Below, piece after piece: positions 1 through 64,000 of a stretch of DNA of 64,000 nucleotides (positions are counted from its first letter, which is position 1; each line of letters starts with the position of its first letter). Both the position numbers and the translations under genes were made by a program. The notes beneath the pieces were generated by a model. That model had not been told where the DNA came from. It searched no databases and saw only the letters and a program-made list of their open reading frames with translations. The stretch is from Veillonella sp. R32 (GTDB taxonomy: Bacteria > Bacillota > Negativicutes > Veillonellales > Veillonellaceae). The stretch is taken from contig NZ_NMZQ01000001.1 in NCBI RefSeq assembly GCF_010093125.1, positions 62,001 to 126,000 of the forward strand. Direction: 5' to 3'.

Positions 1-1
1 G

Positions 2-589
2 GGGTTTATTGCCGGCGTAACGACTAATCCATCCTTAATCGTTAAGGAAAAACGTGATTTGAAAGAAGTGATTAAACAAATTGCGGACTTAGTAGAAGGG
101 CCAGTAAGTGCTGAAGTTATTGCCACAACAGCACCAGAAATGGTAAAAGAAGCTCATGAACTTGTTAAACTTGGCGATAATGTAGTGATTAAAGTACCTA
201 TGACTGAAGAAGGGTTAAAAGCAGTATCCATTCTTCACAAAGAAGGCATCAAAACAAATGTGACTTTAATCTTTTCCGTGAACCAAGCTCTATTAGCCGC
301 TCGCGCTGGGGCAACCTTTGTTAGTCCTTTTGTAGGCCGCATTGATGATATGAGCATGGATGGTATTACTTTGATTGAAGATATTGCAGAAGTATTCATG
401 GTTCATGATATTAAAGCAGAAATTATTGCCGCTAGTGTACGTACACCAATGCATATGACACAATGTGCTAAAGCCGGTGCTCATATTGCCACGGTGCCAT
501 ACAAGGTGTTAACTGCCTCTATGAAACATCCGTTAACGGATGCAGGCCTTGCTAGATTCTTAGCCGATTGGGAAGCAGCCAACAAATAA
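2..589 (+). CDS. fsa: fructose-6-phosphate aldolase / transaldolase-like protein (5' truncated by window edge)
   Basis: This is a small transaldolase-family enzyme (MipB/TalC/FSA type), a cytoplasmic Schiff-base aldolase acting on fructose 6-phosphate or in the transaldolase reaction of the pentose phosphate pathway. The reading frame is already open at base 2, where it reads [13 protein letters not shown], the typical beginning of this family about 15-20 residues after the start, so only the extreme N-terminus is missing. The probable Schiff-base lysine lies in [10 protein letters not shown], and [18 protein letters not shown] is the family's TLIFS..QA motif. A stop occurs at 587-589, giving 195 visible residues against about 215 for the family. 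glpX follows 58 bp downstream, so the pair probably forms a sugar-phosphate operon. Whether it is a true F6P aldolase or a transaldolase cannot be settled from sequence. Confidence 0.9.
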
Positions 590-647
590 ATGGGAACAGG
601 TAAAGCCCTGCCTATTTAAAGAGGGCATTTTAAGGAGGTAACGAACT

Positions 648-1613
648 GTGGATAGAACATTAGCTTTGGAATTTGTACGTGTAACAGAAGCAGCAGCGCT
701 TCGTAGTGGTCGTTTATTAGGGCGTGGTGAAAAAGATGGCGCCGACCAATTGGCTGTAGATGCTATGCGTCAGACCTTTGATACCGTACCTATTTCCGGT
801 ACCGTAGTTATCGGGGAAGGGGAAATCGATGAAGCCCCTATGCTATATATTGGCGAAGAAGTAGGTGCTGGTGGTGAAGCGGTAGATATTGCGGTGGATC
901 CAATTGAAGGAACTAATTTGATTGCTAAAGGTCAAAATGGTGCTATTGCTGTATTGGCGATTGCCCCTAAAGGTGGTTTACTTCATGCACCAGATATGTA
1001 CATGCAGAAATTGTGTGTAGGTCCACGTGCTAAAGGTGTTATCGACTTAAATGCTAGTGTTACTGAAAACTTGCGCCGTGTAGCGGAAAAGATGGAACGT
1101 GGTATTGATGATTTAACCGTTGTTATGCTTGACCGCCCTCGTCATGAAGCTATTATGCATGAATGCCGTGAAGCAGGTGCTCGTATTCGTTTGATTACCG
1201 ATGGGGACGTAAATCCAGCTATGGAATGTGGTCTTGAAGGTTCTGGTATTCACATGGTTATCGGTACTGGTGGTGCACCAGAAGGTGTATTAGCAGCGGC
1301 CGCTTTGAAATGTACTGGTGGTGACATGCAAGCTCGCTTGTTACCAGAAAATGATGAAGAAATTCGTCGTTGCCATGCTATGGGCATTACTGATTTAAAT
1401 AAAGTATTGACCATTGATGATTTAGTACATGGGGAAGATGTTATTTTCTCTGCTACAGCAATTACTGAAGGCAATATTTTATCAGGCATTAAATACTTTG
1501 CTGGTGGTGCTCGTACCGAATCCGTCGTAATGCGTTATAAAACAGGGACAGTTCGTTTTGTAGACACTATCCATCGTTTAGATCGTAAATTAAAATCTAT
1601 GAAAGCTCGTTAA
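648..1613 (+). CDS. glpX: fructose-1,6-bisphosphatase class II (GlpX)
   Basis: Hydrolyses fructose 1,6-bisphosphate to fructose 6-phosphate in gluconeogenesis, and may also act on sedoheptulose bisphosphate as some GlpX enzymes do. The 321-residue length is normal. It carries the metal and substrate motifs of the GlpX family: VVIGEGEIDEAPMLYIGEE near residues 60-80, the DPIEGTN motif near residue 95, and GTGGAPEGVLAAAALKC near residue 210. The start is GTG at 648, preceded by AAGGAGGT at about 632-639. It lies directly behind the aldolase gene and before a strong terminator, so the two appear to be one transcript end. A gluconeogenic bisphosphatase fits a lactate-using Negativicute, but that lifestyle is inference. 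Confidence 0.95.
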   Translation: MDRTLALEFVRVTEAAALRSGRLLGRGEKDGADQLAVDAMRQTFDTVPISGTVVIGEGEIDEAPMLYIGEEVGAGGEAVDIAVDPIEGTNLIAKGQNGAIAVLAIAPKGGLLHAPDMYMQKLCVGPRAKGVIDLNASVTENLRRVAEKMERGIDDLTVVMLDRPRHEAIMHECREAGARIRLITDGDVNPAMECGLEGSGIHMVIGTGGAPEGVLAAAALKCTGGDMQARLLPENDEEIRRCHAMGITDLNKVLTIDDLVHGEDVIFSATAITEGNILSGIKYFAGGARTESVVMRYKTGTVRFVDTIHRLDRKLKSMKAR

Positions 1614-1637
1614 TCGTTCATTCATAAGCGCTTAGGA

Positions 1638-1668
1638 GAGGGGCCTTCGTAAGAAGGTTCCTCTTTTT
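1638..1668 (+). terminator. intrinsic terminator after glpX
   Basis: GAGGGGCCTTC (1638-1648) pairs with GAAGGTTCCTC (1653-1663) over 11 bp, two pairs being G-U, around a GTAA loop, and a run of five T follows directly. Confidence 0.85.
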
Positions 1669-1683
1669 ACGTCTATAGGGTAC

Positions 1684-1712
1684 TTGCTGAACAGGCTGTT
1701 TTAAAGTATACT
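1684..1712 (+). promoter_or_regulatory. sigma-70-type promoter for murA
   Basis: TTGCTG at 1684-1689 and TATACT at 1707-1712 are separated by 17 bp. The pair sits between the glpX terminator and the murA ribosome binding site and is the best promoter candidate in that gap. Confidence 0.6.
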
Positions 1713-1783
1713 ATAAGGTAGAATTTATGGATAAAACTATCTTGACTATAGATGAATAGATTGCATTATGGGAGGAAGTATTG

Positions 1784-3046
1784 TTGGAAAAGCTCATCAT
1801 TAACGGTGGTAAACCGTTGAATGGTCGCGTACGTGTAAGTAGCGCTAAAAATGCGGTGTTGCCGATTATTGCGGCCACCATGTTAGCATCGACACCAAGT
1901 CGATTAGTAGAAGTTCCTCATTTAGAGGATGTACATACAATTTGCGAGGTAATTGCCTCTTTAGGAGTTAAAGTTACCAGAGATGAAGCTAAGGAAGAAA
2001 TTATTTTTGATGCCGCTAACATTACGGCTACAGAAGCTCCCTATGAATTAGTACGCCGTATGCGGGCGTCCTTTTTAGTGATGGGGCCTTTATTGGCACG
2101 CCGTGGGGAAGCACGTATTTCCTTACCAGGAGGATGTGCGATTGGCAGTCGTCCTATCGATTTGCATTTAAAAGCTTTTGAAGCTTTAGGGGCCACCATT
2201 GAAATGGGTGATGGTTATGTATTAGCTACGGCACCTGAAGGGCTAAAAGGCAATCAGATTTATTTAGACTTCCCAAGCGTAGGGGCTACTGAAAATGTCA
2301 TTATGGCAGCGTCTATGGCAGAGGGGAAAACCATTATTGAAAATGCCGCAGAAGAGCCTGAAATTGTTGATTTAGTAACATACTTAAATAGTATGGGTGC
2401 TGATATTCGTGGGGCCGGTACGAATGTGATTCGTATTCAAGGTGTAAAAGAATTAAAAGGAGCTACTCATACAGTAATTCCTGATCGCATTGAAGCAGGT
2501 ACCTATTTAATTGCAGCGGCTATGGCTGGTGGCGATGTATATGTAGAAAATGCTTTGTCGGAGCATTTAAAACCAGTAGTGGCAAAGCTTAAAGAAGCAG
2601 GCGTACGGGTAGAAGAAGATGTGGATGGCATTCGCGTAGTGTCTGATGGCCATGTGAAAGCCGTAGATATTAAAACCTTACCATATCCAGGCTTCCCAAC
2701 GGATATGCAAGCTCAATTTATGGCCTTTACGACTATTGCTGAAGGGACGAGTACTGTTATGGAAACGGTGTTTGAAAATCGTTTCATGCATGTGGATGAA
2801 TTGAAAAAAATGGGCGCTCAAATCCGCATTGAAGAACGACGCGCTATTGTAGATGGTGTACCTAAATTAAAGGGCACTGAAGTGCGTGCTACGGATTTGC
2901 GTGCTGGAGCAGCTTTAGTGTGTGCTGGTTTAGCAGCTGAAGGGGTTACCAAAGTAACACAATTATCTCATATTGACCGTGGCTATGATAACTTAGTAGG
3001 CAAATTAAAAGGGCTAGGTGCTGACATTGTTCGGGTGGACGAGTAA
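1784..3046 (+). CDS. murA: UDP-N-acetylglucosamine 1-carboxyvinyltransferase (MurA)
   Basis: Catalyses the first committed step of peptidoglycan synthesis, transferring enolpyruvate from PEP to UDP-GlcNAc in the cytoplasm. The EPSP-synthase-like fold is visible from [13 protein letters not shown] at the N-terminus, the [10 protein letters not shown] substrate motif near residue 22, and the active-site loop [15 protein letters not shown] near residue 115, in which the catalytic Cys (target of fosfomycin in this family) is present. I chose the TTG at 1784 because it gives MEKLIINGG, the usual family start, and sits 8 nt after GGAGG at 1771-1775; the TTG at 1781 adds one residue and is only 5 nt from the site. 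The 3' end overlaps the start of the mreB-like gene, so the two are probably translationally coupled. Confidence 0.95.
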
Positions 3047-4196
3047 GAAAAAAGTAAGTCGTGCCGATGTCTTGCAGAAACGGGAGGAACGACGTAAGCG
3101 AAGCACGCAACCTATTGCCACAACGACACCTAAGAATCAAAGCCGTAAAGAGCGCACCACTGTGTCACCATTTGAACGGTTAGCCTTGTGGTGGGCCTAT
3201 GACATTGGCATTGATTTGGGCACTACGAATGTATTAATTTACATCAAGGGCAAAGGGGTAGTTCTTGACGAGCCCGCTTATGTGGCCTGGAATATTCATA
3301 CCCATGAGGTGGTAGCCGTAGGCGAAGATGCGCGCATTATGTTAGGGCGTACACCGGCCGATATTGAAGTGATTCGACCGCTTCAAGATGGGGTTATTAA
3401 TAATTATGATATGACGGAATTTATGCTTCGTTATTATATTAAGAGTGTATTGCCAGCGTCTTCATTTTTTAAGCCACGTATTGTTATTTGTGTGCCTTCT
3501 GGCATTACGCCCGTAGAAAAGAGGGCCGTTATTGAAGCGGTCTTACAAACAGGGGCTCGTAAAACAGTATTGATTGAAGAACCATTGGCGGCTGCTTTAG
3601 GGACGGGCCTAGATAAAGCGTCTTCAGCTGGTGCTATTGTGGTGGATGTAGGTGGCGGTACTACGGATGTAGCTGTGCTTTGTACGACTGGCGTAGTGGT
3701 TAGTAAATCACTTCGTATGGGTGGCGATAAGTTTGATGAGGCTATTATTGATTATATCAAGCGACGCCGTAAACTATTGATTGGTCGTCGTACTGCAGAA
3801 GAAGTAAAAATCGCTATTGGTACGGTCGATCGGAAAGCGCCTATTGAGGAAATTACCGTTCGAGGCCGTGACATAGTTAGTGGTTTACCGCAGGCTATTA
3901 CGGTTACCTCTAAGGAAGTGCAAAAAGCGTTAGAGCGCCCAGTCAATACAATATTAGAAGGGATTAAGGACATTTTAGAAAAAACGCCTCCTGAATTAGT
4001 AGCTGAGATTTGTGATCACGGCATTATTTTAACGGGTGGCGGAGCTCTTATTAGTGGCTTTGATCGCCTCATTACCCGTGCTATTGGTGTGGCGGCCTAC
4101 TTAGTAGACAATCCACGCTACTCGGTAATTGTAGGTACTGGGAGAGCGTTACGAGAGATGGACCGTTTTCAAGATAGTTTAGAAGAATTACAGTAA
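3027..4196 (+). CDS. mreB: MreB/Mbl-family actin-like cell-shape protein with N-terminal extension
   Basis: Actin-like ATPase that polymerises under the inner membrane and organises wall synthesis. The ATPase motifs are intact: [16 protein letters not shown] (phosphate-1), [15 protein letters not shown] (phosphate-2) and [13 protein letters not shown] (adenosine). Before the actin core there are about 60 extra residues, very basic ([11 protein letters not shown] and SRKERTT) and ending in a tryptophan-rich stretch, LALWWAYD; typical MreB has only about 10 residues there. The start is uncertain: TTG at 3027 gives MFGWTSKKK and follows AGGTG at 3016-3020, while GTG at 3018 adds three residues. 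Both overlap the murA end. The extension may be an extra membrane anchor, which is inference. It ends at a terminator at 4235. Confidence 0.88.
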
Positions 4197-4234
4197 GCAT
4201 TATTATAATTAAGCATCGTTATAACTAAGCAATT

Positions 4235-4261
4235 GTGAGCTCCTTAGGGGCTCACTTTTTT
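4235..4261 (+). terminator. intrinsic terminator after mreB-like gene
   Basis: GTGAGCTCC (4235-4243) pairs with GGGGCTCAC (4247-4255), one pair being T-G, with a TTA loop and six T immediately after. Confidence 0.85.
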
Positions 4262-4291
4262 GTGGCCGTTCATCTTTTCAACGGGGATATA

Positions 4292-4300
4292 TGATATAAT
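4292..4300 (+). promoter_or_regulatory. extended -10 promoter upstream of the glycosidase-like gene
   Basis: TGATATAAT at 4292-4300 is an extended -10 element; no convincing -35 hexamer is seen at the right distance. It lies between the terminator and the AGGAGG site of the next gene. Confidence 0.45.
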
Positions 4301-4355
4301 AAATAAAACAAGCTAATCATAAACGTAGTATAAGTACATTGATTTAGGAGGGACT

Positions 4356-5750
4356 ATGAACGCATATAAACAGACGTTTACCTTGGCTCTATTGGCCAGT
4401 ATACTGGGTGCTAGTGTTGCATCACCTAGTATGGCCGCTGACTTGACCGCTGTGCGCGCGACCAATGAAATGGGTCATACTCGCGTAGTATTAGATATGC
4501 AAGGTCTTCCTGATGGATGGAGTTCTATTTATAATGAAAAGGCCCAACAGTTAAAAGTACATTTGCCAGCTACGACCAATAAAACGACGGGGCCTGTGCA
4601 ATATAATAATCGCACTAGTGGTGTCCTCAAAGGGGTTGGCTTAGTGGCGACTGATGAAGGCTTAGATATGAGCTTAGCGGTAAATCAAGATGTGCGCTAT
4701 CATATATTTACCTTAGCGCAGCCAGATCGAGTGGTCCTTGATTTATTTAATAATTATGAACAACGGACAACTAAGTTGTTAAAACCAGGGGTAACCCATA
4801 CGCAGTGGGATACAAGTACCGATACAGGGCGCGTGAAAGTAGATGTACTGGAAATTGCCCCTACGGAGTCAGTGAACTTAGTAGCTAATTTGCCAGAAGC
4901 TAATACGTTGCAAAATATGGGACCTACAGGTAGTATAGTAGTCGGTCTTTTACCAGCTGGTGAAAACATGGGCACTGACCTTAGTAAGATGACTAAAGGG
5001 ACGGTTAAAACAAGTAGTGGCAAGGAAATTCCTATAGTGACAGAGGCTGGGATTGCTCCAGAGGCAACCATACGTTATATACCTAATCAAGGGTATACGT
5101 TTAGTTTACAAGCTAAACAATTACAACTTACAGAAGGGGCCAGTACATATACTATTTCCGGTGTAAATCGACCTCGTGGTGCTAATGAACTGATTGCCTA
5201 TACCAATCGGTATGGTACGGCTACGGGGACGAATGTATATGGGCAAGAAGTAACGATTCGTGATAATGTAGTAGTTGCTAAAAATCAGGCCAATTCAGAG
5301 ATACCCGTAGGGGATATTGTATTATCCGCCCATGGAACCATGATTCCAGTGTTACAAAATCTAGCGGTAGGTGATACGGTGGATTTAGAAATTGTGCAGC
5401 CCGTGGCGACTATTAGTAAAGCAGGGACGTCTTTATATGAAACGAATCAAATTGTATTGCGTGATTCCGTAGTCACTCGTTTTGAAGAGGGCCGTTATCG
5501 AGGCCGTACCTTATTAGGGGTAAAAGCTGATGGTACCTTGGTGGTGCTTATGGCTACAGGGAATTATCGTGCATATACGGGCATAACCGGGGCGCAAGGC
5601 GGTGCTATGTTAAAACAATTTGGTGCCATTAACGGTATTGATGTAGGGCTTAATCGGGATAATGATATATTTGCTAATGACAGTTATTTACACCGTGATA
5701 TGACTTCTAGTGGTCCTGCTTATTATGAACGGGCTATAATCTTTCCCTAA
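4356..5750 (+). CDS. exported protein with AMIN-like domain and divergent phosphodiester-glycosidase (NAGPA-like) region
   Basis: Secreted protein, 464 residues, with a signal peptide ending near SMAADL. Residues 28-130 resemble an AMIN-type envelope-binding domain (strands such as HTRVVLDMQG and PDRVVLDLFNNY). The C-terminal half resembles the phosphodiester glycosidase family (NAGPA/DUF2233/EpsL): GDIVLSAHGTMIPVLQNLAVGDTVDLEI and RTLLGVKADGTLVVLMATG match its usual order. The hallmark LDGGGS segment expected near the end is not seen; the protein reads INGIDVGLNRDND instead, so catalysis is doubtful. It begins at ATG 4356 behind AGGAGGG. It is the first of three exported-protein genes that precede the Mla block, and may have an envelope role linked to them. 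The family call is moderate; a function is not established. Confidence 0.7.
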   Translation: MNAYKQTFTLALLASILGASVASPSMAADLTAVRATNEMGHTRVVLDMQGLPDGWSSIYNEKAQQLKVHLPATTNKTTGPVQYNNRTSGVLKGVGLVATDEGLDMSLAVNQDVRYHIFTLAQPDRVVLDLFNNYEQRTTKLLKPGVTHTQWDTSTDTGRVKVDVLEIAPTESVNLVANLPEANTLQNMGPTGSIVVGLLPAGENMGTDLSKMTKGTVKTSSGKEIPIVTEAGIAPEATIRYIPNQGYTFSLQAKQLQLTEGASTYTISGVNRPRGANELIAYTNRYGTATGTNVYGQEVTIRDNVVVAKNQANSEIPVGDIVLSAHGTMIPVLQNLAVGDTVDLEIVQPVATISKAGTSLYETNQIVLRDSVVTRFEEGRYRGRTLLGVKADGTLVVLMATGNYRAYTGITGAQGGAMLKQFGAINGIDVGLNRDNDIFANDSYLHRDMTSSGPAYYERAIIFP

Positions 5751-5766
5751 TTAATTTGCTATTTCG

Positions 5767-5775
5767 TGTTATAAT
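5767..5775 (+). promoter_or_regulatory. extended -10 promoter candidate upstream of the lipoyl-like gene
   Basis: TGTTATAAT at 5767-5775 matches the extended -10 consensus and starts about 33 bp upstream of the next start codon; the -35 region is poor. Confidence 0.4.
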
Positions 5776-5807
5776 ATATATAGACGTTAGTCAAAGGAGG
5801 AAATCGT

Positions 5808-6110
5808 ATGAAAAAATATATGAAATTTTTTGTAATGGCTGCTATTGGTTTAAGCGTAGCAACCGGCTTTGTATTCAATGCCTCCGCAGCCAATGTCAAC
5901 CAAGAGTCCGTGTTAACAGGACAAGTAGTGTCGGTAGTGCCAGTAGGTACTACGGTTAAAGAAGGGGACGTCCTCGTTACCGTTCAATCTTTAACAGGGC
6001 CTATGCCAGCTGCTCGTTCTACCGTTAACGGGGTAGTTACCAATGTATCTGTGAAGAATGGCGATCAAGTAACACGTGCTCAGGTTGTAGCCGTGGTTGA
6101 TGGTAAATAG
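5808..6110 (+). CDS. exported biotinyl/lipoyl-like hairpin domain protein
   Basis: A 100-residue protein with a signal peptide (hydrophobic stretch FFVMAAIGLSVATGFVF, cleavage probably after NASA). The remainder resembles half of a biotinyl-lipoyl or HlyD hairpin domain: VVSVVPVGTTVKEGDVLVTV followed by VVTNVSVKNGDQVTRAQVV. The position where biotin carboxyl carriers have the modified AMKM lysine reads PAARSTVNG, so it cannot be biotinylated there. It therefore looks like a structural periplasmic domain, not a cofactor carrier. It starts at ATG 5808 behind AAAGGAGG and lies 18 bp before the S55-like gene, with which it is probably co-transcribed. No precise function can be given. Confidence 0.7.
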   Translation: MKKYMKFFVMAAIGLSVATGFVFNASAANVNQESVLTGQVVSVVPVGTTVKEGDVLVTVQSLTGPMPAARSTVNGVVTNVSVKNGDQVTRAQVVAVVDGK

Positions 6111-6128
6111 TATAGAGAGGAGATATGA

Positions 6129-8243
6129 ATGAAGTTAATTCGTTCATCACGCCGGTATATGAAAGGTGTACTGGCGCTTTTCTTTTATTGTACAGTAGCG
6201 TCTTCAGCGCAGGCTGTTGACTTCTTGCCTGTGTCAGACGTGCGTACGGGAATGGAAGGGCATGTTGATACCGTTGTAACTGGTGACGATATATCCAGTT
6301 TTAATTTAAAAGTATTAGGGGTCATGAAAGACCGCGGTCCTTCAGGGGATTTAATCTTAGCTAAATTTTCAGGACCTATTATGGATCAAACGGGTGGTAT
6401 CGTTCATGGTATGAGTGGTAGTCCTGCTTATATTAATGGCAAGCTCGTGGGGGCGGTAGCCTATGGTTGGGGCTTTGCTGACGGTACCATTGGCATGATT
6501 ACGCCTATAGAAGATATGGTTAAGTTATGGAATATTCCCTATGAGAAGAACTTGGCGAATCCTTGGCGCGATAGCCAGTTGATTCCGTTAGGTACACCAC
6601 TTATGGCCTATGGGTTTGACCCTGATGCGCTAGACTATATGAAAGGTAAATTGCCATCGTATCAATATAGTACTTACGATACGGCGGCCGCTGATGGCGA
6701 TGATGTGCCTAAACCATTGAAAGCTGGTGGTTCGGTGGCAGCCCTATTGGTTGATGGCGATTTGAAATTGGGTGCCATCGGTACTGTTACCTATGTAGAT
6801 CAAGATAAGGTTGTTGCTTTTGGACATCCCTTTTTGAAACGCGGTTCAGTCGGTTACTTTATGCATAATGCCTCCATTTTTACGGTAGTAAAAAGTGTGG
6901 AGTCTGGTTTTAAATTAGGTTCTATGGGGGCCGAAGTAGGGGCTGTTACGGAAGACCGTGGGGCTGGCATTGCGGGAACATCTGGTCATATTATTAGTGG
7001 TATTCCTATGGCGATTACCATTCGCGATTTGGACATGAATCGAACTCGTGAAGCTGGTGTTAAAGTGGTAGAAGCGGATGAATTGACACCTACTTTAGGT
7101 GCGACGGCGGTATATAGTTTCTTAAGTAAAACACTGGATCGCAGTGGCGAAGGGACGTCTACCCTGTCTGTGAAGATTCAACCACGGGACAGTAAAATTC
7201 CAACTTTAGAGCGGACGAATATGTTCTATTCCTCTGAATCCATTGGCGTAAAGAGTGTAGATGAATTTTATAATATTTTAGATGCACTTATGAATAACCG
7301 CTTTATTAATTATGAAATTGCAGGTATTCAAGTAGATGCGGCAGTTACTAAAGATACTAAGACGGCGATGGTTGCGGATGCCACCTTGTCGCCTGCCGTA
7401 GCTTCACCAGGGGATACTATTGTGATTAATGTTAAATTACAACCATTCCGCGGAGAACCGGTGACAAAAGAAATCTTTTTCACCGTGCCTAACGATCAAC
7501 CTTTAGGCGAAGTAACACTAGAAGTACGAGGCGGTGGCGTTATACCATTGCCATACTTATTGGAAAAGCAGAAGTATAATTTAACAGATGAAATTATTCG
7601 TCGGTTGAAGACCTATAAGGATTTCGATGAATTTTACAAAGAGCTTCGTAATACAGATACAAATAATCAGATTGTTGTTGAAATCTTGGAAGATGGCGTG
7701 AGCATGGTAGAAGATAGTGATAGTTCTTCCACTAAGAGCGCTAAAATCGATGGCGTAGAAGATACGCAGATTCCTGGCGCAGTGCCAAAGGCAAAGGGCA
7801 AGGAATCGATTCCAGGTATTGACGATAAAAATGATAAAGAACCATATAAAGCAAAGATTGACACAGAATATGTCATTCGTGGTGATGGTCAATTTGTATT
7901 AAATATTATGTCCCCAGCGGATCGTGATAAAGCGAAAGCAAAATTGGCGAAAGAACATGCCAAGAAATTGAAAGAGGAAGCTAAGCAAGAAGCGGCTAAA
8001 AAAGATGATGCTAAGCAGACGTCGACCAAGCAAGGCGACGTGAAAGCTTCTGACTCTAACAAGGATGAAGTGAAACCGACGGATTCTAACAAAGAGGCAG
8101 TGAAACCGACTGATTCTAACAAAGAGACAGTGAAACCAGCTGATGCTAGTAAGGATGAACAAAAGCCGAGTGACACTCATAAAGGAGAGTCAAAACCGTC
8201 TGATTCAAACGGTGATACTAGTGAGACTTCTAACTTAGAATAA
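6129..8243 (+). CDS. SpoIVB-type (S55) serine peptidase domain protein with charged C-terminal repeats
   Basis: Exported protein of 704 residues with an N-terminal signal (cleavage probably after SSAQA). It contains the S55 signature TGGIVHGMSGSPAYINGK near residues 88-105, with the candidate catalytic Ser, and GTVTYVDQDKVVAFGHPFL near residues 218-236, with the candidate catalytic His. Relative to sporulation SpoIVB the two blocks are in reverse order, as in long S55 proteins of other diderm bacteria that I recall. No PDZ domain is evident. The final ~110 residues are Lys/Asp/Glu-rich and low complexity, with ten-residue repeats encoded at 8028-8210. The start ATG 6129 follows GAGAGGAG. Its place just before the Mla block suggests an envelope proteolysis or scaffold role, which is inference. 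Sporulation need not be implied. Confidence 0.8.
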   Translation: MKLIRSSRRYMKGVLALFFYCTVASSAQAVDFLPVSDVRTGMEGHVDTVVTGDDISSFNLKVLGVMKDRGPSGDLILAKFSGPIMDQTGGIVHGMSGSPAYINGKLVGAVAYGWGFADGTIGMITPIEDMVKLWNIPYEKNLANPWRDSQLIPLGTPLMAYGFDPDALDYMKGKLPSYQYSTYDTAAADGDDVPKPLKAGGSVAALLVDGDLKLGAIGTVTYVDQDKVVAFGHPFLKRGSVGYFMHNASIFTVVKSVESGFKLGSMGAEVGAVTEDRGAGIAGTSGHIISGIPMAITIRDLDMNRTREAGVKVVEADELTPTLGATAVYSFLSKTLDRSGEGTSTLSVKIQPRDSKIPTLERTNMFYSSESIGVKSVDEFYNILDALMNNRFINYEIAGIQVDAAVTKDTKTAMVADATLSPAVASPGDTIVINVKLQPFRGEPVTKEIFFTVPNDQPLGEVTLEVRGGGVIPLPYLLEKQKYNLTDEIIRRLKTYKDFDEFYKELRNTDTNNQIVVEILEDGVSMVEDSDSSSTKSAKIDGVEDTQIPGAVPKAKGKESIPGIDDKNDKEPYKAKIDTEYVIRGDGQFVLNIMSPADRDKAKAKLAKEHAKKLKEEAKQEAAKKDDAKQTSTKQGDVKASDSNKDEVKPTDSNKEAVKPTDSNKETVKPADASKDEQKPSDTHKGESKPSDSNGDTSETSNLE
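8028..8210 (+). repeat. in-frame tandem repeat, about 30 bp per unit, about six units
   Basis: Six degenerate units encode peptides of the type KDEVKPTDSN, KEAVKPTDSN, KETVKPADAS, KDEQKPSDTH and KGESKPSDSN at the end of the S55-like protein. Units are exactly 10 codons except the first (11), so copy-number change would keep the frame. Confidence 0.85.
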
Positions 8244-8255
8244 ACTTTGAATAGA

Positions 8256-8297
8256 AGCTGTATGACTAATTGCACATAATTAGTTGTACAGCTTTTT
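8256..8297 (+). terminator. intrinsic terminator after the S55-like gene
   Basis: A 16-bp stem formed by AGCTGTATGACTAATT (8256-8271) and AATTAGTTGTACAGCT (8278-8293), with two G-U pairs and a GCACAT loop, is followed by five T. The 327-bp gap to mlaE holds this terminator, a promoter and the mlaE leader; no gene was seen in it. Confidence 0.85.
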
Positions 8298-8454
8298 GCG
8301 TATTTTTCTAGGGGGAGTGCGTATTTCCTAAAGGTTTTGCATCATTGTGAAGGGCGTATGAAATAATTATGAAGAGTATGTGACTTAAATTGTAAAGAGA
8401 AGGAAAATTTTTTCAAAATAATCGAAAAAATGGGCAGAAACCTTGCTGGTACTG

Positions 8455-8484
8455 ATGACAATAGCTTTGGTTTTGTGCTAAAAT
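8455..8484 (+). promoter_or_regulatory. promoter for the mlaEFD operon
   Basis: ATGACA (8455-8460) and TAAAAT (8479-8484) are 18 bp apart, and the -10 is extended by TGC. Transcription would start near 8491, about 80 nt before the mlaE start codon. Confidence 0.6.
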
Positions 8485-8570
8485 GAGGGGTAGTAATCAT
8501 GTTCAGTAATTTTATTGCTAACATGTAAATTAGAAGCTGAATAGGCTTGGTTGTAAGAGGAGGAATATCC

Positions 8571-9332
8571 TTGCAGTGGATAGAGGCGATTGGCCGTGAA
8601 GTGCTACTTTGGCTAGCCCGTTGTGGTGAAGCGGTCATTTTAATTGGACAAACAATTAAACAATTGGGACAGGCTAATTGGCGGCATGTAATATTTCAGA
8701 TGGCTCATTTGGGGGTTGATTCACTACCCATTATTAGCTTAACGTTGTTATTTGCAGGGGCCGTAATGACTTTGCAAATTACGGATATTTTGGTGCGTTA
8801 TGGCGCGCAAGGCACGGTTGGTGGCATTATGGCGATTGCTATGGGCCGTGAATTGGGGCCCGTGCTAGTAGGTGTAGTCCTTGCTGGTCGAGTGGGGGCT
8901 GCTATTACAGCGGAACTAGGGACGATGAAAGTAACAGAACAAATTGATGCCCTTAAAGTGATGGCCGTCAATCCTATTGGTTATTTAGTGGTGCCAAGAG
9001 TGATTGCCTGTATGATTATGGTGCCAATTTTAGCTTTTTATGGCGTGCTTATTGGTATTGGTGGCGGTTATGTAGTGGCTACGGCTTTTAAAGGCTTAGC
9101 GGGTATGACCTATACTGATTCCATTCAGCTTTTTGCAGTGACCAGTGATTTGACTTATGGTTTGATTAAAGCTAGTGTTTTTGGTGCTGTTATCGCTTTG
9201 GTAGGTTCTTATAAGGGCATGTACACTAAAATGGGCGCTGCTGCCGTAGGGAATGCAACGACTAGCTCGGTAGTTACTAGCATTATTTTAGTCTTTGTGT
9301 TGAATTACTTTTTATCGTTATTATTATATTAA
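8571..9332 (+). CDS. mlaE: phospholipid-transport ABC permease MlaE
   Basis: Inner-membrane permease of the MlaFED/MCE-type ABC system that moves phospholipids between inner and outer membranes. Five or six hydrophobic segments are visible, together with the conserved MlaE core: ALGRELGP-like AMGRELGPVLVGVVLAGRVG near residue 90 and AAITAELGTMKVTEQIDAL. The length of 253 residues is typical. I place the start at TTG 8571, 7 nt after AGAGGAGG (8556-8563); an upstream in-frame TTG at 8547 lies before the binding site and is rejected. mlaF and mlaD follow, so the core transporter is complete. No mlaA, mlaB or mlaC gene is present here. Confidence 0.93.
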   Translation: MQWIEAIGREVLLWLARCGEAVILIGQTIKQLGQANWRHVIFQMAHLGVDSLPIISLTLLFAGAVMTLQITDILVRYGAQGTVGGIMAIAMGRELGPVLVGVVLAGRVGAAITAELGTMKVTEQIDALKVMAVNPIGYLVVPRVIACMIMVPILAFYGVLIGIGGGYVVATAFKGLAGMTYTDSIQLFAVTSDLTYGLIKASVFGAVIALVGSYKGMYTKMGAAAVGNATTSSVVTSIILVFVLNYFLSLLLY

Positions 9333-9419
9333 GTAATAATTTTTTGCATTAAATGATATGTATTGTATTAAAAGATAATTCGTAGTATTTTGAATTAAGA
9401 AGAGTTTGAGGATAGTTTC

Positions 9420-10175
9420 ATGATTGAACTGCAAGATGTAGTGGTGGCTTACGATGATCGAGTCATTCTAGATCATGTAAATTTGAAAATAGAAGATGGC
9501 GAGACCTTGGTGGTACTTGGTGGTAGTGGTGCTGGTAAAAGTACTATTTTGCGACTCGTTATTGGACTACAACGTCCTAATAGTGGCCGAATTTTAGTTG
9601 ATGGTGTTGATGTGGTAGGCCTAGCCGAGGATGAGTTTAACCGGGTACGTGAAAAGATGGGTATGGTTTTTCAGTACTCTGCCTTGTTTGACTCTATGAC
9701 GGTAGCGGAAAATGTAGCATTTGGTTTACGGCAACACACAGAGCTAAAAAATTCCCATATTAAAGAGATTGTACAAGAAAAATTAGACTTAGTAGGTCTA
9801 CCTGATACGGCTGATTATATGCCCAATGAACTATCAGGGGGGATGAAAAAGCGAATTAGCCTGGCTAGAGCCATTGCGCTCAATCCGAGCATAATTTTAT
9901 ATGATGAACCGACGTCTGGCTTAGATCCGATTACATCGGGTACTATTAGTAAGTTAATTCGAGGTATGCAACAGCATTTTCATTGCACCTCGATTGTAGT
10001 TACTCATGACATGCAGTCCGCTTTTTATGTGGCTGACCGTATTGCCTTGTTAGATGAAGGCAAGTTTATTGAAGTTTCGAGTCCAGCGGTATTTAGACAG
10101 TCGAAGAATCCGTTGGTACAGCAATTTATACATGGCGGTGATATGCTTGAAACCGCAGATAGGGGGACGAAATAA
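9420..10175 (+). CDS. mlaF: phospholipid-transport ABC ATPase MlaF
   Basis: Cytoplasmic ATPase of the Mla complex. The 251 residues contain Walker A GGSGAGKST near residue 35, the Q-loop region MVFQYSALFDSMTV, the signature LSGGMKKRISLARA and Walker B IILYDEPTSGLDP, followed by the H-loop in VVTHDM. It starts at ATG 9420 behind GAGGAT, and its stop is immediately followed by the mlaD start, so the two are translationally coupled. The 87-bp AT-rich spacer after mlaE contains no clear terminator. It powers the MlaE permease and MlaD. Confidence 0.95.
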   Translation: MIELQDVVVAYDDRVILDHVNLKIEDGETLVVLGGSGAGKSTILRLVIGLQRPNSGRILVDGVDVVGLAEDEFNRVREKMGMVFQYSALFDSMTVAENVAFGLRQHTELKNSHIKEIVQEKLDLVGLPDTADYMPNELSGGMKKRISLARAIALNPSIILYDEPTSGLDPITSGTISKLIRGMQQHFHCTSIVVTHDMQSAFYVADRIALLDEGKFIEVSSPAVFRQSKNPLVQQFIHGGDMLETADRGTK

Positions 10176-11480
10176 ATGAAGTGGAGTACAGAGGCTAAGG
10201 TAGGCTTGTTTACCATAATTGGCCTTTGCTTATTTGCGGCATGCGTTATCTTTTTAGGTCGTTTGGAGTTATTCCAACCACCGCAAATGCATATTACAGG
10301 GGAGTTTCAGTCAGTAACAGGGCTTAAGACAGGCAATCAGATTAAATATTCGGGGGTTGCTGTAGGTCGGGTTACGGATATGGAAGTAACCTCAAAAGGC
10401 GTTGTGTTGACTATGGAAATTAAAGAAGACACTGAAATTCCTATTGATTCAGAATTTATTTTAGCAAATGATGGGATTTTAGGGGATAAATTCATCCAAA
10501 TCACACCTGGACATTCTAAAACATTCTTAAGGGATGGTGATACGGTACAGGGGGATGGGCAAAGTGACATTGATAAAACGATGCGTCAAGCTACGGTATT
10601 AATGGAAGAGGCCAATAAAACCTTAGGCTCCATTAATAATATTATTGGTGATGCGCAGACTCAGGCATCCTTACGCAATGCGTTGCGTTCGACCGAATCC
10701 ATTGCTAATAATACGGCTGAGCTTACGGCCCGTATGAATCAGATGGTAGCTGCCAATGAAGGTAATTTGAATGAAATTACCTCTAATATGGCGAACATCA
10801 CTCGGAATATGACTGATATTACCAGTCAATTAGATACGTCGTTAAATGAACTAAATGGCGATGGTCAAGCGGCCAGCGATATGCGTGCTATTTTAAGTAA
10901 TTTGAAAACGACAACAGATAGTATCAATAATATGGCTACATCTATGGAGGGGGTCGTTACTGATCCGCAAAGTAGTAAGGATATTAAAGAAACGCTGCAT
11001 AATACAGCTCAATTAACTACAAAGTTAAATCGTCTCACTGGGGGAGATGTAGATAGCAGTGATTCCGGAAAAAAGTACCCTTTTAAGGCAAGCGCCAATA
11101 TGGAGCTGTTGTATAATACAACGCGTAATAAATACAATCCTAATGCAGATTTCCGTTTGCAGTTTGGCAAGAGTATGTTCACGTTAGGAGCTACTAATAT
11201 TGGTGATGATAGTCGTTTAGAGCTTACTTATGGTAAGTATGTAGCGGATGATTTTTTGTTCCGTGGTGGTTTGTTTGATGGTGACGTAGGCGTAGGCATT
11301 GATTATGGTCTAAATGGTCCGTTTTCTATTTCAGCAGCCGTTATGGATTTAAACGATACACGCTATCGTATTCGCAGTGAAGTTCGTTTATTTGAAGACA
11401 CTTATGCAGTGGCTCAGTTTATTCGACCGTTTAGTGCTGAAAATGGTGGCAATTTCTATGGTATTCGACATGTCTTTTAA
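10176..11480 (+). CDS. mlaD: MlaD-type MCE protein fused to a C-terminal outer-membrane beta-barrel-like domain
   Basis: MCE-domain subunit of the Mla system, 434 residues against about 180 for E. coli MlaD. In order: one N-terminal membrane helix (residues 10-28, FTIIGLCLFAACVIFLG), an MCE domain (about 38-120, with GNQIKYSGVAVGRVTDMEV and ILGDKFIQI), a long helical, Asn/Thr-rich region (about 130-295) and a C-terminal ~125-residue segment of alternating amphipathic strands ending in a phenylalanine (GIRHVF). That end matches the signal of outer-membrane barrels. The architecture predicts one polypeptide spanning from inner to outer membrane. I recall a similar MlaD described in Veillonella parvula as a transenvelope bridge. 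ATG 10176 abuts the mlaF stop. Confidence 0.92.
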   Translation: MKWSTEAKVGLFTIIGLCLFAACVIFLGRLELFQPPQMHITGEFQSVTGLKTGNQIKYSGVAVGRVTDMEVTSKGVVLTMEIKEDTEIPIDSEFILANDGILGDKFIQITPGHSKTFLRDGDTVQGDGQSDIDKTMRQATVLMEEANKTLGSINNIIGDAQTQASLRNALRSTESIANNTAELTARMNQMVAANEGNLNEITSNMANITRNMTDITSQLDTSLNELNGDGQAASDMRAILSNLKTTTDSINNMATSMEGVVTDPQSSKDIKETLHNTAQLTTKLNRLTGGDVDSSDSGKKYPFKASANMELLYNTTRNKYNPNADFRLQFGKSMFTLGATNIGDDSRLELTYGKYVADDFLFRGGLFDGDVGVGIDYGLNGPFSISAAVMDLNDTRYRIRSEVRLFEDTYAVAQFIRPFSAENGGNFYGIRHVF

Positions 11481-11498
11481 TACTTGGAGGTAATAAGC

Positions 11499-12965
11499 AT
11501 GGTAAATAAAAAAGCACTTTCTTTGGCCGTTGTAGTAGCTTTATCAGCTACTAGCGTATGGGCCGCTGACACAACAACTGATAGTAAACTTACAAAATAT
11601 CAACAAGCCGCGTTAGTTACAACACAGCAAACGGTAGCCAACAAAATTGCCACGGATGAAGTAATTGGTGATAAAGTATCCTTAACATTACCACATACGG
11701 TGGAATTAGCTTTGAATAATAATCGTGATGTACGTCAAGCTGGTTGGGCTTATGAAGCAGCTAAAGCACAGGTTAGTGTGGCCGCAGCGGCTAAAAACCC
11801 AACAATAAGTTATGGTTATAGCGGTGGCCGCGGTAGTTCACAAACTCAAACGGGCGGCACAGTAATTGGTGACTCAGCTAGCAATACCTTTACCTTAGCA
11901 GTACCAATTTATACAGGTGGTAAAGCGGAAGCAGCTATTGATGCAGCTCGTTATTCCCGAGAAGGTTATAGTGCTGCGTTAGAAGCTGAGCGTCAAACTG
12001 CAAAATTAACAGCGGCTACGAATTACTTCACGCTCATTCAGGCTCGTAATAAAGTGGATATTGCTGAACAATCCGTTAAAGATTATGATGGTCATTTAAC
12101 GAATGTAAATCAACAATACAATGTAGGGATTGTAGCTAAGTCGGATGTATTAGCATCGCAGACTTCGTTAGCGAATGCCCAAACTTCTTTAGTAGAAGCT
12201 AAAAATGCAGCTGATTTAGCAGAAGCAACTTTAAATAACTCCATTGGTTTACCTGTTAATACTAGTGTAGAAACGGCTGATAGTAGCCTTGGCTATACCC
12301 CTTATAATGTAAGCCTACAGGAAGCACAGGCTTATGCAATGCTTCATCGTGCTGAATTAGTACAGAATACTATGGCTGTAAAATCGTATGAGGAACAAAT
12401 TAAATCTGCTAAAGCTGGTTATTTACCAACCTTAAGCGCTACGGCAAAGCAAGCTTGGTCTGGCAGTGACTGGGGCGGTACTGATAATGATAACTGGACA
12501 ATTAGGGCGTCTGTATCCTGGAGTTTATGGGATGGTGGCGCTACTAGTGAAGGAATTAAAGTAGCTGAAGCTAATTTAGAAAAAGCTAAAGAAGCAAACT
12601 ACCAGGCTATGGACAGCATTAATTTAGCAGTTCGCAAAGCGTATTTAAATATGAAATCTGCTGAACAAACGATTCAAAGTACTAAAGTGGCGGTAGAACA
12701 AGGTCAAGAAAACTTCCGTATTGCTTCCTTACGCTATCGTGCTGGTGTAGGCACTAACCTTGATGTACTCGATGCTGAAACTGAATTAGAAACAGCTCGT
12801 AATAATTATGTAGATGCTTTATTTAATTACAATATTGCCGTTGCTTCCTTAGAAACGGCTATGGGGGTACCTTTGGAAACCCCAGTAGGTGGTGCGGAAG
12901 CGTTAGTTAATGAGGCTAAGGCAAGTCAAACATTGTCAACGTTAGTAGCTGGGGCTAGTAAATAA
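11499..12965 (+). CDS. tolC: TolC-family outer-membrane efflux protein
   Basis: Outer-membrane channel component of export systems. It has a signal peptide (ALSLAVVVALSATSVWAA, cleavage before DTTT) and two OEP repeats rich in long helices, for example LTLPHTVELALNNNRDVRQA near residue 55 and VAEANLEKAKEANYQAMDSI near residue 355, and the motif YRAGVGTNLDVLDAETEL near residue 415 that is typical of TolC proteins. It has 488 residues, about the E. coli length. The start is ATG 11499, 6 nt after TTGGAGGT; an in-frame TTG at 11486 lies within the ribosome site. It follows mlaD by 18 bp, so it is likely in the same operon. No inner-membrane pump partner is adjacent, so its partner must be encoded elsewhere. 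Confidence 0.93.
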   Translation: MVNKKALSLAVVVALSATSVWAADTTTDSKLTKYQQAALVTTQQTVANKIATDEVIGDKVSLTLPHTVELALNNNRDVRQAGWAYEAAKAQVSVAAAAKNPTISYGYSGGRGSSQTQTGGTVIGDSASNTFTLAVPIYTGGKAEAAIDAARYSREGYSAALEAERQTAKLTAATNYFTLIQARNKVDIAEQSVKDYDGHLTNVNQQYNVGIVAKSDVLASQTSLANAQTSLVEAKNAADLAEATLNNSIGLPVNTSVETADSSLGYTPYNVSLQEAQAYAMLHRAELVQNTMAVKSYEEQIKSAKAGYLPTLSATAKQAWSGSDWGGTDNDNWTIRASVSWSLWDGGATSEGIKVAEANLEKAKEANYQAMDSINLAVRKAYLNMKSAEQTIQSTKVAVEQGQENFRIASLRYRAGVGTNLDVLDAETELETARNNYVDALFNYNIAVASLETAMGVPLETPVGGAEALVNEAKASQTLSTLVAGASK

Positions 12966-13026
12966 AGATAGGTTTCAAGTGACAATTGCTGTATAATAAT
13001 ATTGAAAAATCAGGATTTATAAAGTG

Positions 13027-13052
13027 TCAAGAGCCGGAGGCGAGGCTTTTGA
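13027..13052 (+). other. hairpin in the tamB leader
   Basis: TCAAGAGCC (13027-13035) pairs with GGCTTTTGA (13044-13052) with one G-U pair. It lies downstream of a TATAAT at 12992-12997 and upstream of the tamB start, and has no proper U-run behind it, so it may be a leader structure or a weak attenuator. Confidence 0.4.
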
Positions 13053-13098
13053 TGTAGACTATATTTACTTTGAGTGGACTATGTGCGAGGAGTTGTAA

Positions 13099-16000
13099 AT
13101 GAAAAAGGGACAGCGTAAGTGGCTGGCTGCAGCAGTAGCGTTAGCTGTAGCCTTTGGCGGCGCCCAACTATTGCGACCTGTAGGGGAACAAATAGTAGGA
13201 CCTATCGTACAAGAACAATTAAATACAGCAATTAATGGTACGGCTTCCTATAAGAGTTTCAAAATAGGTTGGGATGGCACCGTTCATATTGACGATTTGC
13301 AGATTAAGGATCAGCATGGTGCGTTAGTTGCCGATGTGCCTAATACAGAAGTGTCATTAGACATATTAGAAGCAGCTAAATTACCATTTACAGAATCGTC
13401 AGCGTTGCGTTTGATTCATTCGGTGACATTAACGGACCCTACGGTGTATGCCGTAGAAACCTCTGAGAATACATGGAATGTAACTTCCTTAGTCAAGAAG
13501 AGTGATAGCGATAAGCCTATGGAGTTTCGTGGCAATATTATTTTGAATAATGGGATTGCTAAATTAGCGTGGCTCAATGGGCGTAAAACTTCAGTTGATG
13601 CGATTAATGGGGCTGTTAAACTAGGAGAGTATCCTGTTATTGATGGGGCTTTATCGGCTAATGTGGATGCCCAGCCAATTACAGTTAAAGGTTCGTATAC
13701 TAATGATGAGTCAGCTGACTTTTCCTTATTTATAAAATCGCCATCCCTTACGTTGAATTATATTAATGACTTAATTCCTAAGGACGTAAGTGCACAGATT
13801 TTAGGGGGCACGGTTGAAAATGTGGCGTTAACCATTAATCGTAAAGAAGGTGCTATGACCTATGAAGGCGGTCTTGATCTTAAGAATATGGCCGTAGATT
13901 ATAGTAATTCCGATATAGGGACTACGCCGTATGAACTTCGACAAGGAGCCGGTCATGTTAACTTTGATGGCACTACGATTACTGTTACGGATGGCCGTGT
14001 AGCTATTAATGGGCAGCAATTTTTTGCTCATGGTAATGTAGATGTGGCGGACTTAGATGCGCCAGCACTTAATTTAACCTTGCGTGGTCAAGCCGTTCAA
14101 ATCGAAGCCTTGCTAGATAAAGGCGTTACAGGCTCTGTTGATGCGGTGGCCCATGTGTATGGCACGTTTACAGACCCTATTGTGAACGCTACGGTGGAAG
14201 CTAATAATGTCAATTATGAAGGTTATGTACTACAAAAAGGGATTGCCACGCTGGCGTATAGCAAGGATGTGCTAGACATATCTGATGTAGAGTTGGCTCT
14301 AAATGGTGGCGAAGCGAATGGTCGTGGCCAATTCAATTTGAAATCGCAAGACTATGAATTATCGCTGGAAGGCAGTCATATTCCATTGGGCATTATAGGA
14401 CAAGCCATCGGTGAACCCCTTCATGGTACTGTCCGCGGTAAAGCCTATGTAAAAGGCAATGTAGTATCGTCGGCACCTACGGTATCTGCTACCTTTGAAG
14501 GACAAGGGATTGGCTATGAATCCATTGCTACCGATACTTTATCAGGCCAGATTGATGGCGCTGATGGTCAATATCGTATTAACTATTTAAATGGCACTAT
14601 AGGTGAGGGGTCCTTTACAGCCTACGGCACAGCGACGACTGATAGTTTAGACTTACAATTTAATGCTAAGGACGTGCCGCTAGCTATGTTTAGTGAGTAT
14701 GTCAACCAACCTATGGAGGGGACAGGCACTATTACGGGGACTGTTGAAGGCAGTTTCAATAATCCGACAGTAGCGGCTAAAATTGCTTCTGACGGCGGTC
14801 GTATAGCAGGTGTTCGCTTTGACAATGCGTATGCGGATATTGCGATGAATAATAAATTGGTAACTATTACCAATGGATTTGTGCAAGATGGTCATGGTTA
14901 CTACAATGTGGCTGGTACGGCTGATTTAGGGGCTTCGCAAGCCTTAGATTTACAAGCTAGTGCTTATACAGTCCGTATTGAAAATGTAGCACAAAGTTTT
15001 GTGCCTGATTTGCCAATCACTGGTTGGCTTAATTTGCGAACTGAGATTAAAGGTACTTTGGCAAATCCGCAGGTTCGTGGTTTTGTTCACGCTTGGGATG
15101 GCTCTGTGAAGGGGAAACTTTTCAGTGATGTGCGCTTTGCCTTCCGCTATGGGGATAATGCTTTTGGAATACGCGATTTAGTGGCCCAAGCTTATGGAGC
15201 GACCTTCCATGGTCATGGTATATATAAAGATGGGAATCTTAATTTTAGTTTCTTAGGCGATACTATTTATCTTCGCCCTTGGCTCAAAGAGTATGCGGAA
15301 GTCGATGGTTACATGACGATTGAAGGAACGCTTACAGGTACGTTGGATAAGCCGGTGGTACAGGGCACCTTAGGGTCTAGTGAAATTGGCATTAATGGAA
15401 TGACCTTGCGTAATGTATCCGGTGGTATTTATGCGGACCCAACGGTCGTTCATTTGGATAAGGTATCCTTTGAAGAAGGGGAACAAGGTAAATTCCTCAT
15501 TGATGGTGGTATGTCCTTAGATGGAAGCCAACGATTATTTGGCTATGCTACTATGGAAAATGGCGAATTGTCCAATTTCTTACGACTAGCTAATATTGAT
15601 GTACCTAATACCAGTGGTTTCATTAACGGCCGTCTTGATTTAGGCGGCAATCTTAAAAACCCTGACATGACTTTGACCGGTACTATTGATGATATCGTTG
15701 TAGGTGGTAATCCTTGGGGCACGGCTAATTTAGAAGTAACCTTACAAGATAAAAAAGTGACCATAAAAAAAGGTGAACTACCTATTGGTTCTGGCATGCT
15801 AGCGGCGGTAGGTACGGCTGACTTAAATGGAGATAGTGATATTCAGATTGCAGCTAATAATGTAGCTATTGAATCACTATTACCTTTGATGAAACAGCCT
15901 GTTGCCGCTTCTGGGAATATCCATTTTATAGCGAATGTAACGGGTAAAACCTTAAATCCTCATGTAGAATTATCGGCTGAGTTGGCCGGTGCTAGCTATA

Positions 16001-17409
16001 ATGGGGTTGGCCTTGACCGTGTATACGCCATGGCGACTATGGAAGATAAGGTCATCCATTTGCAACAATTAGTGGGGCAACGGGGTGAATATAAGGCAAA
16101 ACTCCGTGGTACAGTGCCATTAGCGGCCTTCTATACATCAGGTTATTTACCACCAGGTGATACATCAGCTATGGATTTAACCCTTGATGTGAATGAGGCT
16201 GATTTGGCTGTATTACCGCTCATGTTCCCAGCTATTACTGAAGGGGTGGGCCCATTAAAAGGGGTACTCCATATTACTGGGAATTATGATCAACCTTTAG
16301 TAAATGGCACGATTAGTGTAGATAATGGTTTGATTCATTTTGATGGTGTAAAAAAAGATTTAACTGATGTGTCGGCACAATTAATTTTCAAAAATCAGAA
16401 AGCTGAATTAATTGGTGGCGCTACTATGGGTAAGGGCAATGCTGGTTTATCTGGCGAATTGAGCTGGCAAGGTACTAGCTTGACGAATTATGCAGGTGTT
16501 ATTCAATTAAATAATTTAGAAGTAGAACACGAATACTTTACAGGGCCATTAAATGGTGAAGTTGGTATTATGTTGAAAGAGGGATTACCTACGGTAGTAG
16601 GACACCTAGATTTAGAAAAAGATACCTTGATGATTCCATTATCCTTTGCTACGACTGAGGGGGGCGACCCTATTGGTTTGGACTTTACCGTTAATGTAGG
16701 TAAAAAAGTTCGCTTATATAGTGGTGGTTTATATGACTTCACTCTTGGTGGTGGCGCTCATATTGGTGGTACTACGGCGTTCCCTCATGTGGAAGGGGAA
16801 TTCCATGTTGAGGAAGGTACTTTAAAATACTTGAATAATAGCTTTAAGATTACTGAAGGTAAAGCGGATTTCATGCAAGGCTCGTTCTTACCATTATTGC
16901 ATGTAAAAGCTGAGTCGCGTGTTCGTTCCTATCGTGTTTATATGGAAGTAGAGGGTTCGGTTGAACAAATGGATTTACGATTGACCTCTGATCCGCATTT
17001 AGAGGAACGTCAAATCGTGTCCTTACTTACCTTCGGCTATAGTTCCGGCAATGACAGCAGTGTATCTTCAGATGATGCTAATGCTTTGTTAGCGGCTGGG
17101 GTACGTTCCGCATTGATGGGCTATATTGAAGGGCCGTTAAAAGACACCTTTGGGCTTGATTTAATCAATATAACAACTGGTTCTATTGACCCTAATGAAC
17201 CTATCAATAGTGAAACGAACAGTTATTATAATATTGAAATTGGCAAGTATTTATTGCCAAACTTAATGGTAACTTATAGCCAAGGGCTTAATAATGATTT
17301 ACAGTCCTATGGTATTTTGTATGATATTAATAATAATTTTAGTATCAATGGTTGGATGAATAGTAATGACCATTCGTACATTGGTGGTCAGTGGACCTAC
17401 GAATTTTAA
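13099..17409 (+). CDS. tamB: translocation and assembly module protein TamB
   Basis: Very long AsmA-like/TamB protein (1436 residues) predicted to span the periplasm as a beta-helical groove, anchored by an N-terminal membrane helix (residues 9-22, WLAAAVALAVAFGG). Most of the protein is repeated short beta segments. The conserved C-terminal TamB (DUF490) region covers roughly the last 350 residues and includes EGSVEQMDLRLTSDPHLEER and IVSLLTFGYSSG. In diderm bacteria, TamB-family proteins work with BamA-family proteins in outer-membrane protein assembly and have been implicated in lipid transport. Its position between mlaEFD-tolC and bamA fits both. It starts at ATG 13099 after GAGGAG, with a possible own promoter near 12992. 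The sigma-factor gene begins 19 bp after its stop. Confidence 0.93.
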   Translation: MKKGQRKWLAAAVALAVAFGGAQLLRPVGEQIVGPIVQEQLNTAINGTASYKSFKIGWDGTVHIDDLQIKDQHGALVADVPNTEVSLDILEAAKLPFTESSALRLIHSVTLTDPTVYAVETSENTWNVTSLVKKSDSDKPMEFRGNIILNNGIAKLAWLNGRKTSVDAINGAVKLGEYPVIDGALSANVDAQPITVKGSYTNDESADFSLFIKSPSLTLNYINDLIPKDVSAQILGGTVENVALTINRKEGAMTYEGGLDLKNMAVDYSNSDIGTTPYELRQGAGHVNFDGTTITVTDGRVAINGQQFFAHGNVDVADLDAPALNLTLRGQAVQIEALLDKGVTGSVDAVAHVYGTFTDPIVNATVEANNVNYEGYVLQKGIATLAYSKDVLDISDVELALNGGEANGRGQFNLKSQDYELSLEGSHIPLGIIGQAIGEPLHGTVRGKAYVKGNVVSSAPTVSATFEGQGIGYESIATDTLSGQIDGADGQYRINYLNGTIGEGSFTAYGTATTDSLDLQFNAKDVPLAMFSEYVNQPMEGTGTITGTVEGSFNNPTVAAKIASDGGRIAGVRFDNAYADIAMNNKLVTITNGFVQDGHGYYNVAGTADLGASQALDLQASAYTVRIENVAQSFVPDLPITGWLNLRTEIKGTLANPQVRGFVHAWDGSVKGKLFSDVRFAFRYGDNAFGIRDLVAQAYGATFHGHGIYKDGNLNFSFLGDTIYLRPWLKEYAEVDGYMTIEGTLTGTLDKPVVQGTLGSSEIGINGMTLRNVSGGIYADPTVVHLDKVSFEEGEQGKFLIDGGMSLDGSQRLFGYATMENGELSNFLRLANIDVPNTSGFINGRLDLGGNLKNPDMTLTGTIDDIVVGGNPWGTANLEVTLQDKKVTIKKGELPIGSGMLAAVGTADLNGDSDIQIAANNVAIESLLPLMKQPVAASGNIHFIANVTGKTLNPHVELSAELAGASYNGVGLDRVYAMATMEDKVIHLQQLVGQRGEYKAKLRGTVPLAAFYTSGYLPPGDTSAMDLTLDVNEADLAVLPLMFPAITEGVGPLKGVLHITGNYDQPLVNGTISVDNGLIHFDGVKKDLTDVSAQLIFKNQKAELIGGATMGKGNAGLSGELSWQGTSLTNYAGVIQLNNLEVEHEYFTGPLNGEVGIMLKEGLPTVVGHLDLEKDTLMIPLSFATTEGGDPIGLDFTVNVGKKVRLYSGGLYDFTLGGGAHIGGTTAFPHVEGEFHVEEGTLKYLNNSFKITEGKADFMQGSFLPLLHVKAESRVRSYRVYMEVEGSVEQMDLRLTSDPHLEERQIVSLLTFGYSSGNDSSVSSDDANALLAAGVRSALMGYIEGPLKDTFGLDLINITTGSIDPNEPINSETNSYYNIEIGKYLLPNLMVTYSQGLNNDLQSYGILYDINNNFSINGWMNSNDHSYIGGQWTYEF

Positions 17410-17428
17410 ATGAGGAAGGAGGGTCGTT

Positions 17429-18061
17429 ATGTTTACGTCATATTTGGCAGAACTGGAAAAAATTAAATTGTTAACGCCAGAAGAAGAGCGCGCTTTATGG
17501 CAAGCGTATCGAGAGAATGATGATGAAACGGCACGAACGGCCCTCATTGAACATTATCAACCCTTGGTATTTCGTGAAGCGATGGCCTATCGGCAAGTTG
17601 TGGCGGATGTAATGGATTGTGTTCAAGAAGGTACTGTAGGCTTGATTGAAGCGGTGGAACGCTTTGACTATACTAAAGGTGTTGCCTTTTCTTTGTACGC
17701 AGTGCATCGCGTGCGTGGTCGCATACTTGATTATTTGCGTAAAGAGGGCAAGGGTGGTACCGTTTTAAGTGCACCCAATGAGGAGGATGAATATTGGTGG
17801 GAACAACTGCCTGATGAAGGTCCTTCCATTGAAATGGCCGTAGAGTCTAAAGCGTTTCAACAAGTGGTTGTTGATGCTCTAGAACGTTTGCCTGGCAATG
17901 AACGACATGTGATGGAACAAGTGTATTTAGCGGATCGTTCTATTGCCTCAGTAGCTGGTGAATTAGCTACGAGTAATAGCTATATTCATCGCTTGCATCG
18001 CCAGGGGATTAAACGCTTGCGCGGTATGCTGAGTCGTACGCGGAAAATTTGGAATGAATAA
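17429..18061 (+). CDS. sigma-70-family RNA polymerase sigma factor embedded in the outer-membrane cluster
   Basis: A 210-residue sigma factor. Region 2 is clear: MDCVQEGTVGLIEAVERFDYTKG then VAFSLYAVHRVRGRILDYLRK near residues 68-105, including the -10 recognition and melting helix. Region 4 with a helix-turn-helix is at the C-terminus (ALERLPGNERHVMEQVY then SVAGELATSNSYIHRLHRQG). Region 3 is short and region 1.1 is absent, so it is an alternative factor closer to the FliA/WhiG/SigB group than to the housekeeping one. The start ATG 17429 follows AAGGAGGG. It is only 19 bp behind tamB and ends in a terminator, so it is probably expressed with the tamB operon. What it controls is unknown; outer-membrane genes are a reasonable guess from position. 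Confidence 0.88.
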   Translation: MFTSYLAELEKIKLLTPEEERALWQAYRENDDETARTALIEHYQPLVFREAMAYRQVVADVMDCVQEGTVGLIEAVERFDYTKGVAFSLYAVHRVRGRILDYLRKEGKGGTVLSAPNEEDEYWWEQLPDEGPSIEMAVESKAFQQVVVDALERLPGNERHVMEQVYLADRSIASVAGELATSNSYIHRLHRQGIKRLRGMLSRTRKIWNE

Positions 18062-18066
18062 TAAGA

Positions 18067-18108
18067 AGAACTGCTCTAAGAGATGGCTCATAGAGTGGTT
18101 CTTTTTTT
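18067..18108 (+). terminator. intrinsic terminator after the sigma factor gene
   Basis: AGAACTGCTCTA (18067-18078) pairs with TAGAGTGGTTCT (18091-18102) over 12 bp, with two G-U pairs, and a run of seven T closes it. Confidence 0.85.
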
Positions 18109-18199
18109 GATTAAAAACGGCTGAAAAGCTAAACTTTTAAAAAAATATTATAAACTAACCGTGAAGTTGCAAGGAATTCTTAATAAAATGTCGTATCTG

Positions 18200-18208
18200 T
18201 GCTATAAT
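18200..18208 (+). promoter_or_regulatory. extended -10 promoter upstream of the single-pass membrane protein gene
   Basis: TGCTATAAT at 18200-18208 is a consensus extended -10. A poor TTAATA sits 17 bp upstream at 18180-18185. It lies between the sigma-factor terminator and the next gene. Confidence 0.55.
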
Positions 18209-18285
18209 AAAACAGATTAATGTGATATAAGTAGTTCACAAAATCATCCTTTCTTACGAATATGTAAGTATGAAAGGAGGCCGTT

Positions 18286-18924
18286 ATGAATAAGACGAGT
18301 GACAATATGGAGAAACGCATTCGCTCAGTGAAGACTTGGCTTGACAAGGCTGAACAAGCGTATGCCGATGATTCCACCACTAAAGGGCAGTTACAATTGA
18401 TGCTAGCTAAGGCGGAAATGCAACATCTTGATGAGAAGCATACGCCTACCTTATGGCAGCGCTTAGGTTATTGGCCGTTGGTAATAGGTATACTTTTATT
18501 ACTAGGTATGACCTATTATATGTGGCAAGGTTCGCTAACACCCGTGCCGCCAACAACGCCAGCCGTAGATAGACTACAAGAGTCAGATTCTATAGGAACA
18601 ACGGTAAAGCCTTCAGTACCTGCATCGACAGCTACACCAGTGACGGAAACGAATGATGTTAGTCCAGCGATTAATCAGAATACTTCTGAGCCGGCAAGTG
18701 CAAATCAACCAGTTGTTACGTCTGCACCGAATACGGGGGCTGGGGTGGAACCAAGTTCAGAAGTTTCACCGTCGTCAGATACTAAGAGTATTCCTGAGGA
18801 AGCACCGGTGGCGGCCACTGAAAATACACAAACAAACGAAACAGTTACAACACCAGTTATAAGTACAACTCAGATTCAAGAGGCTGTACGCGAAGGGGGA
18901 CGAAGTCTGAGAGGACAAGAATAA
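18286..18924 (+). CDS. hypothetical single-pass membrane protein with disordered exported tail
   Basis: I do not recognise this 212-residue protein. Residues 1-60 are charged and helical and would be cytoplasmic; residues 66-84 (YWPLVIGILLLLGMTYYMW) form one membrane helix; the remaining ~125 residues are rich in Pro, Thr, Ser and Glu, with no obvious fold, and end in QEAVREGGRSLRGQE. The start is ATG 18286 after GAAAGGAGG. It lies between a sigma factor and bamA but has its own promoter. The layout (small cytoplasmic domain, one membrane helix, exported tail) is that of anti-sigma factors and also of TonB- or scaffold-like proteins; neither is shown by a motif. Confidence 0.75.
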   Translation: MNKTSDNMEKRIRSVKTWLDKAEQAYADDSTTKGQLQLMLAKAEMQHLDEKHTPTLWQRLGYWPLVIGILLLLGMTYYMWQGSLTPVPPTTPAVDRLQESDSIGTTVKPSVPASTATPVTETNDVSPAINQNTSEPASANQPVVTSAPNTGAGVEPSSEVSPSSDTKSIPEEAPVAATENTQTNETVTTPVISTTQIQEAVREGGRSLRGQE

Positions 18925-18947
18925 TAGGTACAATGTAATTTAGAAGT
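18925..18947 (+). promoter_or_regulatory. shared motif upstream of bamA (copy 1)
   Basis: The 23-bp block starting TAGGTACAATGTAATTTAG at 18925 nearly repeats a block at 22416-22438 upstream of ompH. It contains TACAAT, a possible -10, followed by GTAATT and AGAAGT. No good -35 hexamer is present. Confidence 0.4.
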
Positions 18948-19001
18948 AATAAACAATGTGTTTAAAATAAGAAGGCATTATTTTTTAGGAGGATGTAGTA
19001 A

Positions 19002-21134
19002 ATGATGAATAAGAGAGCCTATAAGAACATGTTGGCTGTAGCTGTAGTCGCGGCATTAAGTGGCACTACGGTGTGGGCCGCTGATGAAACAACGGCTACA
19101 AACACACAGACCACAACGACGGTAGCTAGCACAGTGGATGCTAGTGAGGCAGCGGCACAAGACGCTATTACAGCGGCTCGTGGTGGTATTGAAGAAGCAC
19201 AACAATCTGATGAAAAAGAAGCAAAACGTCAGGAATTAGATAACTCATCGTTAGCTACACAAGATAAAGGTGTTTTGACGATTGCTAAAGGGGAAGGTGC
19301 TAAACTAGAACAGCAACAAGCTGCTGGGGTACAGACTGAAATTACGACACCAGATGCTCGTTATTTCTCCAGTGTGACCGATGAAGCCTTACAGCCATAT
19401 GTGGGGAAAGTTATGACTGGTTTCTCTGTTGATGGTATTCCTGCGGACGTGCAAGGGGAATATGTAGCTCTCTTGAAAAGCCATATTGGTGATACCTTAA
19501 CGGTGGATACCATTAAAGCAGACATTGCTGCTTTAGGCGCTACAGGTTATTTATCTGAAATCAACCCTGTTATTACAGTTGTACCAGAAGGTGTTAAAGT
19601 AGCTTATAAAGTTACCGTTAACCCTATTGTTAAATCTGTACAATTTGAAGGTAACACTGTATATAGCAATGAAATGCTTGTTAACTATTTGAATGTACAG
19701 CCTAATACAGTTCTTAATACAGTACAAGTAGGGGAACGCATTCAAGGGATTAATGCCGCCTATAATCGTGATGGCTACATTTTGGCTCGTGTTAATGATT
19801 TAGCCGTTGATGAAAATGGTGTGCTTCATATTTCCATTACGGAAGGTATTGTGGAAGACATCGTGCCTCATGGTAATAAAAAGACCAAAGATTATGTAAT
19901 TCTTCGTGAATTTAATCAAAAGAAAGGCCAACCTTTCAATAAATTCTTAGTTCGTCGTTCCGTTGAAAAAGTTTACAACTTAGGCTATTTTGATGATGTT
20001 AACGTTCGTTTATTAGAAGGTTCTACACCAGATAAAGTGGTTCTTGAAATTGACGTATTGGAACATAAAACAGGGACTATCACCTTAGGTGCTGGTTATT
20101 CTGATTCTGACGGTTTCGTAGGTATCGTAGAAGTTGGGGAAGACAACTTGCGTGGTACTGGCGATAAAGTTAAAGTTCACTGGGAATTTGGTGGAACGGC
20201 TGGTTACAAAAACTACTCTGTATCCTATTTACGTCCTTGGATTGATGACAAAGGGACGTCCCTTGGCTTGACTATTTTTGACCGTGAAGATACTTATACT
20301 GACTATAACTCTGACGGGGAAGATATTTCCGAATACGTTAAAACTCAAAAAGGTGTGAGCGTATCCTTAGGTCGTCAGACTGGCGAATATACTCGTGACT
20401 ATGTAACTCTTGAAACACGTAAAGACGGCTGGAAGTTTGACGAAGATGAAAATAGTGGTTATAACTATGCTGCCGGTGCTGGTGAAGGTCCTAAGACACA
20501 AGAGGAAGCAAATCGCTTCCCTGGATATTCCTGGAATAATGGTAAATACGATTTTGCTGGTGATAACTATATTGAAAATAACTTTGGTCGTACCAATAGT
20601 GTAACTTGGCAAAAAGTATTTGACTCCCGTGATAATATTTATGATCCAAAACGTGGTAAACGTTTATCTGGTACGGTTCAATGGGCTGGTCATGGTCTTG
20701 GTGGTGATTTTGATTACTACAAATTTACAGGTGAATATCGTAGCTATAAACAAATTGGCAAAGATCAAGTTCTTGCCTTCCGTGCTCGTTTAGGTTGGGC
20801 GCAAGGGGATGTACCGTATAGTGCCCTCTATACCTTAGGTGGTGCTGATACGCTTCGTGGTTTTGAAGATGATCAGTTCCGTGGTAAGAAAATGTACAAT
20901 GCTACCTTAGAATACCGTGTACCAATCTTCAATAAAGTAACGGGCGTACTCTTCACTGATATGGGTGATGCTTGGGATGCACCACATGTTACTTGGTATG
21001 ATGATGATAAATCCTTCAACATCTCCGTTGGTGCTGGTGTTCGTATTTCTACACCAATTGGACCAATTCGTCTTGACTATGGTGTAAGTAAAGATGACAA
21101 GAAATTCCACTTCAGCTTTGGTGGACAATTCTAA
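19002..21134 (+). CDS. bamA: outer-membrane protein assembly factor BamA
   Basis: Omp85-family barrel that folds outer-membrane proteins. It has a signal peptide (LAVAVVAALSGTTVWAA), an Ala/Gln-rich linker, about three POTRA domains (roughly residues 128-200, 205-278 and 283-358; for example VKSVQFEGNTVYSNEMLVNYL and KVYNLGYFDDVNVRLLEG), and a 16-strand-type barrel ending in FHFSFGGQF. The LRGF motif of the barrel loop L6 is present (GADTLRGFEDDQFRG). The protein is 710 residues; E. coli BamA is ~810 with five POTRA domains, so it is short at the periplasmic end. The start ATG 19002 is 8 nt after AGGAGG. The next gene starts 2 nt after its stop. Confidence 0.95.
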   Translation: MMNKRAYKNMLAVAVVAALSGTTVWAADETTATNTQTTTTVASTVDASEAAAQDAITAARGGIEEAQQSDEKEAKRQELDNSSLATQDKGVLTIAKGEGAKLEQQQAAGVQTEITTPDARYFSSVTDEALQPYVGKVMTGFSVDGIPADVQGEYVALLKSHIGDTLTVDTIKADIAALGATGYLSEINPVITVVPEGVKVAYKVTVNPIVKSVQFEGNTVYSNEMLVNYLNVQPNTVLNTVQVGERIQGINAAYNRDGYILARVNDLAVDENGVLHISITEGIVEDIVPHGNKKTKDYVILREFNQKKGQPFNKFLVRRSVEKVYNLGYFDDVNVRLLEGSTPDKVVLEIDVLEHKTGTITLGAGYSDSDGFVGIVEVGEDNLRGTGDKVKVHWEFGGTAGYKNYSVSYLRPWIDDKGTSLGLTIFDREDTYTDYNSDGEDISEYVKTQKGVSVSLGRQTGEYTRDYVTLETRKDGWKFDEDENSGYNYAAGAGEGPKTQEEANRFPGYSWNNGKYDFAGDNYIENNFGRTNSVTWQKVFDSRDNIYDPKRGKRLSGTVQWAGHGLGGDFDYYKFTGEYRSYKQIGKDQVLAFRARLGWAQGDVPYSALYTLGGADTLRGFEDDQFRGKKMYNATLEYRVPIFNKVTGVLFTDMGDAWDAPHVTWYDDDKSFNISVGAGVRISTPIGPIRLDYGVSKDDKKFHFSFGGQF

Positions 21135-21136
21135 TT

Positions 21137-22411
21137 ATGAAACGTTGGGGCTTATGCGTGGGGGCGGCCATTTGTATGGCCGCTACTACCACATCGATTG
21201 CTCACGCAGAACCGATTGAAGCGGTGACGGTGCATCTAGAAGGTGCTAAACAGCCGTTGCCAGCTGTATTGGCCAAGCGTATGACCGCTGCGGTTCAAAC
21301 AGCGGCCGATAAATTGTATATTGGCGTTGATACTGAGGTTGTGCAAGCTGGTGAAGCCACCTATCATAAGGTTACAACGGATATTATTGACCGTATTTTA
21401 TACGGCTATACAGTTGAGTCTTTGACTATTACGCCCGGCACGACTAGTGAATTAGCGGTGCGGTTACGGCCTTATGGTCAAACCATTCAAACTGTGGATG
21501 TAGCCGTAGAGTATGGTAATTTAACACCGACTGCACAACAACTAGTGGCTCAGGATGTAGCGTTTGTAGAACCAAGAATTGAGCAAATTCTACTAGGGGC
21601 GCCTTTAGATTCGTTAGATTGGGCATCGGCTGTAACCAGCCAGTTGGTGCGCAATGAGTTAGAAGGAGCCTTACCAGAATTTATTCCCCAAGTAGACATT
21701 ACACCTGGCACTCATACAAAAGTGCGGGTGTATTTAATTCCTCAAGGTGCCGTTGTACGTCATAGTAGCACGGAAATTGCTTCCAATACGCTACCGTCTA
21801 GCATCTTTTTTGCTACGAAACGGTACTATGATAATTACTTAGTTGGTTTTGAAGGTGTGCCCGTGGCGTTTATTGCACGTCATGAAGGGGATATTTTAAG
21901 TCAGGTACAACAAGGCTTAAATAATAGTCGTGCCAGTGAACGATTTGGCATCTCTATGATGCCTAGTTTACAATTAGGCACTGATTTATTGTTAAAGATT
22001 CAAGTGGACTCGTCCCGTTATATTGTACGAGGCGAAGCGTACTTGGATATGGGGTCTGAGGCAGAACATAATGTAGGATTTAAGCTCTTTACAGGGGTGA
22101 AACAAGGGCGAGGCGATTGGTATTTAGAAACTAATTTCTTCCCTGATTCCTATAAATGGTCTTTTTATCCGTCCTATGCCTATCATATTACGCCGGATAC
22201 GACGATTGCGTATCAATATAATCTATCTGATAAATATAGTCGTGCTTGGCTTCGTCAAGATATTGGCGAGCGATGGCATGTAAGAGCGCAACGAGATTTC
22301 GGTATTAACCACAATGAATTTGGTTTAGCGTATGATTTGAATAATTACTTAACCTTGGAATATGTGGTGACGGAAGATAATAAATGGCTCCGTTTAATCG
22401 GTTATATTTAA
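21137..22411 (+). CDS. unrecognised exported protein with C-terminal barrel-like strands, coupled to bamA
   Basis: I cannot assign a family to this 424-residue protein. It has a signal peptide (CVGAAICMAATTTSIAHA). Residues 28-220 look like two or three small alpha/beta modules of about 70-80 residues, each of strand-helix-helix-strand appearance, which could be POTRA-like. Residues 290-424 are a run of amphipathic strands with many aromatic residues (for example YKWSFYPSYAYHITPDTTIA and EFGLAYDLNNYLTLEYVV), ending KWLRLIGYI. The gene begins 2 nt after the bamA stop and precedes the OmpH genes, so co-translation with BamA is likely. A role in outer-membrane protein assembly is inference from position and shape. 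Confidence 0.75.
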   Translation: MKRWGLCVGAAICMAATTTSIAHAEPIEAVTVHLEGAKQPLPAVLAKRMTAAVQTAADKLYIGVDTEVVQAGEATYHKVTTDIIDRILYGYTVESLTITPGTTSELAVRLRPYGQTIQTVDVAVEYGNLTPTAQQLVAQDVAFVEPRIEQILLGAPLDSLDWASAVTSQLVRNELEGALPEFIPQVDITPGTHTKVRVYLIPQGAVVRHSSTEIASNTLPSSIFFATKRYYDNYLVGFEGVPVAFIARHEGDILSQVQQGLNNSRASERFGISMMPSLQLGTDLLLKIQVDSSRYIVRGEAYLDMGSEAEHNVGFKLFTGVKQGRGDWYLETNFFPDSYKWSFYPSYAYHITPDTTIAYQYNLSDKYSRAWLRQDIGERWHVRAQRDFGINHNEFGLAYDLNNYLTLEYVVTEDNKWLRLIGYI

Positions 22412-22415
22412 AATA

Positions 22416-22438
22416 TAGGTTATAATGTAATTAGAAGT
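22416..22438 (+). promoter_or_regulatory. shared motif and possible -10 upstream of ompH (copy 2)
   Basis: The 23-bp block starting TAGGTTATAATGTAATTAG contains a perfect TATAAT (22421-22426) and nearly repeats the block at 18925-18947. It ends about 26 bp before the ompH start codon. Confidence 0.45.
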
Positions 22439-22463
22439 TAGTAAGAAAGAAGGTATATTGCCT

Positions 22464-22973
22464 ATGATGCGGTTAATTAATAACCAAAAAAATAAAAAAT
22501 TTGTTTCCTTGTTTGTTGCTGTTATTTTCTTGTTAGGTATTGGGGCTATCGCCTATACACAGATGGCTACGCCAAGTATGGCTTCCGATACAAATAGCAA
22601 CATTGGTGTTATTGATACTACTAAAGTATTGAGTGCTGCGTCACCAGCTGTAGTAGCGGCTAATAAAGAGTTAGATGACTATAAAAAACAGCTTAGTGAT
22701 GAATTCAATAGCAAATCTGCTAATATGGATGACAATCAAAAAGCTGAGTTAGCCTCTCAATATCAAGGTAAAGTACAAGATAAAATGATGGAAATTCAGA
22801 AGAAAATTCAGGACCAAGTAGGCGAAGCATCTAAAGCAGTGGCTGATGCGAAAGGCTTGTCAATTGTTATGGATAAACGTACCGTTTTATATGGTGGCGT
22901 TGACATTACTGATCAAGTACAGAAAAAATTAAACAGTGGTGCTGAAACAACTGATGGAAATAGTCAAAAATAA
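22464..22973 (+). CDS. ompH: OmpH/Skp-family periplasmic chaperone 1
   Basis: Skp-type chaperone that holds unfolded outer-membrane proteins in the periplasm. It has an N-terminal hydrophobic segment (VSLFVAVIFLLGIGAIAY), then NIGVIDTTKVLS, the usual Skp first strand, a coiled-coil arm (residues ~60-120), and SIVMDKRTVLYGGVDITDQV, the usual end. ATG 22464 is chosen because it is 10 nt from GAAGG; an in-frame TTG at 22458 lies too close to the site. It is the first of three tandem related genes. Confidence 0.88.
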   Translation: MMRLINNQKNKKFVSLFVAVIFLLGIGAIAYTQMATPSMASDTNSNIGVIDTTKVLSAASPAVVAANKELDDYKKQLSDEFNSKSANMDDNQKAELASQYQGKVQDKMMEIQKKIQDQVGEASKAVADAKGLSIVMDKRTVLYGGVDITDQVQKKLNSGAETTDGNSQK

Positions 22974-23024
22974 TCAATTAATGAAGAATTCGTATGGATG
23001 GATAGGTAGAAAGGAGGCCTTGCA

Positions 23025-24011
23025 ATGAAGCTAACCTATCGTTGGATTTTAGTAGCTGTCGTTGTTATTGTGGCCTTACTACTAGGGATTTTTATTCATA
23101 ATCGGTTAGATACGGCTAAGCCTACGAGCAATACTAATTTGCCTAAGGTAGGGCTGGTTAAAATGGATAAGGTAATCTCATTCAATCCTTCCTATGAAGA
23201 ATATACGAAAGCTAAAAAAGAATTAGAAGATTTGCAAGCTAAGTATAAAAGCGAGCAACAATCGTTAACCTTGAAATCACAAGAACAGTCCTTAGCTTTA
23301 CAGTCCTTAGGTTCTGATAAAGAAATTACGGATTTACTCAATACGGAATTAATGAGTAAAGTTAAAGCCAAAGAACAAGAATTAAATATTGCCTATCAAA
23401 AACAACGCATTACTCTTATTAATAAATATCGCAGTGAATTAAAGACTGATATGACTGATGCGGATTTAAGAATTGTTAATCTGCAATTAGAATTGAGTAG
23501 TAATACCCAACCGCTAGCAATTACTGAAGAACAAAAAGCTTCTATTGCCGCTGAACGGGCAGCTAAAGAAGAAGAACTAAAAACATTGTTAGCACAGCGC
23601 AGTCAATCTGTAGCGGGGCATGAAATTCAAGAATTAGAGCAAAAAGTAGATGGTGAATTGGCGCCATTACGCGCTTCAGGGCAAAAGGAATTGGATGACT
23701 ATGCCGCTAGTTTACAAAAAGAGTTACTAGCTCGGCGCGATGAAATGATGAAAGCGAAGGCCGATTCTATTTTGGCAACTAATAATTTGCCTAATCCAGC
23801 GGATTGGAATACGGCTTGGGATAGTCGTTTGAAGGCTAAACAGAGTGAAGTAGATGCGTTACATGATGCTATTTTAGAAGATGTGCGCATGCGTGCTATG
23901 GTAGTTGCTAAAGAACAGAATTTAGATTTAATCGTTATTAATGAAGTGTCAAATGTAAATGCTGTGGATGTAACGGATGCTATTATTGCTTCTTACAGTG
24001 CAGCGCAATAA
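23025..24011 (+). CDS. OmpH/Skp-like protein 2, long and membrane-anchored
   Basis: A 328-residue protein with an N-terminal membrane helix (WILVAVVVIVALLLGIFI), then VGLVKMDKVISFNPSYEEY like the Skp start, about 220 residues of coiled coil (Lys/Glu/Gln/Ala-rich, with a repeated QELDDYAASLQKEL-like pattern), and a Skp-like end NLDLIVINEVSNVNAVDVTDAI. It is nearly twice as long as Skp, so the arms would be longer. No signal-peptidase site is obvious, so it may stay anchored. GAAAGGAGG precedes ATG 23025. It sits 14 bp before the third gene; all three are probably one operon with lpxD. It could be a spacer or chaperone; function is not shown. Confidence 0.75.
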   Translation: MKLTYRWILVAVVVIVALLLGIFIHNRLDTAKPTSNTNLPKVGLVKMDKVISFNPSYEEYTKAKKELEDLQAKYKSEQQSLTLKSQEQSLALQSLGSDKEITDLLNTELMSKVKAKEQELNIAYQKQRITLINKYRSELKTDMTDADLRIVNLQLELSSNTQPLAITEEQKASIAAERAAKEEELKTLLAQRSQSVAGHEIQELEQKVDGELAPLRASGQKELDDYAASLQKELLARRDEMMKAKADSILATNNLPNPADWNTAWDSRLKAKQSEVDALHDAILEDVRMRAMVVAKEQNLDLIVINEVSNVNAVDVTDAIIASYSAAQ

Positions 24012-24025
24012 AGGAGTTTTCAGGA

Positions 24026-24538
24026 ATGAATAAGAATGTAAAACGTGTATTAGCTGGTTTAACTATGATGGTATCTGTAGGTTTAATTGCTGGCTGTGGT
24101 AGTTCTGAACAAGTGGGCTATGTAGATATGCAAAAAATCATGACCGATAGTCAAAAAGGACAGGATACACGTTCTAAATTAGAAGCTAAATATAATGAAA
24201 TTAATGCCCGTTTAGCACAAGAACAAAGTGCTGGTCAAGATGCTAATGCGATGATGCAGAGCAAACAAAAAGCTGAACAGGAAATGCAAGTGTATCAACA
24301 AGCTATGATTAATGATTTCCGTAACTCTGTTGATACTAATGTGCAAGCGATTGCTAAAGAAAAAAACATTACTGCTGTTGTTGAAAAGAACGCTCTTATC
24401 AGTGGCGGTGTTGATTTAACGGAAGACGTATTGACTAAGATGGGTAAAGCTGAAAACAAAGAGCAAGGATCTGCTACTAGTGGTGATGCCAATGCTAATG
24501 CTAATGCTACAGGCGAACAACAAACTGAGAATAAATAA
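24026..24538 (+). CDS. OmpH/Skp-like lipoprotein 3
   Basis: A 170-residue Skp-like protein. Its N-terminus has a lipobox, LIAGC, at residues 19-23, so it is predicted to be lipidated at that Cys; the +2 residue is Gly. Then come VGYVDMQKIMTDSQ, coiled coil over residues ~50-110, and ITAVVEKNALISGGVDLTEDVL, the Skp-type end. The last 25 residues are low complexity with an ANANANA run encoded by three AATGCT repeats at 24492-24509. Start ATG 24026 follows AAAGGAG. A lipid-anchored Skp paralogue beside a soluble one is unusual. lpxD starts 34 bp after it. Confidence 0.82.
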   Translation: MNKNVKRVLAGLTMMVSVGLIAGCGSSEQVGYVDMQKIMTDSQKGQDTRSKLEAKYNEINARLAQEQSAGQDANAMMQSKQKAEQEMQVYQQAMINDFRNSVDTNVQAIAKEKNITAVVEKNALISGGVDLTEDVLTKMGKAENKEQGSATSGDANANANATGEQQTENK

Positions 24539-24572
24539 GCTTAATTTCATGGATTGAGAGGAGACTTTCAAA

Positions 24573-25604
24573 GTGACGTATACAGTTGAGGAACTGGCTA
24601 ACAGTGTACAGGGTAAAGTAGTAGGTGATGGATCGGTTGAGATTGCTGAAACACGGAGTCTTGATCAAGCAGCTCCACAGGCAATTTCCTTTGCAGTGGG
24701 CGAATATTGTGAATATGTGGGACAAAGTAAAGCAGGCGCAGTCATTGTAGAGGCACCATTAGCAGATGTAAGCATTCCTCAAATTGTGGTACCCAATGCG
24801 AAAGTAGCCTTTGCCCAAATTTTGCAACAATTCCATCCGCCAGTAGTTTTTCCTACAGGTGTACATGAAACAGCCATTATTGGTAAAAATGTAACCTTAG
24901 GTAACAATGTAACGGTAGGCCCTTACTGTGTTATTTACGATAATGCAGTAATCGGTGATAATGTAGTACTACACCCATATGTATATATTGGCCATAATGT
25001 AAAAATTGGTGAAGATACGGTAATTTATAGTGGTGCCATTGTTCATGAAAATTGTATTTTAGGAAAACGCGTCGTATTACGAGCTAAAGCGGTTATTGGT
25101 GGCGAAGGATTTGGCTTTGCTACTGAAAATGGTGTACATACCCATATTCCACAGGTGGGCAATGTTATTTTAGAAGATGATGTAGAAATCGGTTCTTGCT
25201 CTTGTGTAGACAATGCGACCATGGGTTCTACTTTAGTGCGCCGTGGTACTAAGATTGATAACTTGGTACATTTAGGTCATAATGTAGAAATTGGGGAAGA
25301 TTGTTTCCTCATTGCCCAAGTAGGGATAGCAGGCAGTACTAAATGTGGGAATCATGTTATTTTCGCTGGTCAAACAGGCTGTACTGGTCATATTACGATT
25401 GGTGATAATGTTACCTTTGCAGGTAAAACGGGGATTATTGGCAATGTACCATCCAATGGTACCTATGCAGGTTTCCCTCAACGACCACATAAAGAATGGC
25501 TTAAATTATCAGCTTATGAAAATCGATTGCCTGAAATGGCGAAGACGGTTAAGCGATTAGAGAAAGAGTTAGCTGCTTTAAAAGAGCAACTAGCAGCTAA
25601 GTAG
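24573..25604 (+). CDS. lpxD: UDP-3-O-(3-hydroxyacyl)glucosamine N-acyltransferase (LpxD)
   Basis: Third enzyme of lipid A synthesis: adds the N-linked 3-hydroxyacyl chain. It has the N-terminal uridine-binding domain (residues 1-100) and a left-handed beta-helix of hexapeptide repeats (IGKNVTLGNNVTVGPYCVI and later), followed by a C-terminal helix ending in KELAALKEQLAA. The catalytic His is likely in NLVHLGHNVEIGED near residue 235. At 343 residues it is of usual length. GTG 24573 follows GAGAGGAG. The 3' end is 9 bp from an acyltransferase gene. Confidence 0.95.
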   Translation: MTYTVEELANSVQGKVVGDGSVEIAETRSLDQAAPQAISFAVGEYCEYVGQSKAGAVIVEAPLADVSIPQIVVPNAKVAFAQILQQFHPPVVFPTGVHETAIIGKNVTLGNNVTVGPYCVIYDNAVIGDNVVLHPYVYIGHNVKIGEDTVIYSGAIVHENCILGKRVVLRAKAVIGGEGFGFATENGVHTHIPQVGNVILEDDVEIGSCSCVDNATMGSTLVRRGTKIDNLVHLGHNVEIGEDCFLIAQVGIAGSTKCGNHVIFAGQTGCTGHITIGDNVTFAGKTGIIGNVPSNGTYAGFPQRPHKEWLKLSAYENRLPEMAKTVKRLEKELAALKEQLAAK

Positions 25605-25613
25605 GGAGCGTCT

Positions 25614-26519
25614 ATGTATAGATTTATGAAACTGTTTAGCGCCTTAATTTGCGCGTTACCTCATAGTTTGCAATATGCCATCGGACATTTGCTAGGGGAA
25701 TTGTGCTGGCTTTGCTTGCCACCAAAGCGCCGTAAATTGGCCATTGGACAGATTTTGTTTTGTCATATAACAGATGATCCAGCGGAAGCTAGACGGATTG
25801 CAAAGAAAAGTACCACTCGATTTGGGCATATGATTATCGACGTATTGCGCTATCCAGAAATTAAAGATGGCAAATATAAAGAGATGTTTGAATGGGTTGA
25901 CCGCGAATATTTGGATGATGCCCAAGAAGGTGGCAAGGGCGCCGTTTTAATGGCTATTCACAGTAGTAACTGGGAATTATTAGGCGGTATTTTGGCTTCA
26001 GAAGGATATCCTCTTATTTCCGTAGCTATGAAACAAAATGGTGACGCAGATAAATTTATTAATGAATATCGGGCTATCATGCATCAACATGTGACCTATA
26101 AAACAGGCGTGCGTGAAATGATTAAAGAACTTCATGGTGGCGCTATGATTGGCTTAATCATGGACCAAGACCCTGGTGATAAAGGGCAGTTAGTGCCATT
26201 TTTTGGCTATGAAACCTTGACGCCAGTAGGTCCAGCCGTTATGGGACGTATGCGCGATGTGCCAATCATTCCTGTAACGATTCGTTTTGATGAATACAAA
26301 GATAAATATATTGTTACCGTTCATAAACCATTTTATGCTGAACATACAGAGGATAAGAAACGCGATACAGCGGTTACCTTAACGCAACTTAATGAATGGA
26401 TTGAAGACTATATTCGTCGCTATCCAGAAGATTGGTTCTGGCTCCATAATCGTTGGAAATGGACGCGGCGTTATTATAGTGGCAAGATTGAAGTACCACC
26501 AGATCCAATGAAAGACTAG
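25614..26519 (+). CDS. lysophospholipid/lipid A acyltransferase (LpxL/HtrB family), copy 1
   Basis: Inner-membrane acyltransferase of the LpxL/LpxM family, which adds secondary acyl chains to Kdo2-lipid A. The catalytic HX4(D/E) box is HSSNWE near residue 117, followed by GGILASEGYPLISVAMKQ. The motif LIMDQDPGDKGQLVPFFG near residue 183 and WFWLHNRWKW near the end are typical. The N-terminus has a hydrophobic helix. Length 301. It lies between lpxD and lpxC; a second paralogue is at 38455. Which one is lauroyl- or myristoyl-transferase-like cannot be told. Start ATG 25614 follows GGGAG. Confidence 0.88.
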   Translation: MYRFMKLFSALICALPHSLQYAIGHLLGELCWLCLPPKRRKLAIGQILFCHITDDPAEARRIAKKSTTRFGHMIIDVLRYPEIKDGKYKEMFEWVDREYLDDAQEGGKGAVLMAIHSSNWELLGGILASEGYPLISVAMKQNGDADKFINEYRAIMHQHVTYKTGVREMIKELHGGAMIGLIMDQDPGDKGQLVPFFGYETLTPVGPAVMGRMRDVPIIPVTIRFDEYKDKYIVTVHKPFYAEHTEDKKRDTAVTLTQLNEWIEDYIRRYPEDWFWLHNRWKWTRRYYSGKIEVPPDPMKD

Positions 26520-26527
26520 GCAATGGC

Positions 26528-26557
26528 TTGCCTTGTCTTTGTGGAATGGTATATAAT
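26528..26557 (+). promoter_or_regulatory. promoter for lpxC
   Basis: TTGCCT (26528-26533) and TATAAT (26552-26557) are 18 bp apart, in the 175-bp gap between the acyltransferase gene and lpxC. Confidence 0.6.
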
Positions 26558-26593
26558 GAATAACAGTGTCATTTAAACAGGGATATATATGGG

Positions 26594-26621
26594 CTTGTAT
26601 ATAGGAAAGCCTATATACAGG
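26594..26621 (+). other. perfect 12-bp hairpin in the lpxC leader
   Basis: CTTGTATATAGG (26594-26605) pairs with CCTATATACAGG (26610-26621), one pair being T-G, around an AAAG loop. It lies downstream of the promoter and about 73 bp before the lpxC start, with no U-run after it, so it is not a normal terminator. Confidence 0.55.
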
Positions 26622-26694
26622 TGCATTTGTAGTTAACAAAGCCTGGGTGAATATGACAAAATTTGGATCGTTAATAGAGGAAAGGAGGAGTCTC

Positions 26695-27531
26695 ATGGTA
26701 TTAAAGCAAAAGACGCTGGTTAAAGATATTGCTTATGAAGGGACAGGTTTGCATAGTGGTTTACCTGTAACTATGACATTACGCCCTGCCGAAGCTGATA
26801 CAGGCATTATTTTTGTGCGTACCGACCTACCAGGACATCCTTCAGTAAAAGCGAGTCCTGCTAATGTGACGAATACGAATCGTGCTACCACATTGGAAGC
26901 AGGGGAGGCTAAAGTATTTACTGTAGAACATTTATTAGCTGCCTTTTATGGCTTAGGCATAGACAATTGTTATGTAGAACTTAATTCACCTGAACCGCCA
27001 GTTGGTGATGGGAGTGCTGCTGTATTCGTGGATTTAATGAAGACGGCGGGTATTCGAGAATTAGAGGCAGAACGAGCTGTGTATGCGGTAAAACAGTCCC
27101 ATGCTATTTATGATGGGGACCGATATATTTTGATTGTCCCTTATGATGGGTTGCGTGTTACATTTACATCTATTAATGATCATCCCTTATTAGGCACTCA
27201 GCAGGTGGATATTCACCTTGATTCAGAAGCTGTTTTTGAAAAGGAAATTTCACCAGCCCGTACCATTGGTTTTATGAAAGAATTAGAACAATTACAGGCC
27301 ATGGGATTGGCTAAGGGTGGTAATACTGATAATGTACTAGTTTATGACGATACCAGCTGTTTATCAGTACCACGGTATGATGATGAATTAGTGCGTCATA
27401 AAATTCTCGATATTCTAGGGGACTTGTTTCTCCTCGGTCCTATTACAGGGCATATTATTGCGTTAAAATCGAGTCATGAATTAAATTCGCGCTTAGCCCG
27501 TGAAATTTTGCAAGAAATGAAGGAGGATTAA
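26695..27531 (+). CDS. lpxC: UDP-3-O-acyl-N-acetylglucosamine deacetylase (LpxC)
   Basis: Zinc-dependent deacetylase; the committed step of lipid A synthesis. Motifs: [10 protein letters not shown] at the N-terminus, the zinc histidine in [14 protein letters not shown] near residue 80, and [14 protein letters not shown] with the zinc His and Asp near residue 235, then [13 protein letters not shown]. 278 residues. The start is ATG 26695, with AAAGGAGG at 26680-26687; an in-frame ATG at 26647 lies upstream of that site and is rejected. It starts a new operon with fabZ, 1 bp downstream. Confidence 0.95.
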
Positions 27532-27532
27532 C

Positions 27533-27958
27533 ATGATTCTTAATATTGAAGAAATTATGGAGATTTTACCACATCGCTATCCATTTTTGTTGGTAGATCG
27601 TATTATTGAATTGGAACCAATGAAACGTGCTGTAGGTATTAAAAATGCCACTATGAACGAATTATTCTTCCAAGGCCATTTCCCAGGTAATCCAGTAATG
27701 CCAGGGGTATTATTGACTGAAGCTATGGCGCAAGTAGGGGGCATTGCTTTACTGTATCCAGAAGAAAATCGTGGTTTAACACCCATGTTTACAGGGATTG
27801 ATAAAGTTCGTTTCCGTCATCCAGTAAAACCTGGTAATCAAGTACGTATGGAAGTAGAAGTAGTAAAAATTAAAGGCAAAATGGGCAAAGTAGAAGGTAA
27901 AGCTTATGTAGGTGATAAATTAGCTGTTACTGGAGAATACATGTTTGCTCTTGTTTAA
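27533..27958 (+). CDS. fabZ: 3-hydroxyacyl-ACP dehydratase FabZ
   Basis: Hot-dog fold dehydratase of fatty-acid elongation; it competes with LpxA for 3-hydroxyacyl-ACP, and its pairing with lpx genes is common. [11 protein letters not shown] with the active His and [20 protein letters not shown] with the active Glu are present. 141 residues, normal. ATG 27533 follows GGAGG inside the lpxC end. Confidence 0.96.
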
Positions 27959-28063
27959 GAGAAAAGTGTTGAAATAGTAAGAGAAAGTGTGTTAAGCGTA
28001 TATTTTCTCCATGTTATTTTATAAAATTCTCTGTTTAAGGATAAAAAGTCTGCAAAATAGCAG

Positions 28064-28094
28064 TTCAATAATTTTGTTTTGCAACGATTATAAT
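28064..28094 (+). promoter_or_regulatory. possible promoter for lpxA
   Basis: TTCAAT (28064-28069) and TATAAT (28089-28094), 19 bp apart, lie about 60 bp before the lpxA start; spacing is long, so the call is moderate. The 197-bp gap after fabZ shows no strong terminator. Confidence 0.4.
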
Positions 28095-28155
28095 ATTAAT
28101 AAAGCAAGTATGTGAAGCAAAAGTCGCAATCTCAACAGAGCAAGGAGTGACATAG

Positions 28156-28968
28156 ATGATAGTAGTAGGCATGGAAAATGCTACCTCCAATATACATAGC
28201 ACAGCAGTTGTACATCCAGATGCCAAAATTGGTGAAGGGGTTGTTATTGGTCCAGGTGCCGTAATTGGGGAAAACGTAACCATTGGTGACGGTACTCAAA
28301 TTGGTGCTAATGTAGTAGTTGGTGGATGGACTACCATTGGACAACGTTGTGAAATTTACCCAGGTGCAGCGGTAGGTCTTGAACCTCAGGACTTGAAGTT
28401 CAAAGGGGAAAAAAGTTTTTGTAATATTGGTGATGAAACAGTAATTCGCGAGTGCGTTACCATTAGTCGGGCCACTGGCGAAGGCGAAGAAACTCGAATT
28501 GGCAATAATTGCCTGTTCCAAGCATGTACACACATTGCTCATAATTGTATTGTAGGCAATAATGTAATCATGAGTAATTGCGCTGGTTTAGCAGGCCATG
28601 TAGTGGTAGAAGATCGCGTTGTTATTGGTGGTATTGCAGGGGTACACCAATTTGTTAAAATCGGTCGCAATGCCATGGTAGGTGGTATGGCTAAGGTTGT
28701 ACAAGATATTCCACCATACGTAATTGCTGATGGCCAACCTGCTCGTGTTATTGGCCTAAATTCAGTAGGTTTATCTCGTGCTGGTATTTCTGAAGACGTA
28801 CGCCATGATTTAAAACAAGCGTTTCGTATTATTTATCGGTCTGGCTATAGCTTATCGCGAGCTATTGAAGAAATGGAATTACAATTGAATTCCTCCGTAG
28901 AAATTGAAAACTTATTGCGTTTCTTGCGCAATGCAGACCGCGGTATTATGCGAACTCGCCGTGATTAA
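28156..28968 (+). CDS. lpxA: acyl-ACP--UDP-N-acetylglucosamine O-acyltransferase (LpxA)
   Basis: First enzyme of lipid A synthesis. Hexapeptide-repeat left-handed helix ([20 protein letters not shown] and following), the catalytic His in [14 protein letters not shown] near residue 129, and the C-terminal helical part ending in [14 protein letters not shown]. 270 residues. Start ATG 28156 is 8 nt after AAGGAG; the next ATG at 28171 is possible. A terminator follows. Confidence 0.95.
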
Positions 28969-28974
28969 AATGTA

Positions 28975-29031
28975 AGAGTCTTGCCTTAACGGGTCAAAAG
29001 TAGTTTGACCCTGAAAGGGAAGGCTCTTTTT
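28975..29031 (+). terminator. intrinsic terminator after lpxA
   Basis: An outer arm (AGAG at 28975-28978 with CTCT at 29024-29027, and CCTT with AAGG) encloses an inner perfect 8-bp stem, GGGTCAAA (28991-28998) with TTTGACCC (29004-29011), and a T-run ends it. Confidence 0.75.
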
Positions 29032-29032
29032 A

Positions 29033-29061
29033 TTCAAAAAAAGGGCGAAATTTGATATAAT
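29033..29061 (+). promoter_or_regulatory. promoter for the lpxI operon
   Basis: TTCAAA (29033-29038) and TATAAT (29056-29061) are 17 bp apart, directly after the lpxA terminator and 49 bp before lpxI. Confidence 0.5.
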
Positions 29062-29109
29062 ATAGTGTAGTGTGTCTAAAAGTAGAACCTAAAACACTAG
29101 GAGGAAATG

Positions 29110-29931
29110 ATGGCAAAAGTCGGATTATTAGCTGGCGTAGGTAAATTGCCGTTGGAATTTTTACGAGCAGCACAATTAGAAGGCTATGAAGTCGTTGTCA
29201 TTGCTGTAATTCCTAACACGGAGCCTGCTTTGGCAACGGAAGCAAATGCTTTTTATGAAATTAATGTCGCTAAAATCGATAAAATATTTAAAACTCTTCA
29301 TAAGGAAGGGATTACAGAAGTAACTATGCTTGGCAAAGTTACGAAAGAAATTTTATTTAAAGGTTTGGTTATGCCTGATTTGCGGACAATTCGTTTATTG
29401 ACGAAGTTACGCAATCGCAAGGACGATACTATTATGATCGCTATAGTTGAGGAATTGGCTAAAGAGGGCATACACGTAGTGGATCAAACGTTATATATGA
29501 AACCACTAATGCCTAAAGCTGGCGTGTTGACTAAAGCAAAGCCGTCTAAAGAACAGATGGCTGATATCTTATTTGGCTTTGACGTGGCGAAGCAAATGGG
29601 TGGCCTTGATATAGGTCAGACCGTAGTGGTTAAAGACTTAGCCGTTATGGCCATTGAAGCCATTGAAGGTACCGATGCTTGTATTAAGCGGGGCGGTGCG
29701 TTAGGACGGGGTGAAGCGGTAGTAGTTAAAACGGCCAAACCGCGTCAAGATGTACGTTTTGATGTACCTGCGGTGGGCTTGCAAACAATTCATTCCATGT
29801 TGGAAGGGAATTGTAAAGTATTAGCTATGGAAGCAGAGCGGACCATTTTTGTCGAACAAGCAGACGTTTTACGATTAGCTAATGAAAAAGGATTAATTAT
29901 TTGTGCCGTTGAAGGGCCTGAAGAAGAATAA
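29110..29931 (+). CDS. lpxI: UDP-2,3-diacylglucosamine pyrophosphatase LpxI
   Basis: Hydrolyses UDP-2,3-diacylglucosamine to lipid X and UMP. It belongs to the LpxI family (DUF1009), not to LpxH: VGLLAGVGKLPLEFLRAAQ at the N-terminus, KVTKEILFKGLV near residue 78, and AVEGTDACIKRGGALGRG-type motif near residue 190 with the conserved Asp. 273 residues. ATG 29110 is chosen as it is 5 nt from AGGAGG; ATG 29107 is only 2 nt away. lpxB follows. Confidence 0.93.
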   Translation: MAKVGLLAGVGKLPLEFLRAAQLEGYEVVVIAVIPNTEPALATEANAFYEINVAKIDKIFKTLHKEGITEVTMLGKVTKEILFKGLVMPDLRTIRLLTKLRNRKDDTIMIAIVEELAKEGIHVVDQTLYMKPLMPKAGVLTKAKPSKEQMADILFGFDVAKQMGGLDIGQTVVVKDLAVMAIEAIEGTDACIKRGGALGRGEAVVVKTAKPRQDVRFDVPAVGLQTIHSMLEGNCKVLAMEAERTIFVEQADVLRLANEKGLIICAVEGPEEE

Positions 29932-29944
29932 TCTGGAGGTTTGG

Positions 29945-31108
29945 ATGAAAGTCATGTTTTCTGCTGGCGAAGCATCAGGGGATACCCATGCAGCTAGCGT
30001 AGCGAAGGCGTTAAAAAGCATATATCCGGACGTGACCATGTTTGGCATGGGCGGCTCGCGCATGGCTGAAGCAGGCGTCCAAATCGTGTATGATATTAAG
30101 CAATTAGGCTATATTGGCATTGTGGAAGTGATAAAACACTTGCCTTCTTTTTTCAAATTGCGCACATTTTTGAAAGAAACGATGGTCCGTGAACGGCCTG
30201 ATGTGCTCGTTTGTGTTGACTATCCTGGCTTTAATATGAAGCTAGCCAAAGTAGCTCATGATTTAGGCATTCCTGTTATTTATTACATTGCCCCTACCAT
30301 TTGGGCTTGGCATCGTAGTCGAGGGAAGGATATTGCTAAGACAGTAACCAAAGTAGCCTCTATTTTCCCTTTTGAGGCGGAAGCGTATCGCCAGTTTGGG
30401 GTAGAGGTAGAATTTGTAGGTCATCCTCTATTAGATATTGTGAAACCAGCTATGTCTTATGAAGAGGGACTGGCATACTTTCATATGGAGCCTAATACTA
30501 AGCGTGTCTTGCTTATGCCAGGCAGTCGTAAGCAGGAAGTATTAAGTCTATTAGATCGTATGCTAGCAGGGGCTGAAATAGTTATGGCTAAACACCCTAA
30601 TTTAGCATTTTATTTGCCTAGAGCGCATACGATTGACAAAACAGAGTTAGAAAGCATTACTAAGAAATATAAGGTGCCTGTTACGATTACGGAGGACCAG
30701 ACCTACGATTTAATGCAATGTTGTGACGTTTGCTTAGCCGCTTCGGGGACAGCCACTTTAGAAACAGCCCTCATGGAGTTGCCTACGATTTTATTGTATC
30801 GTCTGTCGCCGATTACCTATGCTTTAGGTAAAGTCCTAGTAAATTTAACTCATGTTGGGTTACCTAATATTGTGGCAGGCCGTGAAGTTATTCCCGAGTT
30901 ATTGCAAGGTGCTGTTACGCCTGCCAATATTGCTAAGGAATTGAATTCTTTATTAGAGGATACGAAACGACGCCATACGATGATTACAGATTTGCGTTCT
31001 GTACGTGATGCCCTTGGCGGAACTGGTGCAGTAGTACGTGTAGCTAAGTTGATTGCTACGGTAGCACAAGCTAACCGGGGTGCGGAGGAAATGAATGGGA
31101 AGTTATAA
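29945..31108 (+). CDS. lpxB: lipid-A-disaccharide synthase (LpxB)
   Basis: GT19 glycosyltransferase that joins lipid X and UDP-diacylglucosamine. MFSAGEASGDTHAA at the N-terminus, YIAPTIWAWHRSRGKDI near residue 115, LMPGSRKQEV near residue 190 and CLAASGTATLETAL near residue 265 are family hallmarks. 387 residues. ATG 29945 follows CTGGAGG. Its last 14 nt overlap the msbA start. Confidence 0.95.
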   Translation: MKVMFSAGEASGDTHAASVAKALKSIYPDVTMFGMGGSRMAEAGVQIVYDIKQLGYIGIVEVIKHLPSFFKLRTFLKETMVRERPDVLVCVDYPGFNMKLAKVAHDLGIPVIYYIAPTIWAWHRSRGKDIAKTVTKVASIFPFEAEAYRQFGVEVEFVGHPLLDIVKPAMSYEEGLAYFHMEPNTKRVLLMPGSRKQEVLSLLDRMLAGAEIVMAKHPNLAFYLPRAHTIDKTELESITKKYKVPVTITEDQTYDLMQCCDVCLAASGTATLETALMELPTILLYRLSPITYALGKVLVNLTHVGLPNIVAGREVIPELLQGAVTPANIAKELNSLLEDTKRRHTMITDLRSVRDALGGTGAVVRVAKLIATVAQANRGAEEMNGKL

Positions 31109-32825
31109 ACGATTACTGGTCTATGTAAGACCTTATATAGGCCGTTTGATTTTTGGTTTGATTTGTATGATTATTGCGGCGGCTGCCTATTTGGTAGTGC
31201 CTTGGCTGATTAAGGATGTAGTAGATAAAGTGCTACAAGCGAAAGATTTAGCTATGTTGAATCTTGTAGTGGTGGCGATTTTAGCTGTATTTTTAATTCG
31301 TGGCTTTGCCACGTATGGTCAGACCTATACTATGTCGTATATTGGGCAGCGCGTTATTATCGATATTCGCGAAGCCTTATTTAAACATTTACAACGTTTG
31401 GATCAAGCCTATTTTGATCGCCGTAAAACAGGCGTTGTTATGAGTAATCTTACTAATGATGTGGGGGCTTTACAAACCGCCATTGTGGATAATTTAGTTT
31501 CCTTTATTACGGAAGGAGTTACGCTTATTGGGTCGCTAGTATCCATGATTTTAATTGATTGGAAATTGACCTTAGTTACCTTGATTATTGTGCCAGTAGT
31601 ACTGGGCATTATTAATATTTTTGGGAAACGACTGCGTTCGGCAGGGCACGATGTACAGGGGCGCATTGCGGATATTACGTCTTTATTGCAAGAAGTGATT
31701 TCTGGTATCCGTGTAGTTCGCTCGTTTGCTCGGGAAAACCACGAAGTAGTTCGTTTTGAGAAAGAAAATCAAAGAAACTTTTTAGCGGCTATGCGTGCTA
31801 CGAAATTATCGAGTTTACTCAGTCCATTAGTTGAGTTTTCAGCAGCGATTGCGGTAACAGTTATTCTTTGGTATGGTGGTTACTCCGTAGTAACGGGGGC
31901 CATTTCGGCGGGGTCCTTGATTGCCTTTTTGATTTATGCTATTAACTTATCCAATCCGGTAAAACGATTGAGTCAGGTGTATGGTAATATTCAAAAAGCG
32001 ATGGCTGCTGGGGATCGGGTGTTCGATATTTTAGATACAGAGCCAGAAGTAAAAGAAAAACCAAATGCTACTGCGTTGCCAGAGGTGAGTGGCCATGTGG
32101 AATTTGACCATGTGTCCTTCTCCTATGATGGTGAAAAAATGGCATTGCAAGATATGAATTTAGATGTACCGGCAGGTCGGATTATAGCCATTGTAGGGCC
32201 TTCTGGAGCGGGTAAAACAACGATTGCTAATTTGTTGCCACGTTTCTATGATGTATCGGCGGGGGCCATTCGCATTGATGGTATTGATGTACGGGATGTG
32301 ACCTTTACGTCCCTCCGTGAACAGGTCGGTTTGGTACCACAAGAAACGATGTTATTTAATGCTACTATTCGAGACAATATTTTATATGGTCGCTTAAATG
32401 GTACGGAAGAAGAAGTATATGAAGCCGCTAAGGCAGCGAATGCGTTAGAGTTTATTGAAAAATTACCTGATGGGTTTGACACGTTAGTTGGTGAGCGTGG
32501 TAGTTCTTTATCCGGGGGACAACGGCAACGGATTGCTATAGCGCGGGCTATTTTAAAAGATCCGAAAATATTGATTTTAGATGAAGCTACCTCGGCATTA
32601 GATACGGAAAGTGAAAAGTTAGTACAGGAAGCATTAGAACGGCTTATGAAAGGGCGTACGGCGTTTGTGATTGCCCATCGCTTAAGTACGATTAAGAATG
32701 CTGATCAGATTGTAGTATTGCGTCAAGGTCAAATTGAAGAGCTCGGGACGCATGAGGAATTATTAGCACAGAATGGTTTATATAAACACTTGTATTCCGT
32801 GCAATTTGCAAGTAAAGGACAATAG
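31095..32825 (+). CDS. msbA: lipid A / LPS ABC flippase MsbA
   Basis: Half-transporter that flips lipid A-core across the inner membrane. Six membrane helices (residues ~15-310) precede an ATPase domain with Walker A GPSGAGKTT near residue 372, signature LSGGQRQRIAIARA and Walker B ILILDEATSALD, then the H-loop in IAHRLSTIKNADQI. 576 residues. GGAGG lies 5 nt before ATG 31095, within lpxB, so the two genes are coupled. It is between lpxB and waaA, which supports MsbA over a drug exporter. Confidence 0.94.
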   Translation: MGSYKRLLVYVRPYIGRLIFGLICMIIAAAAYLVVPWLIKDVVDKVLQAKDLAMLNLVVVAILAVFLIRGFATYGQTYTMSYIGQRVIIDIREALFKHLQRLDQAYFDRRKTGVVMSNLTNDVGALQTAIVDNLVSFITEGVTLIGSLVSMILIDWKLTLVTLIIVPVVLGIINIFGKRLRSAGHDVQGRIADITSLLQEVISGIRVVRSFARENHEVVRFEKENQRNFLAAMRATKLSSLLSPLVEFSAAIAVTVILWYGGYSVVTGAISAGSLIAFLIYAINLSNPVKRLSQVYGNIQKAMAAGDRVFDILDTEPEVKEKPNATALPEVSGHVEFDHVSFSYDGEKMALQDMNLDVPAGRIIAIVGPSGAGKTTIANLLPRFYDVSAGAIRIDGIDVRDVTFTSLREQVGLVPQETMLFNATIRDNILYGRLNGTEEEVYEAAKAANALEFIEKLPDGFDTLVGERGSSLSGGQRQRIAIARAILKDPKILILDEATSALDTESEKLVQEALERLMKGRTAFVIAHRLSTIKNADQIVVLRQGQIEELGTHEELLAQNGLYKHLYSVQFASKGQ

Positions 32826-32827
32826 GG

Positions 32828-34132
32828 ATGTATTGGGTATACAACATATTACTAATTATATATTGGATTGGGTTAATCCCAGTCATCCTTTATCGCTTAG
32901 CCTTTGAAGAGGGCTTTTATGAGCGTATCCGTCAAAGTGCGGGACTTATGCCTGATTCCTTAATGCGGAAGATTGAAGGGCGTCGTGCGATTTGGGTGCA
33001 TGCTGCTTCTGTAGGGGAAATTGTAGCGACTAGTCCTATTGTAAAGGATATTAAGAAGAAATTTCCTGAAGCGGTAGTGGTAGTGTCTGTCGTTACGGCC
33101 ACTGGCCATGCGATGGCGCATCGAATCATTCCCGAAGCGGAAGGCATTATTTTCTTCCCGCTGGATTTGCCATTTTTAACACAGCGAATTTTGGATATTA
33201 TTAAGCCAATTACTATTTTGCTAGTTGAAACAGAGATTTGGCCAAACTTTTTACGAATTGCAGAAAAAGAAAAAATTCCTGTAATGATGGTAAATGGTCG
33301 TATTAGCGATCGCAGTATGAAACGCTATATGATGATTCGGTCTTTTACTAAAGAAATGTTAGCCTCTATTCAGTATTTCTGTATGCAGTCTAAATTAGAT
33401 GCTGAGTATATTCAGGTCTTAGGGGCTGCGAAAGAACGCATTACGGTTACAGGGAATACTAAGTATGACCAGACCTATGCGCAGGTTACTGAGGAAGAGA
33501 AGCGACAATTACAAGATGAATTTGGTTTTGGTCGTAATCATCCTATTATTGTAGCTGGCAGTACTCACCGTGGTGAAGAAGAAGCGGTGTTGACAGCGTT
33601 TAATGAAATTTTAAAGGCCTATCCAGAAGCTCGTTTATTGATTGCTCCGCGAGAAATTATGCGGGGTAATGATGTAAAAGCATTGGCTGAAAAAAATGGT
33701 CTACGTGCTATTTGTCGTAGTACTATGACAGGGCCAGTGCATGTGAAAACACCGGTAGTGGTATTGGATACAATTGGTGAATTAGGTCGACTATATAGTT
33801 TAGGCGACATCATCTTTGTGGGTGGTTCCTTAGTTAAAACTGGGGGCCATAATATATTAGAACCGGCAGCTCATGGCAAACCGATTTTAGTAGGGCCTCA
33901 CATGTTTAACTTTAAAGAAATATATTCCTTATTAAGTTCGCGCCATGCGTGCTTGATGGTAAAAGATACTAAAGAGTTAGTAGATACTATGTTACTTTTA
34001 TGTCGCGATAAGGAATTGCGTGATACGATGGGGCAAAATTGTTTAGATATTGTCCATGAAAATCGTGGTGCTACGCAGCGTAATACGGAAGAATTGCGCA
34101 AGTTATTTGAATCCCACCAGATTATTCCATAG
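32828..34132 (+). CDS. waaA: Kdo transferase WaaA (KdtA)
   Basis: Membrane-anchored GT30 enzyme that adds Kdo to lipid IVA. N-terminal membrane helix (NILLIIYWIGLIPVILY), WVHAASVGEI near residue 56, VETEIWPNFLR near residue 130, and VGGSLVKTGGHNILEPAAHGK near residue 335 (read as overlapping pieces) are diagnostic. 434 residues. It follows msbA by 2 bp. Whether it adds one or two Kdo residues cannot be read from sequence. Confidence 0.95.
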   Translation: MYWVYNILLIIYWIGLIPVILYRLAFEEGFYERIRQSAGLMPDSLMRKIEGRRAIWVHAASVGEIVATSPIVKDIKKKFPEAVVVVSVVTATGHAMAHRIIPEAEGIIFFPLDLPFLTQRILDIIKPITILLVETEIWPNFLRIAEKEKIPVMMVNGRISDRSMKRYMMIRSFTKEMLASIQYFCMQSKLDAEYIQVLGAAKERITVTGNTKYDQTYAQVTEEEKRQLQDEFGFGRNHPIIVAGSTHRGEEEAVLTAFNEILKAYPEARLLIAPREIMRGNDVKALAEKNGLRAICRSTMTGPVHVKTPVVVLDTIGELGRLYSLGDIIFVGGSLVKTGGHNILEPAAHGKPILVGPHMFNFKEIYSLLSSRHACLMVKDTKELVDTMLLLCRDKELRDTMGQNCLDIVHENRGATQRNTEELRKLFESHQIIP

Positions 34133-34170
34133 ATGTAATTATTTAGTCTATGGTAAAGGAGGTAGAGCTC

Positions 34171-35307
34171 ATGAATGGGGAACGATTGTTTAAGCATATA
34201 GTAAGCGGTAAGGCTAAAGGCCCTTTGGCTAGTGTGGCTCGGACTGGTTTAGGCGTACTAAGTGTTGCTTATGCACAAGGGGTACAACAACGGAACAAGA
34301 AGTTTGATAGAGCTGATGGCGTTATTCGTGCTGCGGCGCCTGTTATTAGTGTCGGCAATATTACAGCTGGCGGCACCGGTAAAACACCGATGGTTCGTTA
34401 TATTTGTCAGTACTTAGAGTTGGCTAATTATGCACCAGCTATTTTGAGCCGTGGCTATCGTGCGAAAGATAATGAAGAGGCTATTGTTGTATCACGGCGT
34501 GGCCGGTTGGAAGTAACCCCTGCAGTAAGTGGTGATGAAGCTTGGCTCCTAGGTAAAGGTTTGGGCCATACTAGCGTTGTTATTGGGCGTAAACGGGTTA
34601 AATCCGCTCAATTAGCGACAGCCACTTTAGGGAGTGATATACTAGTATTAGATGATGGTTTTCAACATCGTCAGCTAGGTCGCGATTTAGACATTGTTCT
34701 CATTGATGCAGCTAACCCATTTGGCTATGGTCATGTATTACCGCGTGGCTTATTACGTGAACCTTTAACGGGCTTGCAACGGGCTGATGTGATTGTTTTA
34801 ACTAAGACAGATCAAGTGCCAAGCGATATTTTATTTGGCATTAAACAACAACTTTTGAAATGGGCGCCACAGGCACCTATTATGACAACCGTTCATCAGT
34901 CATTGGGGATTCAAACGTTGGCATCGTGGGAACGCAATGAAGCACCACAAACGGCACCAGTGGGGCTTGAAGAACCAAATTTTTTGACTGTTAGTGGTAT
35001 TGGGCAACCGGATTCCTTCCGCCATACCGTGACTTCCTTAGGGTATACGGTGTGCCATAGTTTAGATTTTGGCGATCATCATGAATATACTACTGATGAT
35101 GTGGTGCGCATGTGGAGTGAAGCATTTGCTAAAGGGGCGAATGCTATTGTAACGACCGAAAAAGATGCAGTTAAATTAAGTCAGTTACAAGCGGTTCATG
35201 ATTTGAAAATTCCTGTATTCGTAATTCCTATTGGCATTGCCTTTACAGAGGGCGAAGAACAGTTTAAAACTTATATTAGTGAGGTTGGAAAGAAGGTTAC
35301 ACTATGA
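34171..35307 (+). CDS. lpxK: tetraacyldisaccharide 4'-kinase (LpxK)
   Basis: Phosphorylates the lipid A disaccharide at the 4' position on the inner membrane. The P-loop is VGNITAGGTGKTPMVRYI near residue 55; VLDDGFQHRQLGRDLDIVLID near residue 160 has the conserved DDGFQH motif. 378 residues. I use ATG 34171 behind AAAGGAGG; the upstream in-frame ATG at 34150 precedes that site. The last 4 nt overlap kdsB. Confidence 0.95.
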   Translation: MNGERLFKHIVSGKAKGPLASVARTGLGVLSVAYAQGVQQRNKKFDRADGVIRAAAPVISVGNITAGGTGKTPMVRYICQYLELANYAPAILSRGYRAKDNEEAIVVSRRGRLEVTPAVSGDEAWLLGKGLGHTSVVIGRKRVKSAQLATATLGSDILVLDDGFQHRQLGRDLDIVLIDAANPFGYGHVLPRGLLREPLTGLQRADVIVLTKTDQVPSDILFGIKQQLLKWAPQAPIMTTVHQSLGIQTLASWERNEAPQTAPVGLEEPNFLTVSGIGQPDSFRHTVTSLGYTVCHSLDFGDHHEYTTDDVVRMWSEAFAKGANAIVTTEKDAVKLSQLQAVHDLKIPVFVIPIGIAFTEGEEQFKTYISEVGKKVTL

Positions 35308-36038
35308 AAATAGCTTGTGTCATTCCTGCTCGATATGCGTCTACTCGTTTGCCTGGTAAACCGTTAGCTGATATTGCTGGCAAACCTATGATTCAACGAG
35401 TGTATGAACAAGTTTCAAAAGCTACGGTACCGGATGACGTCATTGTTGCTACCGATGATCAACGAGTGGCAGAGGCTGTCAATACTTTTGGTGGGACTGT
35501 AGTTATGACGAAAGCCGATCATCTGACAGGTACGGATCGTCTAGCAGAGGTGGCTGAGTTACGTCCTGACATTGATGTTATTATTAATGTACAAGGGGAT
35601 GAACCTTTAATCGAAGCCTCGTTGATTGACGAATTAAGTGCTTTATTCAAGGATGATAGTCAGTTACAAATGGCAACGGTAGGCGCTCCTTTGCAAGAAG
35701 CGGAATATGGAGAACCGTCAGCCGTTAAAGTGGTATGTAATTTAAAGGGCTATGCTATGTATTTCTCGCGCTCTTTAATTCCTTATCCACGAAATGCTTT
35801 TGTCAATCCCCCGTTGAAGCATATTGGTATTTATGCGTATACGCGTGATTTCTTATTAGAATTTGCTCGATTAGCACCAACACCAGCAGAATTAACGGAA
35901 TCCTTAGAACAATTGCGAGCCTTAGAAAATGGTGTAGCTATACGAGTAATTAAAACAGACGCACGCTTCGTGGGGGTAGATACACCAGAAGATTTAGCGG
36001 CTGTTAATGAAATCTTTAAAGCAAAAGAACAGTCGTAA
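35304..36038 (+). CDS. kdsB: CMP-Kdo synthetase (KdsB)
   Basis: Activates Kdo with CTP. IPARYASTRLPGKPLADI at the N-terminus, VQGDEPLIE near residue 97 and VGVDTPEDL near the end are typical. 244 residues. Its ATG overlaps the lpxK stop (ATGA), so translation is coupled. It acts with kdsA, kdsC and kdsD next to it, supplying WaaA. Confidence 0.95.
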   Translation: MKIACVIPARYASTRLPGKPLADIAGKPMIQRVYEQVSKATVPDDVIVATDDQRVAEAVNTFGGTVVMTKADHLTGTDRLAEVAELRPDIDVIINVQGDEPLIEASLIDELSALFKDDSQLQMATVGAPLQEAEYGEPSAVKVVCNLKGYAMYFSRSLIPYPRNAFVNPPLKHIGIYAYTRDFLLEFARLAPTPAELTESLEQLRALENGVAIRVIKTDARFVGVDTPEDLAAVNEIFKAKEQS

Positions 36039-36095
36039 TCGGCTGGTTATACTACATAGTATTTGATAGATAGTGAGATTAAAAAGGAGACATCC

Positions 36096-36914
36096 ATGAA
36101 AGAAGTAAAAGTTGGCAACTTAACCCTTGGTGGTGGTAAAGGCTTATTCTTATTAGCTGGTCCTTGTGTAATTGAGGATCCTGAACGGACTTTAAATATT
36201 GGTCGTCGCACTAAAGAAATTTGCGACCGTGTGGGCATTCCTTATATTTTTAAAGCCTCTTTTGATAAGGCTAATCGCTCTAGCTTTGGGTCTTTCCGTG
36301 GGCCAGGTCTGGAAGAAGGGCTTAAGATTTTAAGCCATATTAAAAAAGAGTTACAAGTACCTATCGTAAGTGATATTCATTCGGTAGAGCAAATTGAACC
36401 AGCTGCTGAAGTGCTTGATATTTTACAAATTCCTGCGTTCTTATGTCGCCAAACGGATTTAGTATATGGAGCAGCGAAAACAGGCAAATGTATTAACGTG
36501 AAAAAAGGGCAGTTCTTAGCACCAAAAGATATGAGCAATGTGGTGAAAAAGGTGGAAGAAGCGGGTAATCACAATTTGATGCTTACTGAACGAGGCGCTA
36601 CCTTTGGGTATAATAACTTAGTAGTGGATATGCGTTCTTTCCCTATTATGCGTAGTTTTGATTACCCAGTTATCTTTGATGCAACCCATAGCGTGCAATT
36701 ACCAGGTGGTGCTGGTACTAGTTCTTCAGGACAACGTGAATTTGTACCCAATTTGGTACGGGCAGCCGTAGCGGCTGGCGTGGATGGCTTATTTATGGAA
36801 GTTCATGACAAGCCAGAAGAAGCTTTATCTGACGGTCCGAATATGGTACGTTTAGATGATTTAGAAGCGCTGTTGCGCGATTTGGTAGCCATTGATAAAA
36901 TTGTAAAAGGTTAA
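36096..36914 (+). CDS. kdsA: Kdo-8-phosphate synthase (KdsA)
   Basis: Aldolase joining arabinose 5-phosphate and [50 protein letters not shown] and [12 protein letters not shown] motifs are all present. 272 residues. Start ATG 36096 with AAAGGAGA at 36083-36090; an in-frame TTG at 36063 is upstream of the site. It precedes kdsD by 27 bp. Confidence 0.95.
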
Positions 36915-36941
36915 TTGACGAATAGAGGGGATGGATCATCC

Positions 36942-37913
36942 ATGAACGTTTTAGAACAAGCAGCACAGGTGCTTCACGAAGAAGCGCAGGCCATTGAAAA
37001 ACTAATTACCACCTTAGATAGTAATTTTACAGAGGCCGTTAATATGATTTTGAATTCCAACGGTCGCGTTGTATGTACGGGCATGGGAAAATCAGGTCAT
37101 ATTGCTCGTAAAGTAGCGGCTACGCTAGCTTCAACAGGCACACCTGCCTTATTTTTACATCCTGGTGAAGGGGTGCATGGTGATTTAGGTATGGTCACAT
37201 CGGAAGATATTGTGTTAGCTTTTTCTAATAGTGGTGAAACGAGCGAAGTTATCAGTTTATTACCTTCTTTACGCCGTATTGGGGCGCGTCTTATTAGCGT
37301 AGTAGGGAAGCATAATTCTACCTTAGCTAAGAATTCCGATATTGTTCTCTTAGTAGAAGTGGAACGAGAAGCGTGTCCGCTTGGCTTAGCACCTACTACA
37401 AGTACGACTGTGGCGTTAGCTTTGGGTGATGCTTTAGCAGTATGTTTATTGGATCGTCATAAATTTACGCCTGAGAATTTTGCCATTTTCCATCCCGGTG
37501 GTTCCTTGGGGCGTAAATTATTGCTTACTGTAGAAAACATTATGCACAGTGGCGAAGATAATCCTGTGGTCTATAAAGGGGCGACTGTTCGTGATGCTTT
37601 ATTTGTGATGACGGAAAAAGGCTTAGGCGCTACTAATGTAGTGGATGAAGATGGCCGCTTGTTAGGGCTTGTAACGGATGGTGATATTCGTCGCGGTTTA
37701 GATGCAGGCAGTAATTTCTTAGAATGGCCAGTAGAGGATATGATGACGGCTATGCCACGAACCATTACAAAAGATAAATTGGCTGCCGAAGCCTTACATT
37801 TAATGGAAAAGAATCAACCTCGTCCAATTACGGTGTTGCCAGTAGTGGACGATAACAAACATTGTTTAGGTATTGTCCATATTACTGACTTATTACGTCG
37901 AGGTATTGTATAA
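36942..37913 (+). CDS. kdsD: arabinose-5-phosphate isomerase (KdsD)
   Basis: Makes D-arabinose 5-phosphate from ribulose 5-phosphate. An SIS domain (VVCTGMGKSGHIARKVAATL near residue 50, ISNSGET-like AFSNSGETSEV) precedes two CBS domains (~residues 205-323: ENIMHSGEDNPVV and VEDMMTAMPRTITKDKLA). 323 residues. ATG 36942 lies behind GAGGGGAT; TTG 36915 is less likely. Its stop overlaps kdsC by one base. Confidence 0.94.
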   Translation: MNVLEQAAQVLHEEAQAIEKLITTLDSNFTEAVNMILNSNGRVVCTGMGKSGHIARKVAATLASTGTPALFLHPGEGVHGDLGMVTSEDIVLAFSNSGETSEVISLLPSLRRIGARLISVVGKHNSTLAKNSDIVLLVEVEREACPLGLAPTTSTTVALALGDALAVCLLDRHKFTPENFAIFHPGGSLGRKLLLTVENIMHSGEDNPVVYKGATVRDALFVMTEKGLGATNVVDEDGRLLGLVTDGDIRRGLDAGSNFLEWPVEDMMTAMPRTITKDKLAAEALHLMEKNQPRPITVLPVVDDNKHCLGIVHITDLLRRGIV

Positions 37914-38434
37914 TGAACATAAAATGTTTAATTCTAGATGTAGACGGTGTGATGACGGAAGGCGGTATTATTTATACTGCCAAGGGTGATGAAATCAAGT
38001 GTTTTAACTCACAAGACGGTTTAGGCCTAGCGTTAGCGCGTCTCGGGGGCTTGAAATTGGCCGTTATTACAGGCCGTCACTCTGAAATGGTAGATCGTCG
38101 CACCAAGGAATTAAAATTTGATTTTGTCCGTATGGGCTGTCATAATAAGACAGAAGCTATTAAAGAATTAGCTGCGGAATTAGACATTTCAACGGATGAA
38201 ATGGCGTATATGGGGGATGACCTTAATGATTTAGGGGCTCTTTCCGTAGTAGGCTTTCCTATGGCACCGGCTAATGGGGTAGCTGAAGTTAAAGCAGTGG
38301 CTAAATTTATTACTACAAAAGGTGGCGGTCACGGTGCTGTTCGTGAAGCTATCGAATATATTTTTAAGGAAGTTGGTCGTTGGGACCAATTAGTTGATGA
38401 TTATCGTAATGAAGTATATAGTCAAGGTCAGTAG
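37913..38434 (+). CDS. kdsC: Kdo-8-phosphate phosphatase (KdsC)
   Basis: HAD-family phosphatase removing the phosphate from Kdo-8-P. LDVDGVMTEGGIIYT (nucleophile Asp), AVITGRHSEMVDRR and MGDDLNDLGALSVVG are the HAD motifs. 173 residues, with no cap insert, as for KdsC. Coupled to kdsD through TAATG. Confidence 0.94.
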   Translation: MNIKCLILDVDGVMTEGGIIYTAKGDEIKCFNSQDGLGLALARLGGLKLAVITGRHSEMVDRRTKELKFDFVRMGCHNKTEAIKELAAELDISTDEMAYMGDDLNDLGALSVVGFPMAPANGVAEVKAVAKFITTKGGGHGAVREAIEYIFKEVGRWDQLVDDYRNEVYSQGQ

Positions 38435-38454
38435 CGAAAGGAGGTACGTACGGT

Positions 38455-39390
38455 ATGTCAAATGAGTGGCAATATAAATTGTTAAAAGGCTTAAGTGCTT
38501 TAACTTGTAAGATGTCGTATCGCACGATACTTCGTATAGGGGCGACGTTAGGACCTTTATATTCGCTTGTAGGGAAAAAACAAAAGAAGCGAGGTATTTA
38601 TAATGTAATGAAAGGCATGAATGTGTCGGAAGCTGAGGCTGCTCAAATTTTAGAAGAATTATTCAAGAATTTGGGACGGTCCGCTTTGGAAATTCTATAC
38701 ATGCCGAATTTAACCAAGGAATTTATTGCTGAGCATATTGAAATGTACGGCTTAGAATATTTAGATAAAGCCTTAGCTGAACAACGAGGGGTCGTTATTT
38801 TGACAGCCCATGTGGGCAACTGGGAATGGATGGGGGCAGCCTTAGCGGCTTGTGGCTATCCATCCACAACCATAGTTAAAAAACAACCTAATGCACAGGT
38901 GACACGCTTGCTCAATGAATACCGTGAAATGGTCGGCTTAGAAGTATTTGCTCGTGGTGGGTCTGAAATGATTCGGGCTGTAAAAGCAATGAAACAGAAG
39001 AAGTTATTAGGTTTCTTAGCGGATCAAGATGGTTATATTCAAGGCTTACCAGTTGAGTTCTTAGGTCAGGATTCCTCGGCCGTTACAGGGCCAGCTACGT
39101 TTGCCCAGAAATTTAAAGCACCAGTAGTGCCTGTATTTACCCATCGCAAGGCTGACGGTATTGGCCATGTGGTAGAAATTTTACCGCCGCTTTATTATGA
39201 AGATACGGGCCATGAAGCGGAAGACATTTACCGTTTAACAGAAGCCACGGTGCGGGTAACAGAAGATTTTATTCGCCAACATCCAACGGAATGGCTTTGG
39301 TTCCAACATCGCTGGAATACGAAATTGCATGAAATTGTAGATATTGATGAGAAATTGAAGGTGAGGGACGCAGTACATGCTAAAGAATAA
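38455..39390 (+). CDS. lipid A acyltransferase (LpxL/HtrB family), copy 2
   Basis: Second LpxL-type acyltransferase. HVGNWE box near residue 120, GFLADQDGYIQGLPVEFLGQ near residue 190, and WLWFQHRWNTK near the end. 311 residues. AAAGGAGG precedes ATG 38455. Two secondary acyltransferases in one cluster suit a hexa-acylated lipid A. Its last 14 nt overlap lptC. Confidence 0.88.
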   Translation: MSNEWQYKLLKGLSALTCKMSYRTILRIGATLGPLYSLVGKKQKKRGIYNVMKGMNVSEAEAAQILEELFKNLGRSALEILYMPNLTKEFIAEHIEMYGLEYLDKALAEQRGVVILTAHVGNWEWMGAALAACGYPSTTIVKKQPNAQVTRLLNEYREMVGLEVFARGGSEMIRAVKAMKQKKLLGFLADQDGYIQGLPVEFLGQDSSAVTGPATFAQKFKAPVVPVFTHRKADGIGHVVEILPPLYYEDTGHEAEDIYRLTEATVRVTEDFIRQHPTEWLWFQHRWNTKLHEIVDIDEKLKVRDAVHAKE

Positions 39391-39916
39391 GAAAACAATC
39401 TTAGGTATAGCCATTGTGGCGTTGCTCATCGGTCTGTTCGTGTGGATTTTCTTAATCAGTGATGGCGATACGGCCTCGGATCCTACTCAGCCAAAGGGAA
39501 ATTTGGTGACTTTTGAAGGGTCCACTATTACGGAGGAGCAAGCCGGTAAGCTAGCTTGGTCAGTGACGGCGGAGCAGATTAAAGTCAATCCAAAGACTAA
39601 AGAAATTTATCTGACGAATATGAAGGGCACTTTTTACGATGGGGATAAGACTTTAGTTGTTACGGCCCCGCGAGGTTATATGACTGGTGACCATAGTAAA
39701 TTTCAATTAGCTGGTGGTGTAAAAGGCACCAATGGAGCCGATGTAGAATTGACAACAGAAGCAATTGCTTTTGATAATAAGACGAAAAAGTTAACGTCAG
39801 ACACTCCGTTTACCTTTACCAATCAAGAGGCAACGGTGACAGGTGACAAATTAGAAGCAGATACGGTACTCAATAAAGTAACTGCTCATGGTCATGCTAA
39901 ATTGGTTAGAAAGTGA
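39377..39916 (+). CDS. lptC: LPS export protein LptC
   Basis: Bitopic inner-membrane protein that passes LPS from LptBFG to LptA. One N-terminal helix (TILGIAIVALLIGLFVWIFL) and a periplasmic beta-jellyroll, with VTAPRGYMTGDHSKFQLAGG, are typical. 179 residues. The start overlaps the preceding acyltransferase gene. It lies next to lptA. Confidence 0.9.
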   Translation: MLKNKKTILGIAIVALLIGLFVWIFLISDGDTASDPTQPKGNLVTFEGSTITEEQAGKLAWSVTAEQIKVNPKTKEIYLTNMKGTFYDGDKTLVVTAPRGYMTGDHSKFQLAGGVKGTNGADVELTTEAIAFDNKTKKLTSDTPFTFTNQEATVTGDKLEADTVLNKVTAHGHAKLVRK

Positions 39917-39931
39917 TGGGAGGACTCATAA

Positions 39932-40645
39932 ATGAAATTGTCAAAAGTAATGGCGATTACCGCATTGGCGGCTAGTATAGCGGTGCCTGCCTGGGCAGCG
40001 ACTTCTAATATGACAATTACCGCAGATGTGTTGCAATATGATGGTAATAGCGGCTTAGCACAGGCTAAGGGGAATGTAGTTATTATCAATGAAGATAAAA
40101 CGATGACGGGCAAAGAAGGCTGGTATAATACGAAGACTCAAGAAGCTCGTTTAACAGGTGGTATTAGTATGATTGGTACCGATACTTCTATGTCCGCGCA
40201 AGAATTACATAGTACGAATAATGAACAATTAGAAGCTAAAGGTAATGTACGCTTGCAAAAAGAAAACAAGCAAGTATTTGGTGACATTGTAACGTATAAT
40301 ACGAAGACGGAATATGGTACTTCTCGAGGCCATGGTAAATTAGTTATGGATGATGCTGTACTTACTGGTGATTATATTGAAGGTTGGTTAGGGCAAATTC
40401 GTGCGACCGCTCAAGGCAATGTAACCTTGCATAGTGCTAAGCATAATTTAGATGCTAGTGCCGATAATGCGGTGTATACGCAAACGCCTGGTCAAGATGA
40501 TGGGGTAGCGTATCTTACTGGCAATGCACATGCCGTACAGAATGGTAATGTGCTCAATGCACCAGAATTAAAATTAGAAATGAAAGATAATTCAGTACAA
40601 ACTGTAGGGGGCCGTAGTACCTTAGTTATTACGCCACAACAGTAA
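39932..40645 (+). CDS. lptA: LPS periplasmic bridge protein LptA (OstA-like)
   Basis: OstA-like beta-jellyroll protein that forms the periplasmic bridge. Signal peptide MKLSKVMAITALAASIAVPA with cleavage near WAA. Repeated motif ITADVLQYDGNSGLAQAKGN and VFGDIVTYNTKTEYG; 237 residues, longer than E. coli LptA (185) by nearly one more repeat. ATG 39932 after GGGAGGA. lptB follows by 12 bp. Confidence 0.92.
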   Translation: MKLSKVMAITALAASIAVPAWAATSNMTITADVLQYDGNSGLAQAKGNVVIINEDKTMTGKEGWYNTKTQEARLTGGISMIGTDTSMSAQELHSTNNEQLEAKGNVRLQKENKQVFGDIVTYNTKTEYGTSRGHGKLVMDDAVLTGDYIEGWLGQIRATAQGNVTLHSAKHNLDASADNAVYTQTPGQDDGVAYLTGNAHAVQNGNVLNAPELKLEMKDNSVQTVGGRSTLVITPQQ

Positions 40646-40657
40646 GGAGTTGCCTTA

Positions 40658-41377
40658 ATGTTTATTGAAACGAAGGATTTAGTAAAAACCTATAAGGGCC
40701 GTAATGTAGTTGATGGCGTTAGTGTCCGTGTGGAAGAAGGCGAAGTAGTTGGTTTATTAGGCCCCAATGGGGCTGGTAAGACTACGACTTTCTACATGAT
40801 TGTAGGGATTGAAAAACCAAATAAAGGAAGCATTACGATTGGTGGTAAAGATATTTCCCATATGCCTATGTATAAGCGGGCTGACCAAGGTATTGGTTAT
40901 TTACCACAAGAGGCCTCCGTCTTTCGATCTTTATCGGTAGAAGACAATATTCGGGCCATGTTAGAAACGACGGAGAAATCAAAACAAGAAATTGAAGCTA
41001 CTGTAGAGTCCTTGTTGCAAGAATTCCATATTGAACATGTACGTCACCGCCAAGGTATGCAGTTGTCGGGCGGTGAACGTCGGCGTGTGGAAATCGCTCG
41101 TTGTATTGCGTTAGCGCCACGATTTATTTTATTAGATGAACCATTTGCTGGCGTTGATCCAATTGCAGTAGCCGATATTCAATCCATTATTCGACATTTG
41201 AAAGAACGCGGTATTGGGGTCTTGATTACGGACCACAATGTACGTGAAACCTTAGGTATTGTAGACCGGGCTTATATTTTAAGTAATGGTAAAATATTAC
41301 TAGAAGGGTCTGCTGATGAAGTAGCTAATAGTCCAGTAGCGCGTAAGCATTACTTAGGGGATAGTTTTAATTTATAG
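40658..41377 (+). CDS. lptB: LPS export ABC ATPase LptB
   Basis: ATPase of the Lpt exporter. Walker [17 protein letters not shown], signature [14 protein letters not shown], Walker [17 protein letters not shown] and the H-loop [10 protein letters not shown] are characteristic. 239 residues. It precedes the single LptF/G permease. Confidence 0.95.
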
Positions 41378-41394
41378 GGGTCAGGTGAACACGA

Positions 41395-42486
41395 ATGCGT
41401 ATATTAGATAAATATATATTGAAAAGCTTTGTCGGCCCCTTTCTCTTTGGTATATTTGCTTTTACCAGTATTTTTGTAGGGACGGGGACTTTATTCCGGA
41501 TTGCTCAGTACATTACGGAATATGGTGCCTCCTTGTGGGCCGTAACGCGAGCTTTTATTTTGGCCTTGCCAAGTATTGTAGTCCTTACTTTCCCTATGGC
41601 CGTGTTATTGGCTTCCTTACTAGCCTTTGGGCGTTTGAGTGGTACGAGTGAAATCATTGTTATGCGTGCTGGGGGCCTTAGCTTTTTACGGTTAGCTATG
41701 CCAGTGTATATTGCGGCTTTCTTTATTTCTATCGGTGCTATTGCCTTTAATGAATATGTAGTCCCAGCGGCAAATCATGCGTATCAAAACATTATTCGCA
41801 ATGAAATTAAAAAACAAGCAGAACCGCCAGCGCAGGAACATATTGTACTAAAAACGATGGAGGGGGATGAAATTAGCACCCTCATGTATGCTAAAAAATA
41901 TGATTCCAAGACGAAGTTAATTACTGGTGTAACAGCGCAACTATTTACAAATGGTAATGTAACCCAGATTGAACATGCTGAAACGGCTACTTGGAATGGT
42001 ACCTATTGGGTTATGCACGATGGGGTTATTTATGATTTAGCAGTTGATGGCAATGGTATTGAACGAACTTTACGTTTTAAAGATCAAGTATTGCCAATTG
42101 CGAAAGATCCCGATCAAATTTCTCAAGAACAACGAGATCCTGAAGAAATGACAATCAAGGAGTTACGGGAGCAAATCAAAGCGTTAAAAGCGAGTCATGT
42201 AAAATCGACTAAATGGGAAATGGAAATGTATCAACGATTTACAATCCCTATTGCTAGCTTTGTCTTTGCCTTGGTAGGGGCCCCTTTAGGCCTTCAAAAG
42301 CAACGGTCAAGTTCCTCCATTGGTTTTGGCCTTAGTGTTTTAATTATTTTTGTTTATTATGGCGTCATGACCTTTACCGGTGCTTTGGGTAAAGGCGGGG
42401 CGTTGCCACCAGTAGTAGCGGCGATTATACCAGATACCTTAGGGATTATTGCTGGTTTGTGGCTAAACTGGAAAGTATCAAAATAA
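41395..42486 (+). CDS. LptF/LptG-family LPS export permease
   Basis: Inner-membrane permease of the LptB2FG exporter. Three N-terminal helices, a periplasmic jellyroll (residues ~125-250) and three C-terminal helices are evident; RILDKYILKSFVGPFLFG and the helices after YQRFTIPIASFVFALVGAPL are typical. 363 residues. E. coli needs two such genes (lptF and lptG); here only one is found, so it may form a homodimer or have a partner elsewhere. A terminator follows. Confidence 0.92.
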   Translation: MRILDKYILKSFVGPFLFGIFAFTSIFVGTGTLFRIAQYITEYGASLWAVTRAFILALPSIVVLTFPMAVLLASLLAFGRLSGTSEIIVMRAGGLSFLRLAMPVYIAAFFISIGAIAFNEYVVPAANHAYQNIIRNEIKKQAEPPAQEHIVLKTMEGDEISTLMYAKKYDSKTKLITGVTAQLFTNGNVTQIEHAETATWNGTYWVMHDGVIYDLAVDGNGIERTLRFKDQVLPIAKDPDQISQEQRDPEEMTIKELREQIKALKASHVKSTKWEMEMYQRFTIPIASFVFALVGAPLGLQKQRSSSSIGFGLSVLIIFVYYGVMTFTGALGKGGALPPVVAAIIPDTLGIIAGLWLNWKVSK

Positions 42487-42511
42487 ATACAGAATAAGTG
42501 CAGTCTATATA

Positions 42512-42545
42512 AAACGACCTTGAGATAGCAATCAAGGTCGTTTTT
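42512..42545 (+). terminator. intrinsic terminator closing the LPS cluster
   Basis: AAACGACCTTGA (42512-42523) pairs perfectly with TCAAGGTCGTTT (42532-42543), loop of 8 nt, with T-rich 3' end. Confidence 0.9.
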
Positions 42546-42680
42546 ATATGATAAATAATACTTTTTTCATAGTAATTCACTTTTTCTTTTTTTGAAAATA
42601 GAGTACAATAGAAACTGAGCATAAGATATAGAGTACCGTATATAGACTAAGTATGAGTTAGTGAAAGGAGCGCACCTTCT

Positions 42681-43856
42681 ATGTTGGTAGGTTTGAATAT
42701 TATATTAATCATCGCTATCATGGGTGGGGCGATTGCGTTCATTGGCGATAAATTAGGATCTAGAATAGGCAAAAAAAGAATGTCTATTTTTGGCTTACGG
42801 CCAAAACATACCTCCATTATTATGACGATTATTACGGGGATTTTTATTTCCGCCAGTACGTTGGGGATTTTGGCCTTTGCTTCTGAAAATGTACGAATTG
42901 CTTTATTTGGGATGGAGCAATTGCAAGCTGAAATGGATCAATTAAATAGTGATGTAGCTGCTAAAAATAAAGAATTAGAGGCTGGTAAAAAAGAGTTAAG
43001 TGAAAAGACAGTGGCTTTAAATACTATGCGTAAAGATGTGCAAGCCACTCAAGAAGAATTAGAAGAGGCACGAGCTGCTCGTAACTCTATGAGCGAAGAA
43101 TTAATTTCGGTGCAAGAAGCGTATCGACAAGCGGATGCGCGGTTAGCACAGTCTACTAATGATGTAAAGGCTTTAGAAAGTACTAAACAGGAATTAGAGG
43201 CTCACATTGAAGATTTGAAAGTAACCACTAAGCGGTTAGAAGAAGGGATTACGCATGTTCGTGAAGGCACTGTTTTATTCCGTGTTGGTGAAGTGCTCAG
43301 TGGCGCGTTAATTCGTCCAGGCCTTAATGAAGAAGAAAGTGCGAAAGCAATTACCAATGTATTGAATGATACGAATGGCTTAATTTTACGCCGTTTAGGC
43401 ATTGATGAAAATAAGGCTGTTATTTATGTAAGCCGTTCTAATTTAGAAGACGTAGCTAAACAAGTGGCTAATGCGTCGGAACCAATGACCATTCGCATAA
43501 CGGCAGCGGCTAATATTATTTATGGTGAAGCGGCGTTGGCAGAAATTCATGCGTATCCTTATCGCAAAGTATATGATAAGGGGGATGTCATTTGGACGAC
43601 CACAGTACAAGGTGGTGGAGATGCACAATTTACAGTATTATCGTTCTTAAAAGATGTAAATGGGCAGGCTAAGACACAGGGTATTTTACCCGATCCACTG
43701 AGTGGTGATGTAGGTTCAATGCCAGGTGATGAATTGTTTGATACCATTCGTGAGCTCAGTCGTATGTCCGGGTCGGTTCGTTTAGAAGCAGTCGTACGGG
43801 AAGATACTTATACGACTGGACCGGTACAAATAGAGTTGCGATTGAGTCCGGAGTAG
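42681..43856 (+). CDS. DUF3084 membrane/coiled-coil protein
   Basis: A 391-residue protein with two N-terminal membrane helices (GLNIILIIAIMGGAIAFI and IIMTIITGIFISASTLGIL), about 120 residues of coiled coil (~80-195), and a C-terminal domain with RVGEVLSGALIRPGLNEEES. This order is that of DUF3084 proteins, which are of unknown role and common in Negativicutes and cyanobacteria. ATG 42681 is 18 nt beyond AAAGGAG; no closer in-frame start is obvious. It lies after the LPS terminator, so it has its own transcription, for which no clean promoter was found. Confidence 0.8.
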   Translation: MLVGLNIILIIAIMGGAIAFIGDKLGSRIGKKRMSIFGLRPKHTSIIMTIITGIFISASTLGILAFASENVRIALFGMEQLQAEMDQLNSDVAAKNKELEAGKKELSEKTVALNTMRKDVQATQEELEEARAARNSMSEELISVQEAYRQADARLAQSTNDVKALESTKQELEAHIEDLKVTTKRLEEGITHVREGTVLFRVGEVLSGALIRPGLNEEESAKAITNVLNDTNGLILRRLGIDENKAVIYVSRSNLEDVAKQVANASEPMTIRITAAANIIYGEAALAEIHAYPYRKVYDKGDVIWTTTVQGGGDAQFTVLSFLKDVNGQAKTQGILPDPLSGDVGSMPGDELFDTIRELSRMSGSVRLEAVVREDTYTTGPVQIELRLSPE

Positions 43857-43922
43857 TTATGGTAATTATGCATAAAATGCATAATTTAGATTAAAATTAG
43901 TAACTAAGCGTTATTGACTTTA

Positions 43923-43931
43923 TGGTATAAT
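43923..43931 (+). promoter_or_regulatory. extended -10 promoter of the candidate small RNA
   Basis: TGGTATAAT (43923-43931) is a consensus extended -10. The predicted transcription start near 43938 falls immediately before a paired region. No good -35 hexamer is present at 17 bp; a TTGACT at 43914-43919 is too close. Confidence 0.45.
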
Positions 43932-43937
43932 AAGTAT

Positions 43938-44088
43938 ATCGAAAATATTCGCTTATATGGTTGAATACATCCGTTTAAAGTATTTAAGGATGTATATTGG
44001 GTTAATACATAGGCGTTTATTTTCAGAGATTACTATGCCGGAACAGATACAAATGCTGCCGATAGCTTAGCTACCGACAGCATTTTTT
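43938..44088 (+). ncRNA. candidate structured small RNA, about 150 nt
   Basis: Non-coding stretch between the DUF3084 gene and the RNase H-like gene. From the predicted start, GAAAAT (43941-43946) pairs with ATTTTC (44019-44024), CGCTTAT (43950-43956) with ATAGGCG (44009-44015), and ATACATCC (43965-43972) with GGATGTAT (43988-43995), making one long interrupted rod. A separate terminator hairpin follows at 44052-44088. No open reading frame of useful size lies inside. It could be a free small RNA or a leader of the next gene, whose ribosome site is 18 nt past the terminator. I could not assign it to a known family. Confidence 0.42.
44052..44088 (+). terminator. intrinsic terminator of the candidate small RNA
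   Basis: AATGCTG (44052-44058) pairs with CAGCATT (44078-44084); the stem continues as CGATAGC/GCTACCG with mismatches and a TTA loop, then a run of six T (44083-44088). Confidence 0.75.
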
Positions 44089-44122
44089 GTGGACATTTCT
44101 GATTAAAAGGAGGCGTATTACG

Positions 44123-44587
44123 ATGAATAGCGATCAATTATCAGGTATAAGGGACCAAGCTTTATTGTTAGCTGTCGACCCAGGCCGTGAGAAAAGTGGC
44201 GTTGCTATTATGATTCGCGATACTGCTGAATTAGTAGTTAAAGCTATTTATCCGACGGATCAATTAGACCGTCAGTTACAAGCCTTAGGCGAGCAGTATA
44301 AGGGGCATATTAAAGAGCTAGTCTGCGGTAATGGGACCAATCACAAATATGTATTTCACTTGTTGGAAAATTTGGCGAAGCAATGGGCTATAACGGCGCA
44401 GCTTGCTGAAGAGGCCCATACTACTGAAATGGCTAGAAAACGCTATTTTCAGTGTCATCCGCCAACGGGCTTGAAGCGGTTAGTACCAAAAGGCATGTTA
44501 TATCCACCAGTGCCAGTTGATGATTTTACAGCTTGGATTATTGGTGAACAATATATTTTAAAGATGTCTAAACATGCACAAGTTTAG
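44123..44587 (+). CDS. RNase H-fold (YqgF/RuvC-like) protein of unknown role
   Basis: A 154-residue protein with an RNase H-like fold. LLAVDPGREKSGVAIM near residue 16 carries the first catalytic Asp, ELVCGNGTNHKYV the second strand, QLAEEAHTTEMARKRYF near residue 98 a Glu region and PVDDFTAWIIGEQYIL near the end the last Asp pair. This is the pattern of YqgF nucleases, but a canonical YqgF is at 53163, so this is a divergent paralogue. Start ATG 44123 with AAAGGAGG; TTG at 44087 overlaps the terminator. Substrate not known; 16S rRNA maturation is not implied. Confidence 0.72.
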   Translation: MNSDQLSGIRDQALLLAVDPGREKSGVAIMIRDTAELVVKAIYPTDQLDRQLQALGEQYKGHIKELVCGNGTNHKYVFHLLENLAKQWAITAQLAEEAHTTEMARKRYFQCHPPTGLKRLVPKGMLYPPVPVDDFTAWIIGEQYILKMSKHAQV

Positions 44588-44623
44588 ACAAAGATGAGTT
44601 GCAAAGGAGAAAGGGGATACGCA

Positions 44624-45496
44624 ATGGCTGCTTATAAAAAAGCACAAAAACTTACTTGGAAAGATATTTTAATACGTTATATATGGATTGTAATTGGTGC
44701 CGCCATATATACTTTTGGACTCGATGTATTATTGGTACCTAAAAGCATCATCGACGGTGGTGTAGTTGGTTTAGCCTTGATGGCAGCGGAATTAACCGGC
44801 ATTTCCTTCAGTATTTATTTGGTACTGATTAATCTGCCATTCCTCTATGTGGGCTATAAATTGATAGGACGTAGTTTTACGGTAGCTACTTTATTTGGCG
44901 TTGTATGTATTTCTATTATGTCTTTGTACATGCATACGATTACGCCACCTGATATTGATCCTTTCTTAGCCTCTATCTTTGGTGGGGTCATCCTTGGTAT
45001 CGGGGTAGGGCTCATTATTCGTAATGGGGGCTCTTTGGATGGTGTAGAAATTGTAGCTATTATTATGGATAAGAAAAGCTCCTTCTCGGTAGGTGAAATC
45101 GTTATGATTTGTAACTTATTTATCTTAGGAGCGGCTGGTTTTGTTTATAGCTGGAATAGTGCTATGTATTCCTTAATTGCTTACTTTGTTGCCTATAAAA
45201 TGATGGATATGACTATTACCGGTCTAGAAGAGTCTAAGGGCATTATGATTATTACTGATAGCCCTGATGAAATTCGTGAAGTCCTTATGCATCGCCTTGG
45301 CCGTGGTGTAACTGTTTTATTCGGTGAAGGTGGCTATTCAAAAGAACCAAAAAAAGTGTTATACTCAGTAGTGACGCGTCTTGAGATTACAAAAATGAAA
45401 GACATCGTGTATGAACAAGATGAAAACGCGTTTATTACTATTACTGACGTACATGATGTATTTGGTGGTCAATTCGGTAAGAAGACGATTCACTAA
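44624..45496 (+). CDS. YitT-family membrane protein (DUF161/DUF2179)
   Basis: Five or six membrane segments (for example WIVIGAAIYTFGLDVLLVP, LMAAELTGISFSIYLVLINL) and a C-terminal DUF2179 cytoplasmic domain (GIMIITDSPDEIREVLMHRL then GRGVTVLFGEGGYS). Members are widespread in Firmicutes; function not firmly known, possible transporter. 290 residues. Start ATG 44624 behind GGAGAAAGGGG; in-frame ATG 44594 lies before it. Confidence 0.88.
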   Translation: MAAYKKAQKLTWKDILIRYIWIVIGAAIYTFGLDVLLVPKSIIDGGVVGLALMAAELTGISFSIYLVLINLPFLYVGYKLIGRSFTVATLFGVVCISIMSLYMHTITPPDIDPFLASIFGGVILGIGVGLIIRNGGSLDGVEIVAIIMDKKSSFSVGEIVMICNLFILGAAGFVYSWNSAMYSLIAYFVAYKMMDMTITGLEESKGIMIITDSPDEIREVLMHRLGRGVTVLFGEGGYSKEPKKVLYSVVTRLEITKMKDIVYEQDENAFITITDVHDVFGGQFGKKTIH

Positions 45497-45578
45497 GTGG
45501 CTGTATGCGGTTCTTGGAGAAAGGAGTCTAGCGTAGCGTTTGCTTGTTAAGGAGTAGGTCAAACGGCTAGAAATTTAT

Positions 45579-46175
45579 ATGGCAGAAGAAAAGACAATTG
45601 GTAAACAAATTATACATGAAATAGGCGAATGGTTATATGCCATTATTATTGCGTTGGCGATTGCCATTGTAGTTCATTTATTTGTAGGTCAAATTACGCG
45701 TGTATCTGGCGAGTCTATGGAAGATACATTTCACAATGGTGACTTCTTAGTGGTATCAAAATGGGACCACGTACGTGGCAATATGCCTAATTATGGTGAT
45801 ATTGTGATCATTGATAGTCGCGTTAACCGTGAACGCACTTGGCAAGATGATGTGACGGATGTAGTATCTAATTATTTATCCGTGTTTAGCAAGTCAGCAG
45901 AACGGCATGATGCTTGGGTAAAACGTGTTATTGGCTTACCTGGTGACACCTTAGAATTTAAAGGCGGTCATGTATGGCGTAATGGGCAGGAGTTAGAAGA
46001 GCCTTATACGAAGGAGCCTACTATGAATTATTCGCAGACGGCTCCAGTAGTTATTCCAGAAGGTCATGTATTTGTTATGGGGGATAATCGTAATCACTCT
46101 AGTGATAGTCGCTTTATTGGACCAGTACCAGTTAAAAATGTCATTGGTCACGTAGTGTATGATCTTAGTTTTTAA
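45579..46175 (+). CDS. lepB: signal peptidase I (LepB)
   Basis: Cleaves signal peptides of exported proteins. One N-terminal membrane helix (LYAIIIALAIAIVVHLF), catalytic Ser in VSGESMEDTFHNGDFL near residue 40, catalytic Lys in WVKRVIGLPGDTLEF near residue 109, and VMGDNRNHSSDSRFIG near residue 165. 198 residues. The only ribosome-site-like AAGGAG (45549-45554) lies 24 nt upstream of ATG 45579, too far, and the frame is closed at 45555-45557, so translation signals are weak or use a leaderless-like mode. Confidence 0.93.
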   Translation: MAEEKTIGKQIIHEIGEWLYAIIIALAIAIVVHLFVGQITRVSGESMEDTFHNGDFLVVSKWDHVRGNMPNYGDIVIIDSRVNRERTWQDDVTDVVSNYLSVFSKSAERHDAWVKRVIGLPGDTLEFKGGHVWRNGQELEEPYTKEPTMNYSQTAPVVIPEGHVFVMGDNRNHSSDSRFIGPVPVKNVIGHVVYDLSF

Positions 46176-46245
46176 TCTTAAACTTGTGAATTTAATACTT
46201 TACATCTCTCTTTTAGGCATGGCCTAAGAACGGGATCGATAATGG

Positions 46246-46285
46246 AAACAGTTGTGTCTTGGTTAGCTGAGGTTCAACTGTTTTT
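46246..46285 (+). terminator. intrinsic terminator after lepB
   Basis: AAACAGTTG (46246-46254) pairs perfectly with CAACTGTTT (46275-46283), and TT then follow. A smaller hairpin TTAGGC/GCCTAA at 46213-46227 precedes it. Confidence 0.75.
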
Positions 46286-46390
46286 GTTTGTTTAGAGGGC
46301 CTGTTTAGTGAGTCATTTTACTTTGAGCGTTGGAGATGTTTTGCCTCTTTAAAAAGGGTGAAGTTTAATGTTTATTTATGCTTTGTTTAT

Positions 46391-46419
46391 TTGCCAAAGT
46401 TTTAAAAATTTAGTAAAAT
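46391..46419 (+). promoter_or_regulatory. promoter for the glycosyltransferase gene
   Basis: TTGCCA (46391-46396) and TAAAAT (46414-46419) are 17 bp apart, about 32 bp before ATG 46451. Confidence 0.65.
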
Positions 46420-46450
46420 GAAGTCGCAATCAAGGAAACGGAGGCAGAGT

Positions 46451-47428
46451 ATGTTATTGTCAGTAGTGGTGCCCGTATATAATGAAGAGGCAAATATTAA
46501 AAAATTTTATAGTTCTGTAAAAGCCGTATTAAATACGTTACCTTATGAACAGGAAATCATCTTTGTAGATGATGGCTCTGCTGATAATTCAGCTTTAATG
46601 CTTAAACATATTGCTGAGGAGGATAAGGCTGTTAAAGTATTGTTATTGGCTCGTAATTTTGGTCATCAATTAGCTTTGACTTGTGGCCTAGATTATGCTA
46701 AGGGGGATGCTGTTATTACCATGGATGGGGATATGCAACATCCACCTGAATTAATTCCTCAACTCGTGCATTTATGGGAGGAAGGTCACGATGTAGTACG
46801 GACGATTCGTGATTCTACAGAAGATGCTAGTTGGGCCAAAGCCTTCACGTCTAAGTATTACTATAAATTAATGAATAAAATGGCGAATGTACCTATTGTA
46901 GAAGGTGGGTCTGATTTTCGCCTCATGAATCGTAAAGCGTTAAATACTTTGTTGCGCTTTAGAGAACATGGTCGCTTTTTGCGCGGTATAGTAGGAGATA
47001 TTGGCTATAATCAAGCGGAAATTCATTTTGTGGCACCCCCTCGATTTGCCGGTAAATCTAAATTTAGTGTTCGTAAAATGTTGCATTTTGCCTTAGATGG
47101 GATTGCAGCATTCTCCAAAGTACCACTACGAGCTGCCTTTTATGTAGGCTTGTTATCTGGTTTGTTGAGCCTAATTATGATTTTGCATATTTTATTCGTT
47201 CACTTTTTCACGGACTCGGCTGTTAGTGGTTGGGCTACTTTAGGTGTAGCTATTTTTTTCCTCGGTGGCGTGCAATTAATTGGCCTTGGTATTATTGGGG
47301 AATATGTAGGTCGCGTATTTGAAGAAGTGAAACATCGTCCCTTGTATTGGGTGCGCGATAGTTTTAATTGCGAGGCTAGTCATAAGCAAAATCCACAGTC
47401 AGAGTCATATAATCAGATGCCTAAATAG
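46451..47428 (+). CDS. GT2 polyprenyl-phosphate glycosyltransferase (DPM1/ArnC-like)
   Basis: Membrane-bound glycosyltransferase family 2 enzyme. LSVVVPVYNEEANIKKFYSS, IIFVDDGSADNSALML, ITMDGDMQHPPELI (metal-binding DGD) and VEGGSDFRLMNRKAL are the catalytic motifs. Two C-terminal membrane helices (LRAAFYVGLLSGLLSLIMIL and GVAIFFLGGVQLIGLGIIG) fit transfer of sugar to undecaprenyl phosphate. 325 residues. I use ATG 46451 behind CGGAGG; an in-frame ATG at 46418 overlaps the promoter -10. Sugar substrate not determined; it could serve LPS or wall decoration. Confidence 0.9.
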   Translation: MLLSVVVPVYNEEANIKKFYSSVKAVLNTLPYEQEIIFVDDGSADNSALMLKHIAEEDKAVKVLLLARNFGHQLALTCGLDYAKGDAVITMDGDMQHPPELIPQLVHLWEEGHDVVRTIRDSTEDASWAKAFTSKYYYKLMNKMANVPIVEGGSDFRLMNRKALNTLLRFREHGRFLRGIVGDIGYNQAEIHFVAPPRFAGKSKFSVRKMLHFALDGIAAFSKVPLRAAFYVGLLSGLLSLIMILHILFVHFFTDSAVSGWATLGVAIFFLGGVQLIGLGIIGEYVGRVFEEVKHRPLYWVRDSFNCEASHKQNPQSESYNQMPK

Positions 47429-47492
47429 GAAAATTAAATTTCGAATACTTGCTTTATATACTACCAGAGTATCTTTTTAGAGGCTCTGGTAC

Positions 47493-47552
47493 TGTTATAA
47501 TATACTGTAATTGAGTAGGATATAGCCAGTGTACTACATTGTGTGGTATAAT
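47493..47552 (+). promoter_or_regulatory. two extended -10 promoters upstream of the NlpC/P60 gene
   Basis: TGTTATAAT at 47493-47501 and TGGTATAAT at 47544-47552 are both extended -10 elements. The first follows an inverted repeat, TACCAGAG (47462-47469) and CTCTGGTA (47484-47491), that could be an operator or the end of the previous transcript. Confidence 0.4.
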
Positions 47553-47629
47553 AAAGAGTAAACAGTTCGACTTGTCATAGCTCGAGCTGCTAAAGAAGTG
47601 TACTCAGAGATTAGTTTGAGGATAAGGCT

Positions 47630-48562
47630 ATGAAATCAATTCAAAGAAAAGTCGCCTTAGCAGCGGCTATGGTATTAGTGGTAGGTTCTCACTGGGGAGT
47701 CAGTGCTGCTAGTTATACTTATGGCGCTAAGGGTGGCGATATTCCAGCGATTCAGAAGAAATTGATTGCTGCTGGTTATAATGCTCGCTTGAATGGTGAG
47801 TATGATGCAAATACTAAATGGGCCGTTCGTTTATATCAACGAGATAATGGTTTGCCCGTGAATGGTGTACTAGATGCTACTACGTATAAGAAATTGATGG
47901 GCAAATCGTTGAATGAAAAAACAGTGGCTAGTTTGGGGCGTATGTCTGATGAAAAGATTGCCGCAGAAATGGCAGCTGGTCGTAAAAGTACGAGTACTGT
48001 CAAAGCTAGCGATAGTGAAACAGCAGCGTCTCCTAAAGTAGCTAACAAGGCAATAAAGACGAAAGCGAATGCTAAGCAAGGTAAACAAACTAGCAAAAGT
48101 AAAGATAAGACGAGTCAAAGCAAATCAAGCAGTTCGTCAAGCTTGTTAGATCCAATTGAACCTGATTTTATTTTTACAAAAACGGCGAATGTGCCAAAAT
48201 CAGTGCGGACAATTCTTAAAGAAGCAGAAAGCTATAGTGGGGTGCCTTATTTATTTGGTGGTACTACGCCAAAGGGCTTTGACTGCTCTGGCTATGTGCG
48301 CTATGTATTTGCTAAGTCGGGGATTACCTTACCACGCAGTGCTGATGAGCAATATACAGTGGGACAAAAGATTGGTAAGCATAATTTGCAACCGGGCGAT
48401 TTAGTATTTTTCCAAACCTATGAACAAGGTGTATCTCATTCAGGGATTTACATTGGGGAAGGTAAATTTATTAGTGCTACCTCTAGTCGTGGCGTAACGG
48501 TAGCCAACATTAATGATGGCTATTGGGGCGAACGCTATATTGGAGCTAAGCGCGTAATTTAA
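47630..48562 (+). CDS. exported NlpC/P60 peptidoglycan hydrolase with peptidoglycan-binding domain
   Basis: Secreted wall enzyme. Signal peptide (VALAAAMVLVVGSHWGVSAA), a peptidoglycan-binding module (GGDIPAIQKKLIAAGYNARL then WAVRLYQRDNGLPVNG, residues ~33-90), a Ser/Lys-rich linker (~125-178) and a C-terminal NlpC/P60 domain with the catalytic Cys in GFDCSGYVRYVFAKSG near residue 220 and the His in GVSHSGIYIGEGKF near residue 270. 310 residues. It hydrolyses stem peptides; specificity (DL-endopeptidase) is family-based inference. Terminator after. Confidence 0.93.
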   Translation: MKSIQRKVALAAAMVLVVGSHWGVSAASYTYGAKGGDIPAIQKKLIAAGYNARLNGEYDANTKWAVRLYQRDNGLPVNGVLDATTYKKLMGKSLNEKTVASLGRMSDEKIAAEMAAGRKSTSTVKASDSETAASPKVANKAIKTKANAKQGKQTSKSKDKTSQSKSSSSSSLLDPIEPDFIFTKTANVPKSVRTILKEAESYSGVPYLFGGTTPKGFDCSGYVRYVFAKSGITLPRSADEQYTVGQKIGKHNLQPGDLVFFQTYEQGVSHSGIYIGEGKFISATSSRGVTVANINDGYWGERYIGAKRVI

Positions 48563-48573
48563 GGTATATTGTG

Positions 48574-48600
48574 AAGAGGAGGCTCCAGCCTCCTCTTTTA
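48574..48600 (+). terminator. intrinsic terminator after the NlpC/P60 gene
   Basis: AAGAGGAGGCT (48574-48584) pairs perfectly with AGCCTCCTCTT (48587-48597) around a tight loop and ends in four T. It is close to the next ABC gene, 26 bp downstream. Confidence 0.85.
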
Positions 48601-48625
48601 GCCTATATAGCACAAGGAGTATTAC

Positions 48626-49336
48626 ATGGGCGAAATTGTTTTAGAGAAGGTACAATTTAATTACGAGCAAGACAGTATCTTACGGGATATTTCCGTTACT
48701 ATACCAGAAGGGGACTTCACCATTGTAGTAGGCCCTAATGGCGCAGGGAAGACGACCTTTTTACGTTTGGTGGCTGGTTTATTACAGCTAGCTAGTGGCA
48801 GCGTAACTATTGATGGCTATACGGTAAGTGAAGCGCAACGTTTAGGCTTATTGCATTTAGTGCCTCAGATTTATAATAAAAATGCGGCTCAATTTCCGGC
48901 TACTTGTGGCGAAATTGTAGAGCTAGGGTTACGTATTCAAGGCATTAAACATAAAGAACGACAAGCATTAGCTCATAAAGCGTTGGCACAGGTGGGCATG
49001 GCGGAGTTTACGCATCGCCGGATTGGAGATTTAAGTGGTGGGCAACAGCAACGGGTCATGATTGCCCAGGCATTAGCTAGAGGTCCTAAGTATTTATTGT
49101 TAGATGAACCAACTAGTGGTATTGACTATCAAGTGAGCGAGCATATTATGACACTATTGCGTCAATTATGTGATGAAGGTATGACTATTCTTATGGTCAC
49201 TCATGATATTGTAGATGCTTGTGAAGTGGCCAATCAAGTGATTTGTATCAATCGTCATGTTTGTTACGAAGGGAATAGTCAGGGGTTTTTAGATAGCCAT
49301 ATGGGCACCTCGTTGGCTTGGCATATAGGAGGTTAA
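48626..49336 (+). CDS. metal ABC transporter ATPase (ZnuC/MntB-like)
   Basis: ATPase of a cluster-9 metal importer. Walker [19 protein letters not shown]-loop LVPQIYNKNAAQFPAT, signature LSGGQQQRVMIAQALA, Walker B YLLLDEPTSGIDY and VTHDI. 236 residues. The permease gene begins 1 nt after it. No metal-binding lipoprotein (ZnuA/MntC) gene is next to it, so that must lie elsewhere. Zn2+ or Mn2+ cannot be decided. Confidence 0.88.
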   Translation: MGEIVLEKVQFNYEQDSILRDISVTIPEGDFTIVVGPNGAGKTTFLRLVAGLLQLASGSVTIDGYTVSEAQRLGLLHLVPQIYNKNAAQFPATCGEIVELGLRIQGIKHKERQALAHKALAQVGMAEFTHRRIGDLSGGQQQRVMIAQALARGPKYLLLDEPTSGIDYQVSEHIMTLLRQLCDEGMTILMVTHDIVDACEVANQVICINRHVCYEGNSQGFLDSHMGTSLAWHIGG

Positions 49337-49337
49337 G

Positions 49338-50135
49338 ATGGACATTTTTTCCTATGAATTTATGCAACGGGCCTTTGTTGCGGGGATTATAGTGGCCCTT
49401 ATGTGCCCTTTGATTGGTACTTTTATAGTGATTAAACGGCAATCCTTGCTGAGTGAAGGCTTAGGTCATGTAGCTTTTGCGGGCGTAACAGGGGCGTCTT
49501 TATTACAAATATATCCTCCTTTAGGGGCGGCGGCCTTAACCGTGTTGACCGCTATTGGTATTGAGTTGGTGCGACGTCGTCAGAACCAGTATACGGATAT
49601 GATTTTAGCGTTATTTTTTTATACAGGCCTAGCCTTAGCCGTCATTTTTGCGACTATGACTAAAATGCCAAGTACAGGCCTTTTAAATTTCCTCTTTGGT
49701 AGTATTTTAACAGTAACGACTATAGACATTATTACGATTGCAATCGTTGCCGTCTTCGTAGCCATTATTGTATATGCGATTTACTCTCGCCTATTATTTA
49801 CTGCTTTTGATGAACAAATTGCCTTAACCGCAGGGATTTCGGTAGGGCGTATTAATATGTTATTTGCTATTTTAACGGCCTTAGTAGTTGTTATGGGGAT
49901 GACCATAGTGGGGATTTTGCTCATTGGGGCGCTTATGATTGTGCCAGTTGCTTCCGCTCATTTATGGCGTCAAGGCTTTGTTAAAACTTTAATGCTTAGT
50001 GAAGGCTACTCCTTGTTGAGTGTAGTCCTTGGGTTGTGGGCAGCCTTTGAATTTGATTTAGCCCCTGGCGGTACTATTGTATTAGTGGCGATTTTAGGAT
50101 ATGCCATAACCTTTCTCATTTTCATTAAAAAATAG
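49338..50135 (+). CDS. metal ABC transporter permease (ZnuB-like)
   Basis: Membrane permease of the same importer, with eight or so helices and the family motifs GTFIVIKRQSLLSEGLGHVA (near residue 25) and GILLIGALMIVPVASAHLW (near residue 195). 265 residues, ABC-3 family. ATG 49338 behind AGGAGG. Coupled to the ATPase gene. Confidence 0.9.
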   Translation: MDIFSYEFMQRAFVAGIIVALMCPLIGTFIVIKRQSLLSEGLGHVAFAGVTGASLLQIYPPLGAAALTVLTAIGIELVRRRQNQYTDMILALFFYTGLALAVIFATMTKMPSTGLLNFLFGSILTVTTIDIITIAIVAVFVAIIVYAIYSRLLFTAFDEQIALTAGISVGRINMLFAILTALVVVMGMTIVGILLIGALMIVPVASAHLWRQGFVKTLMLSEGYSLLSVVLGLWAAFEFDLAPGGTIVLVAILGYAITFLIFIKK

Positions 50136-50162
50136 ACAAATATAGGTTTAAAGAAGTATAAT
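50133..50162 (+). promoter_or_regulatory. possible promoter for alaS
   Basis: TAGACA (50133-50138) and TATAAT (50157-50162) are 18 bp apart, giving a leader of about 28 nt, too short for a T-box. Confidence 0.45.
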
Positions 50163-50197
50163 AAGGAGTAATCGTATTTATTTAGGAGGCTGAACTC

Positions 50198-52807
50198 ATG
50201 AAGGGTAATGAGCTGCGTCAGGCTTATTTGAAATTTTTTGAAAGCAAACAACATTTGATCTTAGATAGTTTTTCCTTAATTCCGGAAAATGATCCCTCAT
50301 TATTACTCATTGGCGCTGGTATGGCACCATTGAAACCATTTTTTACAGGTAAGCTAGTACCACCACGTACGCGCGTTACTACTTGTCAGAAATGCATCCG
50401 TACAGGGGATATTGAGAATGTAGGCCGCACTGCGCGCCATCATACCTTCTTTGAAATGTTAGGTAACTTCTCCTTTGGAGATTATTTCAAAAAAGAAGCG
50501 ATTCATTGGGCTTGGGAATTTTTAACAGAAGTGATTAAACTTGATAAAAATCGCTTGTATGTTACAGTGTATCCTGATGATCAAGAAGCTTATGATGTTT
50601 GGCATAATGAAATCGGCTTACCAGATGATCATATCAGTCGTTTAGAAGATAACTTCTGGGAAATTGGTGAAGGTCCATGTGGTCCTGACAGTGAAATTTT
50701 CTATGATCTTGGTGAAGAACGTGGTTGTGGGGAACCTGATTGTGCACCAGGTTGTGATTGCGATCGCTATCTTGAAATCTGGAATCTTGTATTCACACAA
50801 TTTAATCGTACGGCAGATGGCGAATATGTGCCATTAGAAAAGAAAAATATTGATACTGGCGCCGGCCTTGAACGTTTGGCTTCGGTATTACAAAATAAAG
50901 AAAGCAATTTTGAAACGGATTTGATTTTCCCTATCATTGAAAAAGCAGCACAAATGGCTAACGTAACGTATCACACAGATGCGAATACCGATGTATCTTT
51001 AAAAGTAATTGGTGACCATGTGCGTGCTATTTCGGTGCTCATTAGTGATGGCGTATTGCCTTCTAATGAAGGTCGCGGTTATGTGTTGCGTCGTATTTTA
51101 CGTCGTGCCGTTCGCCATGGTCGTTTGCTTGGTATTGAAGGTCGTTTCTTAACGGACTTAGTAGATGTAGTTATTGATATTTTAGGTTCTGGTGTGCCAG
51201 GCTTAACTGAAAAACATGACTTCATCAAACGAGTTGTGGCTAATGAAGAAGATCGTTTTAATCAGACCTTGGCACAAGGCCTTGAATTATTGAGTGCTTT
51301 AATTGCAGACTTGAAAGTCCATAATGCGAAAGAAGTGCCAGGTACTGAAGTATTTAAGTTATATGATACCTATGGATTCCCTTGGGAATTAACGGAAGAA
51401 ATCGCTATGGAAGCGGGTCTTATCATTGATATGGCTGGTTTTGAAAACGCCATGGCAGAACAACGGGCTCGTGCGCGTGCGGCTCGCGAAGATGTGGATG
51501 CCAAAGTAGCGACACCAGACATTACCTTCCTTCGTGATGAAAAATTGACCGATGATGAATCGGCGACGTCTTCTGAAATCCTTATGCTTGGTGAAGGGGC
51601 TAATCGCCTTGATAGTGCTTCCGATGGTATGGAAATTACCTTAATTGTACGCACTACACCATTCCATGCTGAAGGGGGCGGCCAGCTCGGTGATTCTGGT
51701 TTCATCGTAGGCCCTATGGGTAAAATGGAAGTTCATACAACTCGTAAATTACCAGAAGGTACGACTTATCATGTAGGGACTATTGTGGAAGGCAATTTAC
51801 AAGTAGGTGACACAGTAAGTTTTGAAGTAGATACGAATCGTCGTTTAGCGATGGCTCGCAACCATACGGCTACTCACTTATTGCATGCTGCGTTGAAACA
51901 AGTATTAGGCAGTCACGTTAATCAGGCTGGTTCCTTGGTAATGCCAGATCGTTTACGTTTTGACTTTACTCATTTTTCACCAGTCACAGCGGATGAATTG
52001 CAACAAATTACTGATTTAGTCAATGGTGAAATCTTAAAAGCAAGTAATTTAACAATTCAAGAAATGTCCATGGACGAAGCTAAAAAGCTTGGCGCCATGG
52101 CGCTCTTTGGTGAAAAATATGGGGATCGAGTACGCGTTGTTACAGTACCAGAATTTAGTGTTGAACTTTGTGGTGGTTCCCATGTTGTAAATACGGCTGT
52201 TATTGGTACATTCCGTATTCTTTCTGAAGGCGGTATTGGTTCGGGTGTACGGCGTATTGAAGCGGTAACAGGCGAAGCTGCGTTAGCTTTAGCACAGCAG
52301 GAACAGGCTCAACTTCGTGAAGTGGCAACTATTTTAAAAACAAAACCAGAAGATGTTGTAGCTCGTGCTCAGCAGGTTGTGGCTGAAGTAAAACAATTAG
52401 AACATGATTTAGGGGCTGCTCGTAAAGAATTGATGTCTGGCGGCTTAGAAACTGTTTTAAGTAGTGCTTTTGAGGCCGGTCAGTTCAAAGCGGTTGTAGC
52501 CGAGGTAAAAGCGGCTGATATGGATGAACTTCGGAGCATTGCCGATATGGTACGCGACAAAGTGGGTTCTGGCATTGTGCTGTTAGGCATGAAACACGAA
52601 GATAAAGTTAATTTCGTATGTATGGCTACGAAAGATGCTGTTAAAGGTGGCTTCCATGCAGGTAATATCGTAAAAGCTACGGCTCAGGCTGCTGGCGGTA
52701 ATGGTGGTGGTCGTCCTGACATGGCTCAAGCTGGTGGTAAAGAGGCGAGTGCTTTAGGGGCTGCTTTAGAAAAAGGTAAAGAAACTATTTTATCTATGGT
52801 AAAATAG
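50198..52807 (+). CDS. alaS: alanyl-tRNA synthetase (AlaRS)
   Basis: Class II synthetase with an N-terminal catalytic domain (LRQAYLKFFESKQHLIL, TCQKCIRTGDIENVGRTARH, FFEMLGNFSFGDYFK), an editing domain (ARNHTATHLLHAALKQVLG with the HXXXH zinc motif near residue 555, and ELCGGSHVVNT near residue 660) and a C-terminal oligomerisation domain with GGNGGGRPDMAQAGG. 869 residues. ATG 50198 behind AGGAGG. It leads the conserved Firmicute group alaS-ireB-yqgF-DUF1292. Confidence 0.97.
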   Translation: MKGNELRQAYLKFFESKQHLILDSFSLIPENDPSLLLIGAGMAPLKPFFTGKLVPPRTRVTTCQKCIRTGDIENVGRTARHHTFFEMLGNFSFGDYFKKEAIHWAWEFLTEVIKLDKNRLYVTVYPDDQEAYDVWHNEIGLPDDHISRLEDNFWEIGEGPCGPDSEIFYDLGEERGCGEPDCAPGCDCDRYLEIWNLVFTQFNRTADGEYVPLEKKNIDTGAGLERLASVLQNKESNFETDLIFPIIEKAAQMANVTYHTDANTDVSLKVIGDHVRAISVLISDGVLPSNEGRGYVLRRILRRAVRHGRLLGIEGRFLTDLVDVVIDILGSGVPGLTEKHDFIKRVVANEEDRFNQTLAQGLELLSALIADLKVHNAKEVPGTEVFKLYDTYGFPWELTEEIAMEAGLIIDMAGFENAMAEQRARARAAREDVDAKVATPDITFLRDEKLTDDESATSSEILMLGEGANRLDSASDGMEITLIVRTTPFHAEGGGQLGDSGFIVGPMGKMEVHTTRKLPEGTTYHVGTIVEGNLQVGDTVSFEVDTNRRLAMARNHTATHLLHAALKQVLGSHVNQAGSLVMPDRLRFDFTHFSPVTADELQQITDLVNGEILKASNLTIQEMSMDEAKKLGAMALFGEKYGDRVRVVTVPEFSVELCGGSHVVNTAVIGTFRILSEGGIGSGVRRIEAVTGEAALALAQQEQAQLREVATILKTKPEDVVARAQQVVAEVKQLEHDLGAARKELMSGGLETVLSSAFEAGQFKAVVAEVKAADMDELRSIADMVRDKVGSGIVLLGMKHEDKVNFVCMATKDAVKGGFHAGNIVKATAQAAGGNGGGRPDMAQAGGKEASALGAALEKGKETILSMVK

Positions 52808-52810
52808 AAG

Positions 52811-52828
52811 TATAGTATAAATACTATA
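52811..52828. promoter_or_regulatory. perfect palindrome between alaS and ireB
   Basis: TATAGTAT (52811-52818) and ATACTATA (52821-52828) form a perfect inverted repeat with a 2-bp spacer 3 bp after alaS. It may be an operator or a weak AT hairpin. Confidence 0.4.
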
Positions 52829-52855
52829 AAGAGTAATCATTCTGTGTGTAGCTTG

Positions 52856-52873
52856 GTAGCGCTTAGGCGCTAC
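52856..52873 (+). other. hairpin in the ireB leader
   Basis: GTAGCGC (52856-52862) pairs with GCGCTAC (52867-52873), loop TTAG. No T-run follows. A similar hairpin, TGTAGC/GCTACA, is at 53609-53625 before the DUF1292 gene. Confidence 0.4.
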
Positions 52874-52903
52874 TGGCTATGCCGTTGCAAAGGAGGCTTT
52901 TGC

Positions 52904-53161
52904 ATGAGTGTATCAGATGAAACTATGATGTTTCAAAAAGTAAATGATGTTCCTTCTGCTGGTGAAGTGTTACGTGATGTGTATCACGCTTTACAGGAAA
53001 AAGGATACAATCCAGTGGAACAAATTGTAGGTTTTCTTATCTCCGGCGAGCCTACTTATATTACGAGTTATAACAATGCCCGTAGCATGATTCGTCGCTT
53101 AGATCGGGATGAATTAATTGAAGAGCTAGTTGTAGAATACGTAAAGGCTAAGAAATTATAA
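52904..53161 (+). CDS. IreB family regulatory protein (UPF0297)
   Basis: Small protein (85 residues), [20 protein letters not shown] and [20 protein letters not shown] being family-conserved. In enterococci IreB is a substrate and negative regulator in the Ser/Thr-kinase pathway linked to cephalosporin resistance; its role here is not known. Start ATG 52904 follows AAAGGAGG; a TTG start at 52844 lies before the leader hairpin. It is 1 bp from yqgF. Confidence 0.9.
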
Positions 53162-53162
53162 T

Positions 53163-53582
53163 ATGAGAATTATGTCATTGGATGTGGGCAGTCGTACGAT
53201 TGGCGTTGCTTGTAGTGATGCTTTATATTTGACGGCCCAAGGCATTGAAACGATTCGTCGCACTTCGTTGGAGAAGGATTTTCAGCGCTTACAAGAGCTT
53301 ATTACAGCGTATGAAGTAGAAGAGCTCGTAGTAGGGATGCCTAAAAATATGAATGGCACGAAGGGCGATCGAGCGCTTAAAACGGAAGAATTTGTAGCTA
53401 AGATGCAGGAAGTGATTACTGTGCCGGTAACGTTTTGGGATGAACGATTATCCACGGTTATGGCAGAACGTTCCTTAATTGCTGCTGATGTGAGCCGTAA
53501 GAAGCGTAAATCTGTAATCGATAAAATGGCGGCTGTTGTCATATTACAGGGCTATTTAGATAGTCGCAGTTTACAACGTTAA
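53163..53582 (+). CDS. ruvX: Holliday junction resolvase-like / pre-16S rRNA nuclease YqgF (RuvX)
   Basis: RNase H-fold nuclease, needed for 5' maturation of 16S rRNA in E. coli. [15 protein letters not shown] (catalytic Asp), [34 protein letters not shown] and [17 protein letters not shown] carry the family motifs. 139 residues. ATG 53163, 1 bp after ireB, with weak ribosome site in the ireB end. Confidence 0.93.
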
Positions 53583-53648
53583 TCGACGAGGTAGACTGTT
53601 TAGGCAATGTAGCGCTAAGCTACAAGTATTAACCGTAAGGAGGTCCTC

Positions 53649-53942
53649 ATGGTAGAACAAGGGTATGAAGGCGAAATGTCAGTTGTTGTCATTGATGACG
53701 GCGAAGGCAATGAAATGTATTATGAAGAAGATATGATCATTAATCATGATGGTAAAGAATTTGCTGTGCTTATTTCCTTGCCACCAGAAGAATGTGAACC
53801 TGGCTGCAAATGCCATGAAGAACCAGAAGTTATCATCGCACGCATCGATCAAGAAGATGGCGAAGATGTGTATGTAGCGCCTACAGATGAAGAATTTGAA
53901 AGCGTATTGGCCCTTTATGAAGCAGGTCTTGACGAAGAATAA
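53649..53942 (+). CDS. DUF1292 domain protein (YrzB-like)
   Basis: A 97-residue very acidic protein. VVVIDDGEGNEMYYEEDMII and FAVLISLPPEE are typical of DUF1292. Here a short Cys-rich insert, ECEPGCKCHEEPE (residues ~56-68), is present. The gene regularly follows yqgF in Firmicutes. Start ATG 53649 behind AAGGAGG. Function unknown. Confidence 0.88.
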   Translation: MVEQGYEGEMSVVVIDDGEGNEMYYEEDMIINHDGKEFAVLISLPPEECEPGCKCHEEPEVIIARIDQEDGEDVYVAPTDEEFESVLALYEAGLDEE

Positions 53943-53962
53943 TTAGGTATTTAAAATTTAGG

Positions 53963-53987
53963 GAAAGAGGGGCCTAGCCCCTCTTTC
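53963..53987 (+). terminator. hairpin after the DUF1292 gene, probable terminator
   Basis: GAAAGAGGGGC (53963-53973) pairs perfectly with GCCCCTCTTTC (53977-53987), loop CTA. The T-run is interrupted, so termination may be partial. Confidence 0.55.
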
Positions 53988-54051
53988 GCCTGTTTATAAA
54001 CAGTTATTGTTTAGACATTTCAAGTATTAACTATAAGGAGTTAGATTGTCT

Positions 54052-55059
54052 ATGAGCAGACGATTGAAGTGGATAGGTGGTTCTTTTATAGGACTGGTAC
54101 TTATCCTTTGCATCGCCGCCGCTGTTATTTATTTAAAACCAAATAGTATGGTAAGTAAGCCACAAGACGTGGTGTTTACCGTTGACAAAGATCAAACGGG
54201 TGCTGAAATTGGTGATATGTTGTATGACAAAGGAATTATTAGCTCGCCTACGATGTTTCGCTTGGCTCTGCGCTTAACTGGTTCTATGGATAAATTACAA
54301 CAAGGGTATTACCAGATTCCGCAAAATGCTAGTTTGCGGGATGTTATAAAATTATTACAAAAAGGGAAGTTACAGGCTATTAAAGTAACGATTCCTGAAG
54401 GCTATACGATTCAACAGATTGCTGATGAATTAGAAAAAGATGGTTTAGGCTCTAAAGTGGCATTTTTAGAAGCCGCTAAAACCTATGTGCCTTATCAATA
54501 TATGTATGGGCCTAGTAAAGTTGATTATCGTGTAGAAGGTTTTTTATTCCCTAATACCTATGAAATTCCCGTGGATAGTAAGCCACAAGACATTTTAAAG
54601 CAGATGGCGGGGGAATTGAATAAGCAATTGACACCTGCTATGCGACAACAGATTGAAGCTAAGCATATGACGATTTTTGAATTTATTACGCTCGCTTCTT
54701 TGGTTGAAAAAGAGGCAAAATTTGATGAAGATCGACCAATTATTGCCGCTGTTTTTATGAAGCGTTTACAAATTGGTATGCCGTTACAATCGTGTGCTAG
54801 TATTCAATATATTCTAGGGTATCCTAAGCCTCATTTGTCGATTGAAGATACGGAATTGCCAAGCCCTTATAATACATATATTCACAAAGGGTTACCACCA
54901 GGCCCGATTGCCAATCCTGGCATGAAATCCATGGAGGCTGTGCTTAATGCACCAAGTACGGATTATTTATTTTTTGTAGCAGATAAGGAAGGACGTCACC
55001 ATTTCACTAAGACTTATGAAGAACATTTGCAAGTGGTGGCATCAATTTATGGAGATTAA
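54052..55059 (+). CDS. mltG: endolytic murein transglycosylase MltG
   Basis: Inner-membrane lytic transglycosylase that trims nascent glycan strands. N-terminal membrane helix (FIGLVLILCIAAAVIYL), a LysM-like region with VTIPEGYTIQQIADELEK near residue 115, and the catalytic Glu in LASLVEKEAKFDEDRP near residue 220; NTYIHKGLPPGPIANPG near residue 285 is family typical. About 335 residues. ATG 54052 is 11 nt after AAGGAG; an in-frame TTG at 54046 is 5 nt after it and cannot be excluded. Its last 11 nt overlap the next gene. Confidence 0.93.
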   Translation: MSRRLKWIGGSFIGLVLILCIAAAVIYLKPNSMVSKPQDVVFTVDKDQTGAEIGDMLYDKGIISSPTMFRLALRLTGSMDKLQQGYYQIPQNASLRDVIKLLQKGKLQAIKVTIPEGYTIQQIADELEKDGLGSKVAFLEAAKTYVPYQYMYGPSKVDYRVEGFLFPNTYEIPVDSKPQDILKQMAGELNKQLTPAMRQQIEAKHMTIFEFITLASLVEKEAKFDEDRPIIAAVFMKRLQIGMPLQSCASIQYILGYPKPHLSIEDTELPSPYNTYIHKGLPPGPIANPGMKSMEAVLNAPSTDYLFFVADKEGRHHFTKTYEEHLQVVASIYGD

Positions 55060-55651
55060 AGAGATTTTAAATGAACAGCGCATCTATGCGGTACTGAATA
55101 AAGTACCTATTTTGCGTGAGTCAGAAGTACATTTATTTGAAGAACTCATCGGTTTATATCGACCTAATCGGGTGCTGGAAGTGGGCACGGCCATAGGCTA
55201 TTCTACTTTATTATTGGCTAAGCATGCAGCGCCTGGTGCAGAGATTGTGTCTATTGAGCTTGATGAGAAGCGTCATGGTATGGCCCAGTATTATATTGGT
55301 CAGTCGCCCTATAAGGAAAATATAAGCCTTCATTTAGGCGATGCTAATGAAGTGTTAACTCATTTGGAAGGCAGTTTTGATTTAGTTTTTTTAGATGGTC
55401 CTAAGGGACAGTATGGGAAACAACTGGAGTTGATTTTACCTCATTTAGCACCACAGGCGGTAGTCTTAGCTGATAATGTTCTCTTTAGAGGCTATGTGCG
55501 AGGCGATAAAGAAGCACCGCATCGCTATAAGACCATTGTGAAACGTCTGCGCGAATTTTTAGCGGTAGTAGAAGATAAAACGAAATTTAATACCACCATT
55601 TATCCTTTAGGAGATGGTATGAGTGTGAGTATTTGGAAAGGTAATAAGTAA
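55049..55651 (+). CDS. trmR: tRNA 5-hydroxyuridine methyltransferase (TrmR, O-methyltransferase family 3)
   Basis: SAM-dependent O-methyltransferase. VLEVGTAIGYSTLLLAKHA is the SAM loop near residue 44, VSIELDEKRHGMAQ the acidic motif, and LVFLDGPKGQYGK near residue 108 the metal-binding Asp. 200 residues. In Bacillus subtilis the same neighbourhood (mltG-trmR-trhP) makes 5-methoxyuridine at tRNA position 34, so TrmR is preferred over a catechol methyltransferase. Start ATG 55049; ATG 55016 inside mltG would add 11 residues. Ribosome site weak, translation probably coupled to mltG. Confidence 0.82.
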   Translation: MEIKEILNEQRIYAVLNKVPILRESEVHLFEELIGLYRPNRVLEVGTAIGYSTLLLAKHAAPGAEIVSIELDEKRHGMAQYYIGQSPYKENISLHLGDANEVLTHLEGSFDLVFLDGPKGQYGKQLELILPHLAPQAVVLADNVLFRGYVRGDKEAPHRYKTIVKRLREFLAVVEDKTKFNTTIYPLGDGMSVSIWKGNK

Positions 55652-55654
55652 TCC

Positions 55655-56890
55655 ATGAATAAACAGATTGAAGTGTTGTCACCAGCTGGCAATATGGATA
55701 AATTAAAAATGGCCATTCGTTATGGCGCTGATGCTGTATATTGTGCGGGCCAATCCTTTGGTTTGCGCGCTAGTAGCTCTAATTTTAATAATGAGCAGTT
55801 AAAAGAAGCGGTGGAATTTGTACATAGTCATGGCAAAAAAATCTATGTTACTTGTAATATTATTCCCCATAATGAAGATTTGGTCGGCTTAGAAGACTAT
55901 TTAAAATTCTTAGAATCCATTGGCGTAGATGCTATCATTGTAGCTGACTTAGGGATTTTCTTGTTGGCTAAACGGGTAGCTCCTAATTTGGAACGTCATG
56001 TAAGTACGCAGGCCAATACGACAAACTATTTAACTACTGAATTTTGGAAAGAGCAGGGTGCCAGTCGTGTTGTAGTGGCACGAGAAGTAAGTATTGCTGA
56101 TATTAAAACTATGAAGGAAGCAGCTGATATTGAAATTGAAGCTTTCGTTCATGGGGCTATGTGTATCTCCTATTCTGGCCGTTGCTTATTGAGTAATTAT
56201 TTTACTACTCGTGACGCTAACCGTGGGCAGTGTACGCAGGCTTGTCGCTGGAAATATTCCTTGGTAGAGGAAAACCGTCCTGGTGAATACTATCCTATTG
56301 AAGAAGATCAGCATGGTACTTATATTTTTAACTCAAAGGATCTTTGCTTGTTAAAATATATTCCTGATTTAGTAGAAGCTGGTGTAGATAGTCTAAAAAT
56401 CGAAGGTCGTATGAAGAGTGTTCACTATGCAGCTACAGTCACTAAAGTGTATCGAGAAGCAGTGGATACTTACTTAGCTGATCCAGAGCATTACGAAGTA
56501 AAACCAGAATGGATTGAAGAATTAGAAAAGATTTCGCACCGTCCGTATACGGAAGGGTTTTCCGTAGAGAAGCCCGATGAAACGGCGCAGAACTATGGGG
56601 CTTCCAGCAATACGCAAACCCATGATTTTATCGGTTTGGTAGAAGGCTATAATGCCGCTGAAGGGTATGCGTATTTAGAGCAGCGTAACAATTTTAAAGT
56701 GGGGGATGAAGTAGAATTTTGTCAACCTCATGGTGAATTAGTGCATCATACAATTACTAAGATGACTGATGAAGAGGGCCAGGAAATTACGGTAGCGCCT
56801 CATGCACAGATGAAAGTTCGCTTATATATCGATACGCCATTAGAAGAATATGCTATGATGCGTCGTAAATGTAAGGTAAAAGGACAGTAA
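55655..56890 (+). CDS. trhP: U32-family tRNA uridine hydroxylation protein (TrhP)
   Basis: U32 'peptidase' family protein; TrhP members make 5-hydroxyuridine in tRNA using prephenate, with an iron-sulfur cluster. AGNMDKLKMAIRYGADAVY at the N-terminus, FVHGAMCISYSGRCLLSNYF near residue 163 and NRGQCTQACRWKYSLV near residue 190 contain the Cys residues for the cluster. 411 residues. ATG 55655 begins 3 bp after trmR, which uses its product, so they form a two-step pathway. Confidence 0.88.
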   Translation: MNKQIEVLSPAGNMDKLKMAIRYGADAVYCAGQSFGLRASSSNFNNEQLKEAVEFVHSHGKKIYVTCNIIPHNEDLVGLEDYLKFLESIGVDAIIVADLGIFLLAKRVAPNLERHVSTQANTTNYLTTEFWKEQGASRVVVAREVSIADIKTMKEAADIEIEAFVHGAMCISYSGRCLLSNYFTTRDANRGQCTQACRWKYSLVEENRPGEYYPIEEDQHGTYIFNSKDLCLLKYIPDLVEAGVDSLKIEGRMKSVHYAATVTKVYREAVDTYLADPEHYEVKPEWIEELEKISHRPYTEGFSVEKPDETAQNYGASSNTQTHDFIGLVEGYNAAEGYAYLEQRNNFKVGDEVEFCQPHGELVHHTITKMTDEEGQEITVAPHAQMKVRLYIDTPLEEYAMMRRKCKVKGQ

Positions 56891-56915
56891 TTCGTTCTCG
56901 AAGGAGTGGCTAGTA

Positions 56916-57137
56916 GTGAATGAGTTCTATGTATATTTTAAAATATCGCCAACTCAGACTAATTATGTGAATCGCATTTTAGAAGGTTATGAATATTTAG
57001 GGGTTATGACGACAATAGATCGTGATGCTGGCATTTGTATGGTCCGTAGTACGGCCGATACAGCTCCTTTAGTGCGTCAAGTATTAGGGAGTTTAGCCAT
57101 AGATTTAACCTTTTTAGAGGCTCCGCCAGGCGTATAA
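56916..57137 (+). CDS. DUF4911 small protein
   Basis: 73 residues; FYVYFKISPTQTNYVNRILE and ICMVRSTADTAPLVRQVL resemble DUF4911, small proteins of Firmicutes that often lie beside a U32 gene. GTG 56916 is behind AAGGAG. Function not known. It ends just before the thrS T-box promoter. Confidence 0.7.
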   Translation: MNEFYVYFKISPTQTNYVNRILEGYEYLGVMTTIDRDAGICMVRSTADTAPLVRQVLGSLAIDLTFLEAPPGV

Positions 57138-57172
57138 TCCATAATATTTTAGTAAATTGTGCACAATGAGTA

Positions 57173-57201
57173 TTGACACCGTACGATTTTTGGTGTACAG
57201 T
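57173..57201 (+). promoter_or_regulatory. promoter for the thrS leader
   Basis: TTGACA (57173-57178) and TACAGT (57196-57201) are 17 bp apart, directly before the T-box leader. Confidence 0.65.
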
Positions 57202-57207
57202 GTATAC

Positions 57208-57450
57208 ATCAAATGAAACAGGTAGAGCGAAGGACATGATACCTAAACCACTGTGTGACAGAGAGAGATGGCTAGGCTGTGACCATCTTACACAAGTTAG
57301 TGTATTACCCCCTTCAAACCGATTGGTTGAACTAGAGTATGCCAATCCGCGAGTAAGCGTTATCGACAATAAAGTGAGTTGTCTATGTAGATGACTAACT
57401 AGGGTGGAACCACGAGACCTTCGTCCCTTGTCGGGATGGAGGTCTTTTTT
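57208..57450 (+). promoter_or_regulatory. T-box riboswitch leader of thrS with terminator
   Basis: The T-box core AGGGTGGAACCACG lies at 57401-57414. Behind it AGACCTTCGTCCC pairs with GGGATGGAGGTCT (57415-57445) and six T follow, forming the terminator; the T-box half would compete to form the antiterminator when uncharged tRNA-Thr binds. About 190 nt of stem I and pseudoknot region precede it. I did not fix the specifier; an ACC at 57307-57309 is only a candidate. The leader plus gap is 461 bp with no gene. Confidence 0.85.
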
Positions 57451-57598
57451 GATGTTCAGTTAGTTTAGAGTAATAGCTAAGAGTTTAGGGCCATATCAAG
57501 CTCGTTTAGGCTATACTGAGTAAGCTGATTGAACCAAGATATATTGTGTAGTTACAACGTGTCCCGCCGGTGTAGCTGATTTCTAAGGAGGAATAACC

Positions 57599-59509
57599 AT
57601 GAGTGAAGTAAAAATTATTTTACCTGACAACAGTGAACGTTCTTATGCAGCGGGCACTACTTTAGGAGAAGCCGTTAAGCAATTATCCAATAGCTTAGCT
57701 AAGAAAGTATTAGCCGCAGAGGTTGATGGTGAATTGACTGATTTACGTGAAGCCTTACAAGATGGTTCTCACGTTAGCTTTTTAACATTTGAACAACAAG
57801 GTGGTAAAGACACTTTACGCCACAGTGCGTCCCATATTATGGCACAGGCTATTAAACGTCTTTGGCCAGATGCACAGCTTGCTATTGGGCCAGCGATTGA
57901 AAATGGTTTCTACTATGATATTGATATGGAACATGTGTTGGTACCAGAAGATTTAGCTAAAATTGAAGCTGAAATGCAGAAAATTGTTAAAGCTAATTTC
58001 CCTATTGAAAAAGAAGTGATTTCCCGTGAGGAAGCACTTACATTATTCAAAGAAAAGAAGGAAGCTTATAAAGTTGAATTAATTGAAGATTTACCAGCTG
58101 ATGCTGAAATCTCTACATATCGTCAAGGTGAATTTGTAGACCTTTGTGCTGGTCCACATGTAGCATCCACTGGCAAAGTAAAAGCGTTTAAATTACAGAG
58201 CTTAGCAGGGGCTTACTGGCGTGGCGATGAAAAAAATAAAATGTTACAACGTATTTATGGTACTGCTTTTGAAAAGAAAGAAGAATTAGAAGAATACTTA
58301 CATTTATTAGAAGAAGCGGCTCGTCGCGATCATCGTAAATTAGGTAAAGAATTAGGCCTTTTCGTACTTAAAGAACAAGGACCAGGATTCCCATTCTTTT
58401 TACCAAAAGGTATGGCTCTTCGCAATGAATTAGAAAACTTCTGGCGTGAAGTACATCATGATTTCGATTATGAAGAAGTGCGTACGCCAATCATCTTAAA
58501 CCGTCAGCTTTGGGAACAATCTGGTCACTGGTTCCATTACCGTGAAAATATGTACACCACTACTATTGATGATGAAGATTATGCTATTAAACCAATGAAC
58601 TGCCCAGGTGGTATTTTGGTATATCAGAATGAAATGCATTCCTATCGTGATTTGCCAATTCGTATGGCTGAACTTGGTCTTGTGCATCGTCATGAATTAT
58701 CTGGTGCTTTACATGGTTTATTCCGTGTACGTAGCTTTACACAAGATGATGCCCATGTATTCATGTTACCATCTCAGATTAAATCAGAATTAATCAGTGT
58801 TATTGAATTGTTTGACCGCATTTATAGCCAATTTGGTTTAACTTACACTGTTGAATTAAGTACTAAACCAGATAATGCTATGGGGGACGATGCTATTTGG
58901 GAAGCGGCGACTAATGCGCTTCGTGAAGCGATTGAAGAAAAACAAATCCCATATCAAATCAATGAAGGGGACGGTGCTTTCTATGGTCCTAAATTAGACT
59001 TCCATATTCGTGATTCCATTGGTCGTACTTGGCAGTGTGGTACTATTCAGCTAGATATGAACTTGCCTGAACGTTTCCACATGGAATACATTGGGGAAGA
59101 TGGTCAAAAACATCAACCTATCATGATTCACCGTGCCTGCTTCGGTTCGATGGAACGTTTTATTGGCATCTTGATTGAACACTATGCAGGTGCATTCCCA
59201 ACTTGGTTGGCACCAGTACAAGTTAAAATCTTGCCTATTAGTGAAAAACATGTAGAATATGCTCAGAAATTGCGTGATGCTTTCAAAAAAGCCTATATTC
59301 GTGTTGAATTGGATGACCGTAGTGAAAAAATTGGCTACAAGATTCGTCAGGCACAGATGGAAAAAGTGCCTTACATGTTAGTGGTAGGGGACAAAGAAGA
59401 ACAAGACGGCACTGTAGCAGTTCGTAGTCGCTCAGAAGGCGAAAAAGGTGCTGTTAAATGGGAAGACTTCTTAGGGGATATCTTACAAGAAGTAAAAGAA
59501 CGTAAATAA
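57599..59509 (+). CDS. thrS: threonyl-tRNA synthetase (ThrRS)
   Basis: Class II synthetase of 636 residues: TGS domain (IILPDNSERSYAAGTTLGEA), editing domain with HSASHIMAQAIKRLWPDA, catalytic domain with MNCPGGILVYQNE, RMAELGLVHRHELSGALHGL and RSFTQDDAHVF, and an anticodon-binding end (KILPISEKHVEYAQKL). ATG 57599 behind AAGGAGG. It is controlled by the T-box leader and ends in a terminator. Confidence 0.97.
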   Translation: MSEVKIILPDNSERSYAAGTTLGEAVKQLSNSLAKKVLAAEVDGELTDLREALQDGSHVSFLTFEQQGGKDTLRHSASHIMAQAIKRLWPDAQLAIGPAIENGFYYDIDMEHVLVPEDLAKIEAEMQKIVKANFPIEKEVISREEALTLFKEKKEAYKVELIEDLPADAEISTYRQGEFVDLCAGPHVASTGKVKAFKLQSLAGAYWRGDEKNKMLQRIYGTAFEKKEELEEYLHLLEEAARRDHRKLGKELGLFVLKEQGPGFPFFLPKGMALRNELENFWREVHHDFDYEEVRTPIILNRQLWEQSGHWFHYRENMYTTTIDDEDYAIKPMNCPGGILVYQNEMHSYRDLPIRMAELGLVHRHELSGALHGLFRVRSFTQDDAHVFMLPSQIKSELISVIELFDRIYSQFGLTYTVELSTKPDNAMGDDAIWEAATNALREAIEEKQIPYQINEGDGAFYGPKLDFHIRDSIGRTWQCGTIQLDMNLPERFHMEYIGEDGQKHQPIMIHRACFGSMERFIGILIEHYAGAFPTWLAPVQVKILPISEKHVEYAQKLRDAFKKAYIRVELDDRSEKIGYKIRQAQMEKVPYMLVVGDKEEQDGTVAVRSRSEGEKGAVKWEDFLGDILQEVKERK

Positions 59510-59566
59510 GATATAACTGAATAAAACAGTATACATAATTAAAGCTACCATGCTTAATTGTATAAG

Positions 59567-59608
59567 AGAACCTAAAGTAGGCGTATTCATCTACTTTAGG
59601 TTCTTTTT
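59567..59608 (+). terminator. intrinsic terminator after thrS
   Basis: AGAACCTAAAGTAG (59567-59580, as a 14-nt arm) pairs perfectly with CTACTTTAGGTTCT (59591-59604) and five T end it. Confidence 0.92.
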
Positions 59609-59676
59609 ATGTTACTTCTAAGTAACTTTCTTTTGACTTGTTGCAAAATAGCGACTATATTTTCGAATAAACTATG

Positions 59677-59705
59677 TTGACAGTCTATATGTTCTTTTTT
59701 ACAAT
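59677..59705 (+). promoter_or_regulatory. promoter for the helicase gene
   Basis: TTGACA (59677-59682) and TACAAT (59700-59705) are exactly 17 bp apart, 41 bp upstream of ATG 59747; a strong match. Confidence 0.75.
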
Positions 59706-59746
59706 ATACATAATAGATACTGTAAGAACTAGTAGGTGGAGAGAGT

Positions 59747-62700
59747 ATGGTCAGCTATAAGGAAAACGTTAGACCTCATATGAAAAAAGCAGTCCGCGAT
59801 CATAAAAATGACATTTTAAATGCGTGGATTCTCATAGAACAATTGGCGGAAGGTACTTTAGAGACTGAAGAATTGACCCCATTTTTGAAACGCAATATGA
59901 ATGCCTTAAAAAATACGTTGGTCACGAAAATGGAAGCGGTGGCACAGACTATTTCGTCGCGATGGTCAAAGAAAAGAGAACAATTAGAGGCTAAATTAGC
60001 GACTTTAGACGAATCAGAGAAACATCAGGCGTTACGAAAAAAGTTAGAAATTGCTATTGAGCGACTTAAACGGAAACCACCGGTGGGGGTAACGATTTTC
60101 ATAGGACGTTACCCTTTTTCGGAGGTTATCTCTGTATTGCGACAGCAATATAATTTTAAAGCGACTCATGAGGAAGTGAGCGGTTATCGTACGCCTAAGT
60201 TTGGCATGGCTTTTAATTTAAATTATGATTTAAAAATGGTGGATGAGTCAGCCGTATTTTTACCAGTTAGTACTTATATTCGTCAGCATAAGATTTTACC
60301 TGACTCGCCAGAAACCGTAGCAACGGCGGAAAGTGACTTAGGTAAGCGTTTAAGCACATTGTTTGAAAGTAATTTTGACTATGCCATACGTCGTATTATT
60401 AAAGAGTGGCATTTGGACGATCAAACTATTTACTTTAAAATTAATGACCACGTTATGAGTGATAGTAATTTATCACTTCATTCATTTTTTATTGCTGATT
60501 TAGAGGTTGCCAAACGATATAGTTATCGTAATTTGATGGCCTATTTATATGGTACTCAACAAGAGCGAGTTAATTTGGATAGCCATAAGAACTCTAACCG
60601 ATTTGCTGGTGAGACTTTACGTAAATTACTGGAACCTAAGAGGTATCCTTGTGGGCGATATCCTACGGAAACTAAATTTTCTTTATCACTTATGCAACAA
60701 GTAGCAGTGAATATCATTCGTGCTAATAATGAACCGTTGGTTAGTGTAAATGGGCCACCAGGTACGGGGAAAACAACGTTATTAAAGGATGTATTTGCCG
60801 ATTTTGTAGTAACTCAAGCGTATGAGATGAGCACTATGAAAAAACGTCGCATTACAGAATGTATTGGTGATAGAGATAGTAGAATTGAAGTTTTGCCTCA
60901 AACTATTACTGATAAAGGCATTTTGGTAGCTAGCTCCAATAATGGTGCTATTCAAAATATTATGCTGGAATTACCTAAAGTGGCTAATATAAGTGAAAGC
61001 TTTCGTGAAAGTTTATTACAATGTGATTATTTTCGTGATATTTCTAATGGAATTATGCCTTCGGTGAATGAGCGCAAAATTGCTAATAGCGACGAAGTTG
61101 ACGTATCTAAGGACCTTGGTGACGAGAATATACTTGAAACGAGTGTTATTAAGAACAATGGTTTATCTGAGGCTGATTTTGCTACCTTAGTAGACGGTGA
61201 TATAGACACGATAGAGCCTATGAGTCTTTTTCCAGAGCATTACAGCAAAAATGATTTAGAGTCGAATTGGGGCTTATTTGCTATTGAAGGTGGCACAGCT
61301 AGTAAGTTAAAGCTTTTATTAGAGAAAGTACAAGGCGTAGCATATTATTTGGAACATGACTATATGCCAAATCCTAAAGTGTATAATATGTTTTTAGCTA
61401 CTTATAAAGCTGTAAAAGATTGGCAGAATCAACAACAAGCATACTATGAACGAATGTATGAATTAGAACGGGTAAAAGCAGCTTATGAGCAAGCTAAGAT
61501 TGATTTTCCGCGGGATAATGAGGTACGCGAGACTAAATGGCAAGCCTTACAGGCGTCAGCGCAACAAGCCGTAAAAGATACGAGTGCCTTAAAAGAGCAA
61601 TATGCAGTTCGAACCAATGAAGTACGAGCTCGGTTGGTTAATATTCATGGTCAAATTGATATTTTACAAGGAGAATGGCAAGAGCAATTTTTAGCGGATC
61701 CTTTAGCAGATTTAACAGAATTAGATACAAAATTACAAGCTGTAATTGCTGAGCGAGATCAATTAGAAGCGGAATTACAAAGTGCTATAACTGCATCAAA
61801 ATCTTTATTTACGAAACAGGCTAGCTTAGCGAAAGAAGTAAGTAAAGAGTGGATCAAATTGCAGGAATGGCAACAGTTTAGAAAGCGAGAGTTAGAGATA
61901 TTAAAAACTAAATATGAGGAGCTAAAGGCAAGTAAAGGCTTCGCGCAAGATGATTTGTTTCCAACTATGGAGGGACTAAACTTTTCCACGTCTTATGAAG
62001 CCTTACAAATGAGTAATCCTTGGTTTGATGAAGCGTTTCGTCAGAAACAAACGGAGTTATTTATTTTGGCATTACAAGTGCGTAAACAATTCTTGTATGA
62101 AAATCGTGAAGCGGTAGCGATGGCGGCCGCCATTTGGCTAGAGCGTAATGCGTATAAAACAGCGGATAGAGTTAATATATTAGCGGCGGCATGGGAATGG
62201 TTAAATTTAGTTATTCCCGTAGTGAGTACGACTTTTGCTAGTTTAGGGCGTATGTTTGATGTGGCTAAAGCGCGTATGATTGGCAATTTGTTTATTGATG
62301 AAGCTGGTCAAGCCTTACCCTATGCGTGTATTGGTGGTTTGATTCGCAGTAAACGAGTTATTGCAGTAGGTGACCCTATGCAGATTGAGCCAGTTATGAC
62401 ATTAGACTCCATGGTGTTAGGCTTAATTGCCAATACATATGGTGTTAGTGCTAAGTACATATCTAGCACGGCTTCTGTGCAAACTATTATTGATGAAGCC
62501 AGTCCATTTGGCTATTATAAGGATAGTACTACGTGGATAGGGATTCCTTTATGGGTTCATCGCCGTTGTAATGAACCGATGTTTTCTATTGCTAATGAAA
62601 TTGCTTATAATGGTCAGATGGTGCAGGGGAAATTGAATGCTAATGCACATATACAGGCGCAATGGTATCATGTACCAGGTAAGGCTGTACAGAAATATGT

Positions 62701-63142
62701 GGCTGAGCAAGGCGAGTTTTTAGTGCAGTGTATTAAGGAACGTTTGGCAGAGAATCCTTCTTTGAAAGATTCTATATACGTAATCTCGCCTTTTAAAAAC
62801 GTAGCTAGATGTTTAGCGGCCCTTTTAAAGCAGATAAAGTTTACTCAGTATAGTGAAACCGATAAAAATAGACCTACTAATGTAGGTACTGTTCATACAT
62901 TTCAGGGGAAGGAAGCTGATATTGTTTACTTAGTACTGGGAGCGGATCAGGCTAGTGTGGGAGCTGCTCGTTGGGCGGTAGCTAAACCTAATATTTTGAA
63001 TGTTGCGGCTACACGGGCTAAAAAAGAGTTTTATGTAATTGGTGATAAAACATTATATAGTCAGTTACAAAGTGGGATTATGAATCGTACTATAGACATA
63101 TTAAATAAAGTTAATTCAAAAGAACGCACTACTGAGGATTAA
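59747..63142 (+). CDS. large SF1 (UPF1/DNA2-like) helicase, stand-alone
   Basis: A 1131-residue superfamily 1 helicase. Residues 1-320 form an N-terminal region I do not recognise, with a coiled-coil stretch near 85-115. Walker A VNGPPGTGKTTLLKD is near residue 335, followed by a long insert with coiled coil (~560-720), then Walker B IDEAGQALPY near 850, VGDPMQIEPVM near 876, TVHTFQGKEADIVYLVLG near 1047 and VAATRAKKEFYVIGD near 1085. These are the UPF1-like motifs, DNA/RNA substrate not decided. It has its own promoter and terminator and no partner on either side. Similar helicases occur in phage-defence systems and in housekeeping; no such partner is here. Confidence 0.82.
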   Translation: MVSYKENVRPHMKKAVRDHKNDILNAWILIEQLAEGTLETEELTPFLKRNMNALKNTLVTKMEAVAQTISSRWSKKREQLEAKLATLDESEKHQALRKKLEIAIERLKRKPPVGVTIFIGRYPFSEVISVLRQQYNFKATHEEVSGYRTPKFGMAFNLNYDLKMVDESAVFLPVSTYIRQHKILPDSPETVATAESDLGKRLSTLFESNFDYAIRRIIKEWHLDDQTIYFKINDHVMSDSNLSLHSFFIADLEVAKRYSYRNLMAYLYGTQQERVNLDSHKNSNRFAGETLRKLLEPKRYPCGRYPTETKFSLSLMQQVAVNIIRANNEPLVSVNGPPGTGKTTLLKDVFADFVVTQAYEMSTMKKRRITECIGDRDSRIEVLPQTITDKGILVASSNNGAIQNIMLELPKVANISESFRESLLQCDYFRDISNGIMPSVNERKIANSDEVDVSKDLGDENILETSVIKNNGLSEADFATLVDGDIDTIEPMSLFPEHYSKNDLESNWGLFAIEGGTASKLKLLLEKVQGVAYYLEHDYMPNPKVYNMFLATYKAVKDWQNQQQAYYERMYELERVKAAYEQAKIDFPRDNEVRETKWQALQASAQQAVKDTSALKEQYAVRTNEVRARLVNIHGQIDILQGEWQEQFLADPLADLTELDTKLQAVIAERDQLEAELQSAITASKSLFTKQASLAKEVSKEWIKLQEWQQFRKRELEILKTKYEELKASKGFAQDDLFPTMEGLNFSTSYEALQMSNPWFDEAFRQKQTELFILALQVRKQFLYENREAVAMAAAIWLERNAYKTADRVNILAAAWEWLNLVIPVVSTTFASLGRMFDVAKARMIGNLFIDEAGQALPYACIGGLIRSKRVIAVGDPMQIEPVMTLDSMVLGLIANTYGVSAKYISSTASVQTIIDEASPFGYYKDSTTWIGIPLWVHRRCNEPMFSIANEIAYNGQMVQGKLNANAHIQAQWYHVPGKAVQKYVAEQGEFLVQCIKERLAENPSLKDSIYVISPFKNVARCLAALLKQIKFTQYSETDKNRPTNVGTVHTFQGKEADIVYLVLGADQASVGAARWAVAKPNILNVAATRAKKEFYVIGDKTLYSQLQSGIMNRTIDILNKVNSKERTTED

Positions 63143-63193
63143 AGCTAGTACAGGTGGATTAGTGGTGCGGCGCTAATAAGGGGTATTGGAAAT

Positions 63194-63247
63194 AATAAAA
63201 AAGCTATCACTAGTCGATATTACATCGCTTGTGATAGCTTTTTATTA
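63194..63247. terminator. bidirectional terminator between convergent genes
   Basis: AAAAAGCTATCAC (63198-63210) pairs perfectly with GTGATAGCTTTTT (63231-63243), and an inner CGAT/ATCG pairs in the loop. A-run and T-run on both sides allow use in both directions for the helicase (+) and the glutaredoxin-like gene (-). Confidence 0.88.
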
Positions 63248-63265
63248 TACTTACTGTAAGGTATA

Positions 63266-63541
63266 TTATAGAGCTTTGTCAAAAACTGCTTTAATTAATT
63301 GTTTAGTTTCTTCATAGCTCTCGCCTGGTTTAGCTTCATATTGTTTATCTAAATCAAACCAAAGATTTGGGTAATATTCATAAGGGTGAGTTTTGAATAA
63401 TTCATGAGCATCCTGATCTTCTACCCAATTAATTTTAATATTACCATAAGCTGGATTTTCAGCTTTTAATTCTTCAATTGCTTTAAATGCATTTTTGCAA
63501 TAAGGACAACCGTTTAAGTGGAAACCTAAAATTTCTTTCAT
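63266..63541 (-). CDS. glutaredoxin-like protein
   Basis: A 91-residue thioredoxin-fold protein on the minus strand with the glutaredoxin active site CPYC near residue 12 (FHLNGCPYCKNAFKAIEEL), then INWVEDQDAHELFKTHPYEY and YPNLWFD in place of the usual TVP-type cis-proline motif. It is a dithiol type. Start at 63541 (CAT on plus). It probably reduces disulfides or glutathione mixtures; the electron donor is not known. Promoter at 63615-63643 minus. Confidence 0.88.
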   Translation of the reverse strand: MKEILGFHLNGCPYCKNAFKAIEELKAENPAYGNIKINWVEDQDAHELFKTHPYEYYPNLWFDLDKQYEAKPGESYEETKQLIKAVFDKAL

Positions 63542-63584
63542 AGTTATTCATCCTTTACGTATTATCAACACAGAAATAATGAAA

Positions 63585-63612
63585 GGGTAGTGGTTACAAG
63601 TAACTACTACCC
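63585..63612. promoter_or_regulatory. 28-bp palindrome at the predicted transcription start of the glutaredoxin-like gene
   Basis: GGGTAGTGGTTAC (63585-63597) and GTAACTACTACCC (63600-63612) are inverted repeats with one mismatch and a 2-bp spacer. It lies immediately downstream of the minus-strand -10, so it may be an operator or a 5' hairpin. Confidence 0.55.
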
Positions 63613-63614
63613 AT

Positions 63615-63643
63615 AGTATACCATATAATTGCATAACATTCAA
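63615..63643 (-). promoter_or_regulatory. promoter for the glutaredoxin-like gene (minus strand)
   Basis: Read on the minus strand, TTGAAT (63643-63638) and TATACT (63620-63615) are 17 bp apart and the -10 is extended by TGG. Confidence 0.7.
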
Positions 63644-63705
63644 TTTTTTAGATATGAAATGTTTAGCTTTTACATATTAAAGTGCCTTTAAAAAGATAGG
63701 CTCAC

Positions 63706-63999
63706 TTACATTATGCCTTGATAAAATTCTAAGAATTGTTTGGCTACTAAGGAGGGGCTATGGCCTTTTATGGTAATAAAGCTTTTGTGAAAGCCCGTAG
63801 CAAGTTCTGGTAACCGAATGCGTGTCATTTTACGACCGTGTACTTTTTCTTGGACATCCATAGGGATGATGGCTACCGTTCGTCCTAATTGAGCCCATTC
63901 AATGGCTGAACTTTTGGTTGTCGTTACGGAGATTACGTTTAAATTATTGAATAAGCGGCTTGCACTTTGCATGAGCATTCGTACGGAGCCACCGGATAA
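63706..63999 (-). CDS. LysR-type transcriptional regulator, C-terminal part (5' end outside window)
   Basis: The minus-strand frame is open to the window edge. The visible ~97 residues (SGGSVRMLMQSASRLFNNL, IEWAQLGRTVAIIPMDVQEK and FITIKGHSPSLVAKQFLEFY) match the end of a LysR substrate-binding domain; the DNA-binding half would lie beyond 64000. It lies upstream of the glutaredoxin-like gene in the same direction, but a separate promoter is between them. Target and effector unknown. Confidence 0.72.
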   Translation of the reverse strand, partial: LSGGSVRMLMQSASRLFNNLNVISVTTTKSSAIEWAQLGRTVAIIPMDVQEKVHGRKMTRIRLPELATGFHKSFITIKGHSPSLVAKQFLEFYQGIM

Positions 64000-64000
64000 A

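Follow-up and report, generated by a model that had tools for sequence, protein, structure and literature searches.

The window, i.e., the whole 64,000-nucleotide stretch of the Veillonella sp. R32 genome that was analysed, holds a gap of 266 bp (43857–44122, read directly) between a gene for a DUF3084 protein and a short gene for a RuvC/RNase H-like protein, the latter being followed in the same operon by a gene for a yitT-family membrane protein. Within this gap lie two operator-like inverted repeats, an extended −10 element, a putative 5' hairpin, a long interrupted rod, a linker and an intrinsic terminator (Table 1). The original prediction took the −10 element, the rod and the terminator for the layout of an RNA gene of about 150 nt, and all the coordinates that it gave for them are correct base for base.

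Table 1. Genes and sequence features at the locus (positions within the window).
Feature	Coordinates	Strand	Remark
DUF3084 gene, upstream neighbour	42681–43856	+	Pfam PF11283, E 5.7e-30
Inverted repeat TTATGC-N7-GCATAA, operator-like, 5' of promoter	43866–43884		kept with changes in 6/6 species
Palindrome TTAGTAACTAA over the −35 position	43897–43907		conserved in six species bar one base in G004
Extended −10 element TGGTATAAT	43923–43931	+	TATGGTATAATAA invariant in six species
Putative 5' hairpin CGAA-AATA-UUCG near predicted transcription start	43940–43951	+	RNAalifold consensus, six species
Rod, three nested pairings	43941–44024	+	variable among relatives
Conserved linker GATTACTATGCCGGAACAGATA	44028–44049	+	mostly unpaired in the model for the window species
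Intrinsic terminator, hairpin and T6	44052–44088	+	stem, loop and T-run invariant in six species
Short RuvC/RNase H-like gene, downstream neighbour, 154 aa	44123–44587	+	motifs by eye
yitT-family membrane protein gene (YitT_membrane and DUF2179), next in operon	44624–45496	+	

The RuvC-like protein returns no sequence match in Pfam, NCBIfam or PDB, and the name of its fold thus rests on the motifs AVDPG and DDFTAW as read by eye; it possibly belongs to an undescribed RNase H-fold family. Its gene was found in all 28 of the family genomes searched, including those without the RNA element. A guide RNA, as a variable body beside a RuvC-like gene might bring to mind, was rejected because the protein has only 154 residues and is encoded in every family genome, RNA or not. 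Further along, the gap that separates yitT from the signal peptidase gene (45497–45578) has kept a stretch near GGTTCTTTGAAGAAAGGAGTC at 6/6 loci while the rest of that gap is variable, and this stretch is possibly a small conserved element.

At the upstream end of the element, the extended −10 reads TG-G-TATAAT, with the hexamer part at 43926–43931; it is present as originally described and is conserved in the six species that carry the element. No −35 hexamer can be recognised at a spacing of 16–18 nt (1–2 of 6 matches), the −35 region instead holding the conserved palindrome TTAGTAACTAA, which is a possible activator or repressor site. The retention of both operator-like inverted repeats in the six species suggests that the promoter of the putative short RNA is regulated. 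No regulon is visible for the 12-mer TTAGTAACTAAG of the palindrome, as it occurs at most twice per genome.

At the other end, the terminator hairpin AATGCTG-C-CG-A-TAGC-TTA-GCTA-C-CG-A-CAGCATT (44052–44084; −14.3 kcal/mol) with its T6 (44083–44088) can be read directly, and the claim of a terminator here is borne out further by its invariance in the six species. A simple scanner made no terminator call on the plus strand on account of the two C/A mismatches and reported the hairpin on the minus strand only. On that strand, the two C/A mismatches become G-U wobbles, so that the opposite strand would give the better-paired hairpin, though it would serve no gene there.

The element is found in six of seven Veillonella species representatives, including V. 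ratti, V. intestinalis and V. seminalis, and is always single-copy, with the DUF3084 gene on one side and the RuvC-like gene on the other. A covariance model run over 61 genomes of the order gave no match beyond the same six species. A search of genome contigs for the hairpin pattern recovered four records, all from Veillonella, whereas viral contigs, plasmids and phages gave no match to it, and there is thus no sign of a mobile origin. One genome of the same genus (G005) is devoid of the element, its gap holding a plain terminator with a promoter behind it; hence, the element is dispensable. V. parvula-like genomes, presumably those of the V. parvula group, similarly have mostly a terminator and then a promoter, and in another genus there is nearly no gap at the locus.

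Conservation, expressed as the share of invariant columns over the six species carrying the element, is strikingly uneven along the gap. It stands at 76% in the promoter stretch (43896–43933), 60% at the 5' end, 71% in the linker (44027–44050) and 97% in the terminator, where the loop, both arms and the two mismatched pairs are all invariant; the stretch from the terminator to the next gene has 18%. The neutral yardstick, provided by fourfold-degenerate sites, is 5% in the DUF3084 gene and 15% in yitT, whereas the 6S RNA of these genomes, with a mean column identity of 95%, is comparable to the terminator. The values for promoter, linker and terminator lie far above those of the fourfold sites, pointing to strong nucleotide-level selection on the element, from which the rod is exempt: most of the rod has 14% invariant columns, i.e., the neutral level, and refolds in differing registers. 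The functional parts would hence be the promoter, perhaps the small 5' hairpin, and a 3' module in which the linker and the terminator hairpin together span about 60 nt. The invariance of loop, arms and mismatches would exceed the needs of a plain terminator, in which loop changes and compensatory changes would be free.

The rod was nevertheless the most conspicuous feature in the single genome. All three pairings of the predicted structure are present: GAAAAT (43941–43946) with ATTTTC (44019–44024), CGCTTAT (43950–43956) with ATAGGCG (44009–44015; one G-U) and ATACATCC (43965–43972) with GGATGTAT (43988–43995). The fold of 43937–44092 beats dinucleotide shuffles (z = −3.1; 1 in 200 as good), and the rod alone reaches z = −4.0 in the window species. 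It is not, however, what the relatives have conserved. Among the species, the z of the rod fold spans −4.0 to −0.6, with significance in the window species and a weak signal in the V. ratti group, and the distance from the −10 to the linker varies from 64 to 111 nt with the length of the rod. The three stems are kept only partly in the six species, with 68%, 50% and 78% of cells paired; the paired cells do exceed slid controls, but this is weak evidence, given only six related sequences, an uncertain alignment of the inserts and reference structures taken from two of those sequences. RNAalifold on the six species finds no rod, its consensus containing just the terminator and the small 4-bp 5' hairpin CGAA-N4-UUCG, the stem of which is kept, with one end base lost in G001, while its loop varies. 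By these comparisons the rod is the least conserved and least informative part of the candidate RNA gene, and a striking fold in a single genome can be the part of an RNA gene that is least selected.

The strong and locally confined conservation supports what was first proposed, a short RNA gene (about 150 nt) equipped with a promoter and a terminator of its own, since it is limited to the parts that an RNA gene needs and is far above neutral. We favor, with a probability of roughly 0.5, the reading that one Veillonella branch has here a single-copy RNA gene that also serves as the 5' leader of the RuvC-like/yitT operon. RNA polymerase would start near 43937–43940 at the conserved extended −10 promoter and mostly stop at 44088, with a fraction of polymerases continuing into the genes for the RuvC-like and yitT proteins, by which the RNA would also become their 5' leader. 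The working part would be the 3' module, whose sequence a partner, either a protein or (via the linker) a target RNA, would recognise, while the intervening rod would be a neutral spacer free to change in sequence. The RNA would act beyond its role as a leader, and a degree of invariance in loop, arms and mismatches similar to that seen in 6S counts for such a separate RNA.

The searches for partners were negative. Complements of the linker as antisense targets are no commoner than the control. The six ATCTGTTCC sites conserved across species all lie opposite coding sequence, so that the mRNAs carry the sense sequence and not a binding site. Antisense targets were thus not found, a weak negative that covers one 9-mer seed and part of the sites. 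Hfq (PF17209) was matched in none of the seven genomes of the genus (G000–G006), with the control genomes positive, making a classical Hfq-dependent sRNA unlikely. A more specific version of the stand-alone RNA, in which the invariant terminator hairpin with its two conserved C/A mismatches is the recognition element of a new lineage-specific regulatory RNA working free of Hfq through an RNA-binding partner, is doubtful. As speculation, A+.C wobbles at the mismatches could make termination pH-sensitive in a genus that uses lactate and is exposed to acid.

A purely cis-acting leader, which is the foremost rival, would equally account for the constant synteny and the missing downstream promoter. 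The promoter would then serve the RuvC-like/yitT operon, and the 3' module would be a switch at which a protein or ligand sets the read-through. The original prediction had allowed that the element might be a leader that attenuates the gene behind it, and this is partly supported: the six species have no convincing promoter in the stretch from the terminator to the RuvC-like gene, whereas G005 and the V. parvula-like relatives, which lack the element, have a TG-extended −10 at the same place. Expression of the RuvC-like and yitT genes thus probably depends on read-through, to judge from the sequences, with a weak −10-like TATAGT before the RuvC-like gene in G002 and G006 speaking against it. 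The linker segment CUAU-gc-CGG-aa-CAG can pair with CUG-CCG-AUAG of the 5' arm of the terminator to form an antiterminator, which is the minimum-energy fold of the isolated linker and 5' arm, whole in five species and partial in G004, and in which both bases left mismatched by the terminator find partners. However, this antiterminator is no stabler than those formed with a shuffled linker (fraction as good 0.40–0.62, or 0.19–0.56 with dinucleotide shuffles) and in a longer truncated transcript it forms in only three of the six species. Moreover, there is no conserved ligand-binding fold, be it aptamer or sensor, 5' of the terminator, where the rod is neutral and absent from the RNAalifold consensus. 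Both readings share the same anatomy, and the pure attenuator is a credible possibility that we rank below the stand-alone RNA with a leader role.

It is improbable that the gap contains just ordinary elements without any RNA function, i.e., a terminator that ends the DUF3084 transcript and a start site unrelated to it. Related genera indeed hold only a terminator and a promoter in the gap, and G005 does without the element, but in the six species the promoter precedes the terminator rather than following it, the 97% invariance extends to the loop and the mismatches, and the linker is equally selected though part of neither promoter nor terminator. Still less likely, indeed very unlikely, is a leader peptide (I-T-M-P-E-Q-I...) across the linker that couples translation to termination. 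An ATG, GTG or TTG is seen at the same place and in frame in five of six species, with a purine-rich sequence upstream of it in G002, but in G003 a CCG has become ATG, in G004 the frame stops after eight codons and the terminator is fixed at the nucleotide level whatever the frame. In addition, a 1-nt length difference directly before the hairpin, found in the window species, changes every reading frame, arguing against protein-level constraint and a coding linker. Finally, the proposed resemblance of the rod to 6S RNA (RF00013) is limited to its hairpin outline in the window species, and identity with 6S can practically be dismissed, as a separate true 6S lies on another contig of the same genome (G000:C18:89444–89616; 90.3 bits, cut-off 46.4), a clear one is present in 39/39 relatives searched and the six-species consensus has no conserved rod. 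The Rfam search suggested as a check, of the window at gathering thresholds and of the locus at E up to 10, returned only chance-level matches and no family at the locus, 6S included; a search for tRNA and tmRNA likewise found none there.

In light of the above, the element is real and under selection, and is probably an undescribed lineage-specific RNA whose kind, on present evidence, is ordinary; the literature search retrieved no report of it and no Rfam family covers it. A single-copy 3' module with 6S-grade conservation in genomes that have no detectable Hfq offers a clean entry to RNA regulation in Veillonella and its class.

Parallels may be struck with several known systems. Among terminator-borne switches are the RAT/LicT-type antiterminators. 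The HRC-8-4 motif is likewise a terminator-borne switch (PMC8632094). What these share with the Veillonella element is a terminator hairpin with conserved nucleotides beyond the need of a plain terminator; they differ in that the latter has no Rfam family match and its antiterminator pairing is not above chance. The ilvD and potE motifs, which are Veillonella-specific candidate riboswitches (PMC8632094), are similarly lineage-restricted structured RNAs of this genus, but they precede ilvD and potE, whereas the present element precedes the RuvC-like/yitT operon. The layout is like that of UpsM of Rhodobacter sphaeroides, a family-restricted sRNA that arises via Rho-independent termination in the 5' leader of a conserved operon, the dcw cluster (PMC5089854). 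UpsM is an expressed RNA that depends on Hfq and undergoes cleavage by RNase E, while the Veillonella element is known from sequence and its genus has no Hfq match; the likeness lies in a short RNA made by termination within an operon leader, a matter of layout for which no sequence relation is claimed. The best reading of the element would be a lineage-specific short RNA that, like UpsM, doubles as the terminated leader of the operon behind it.
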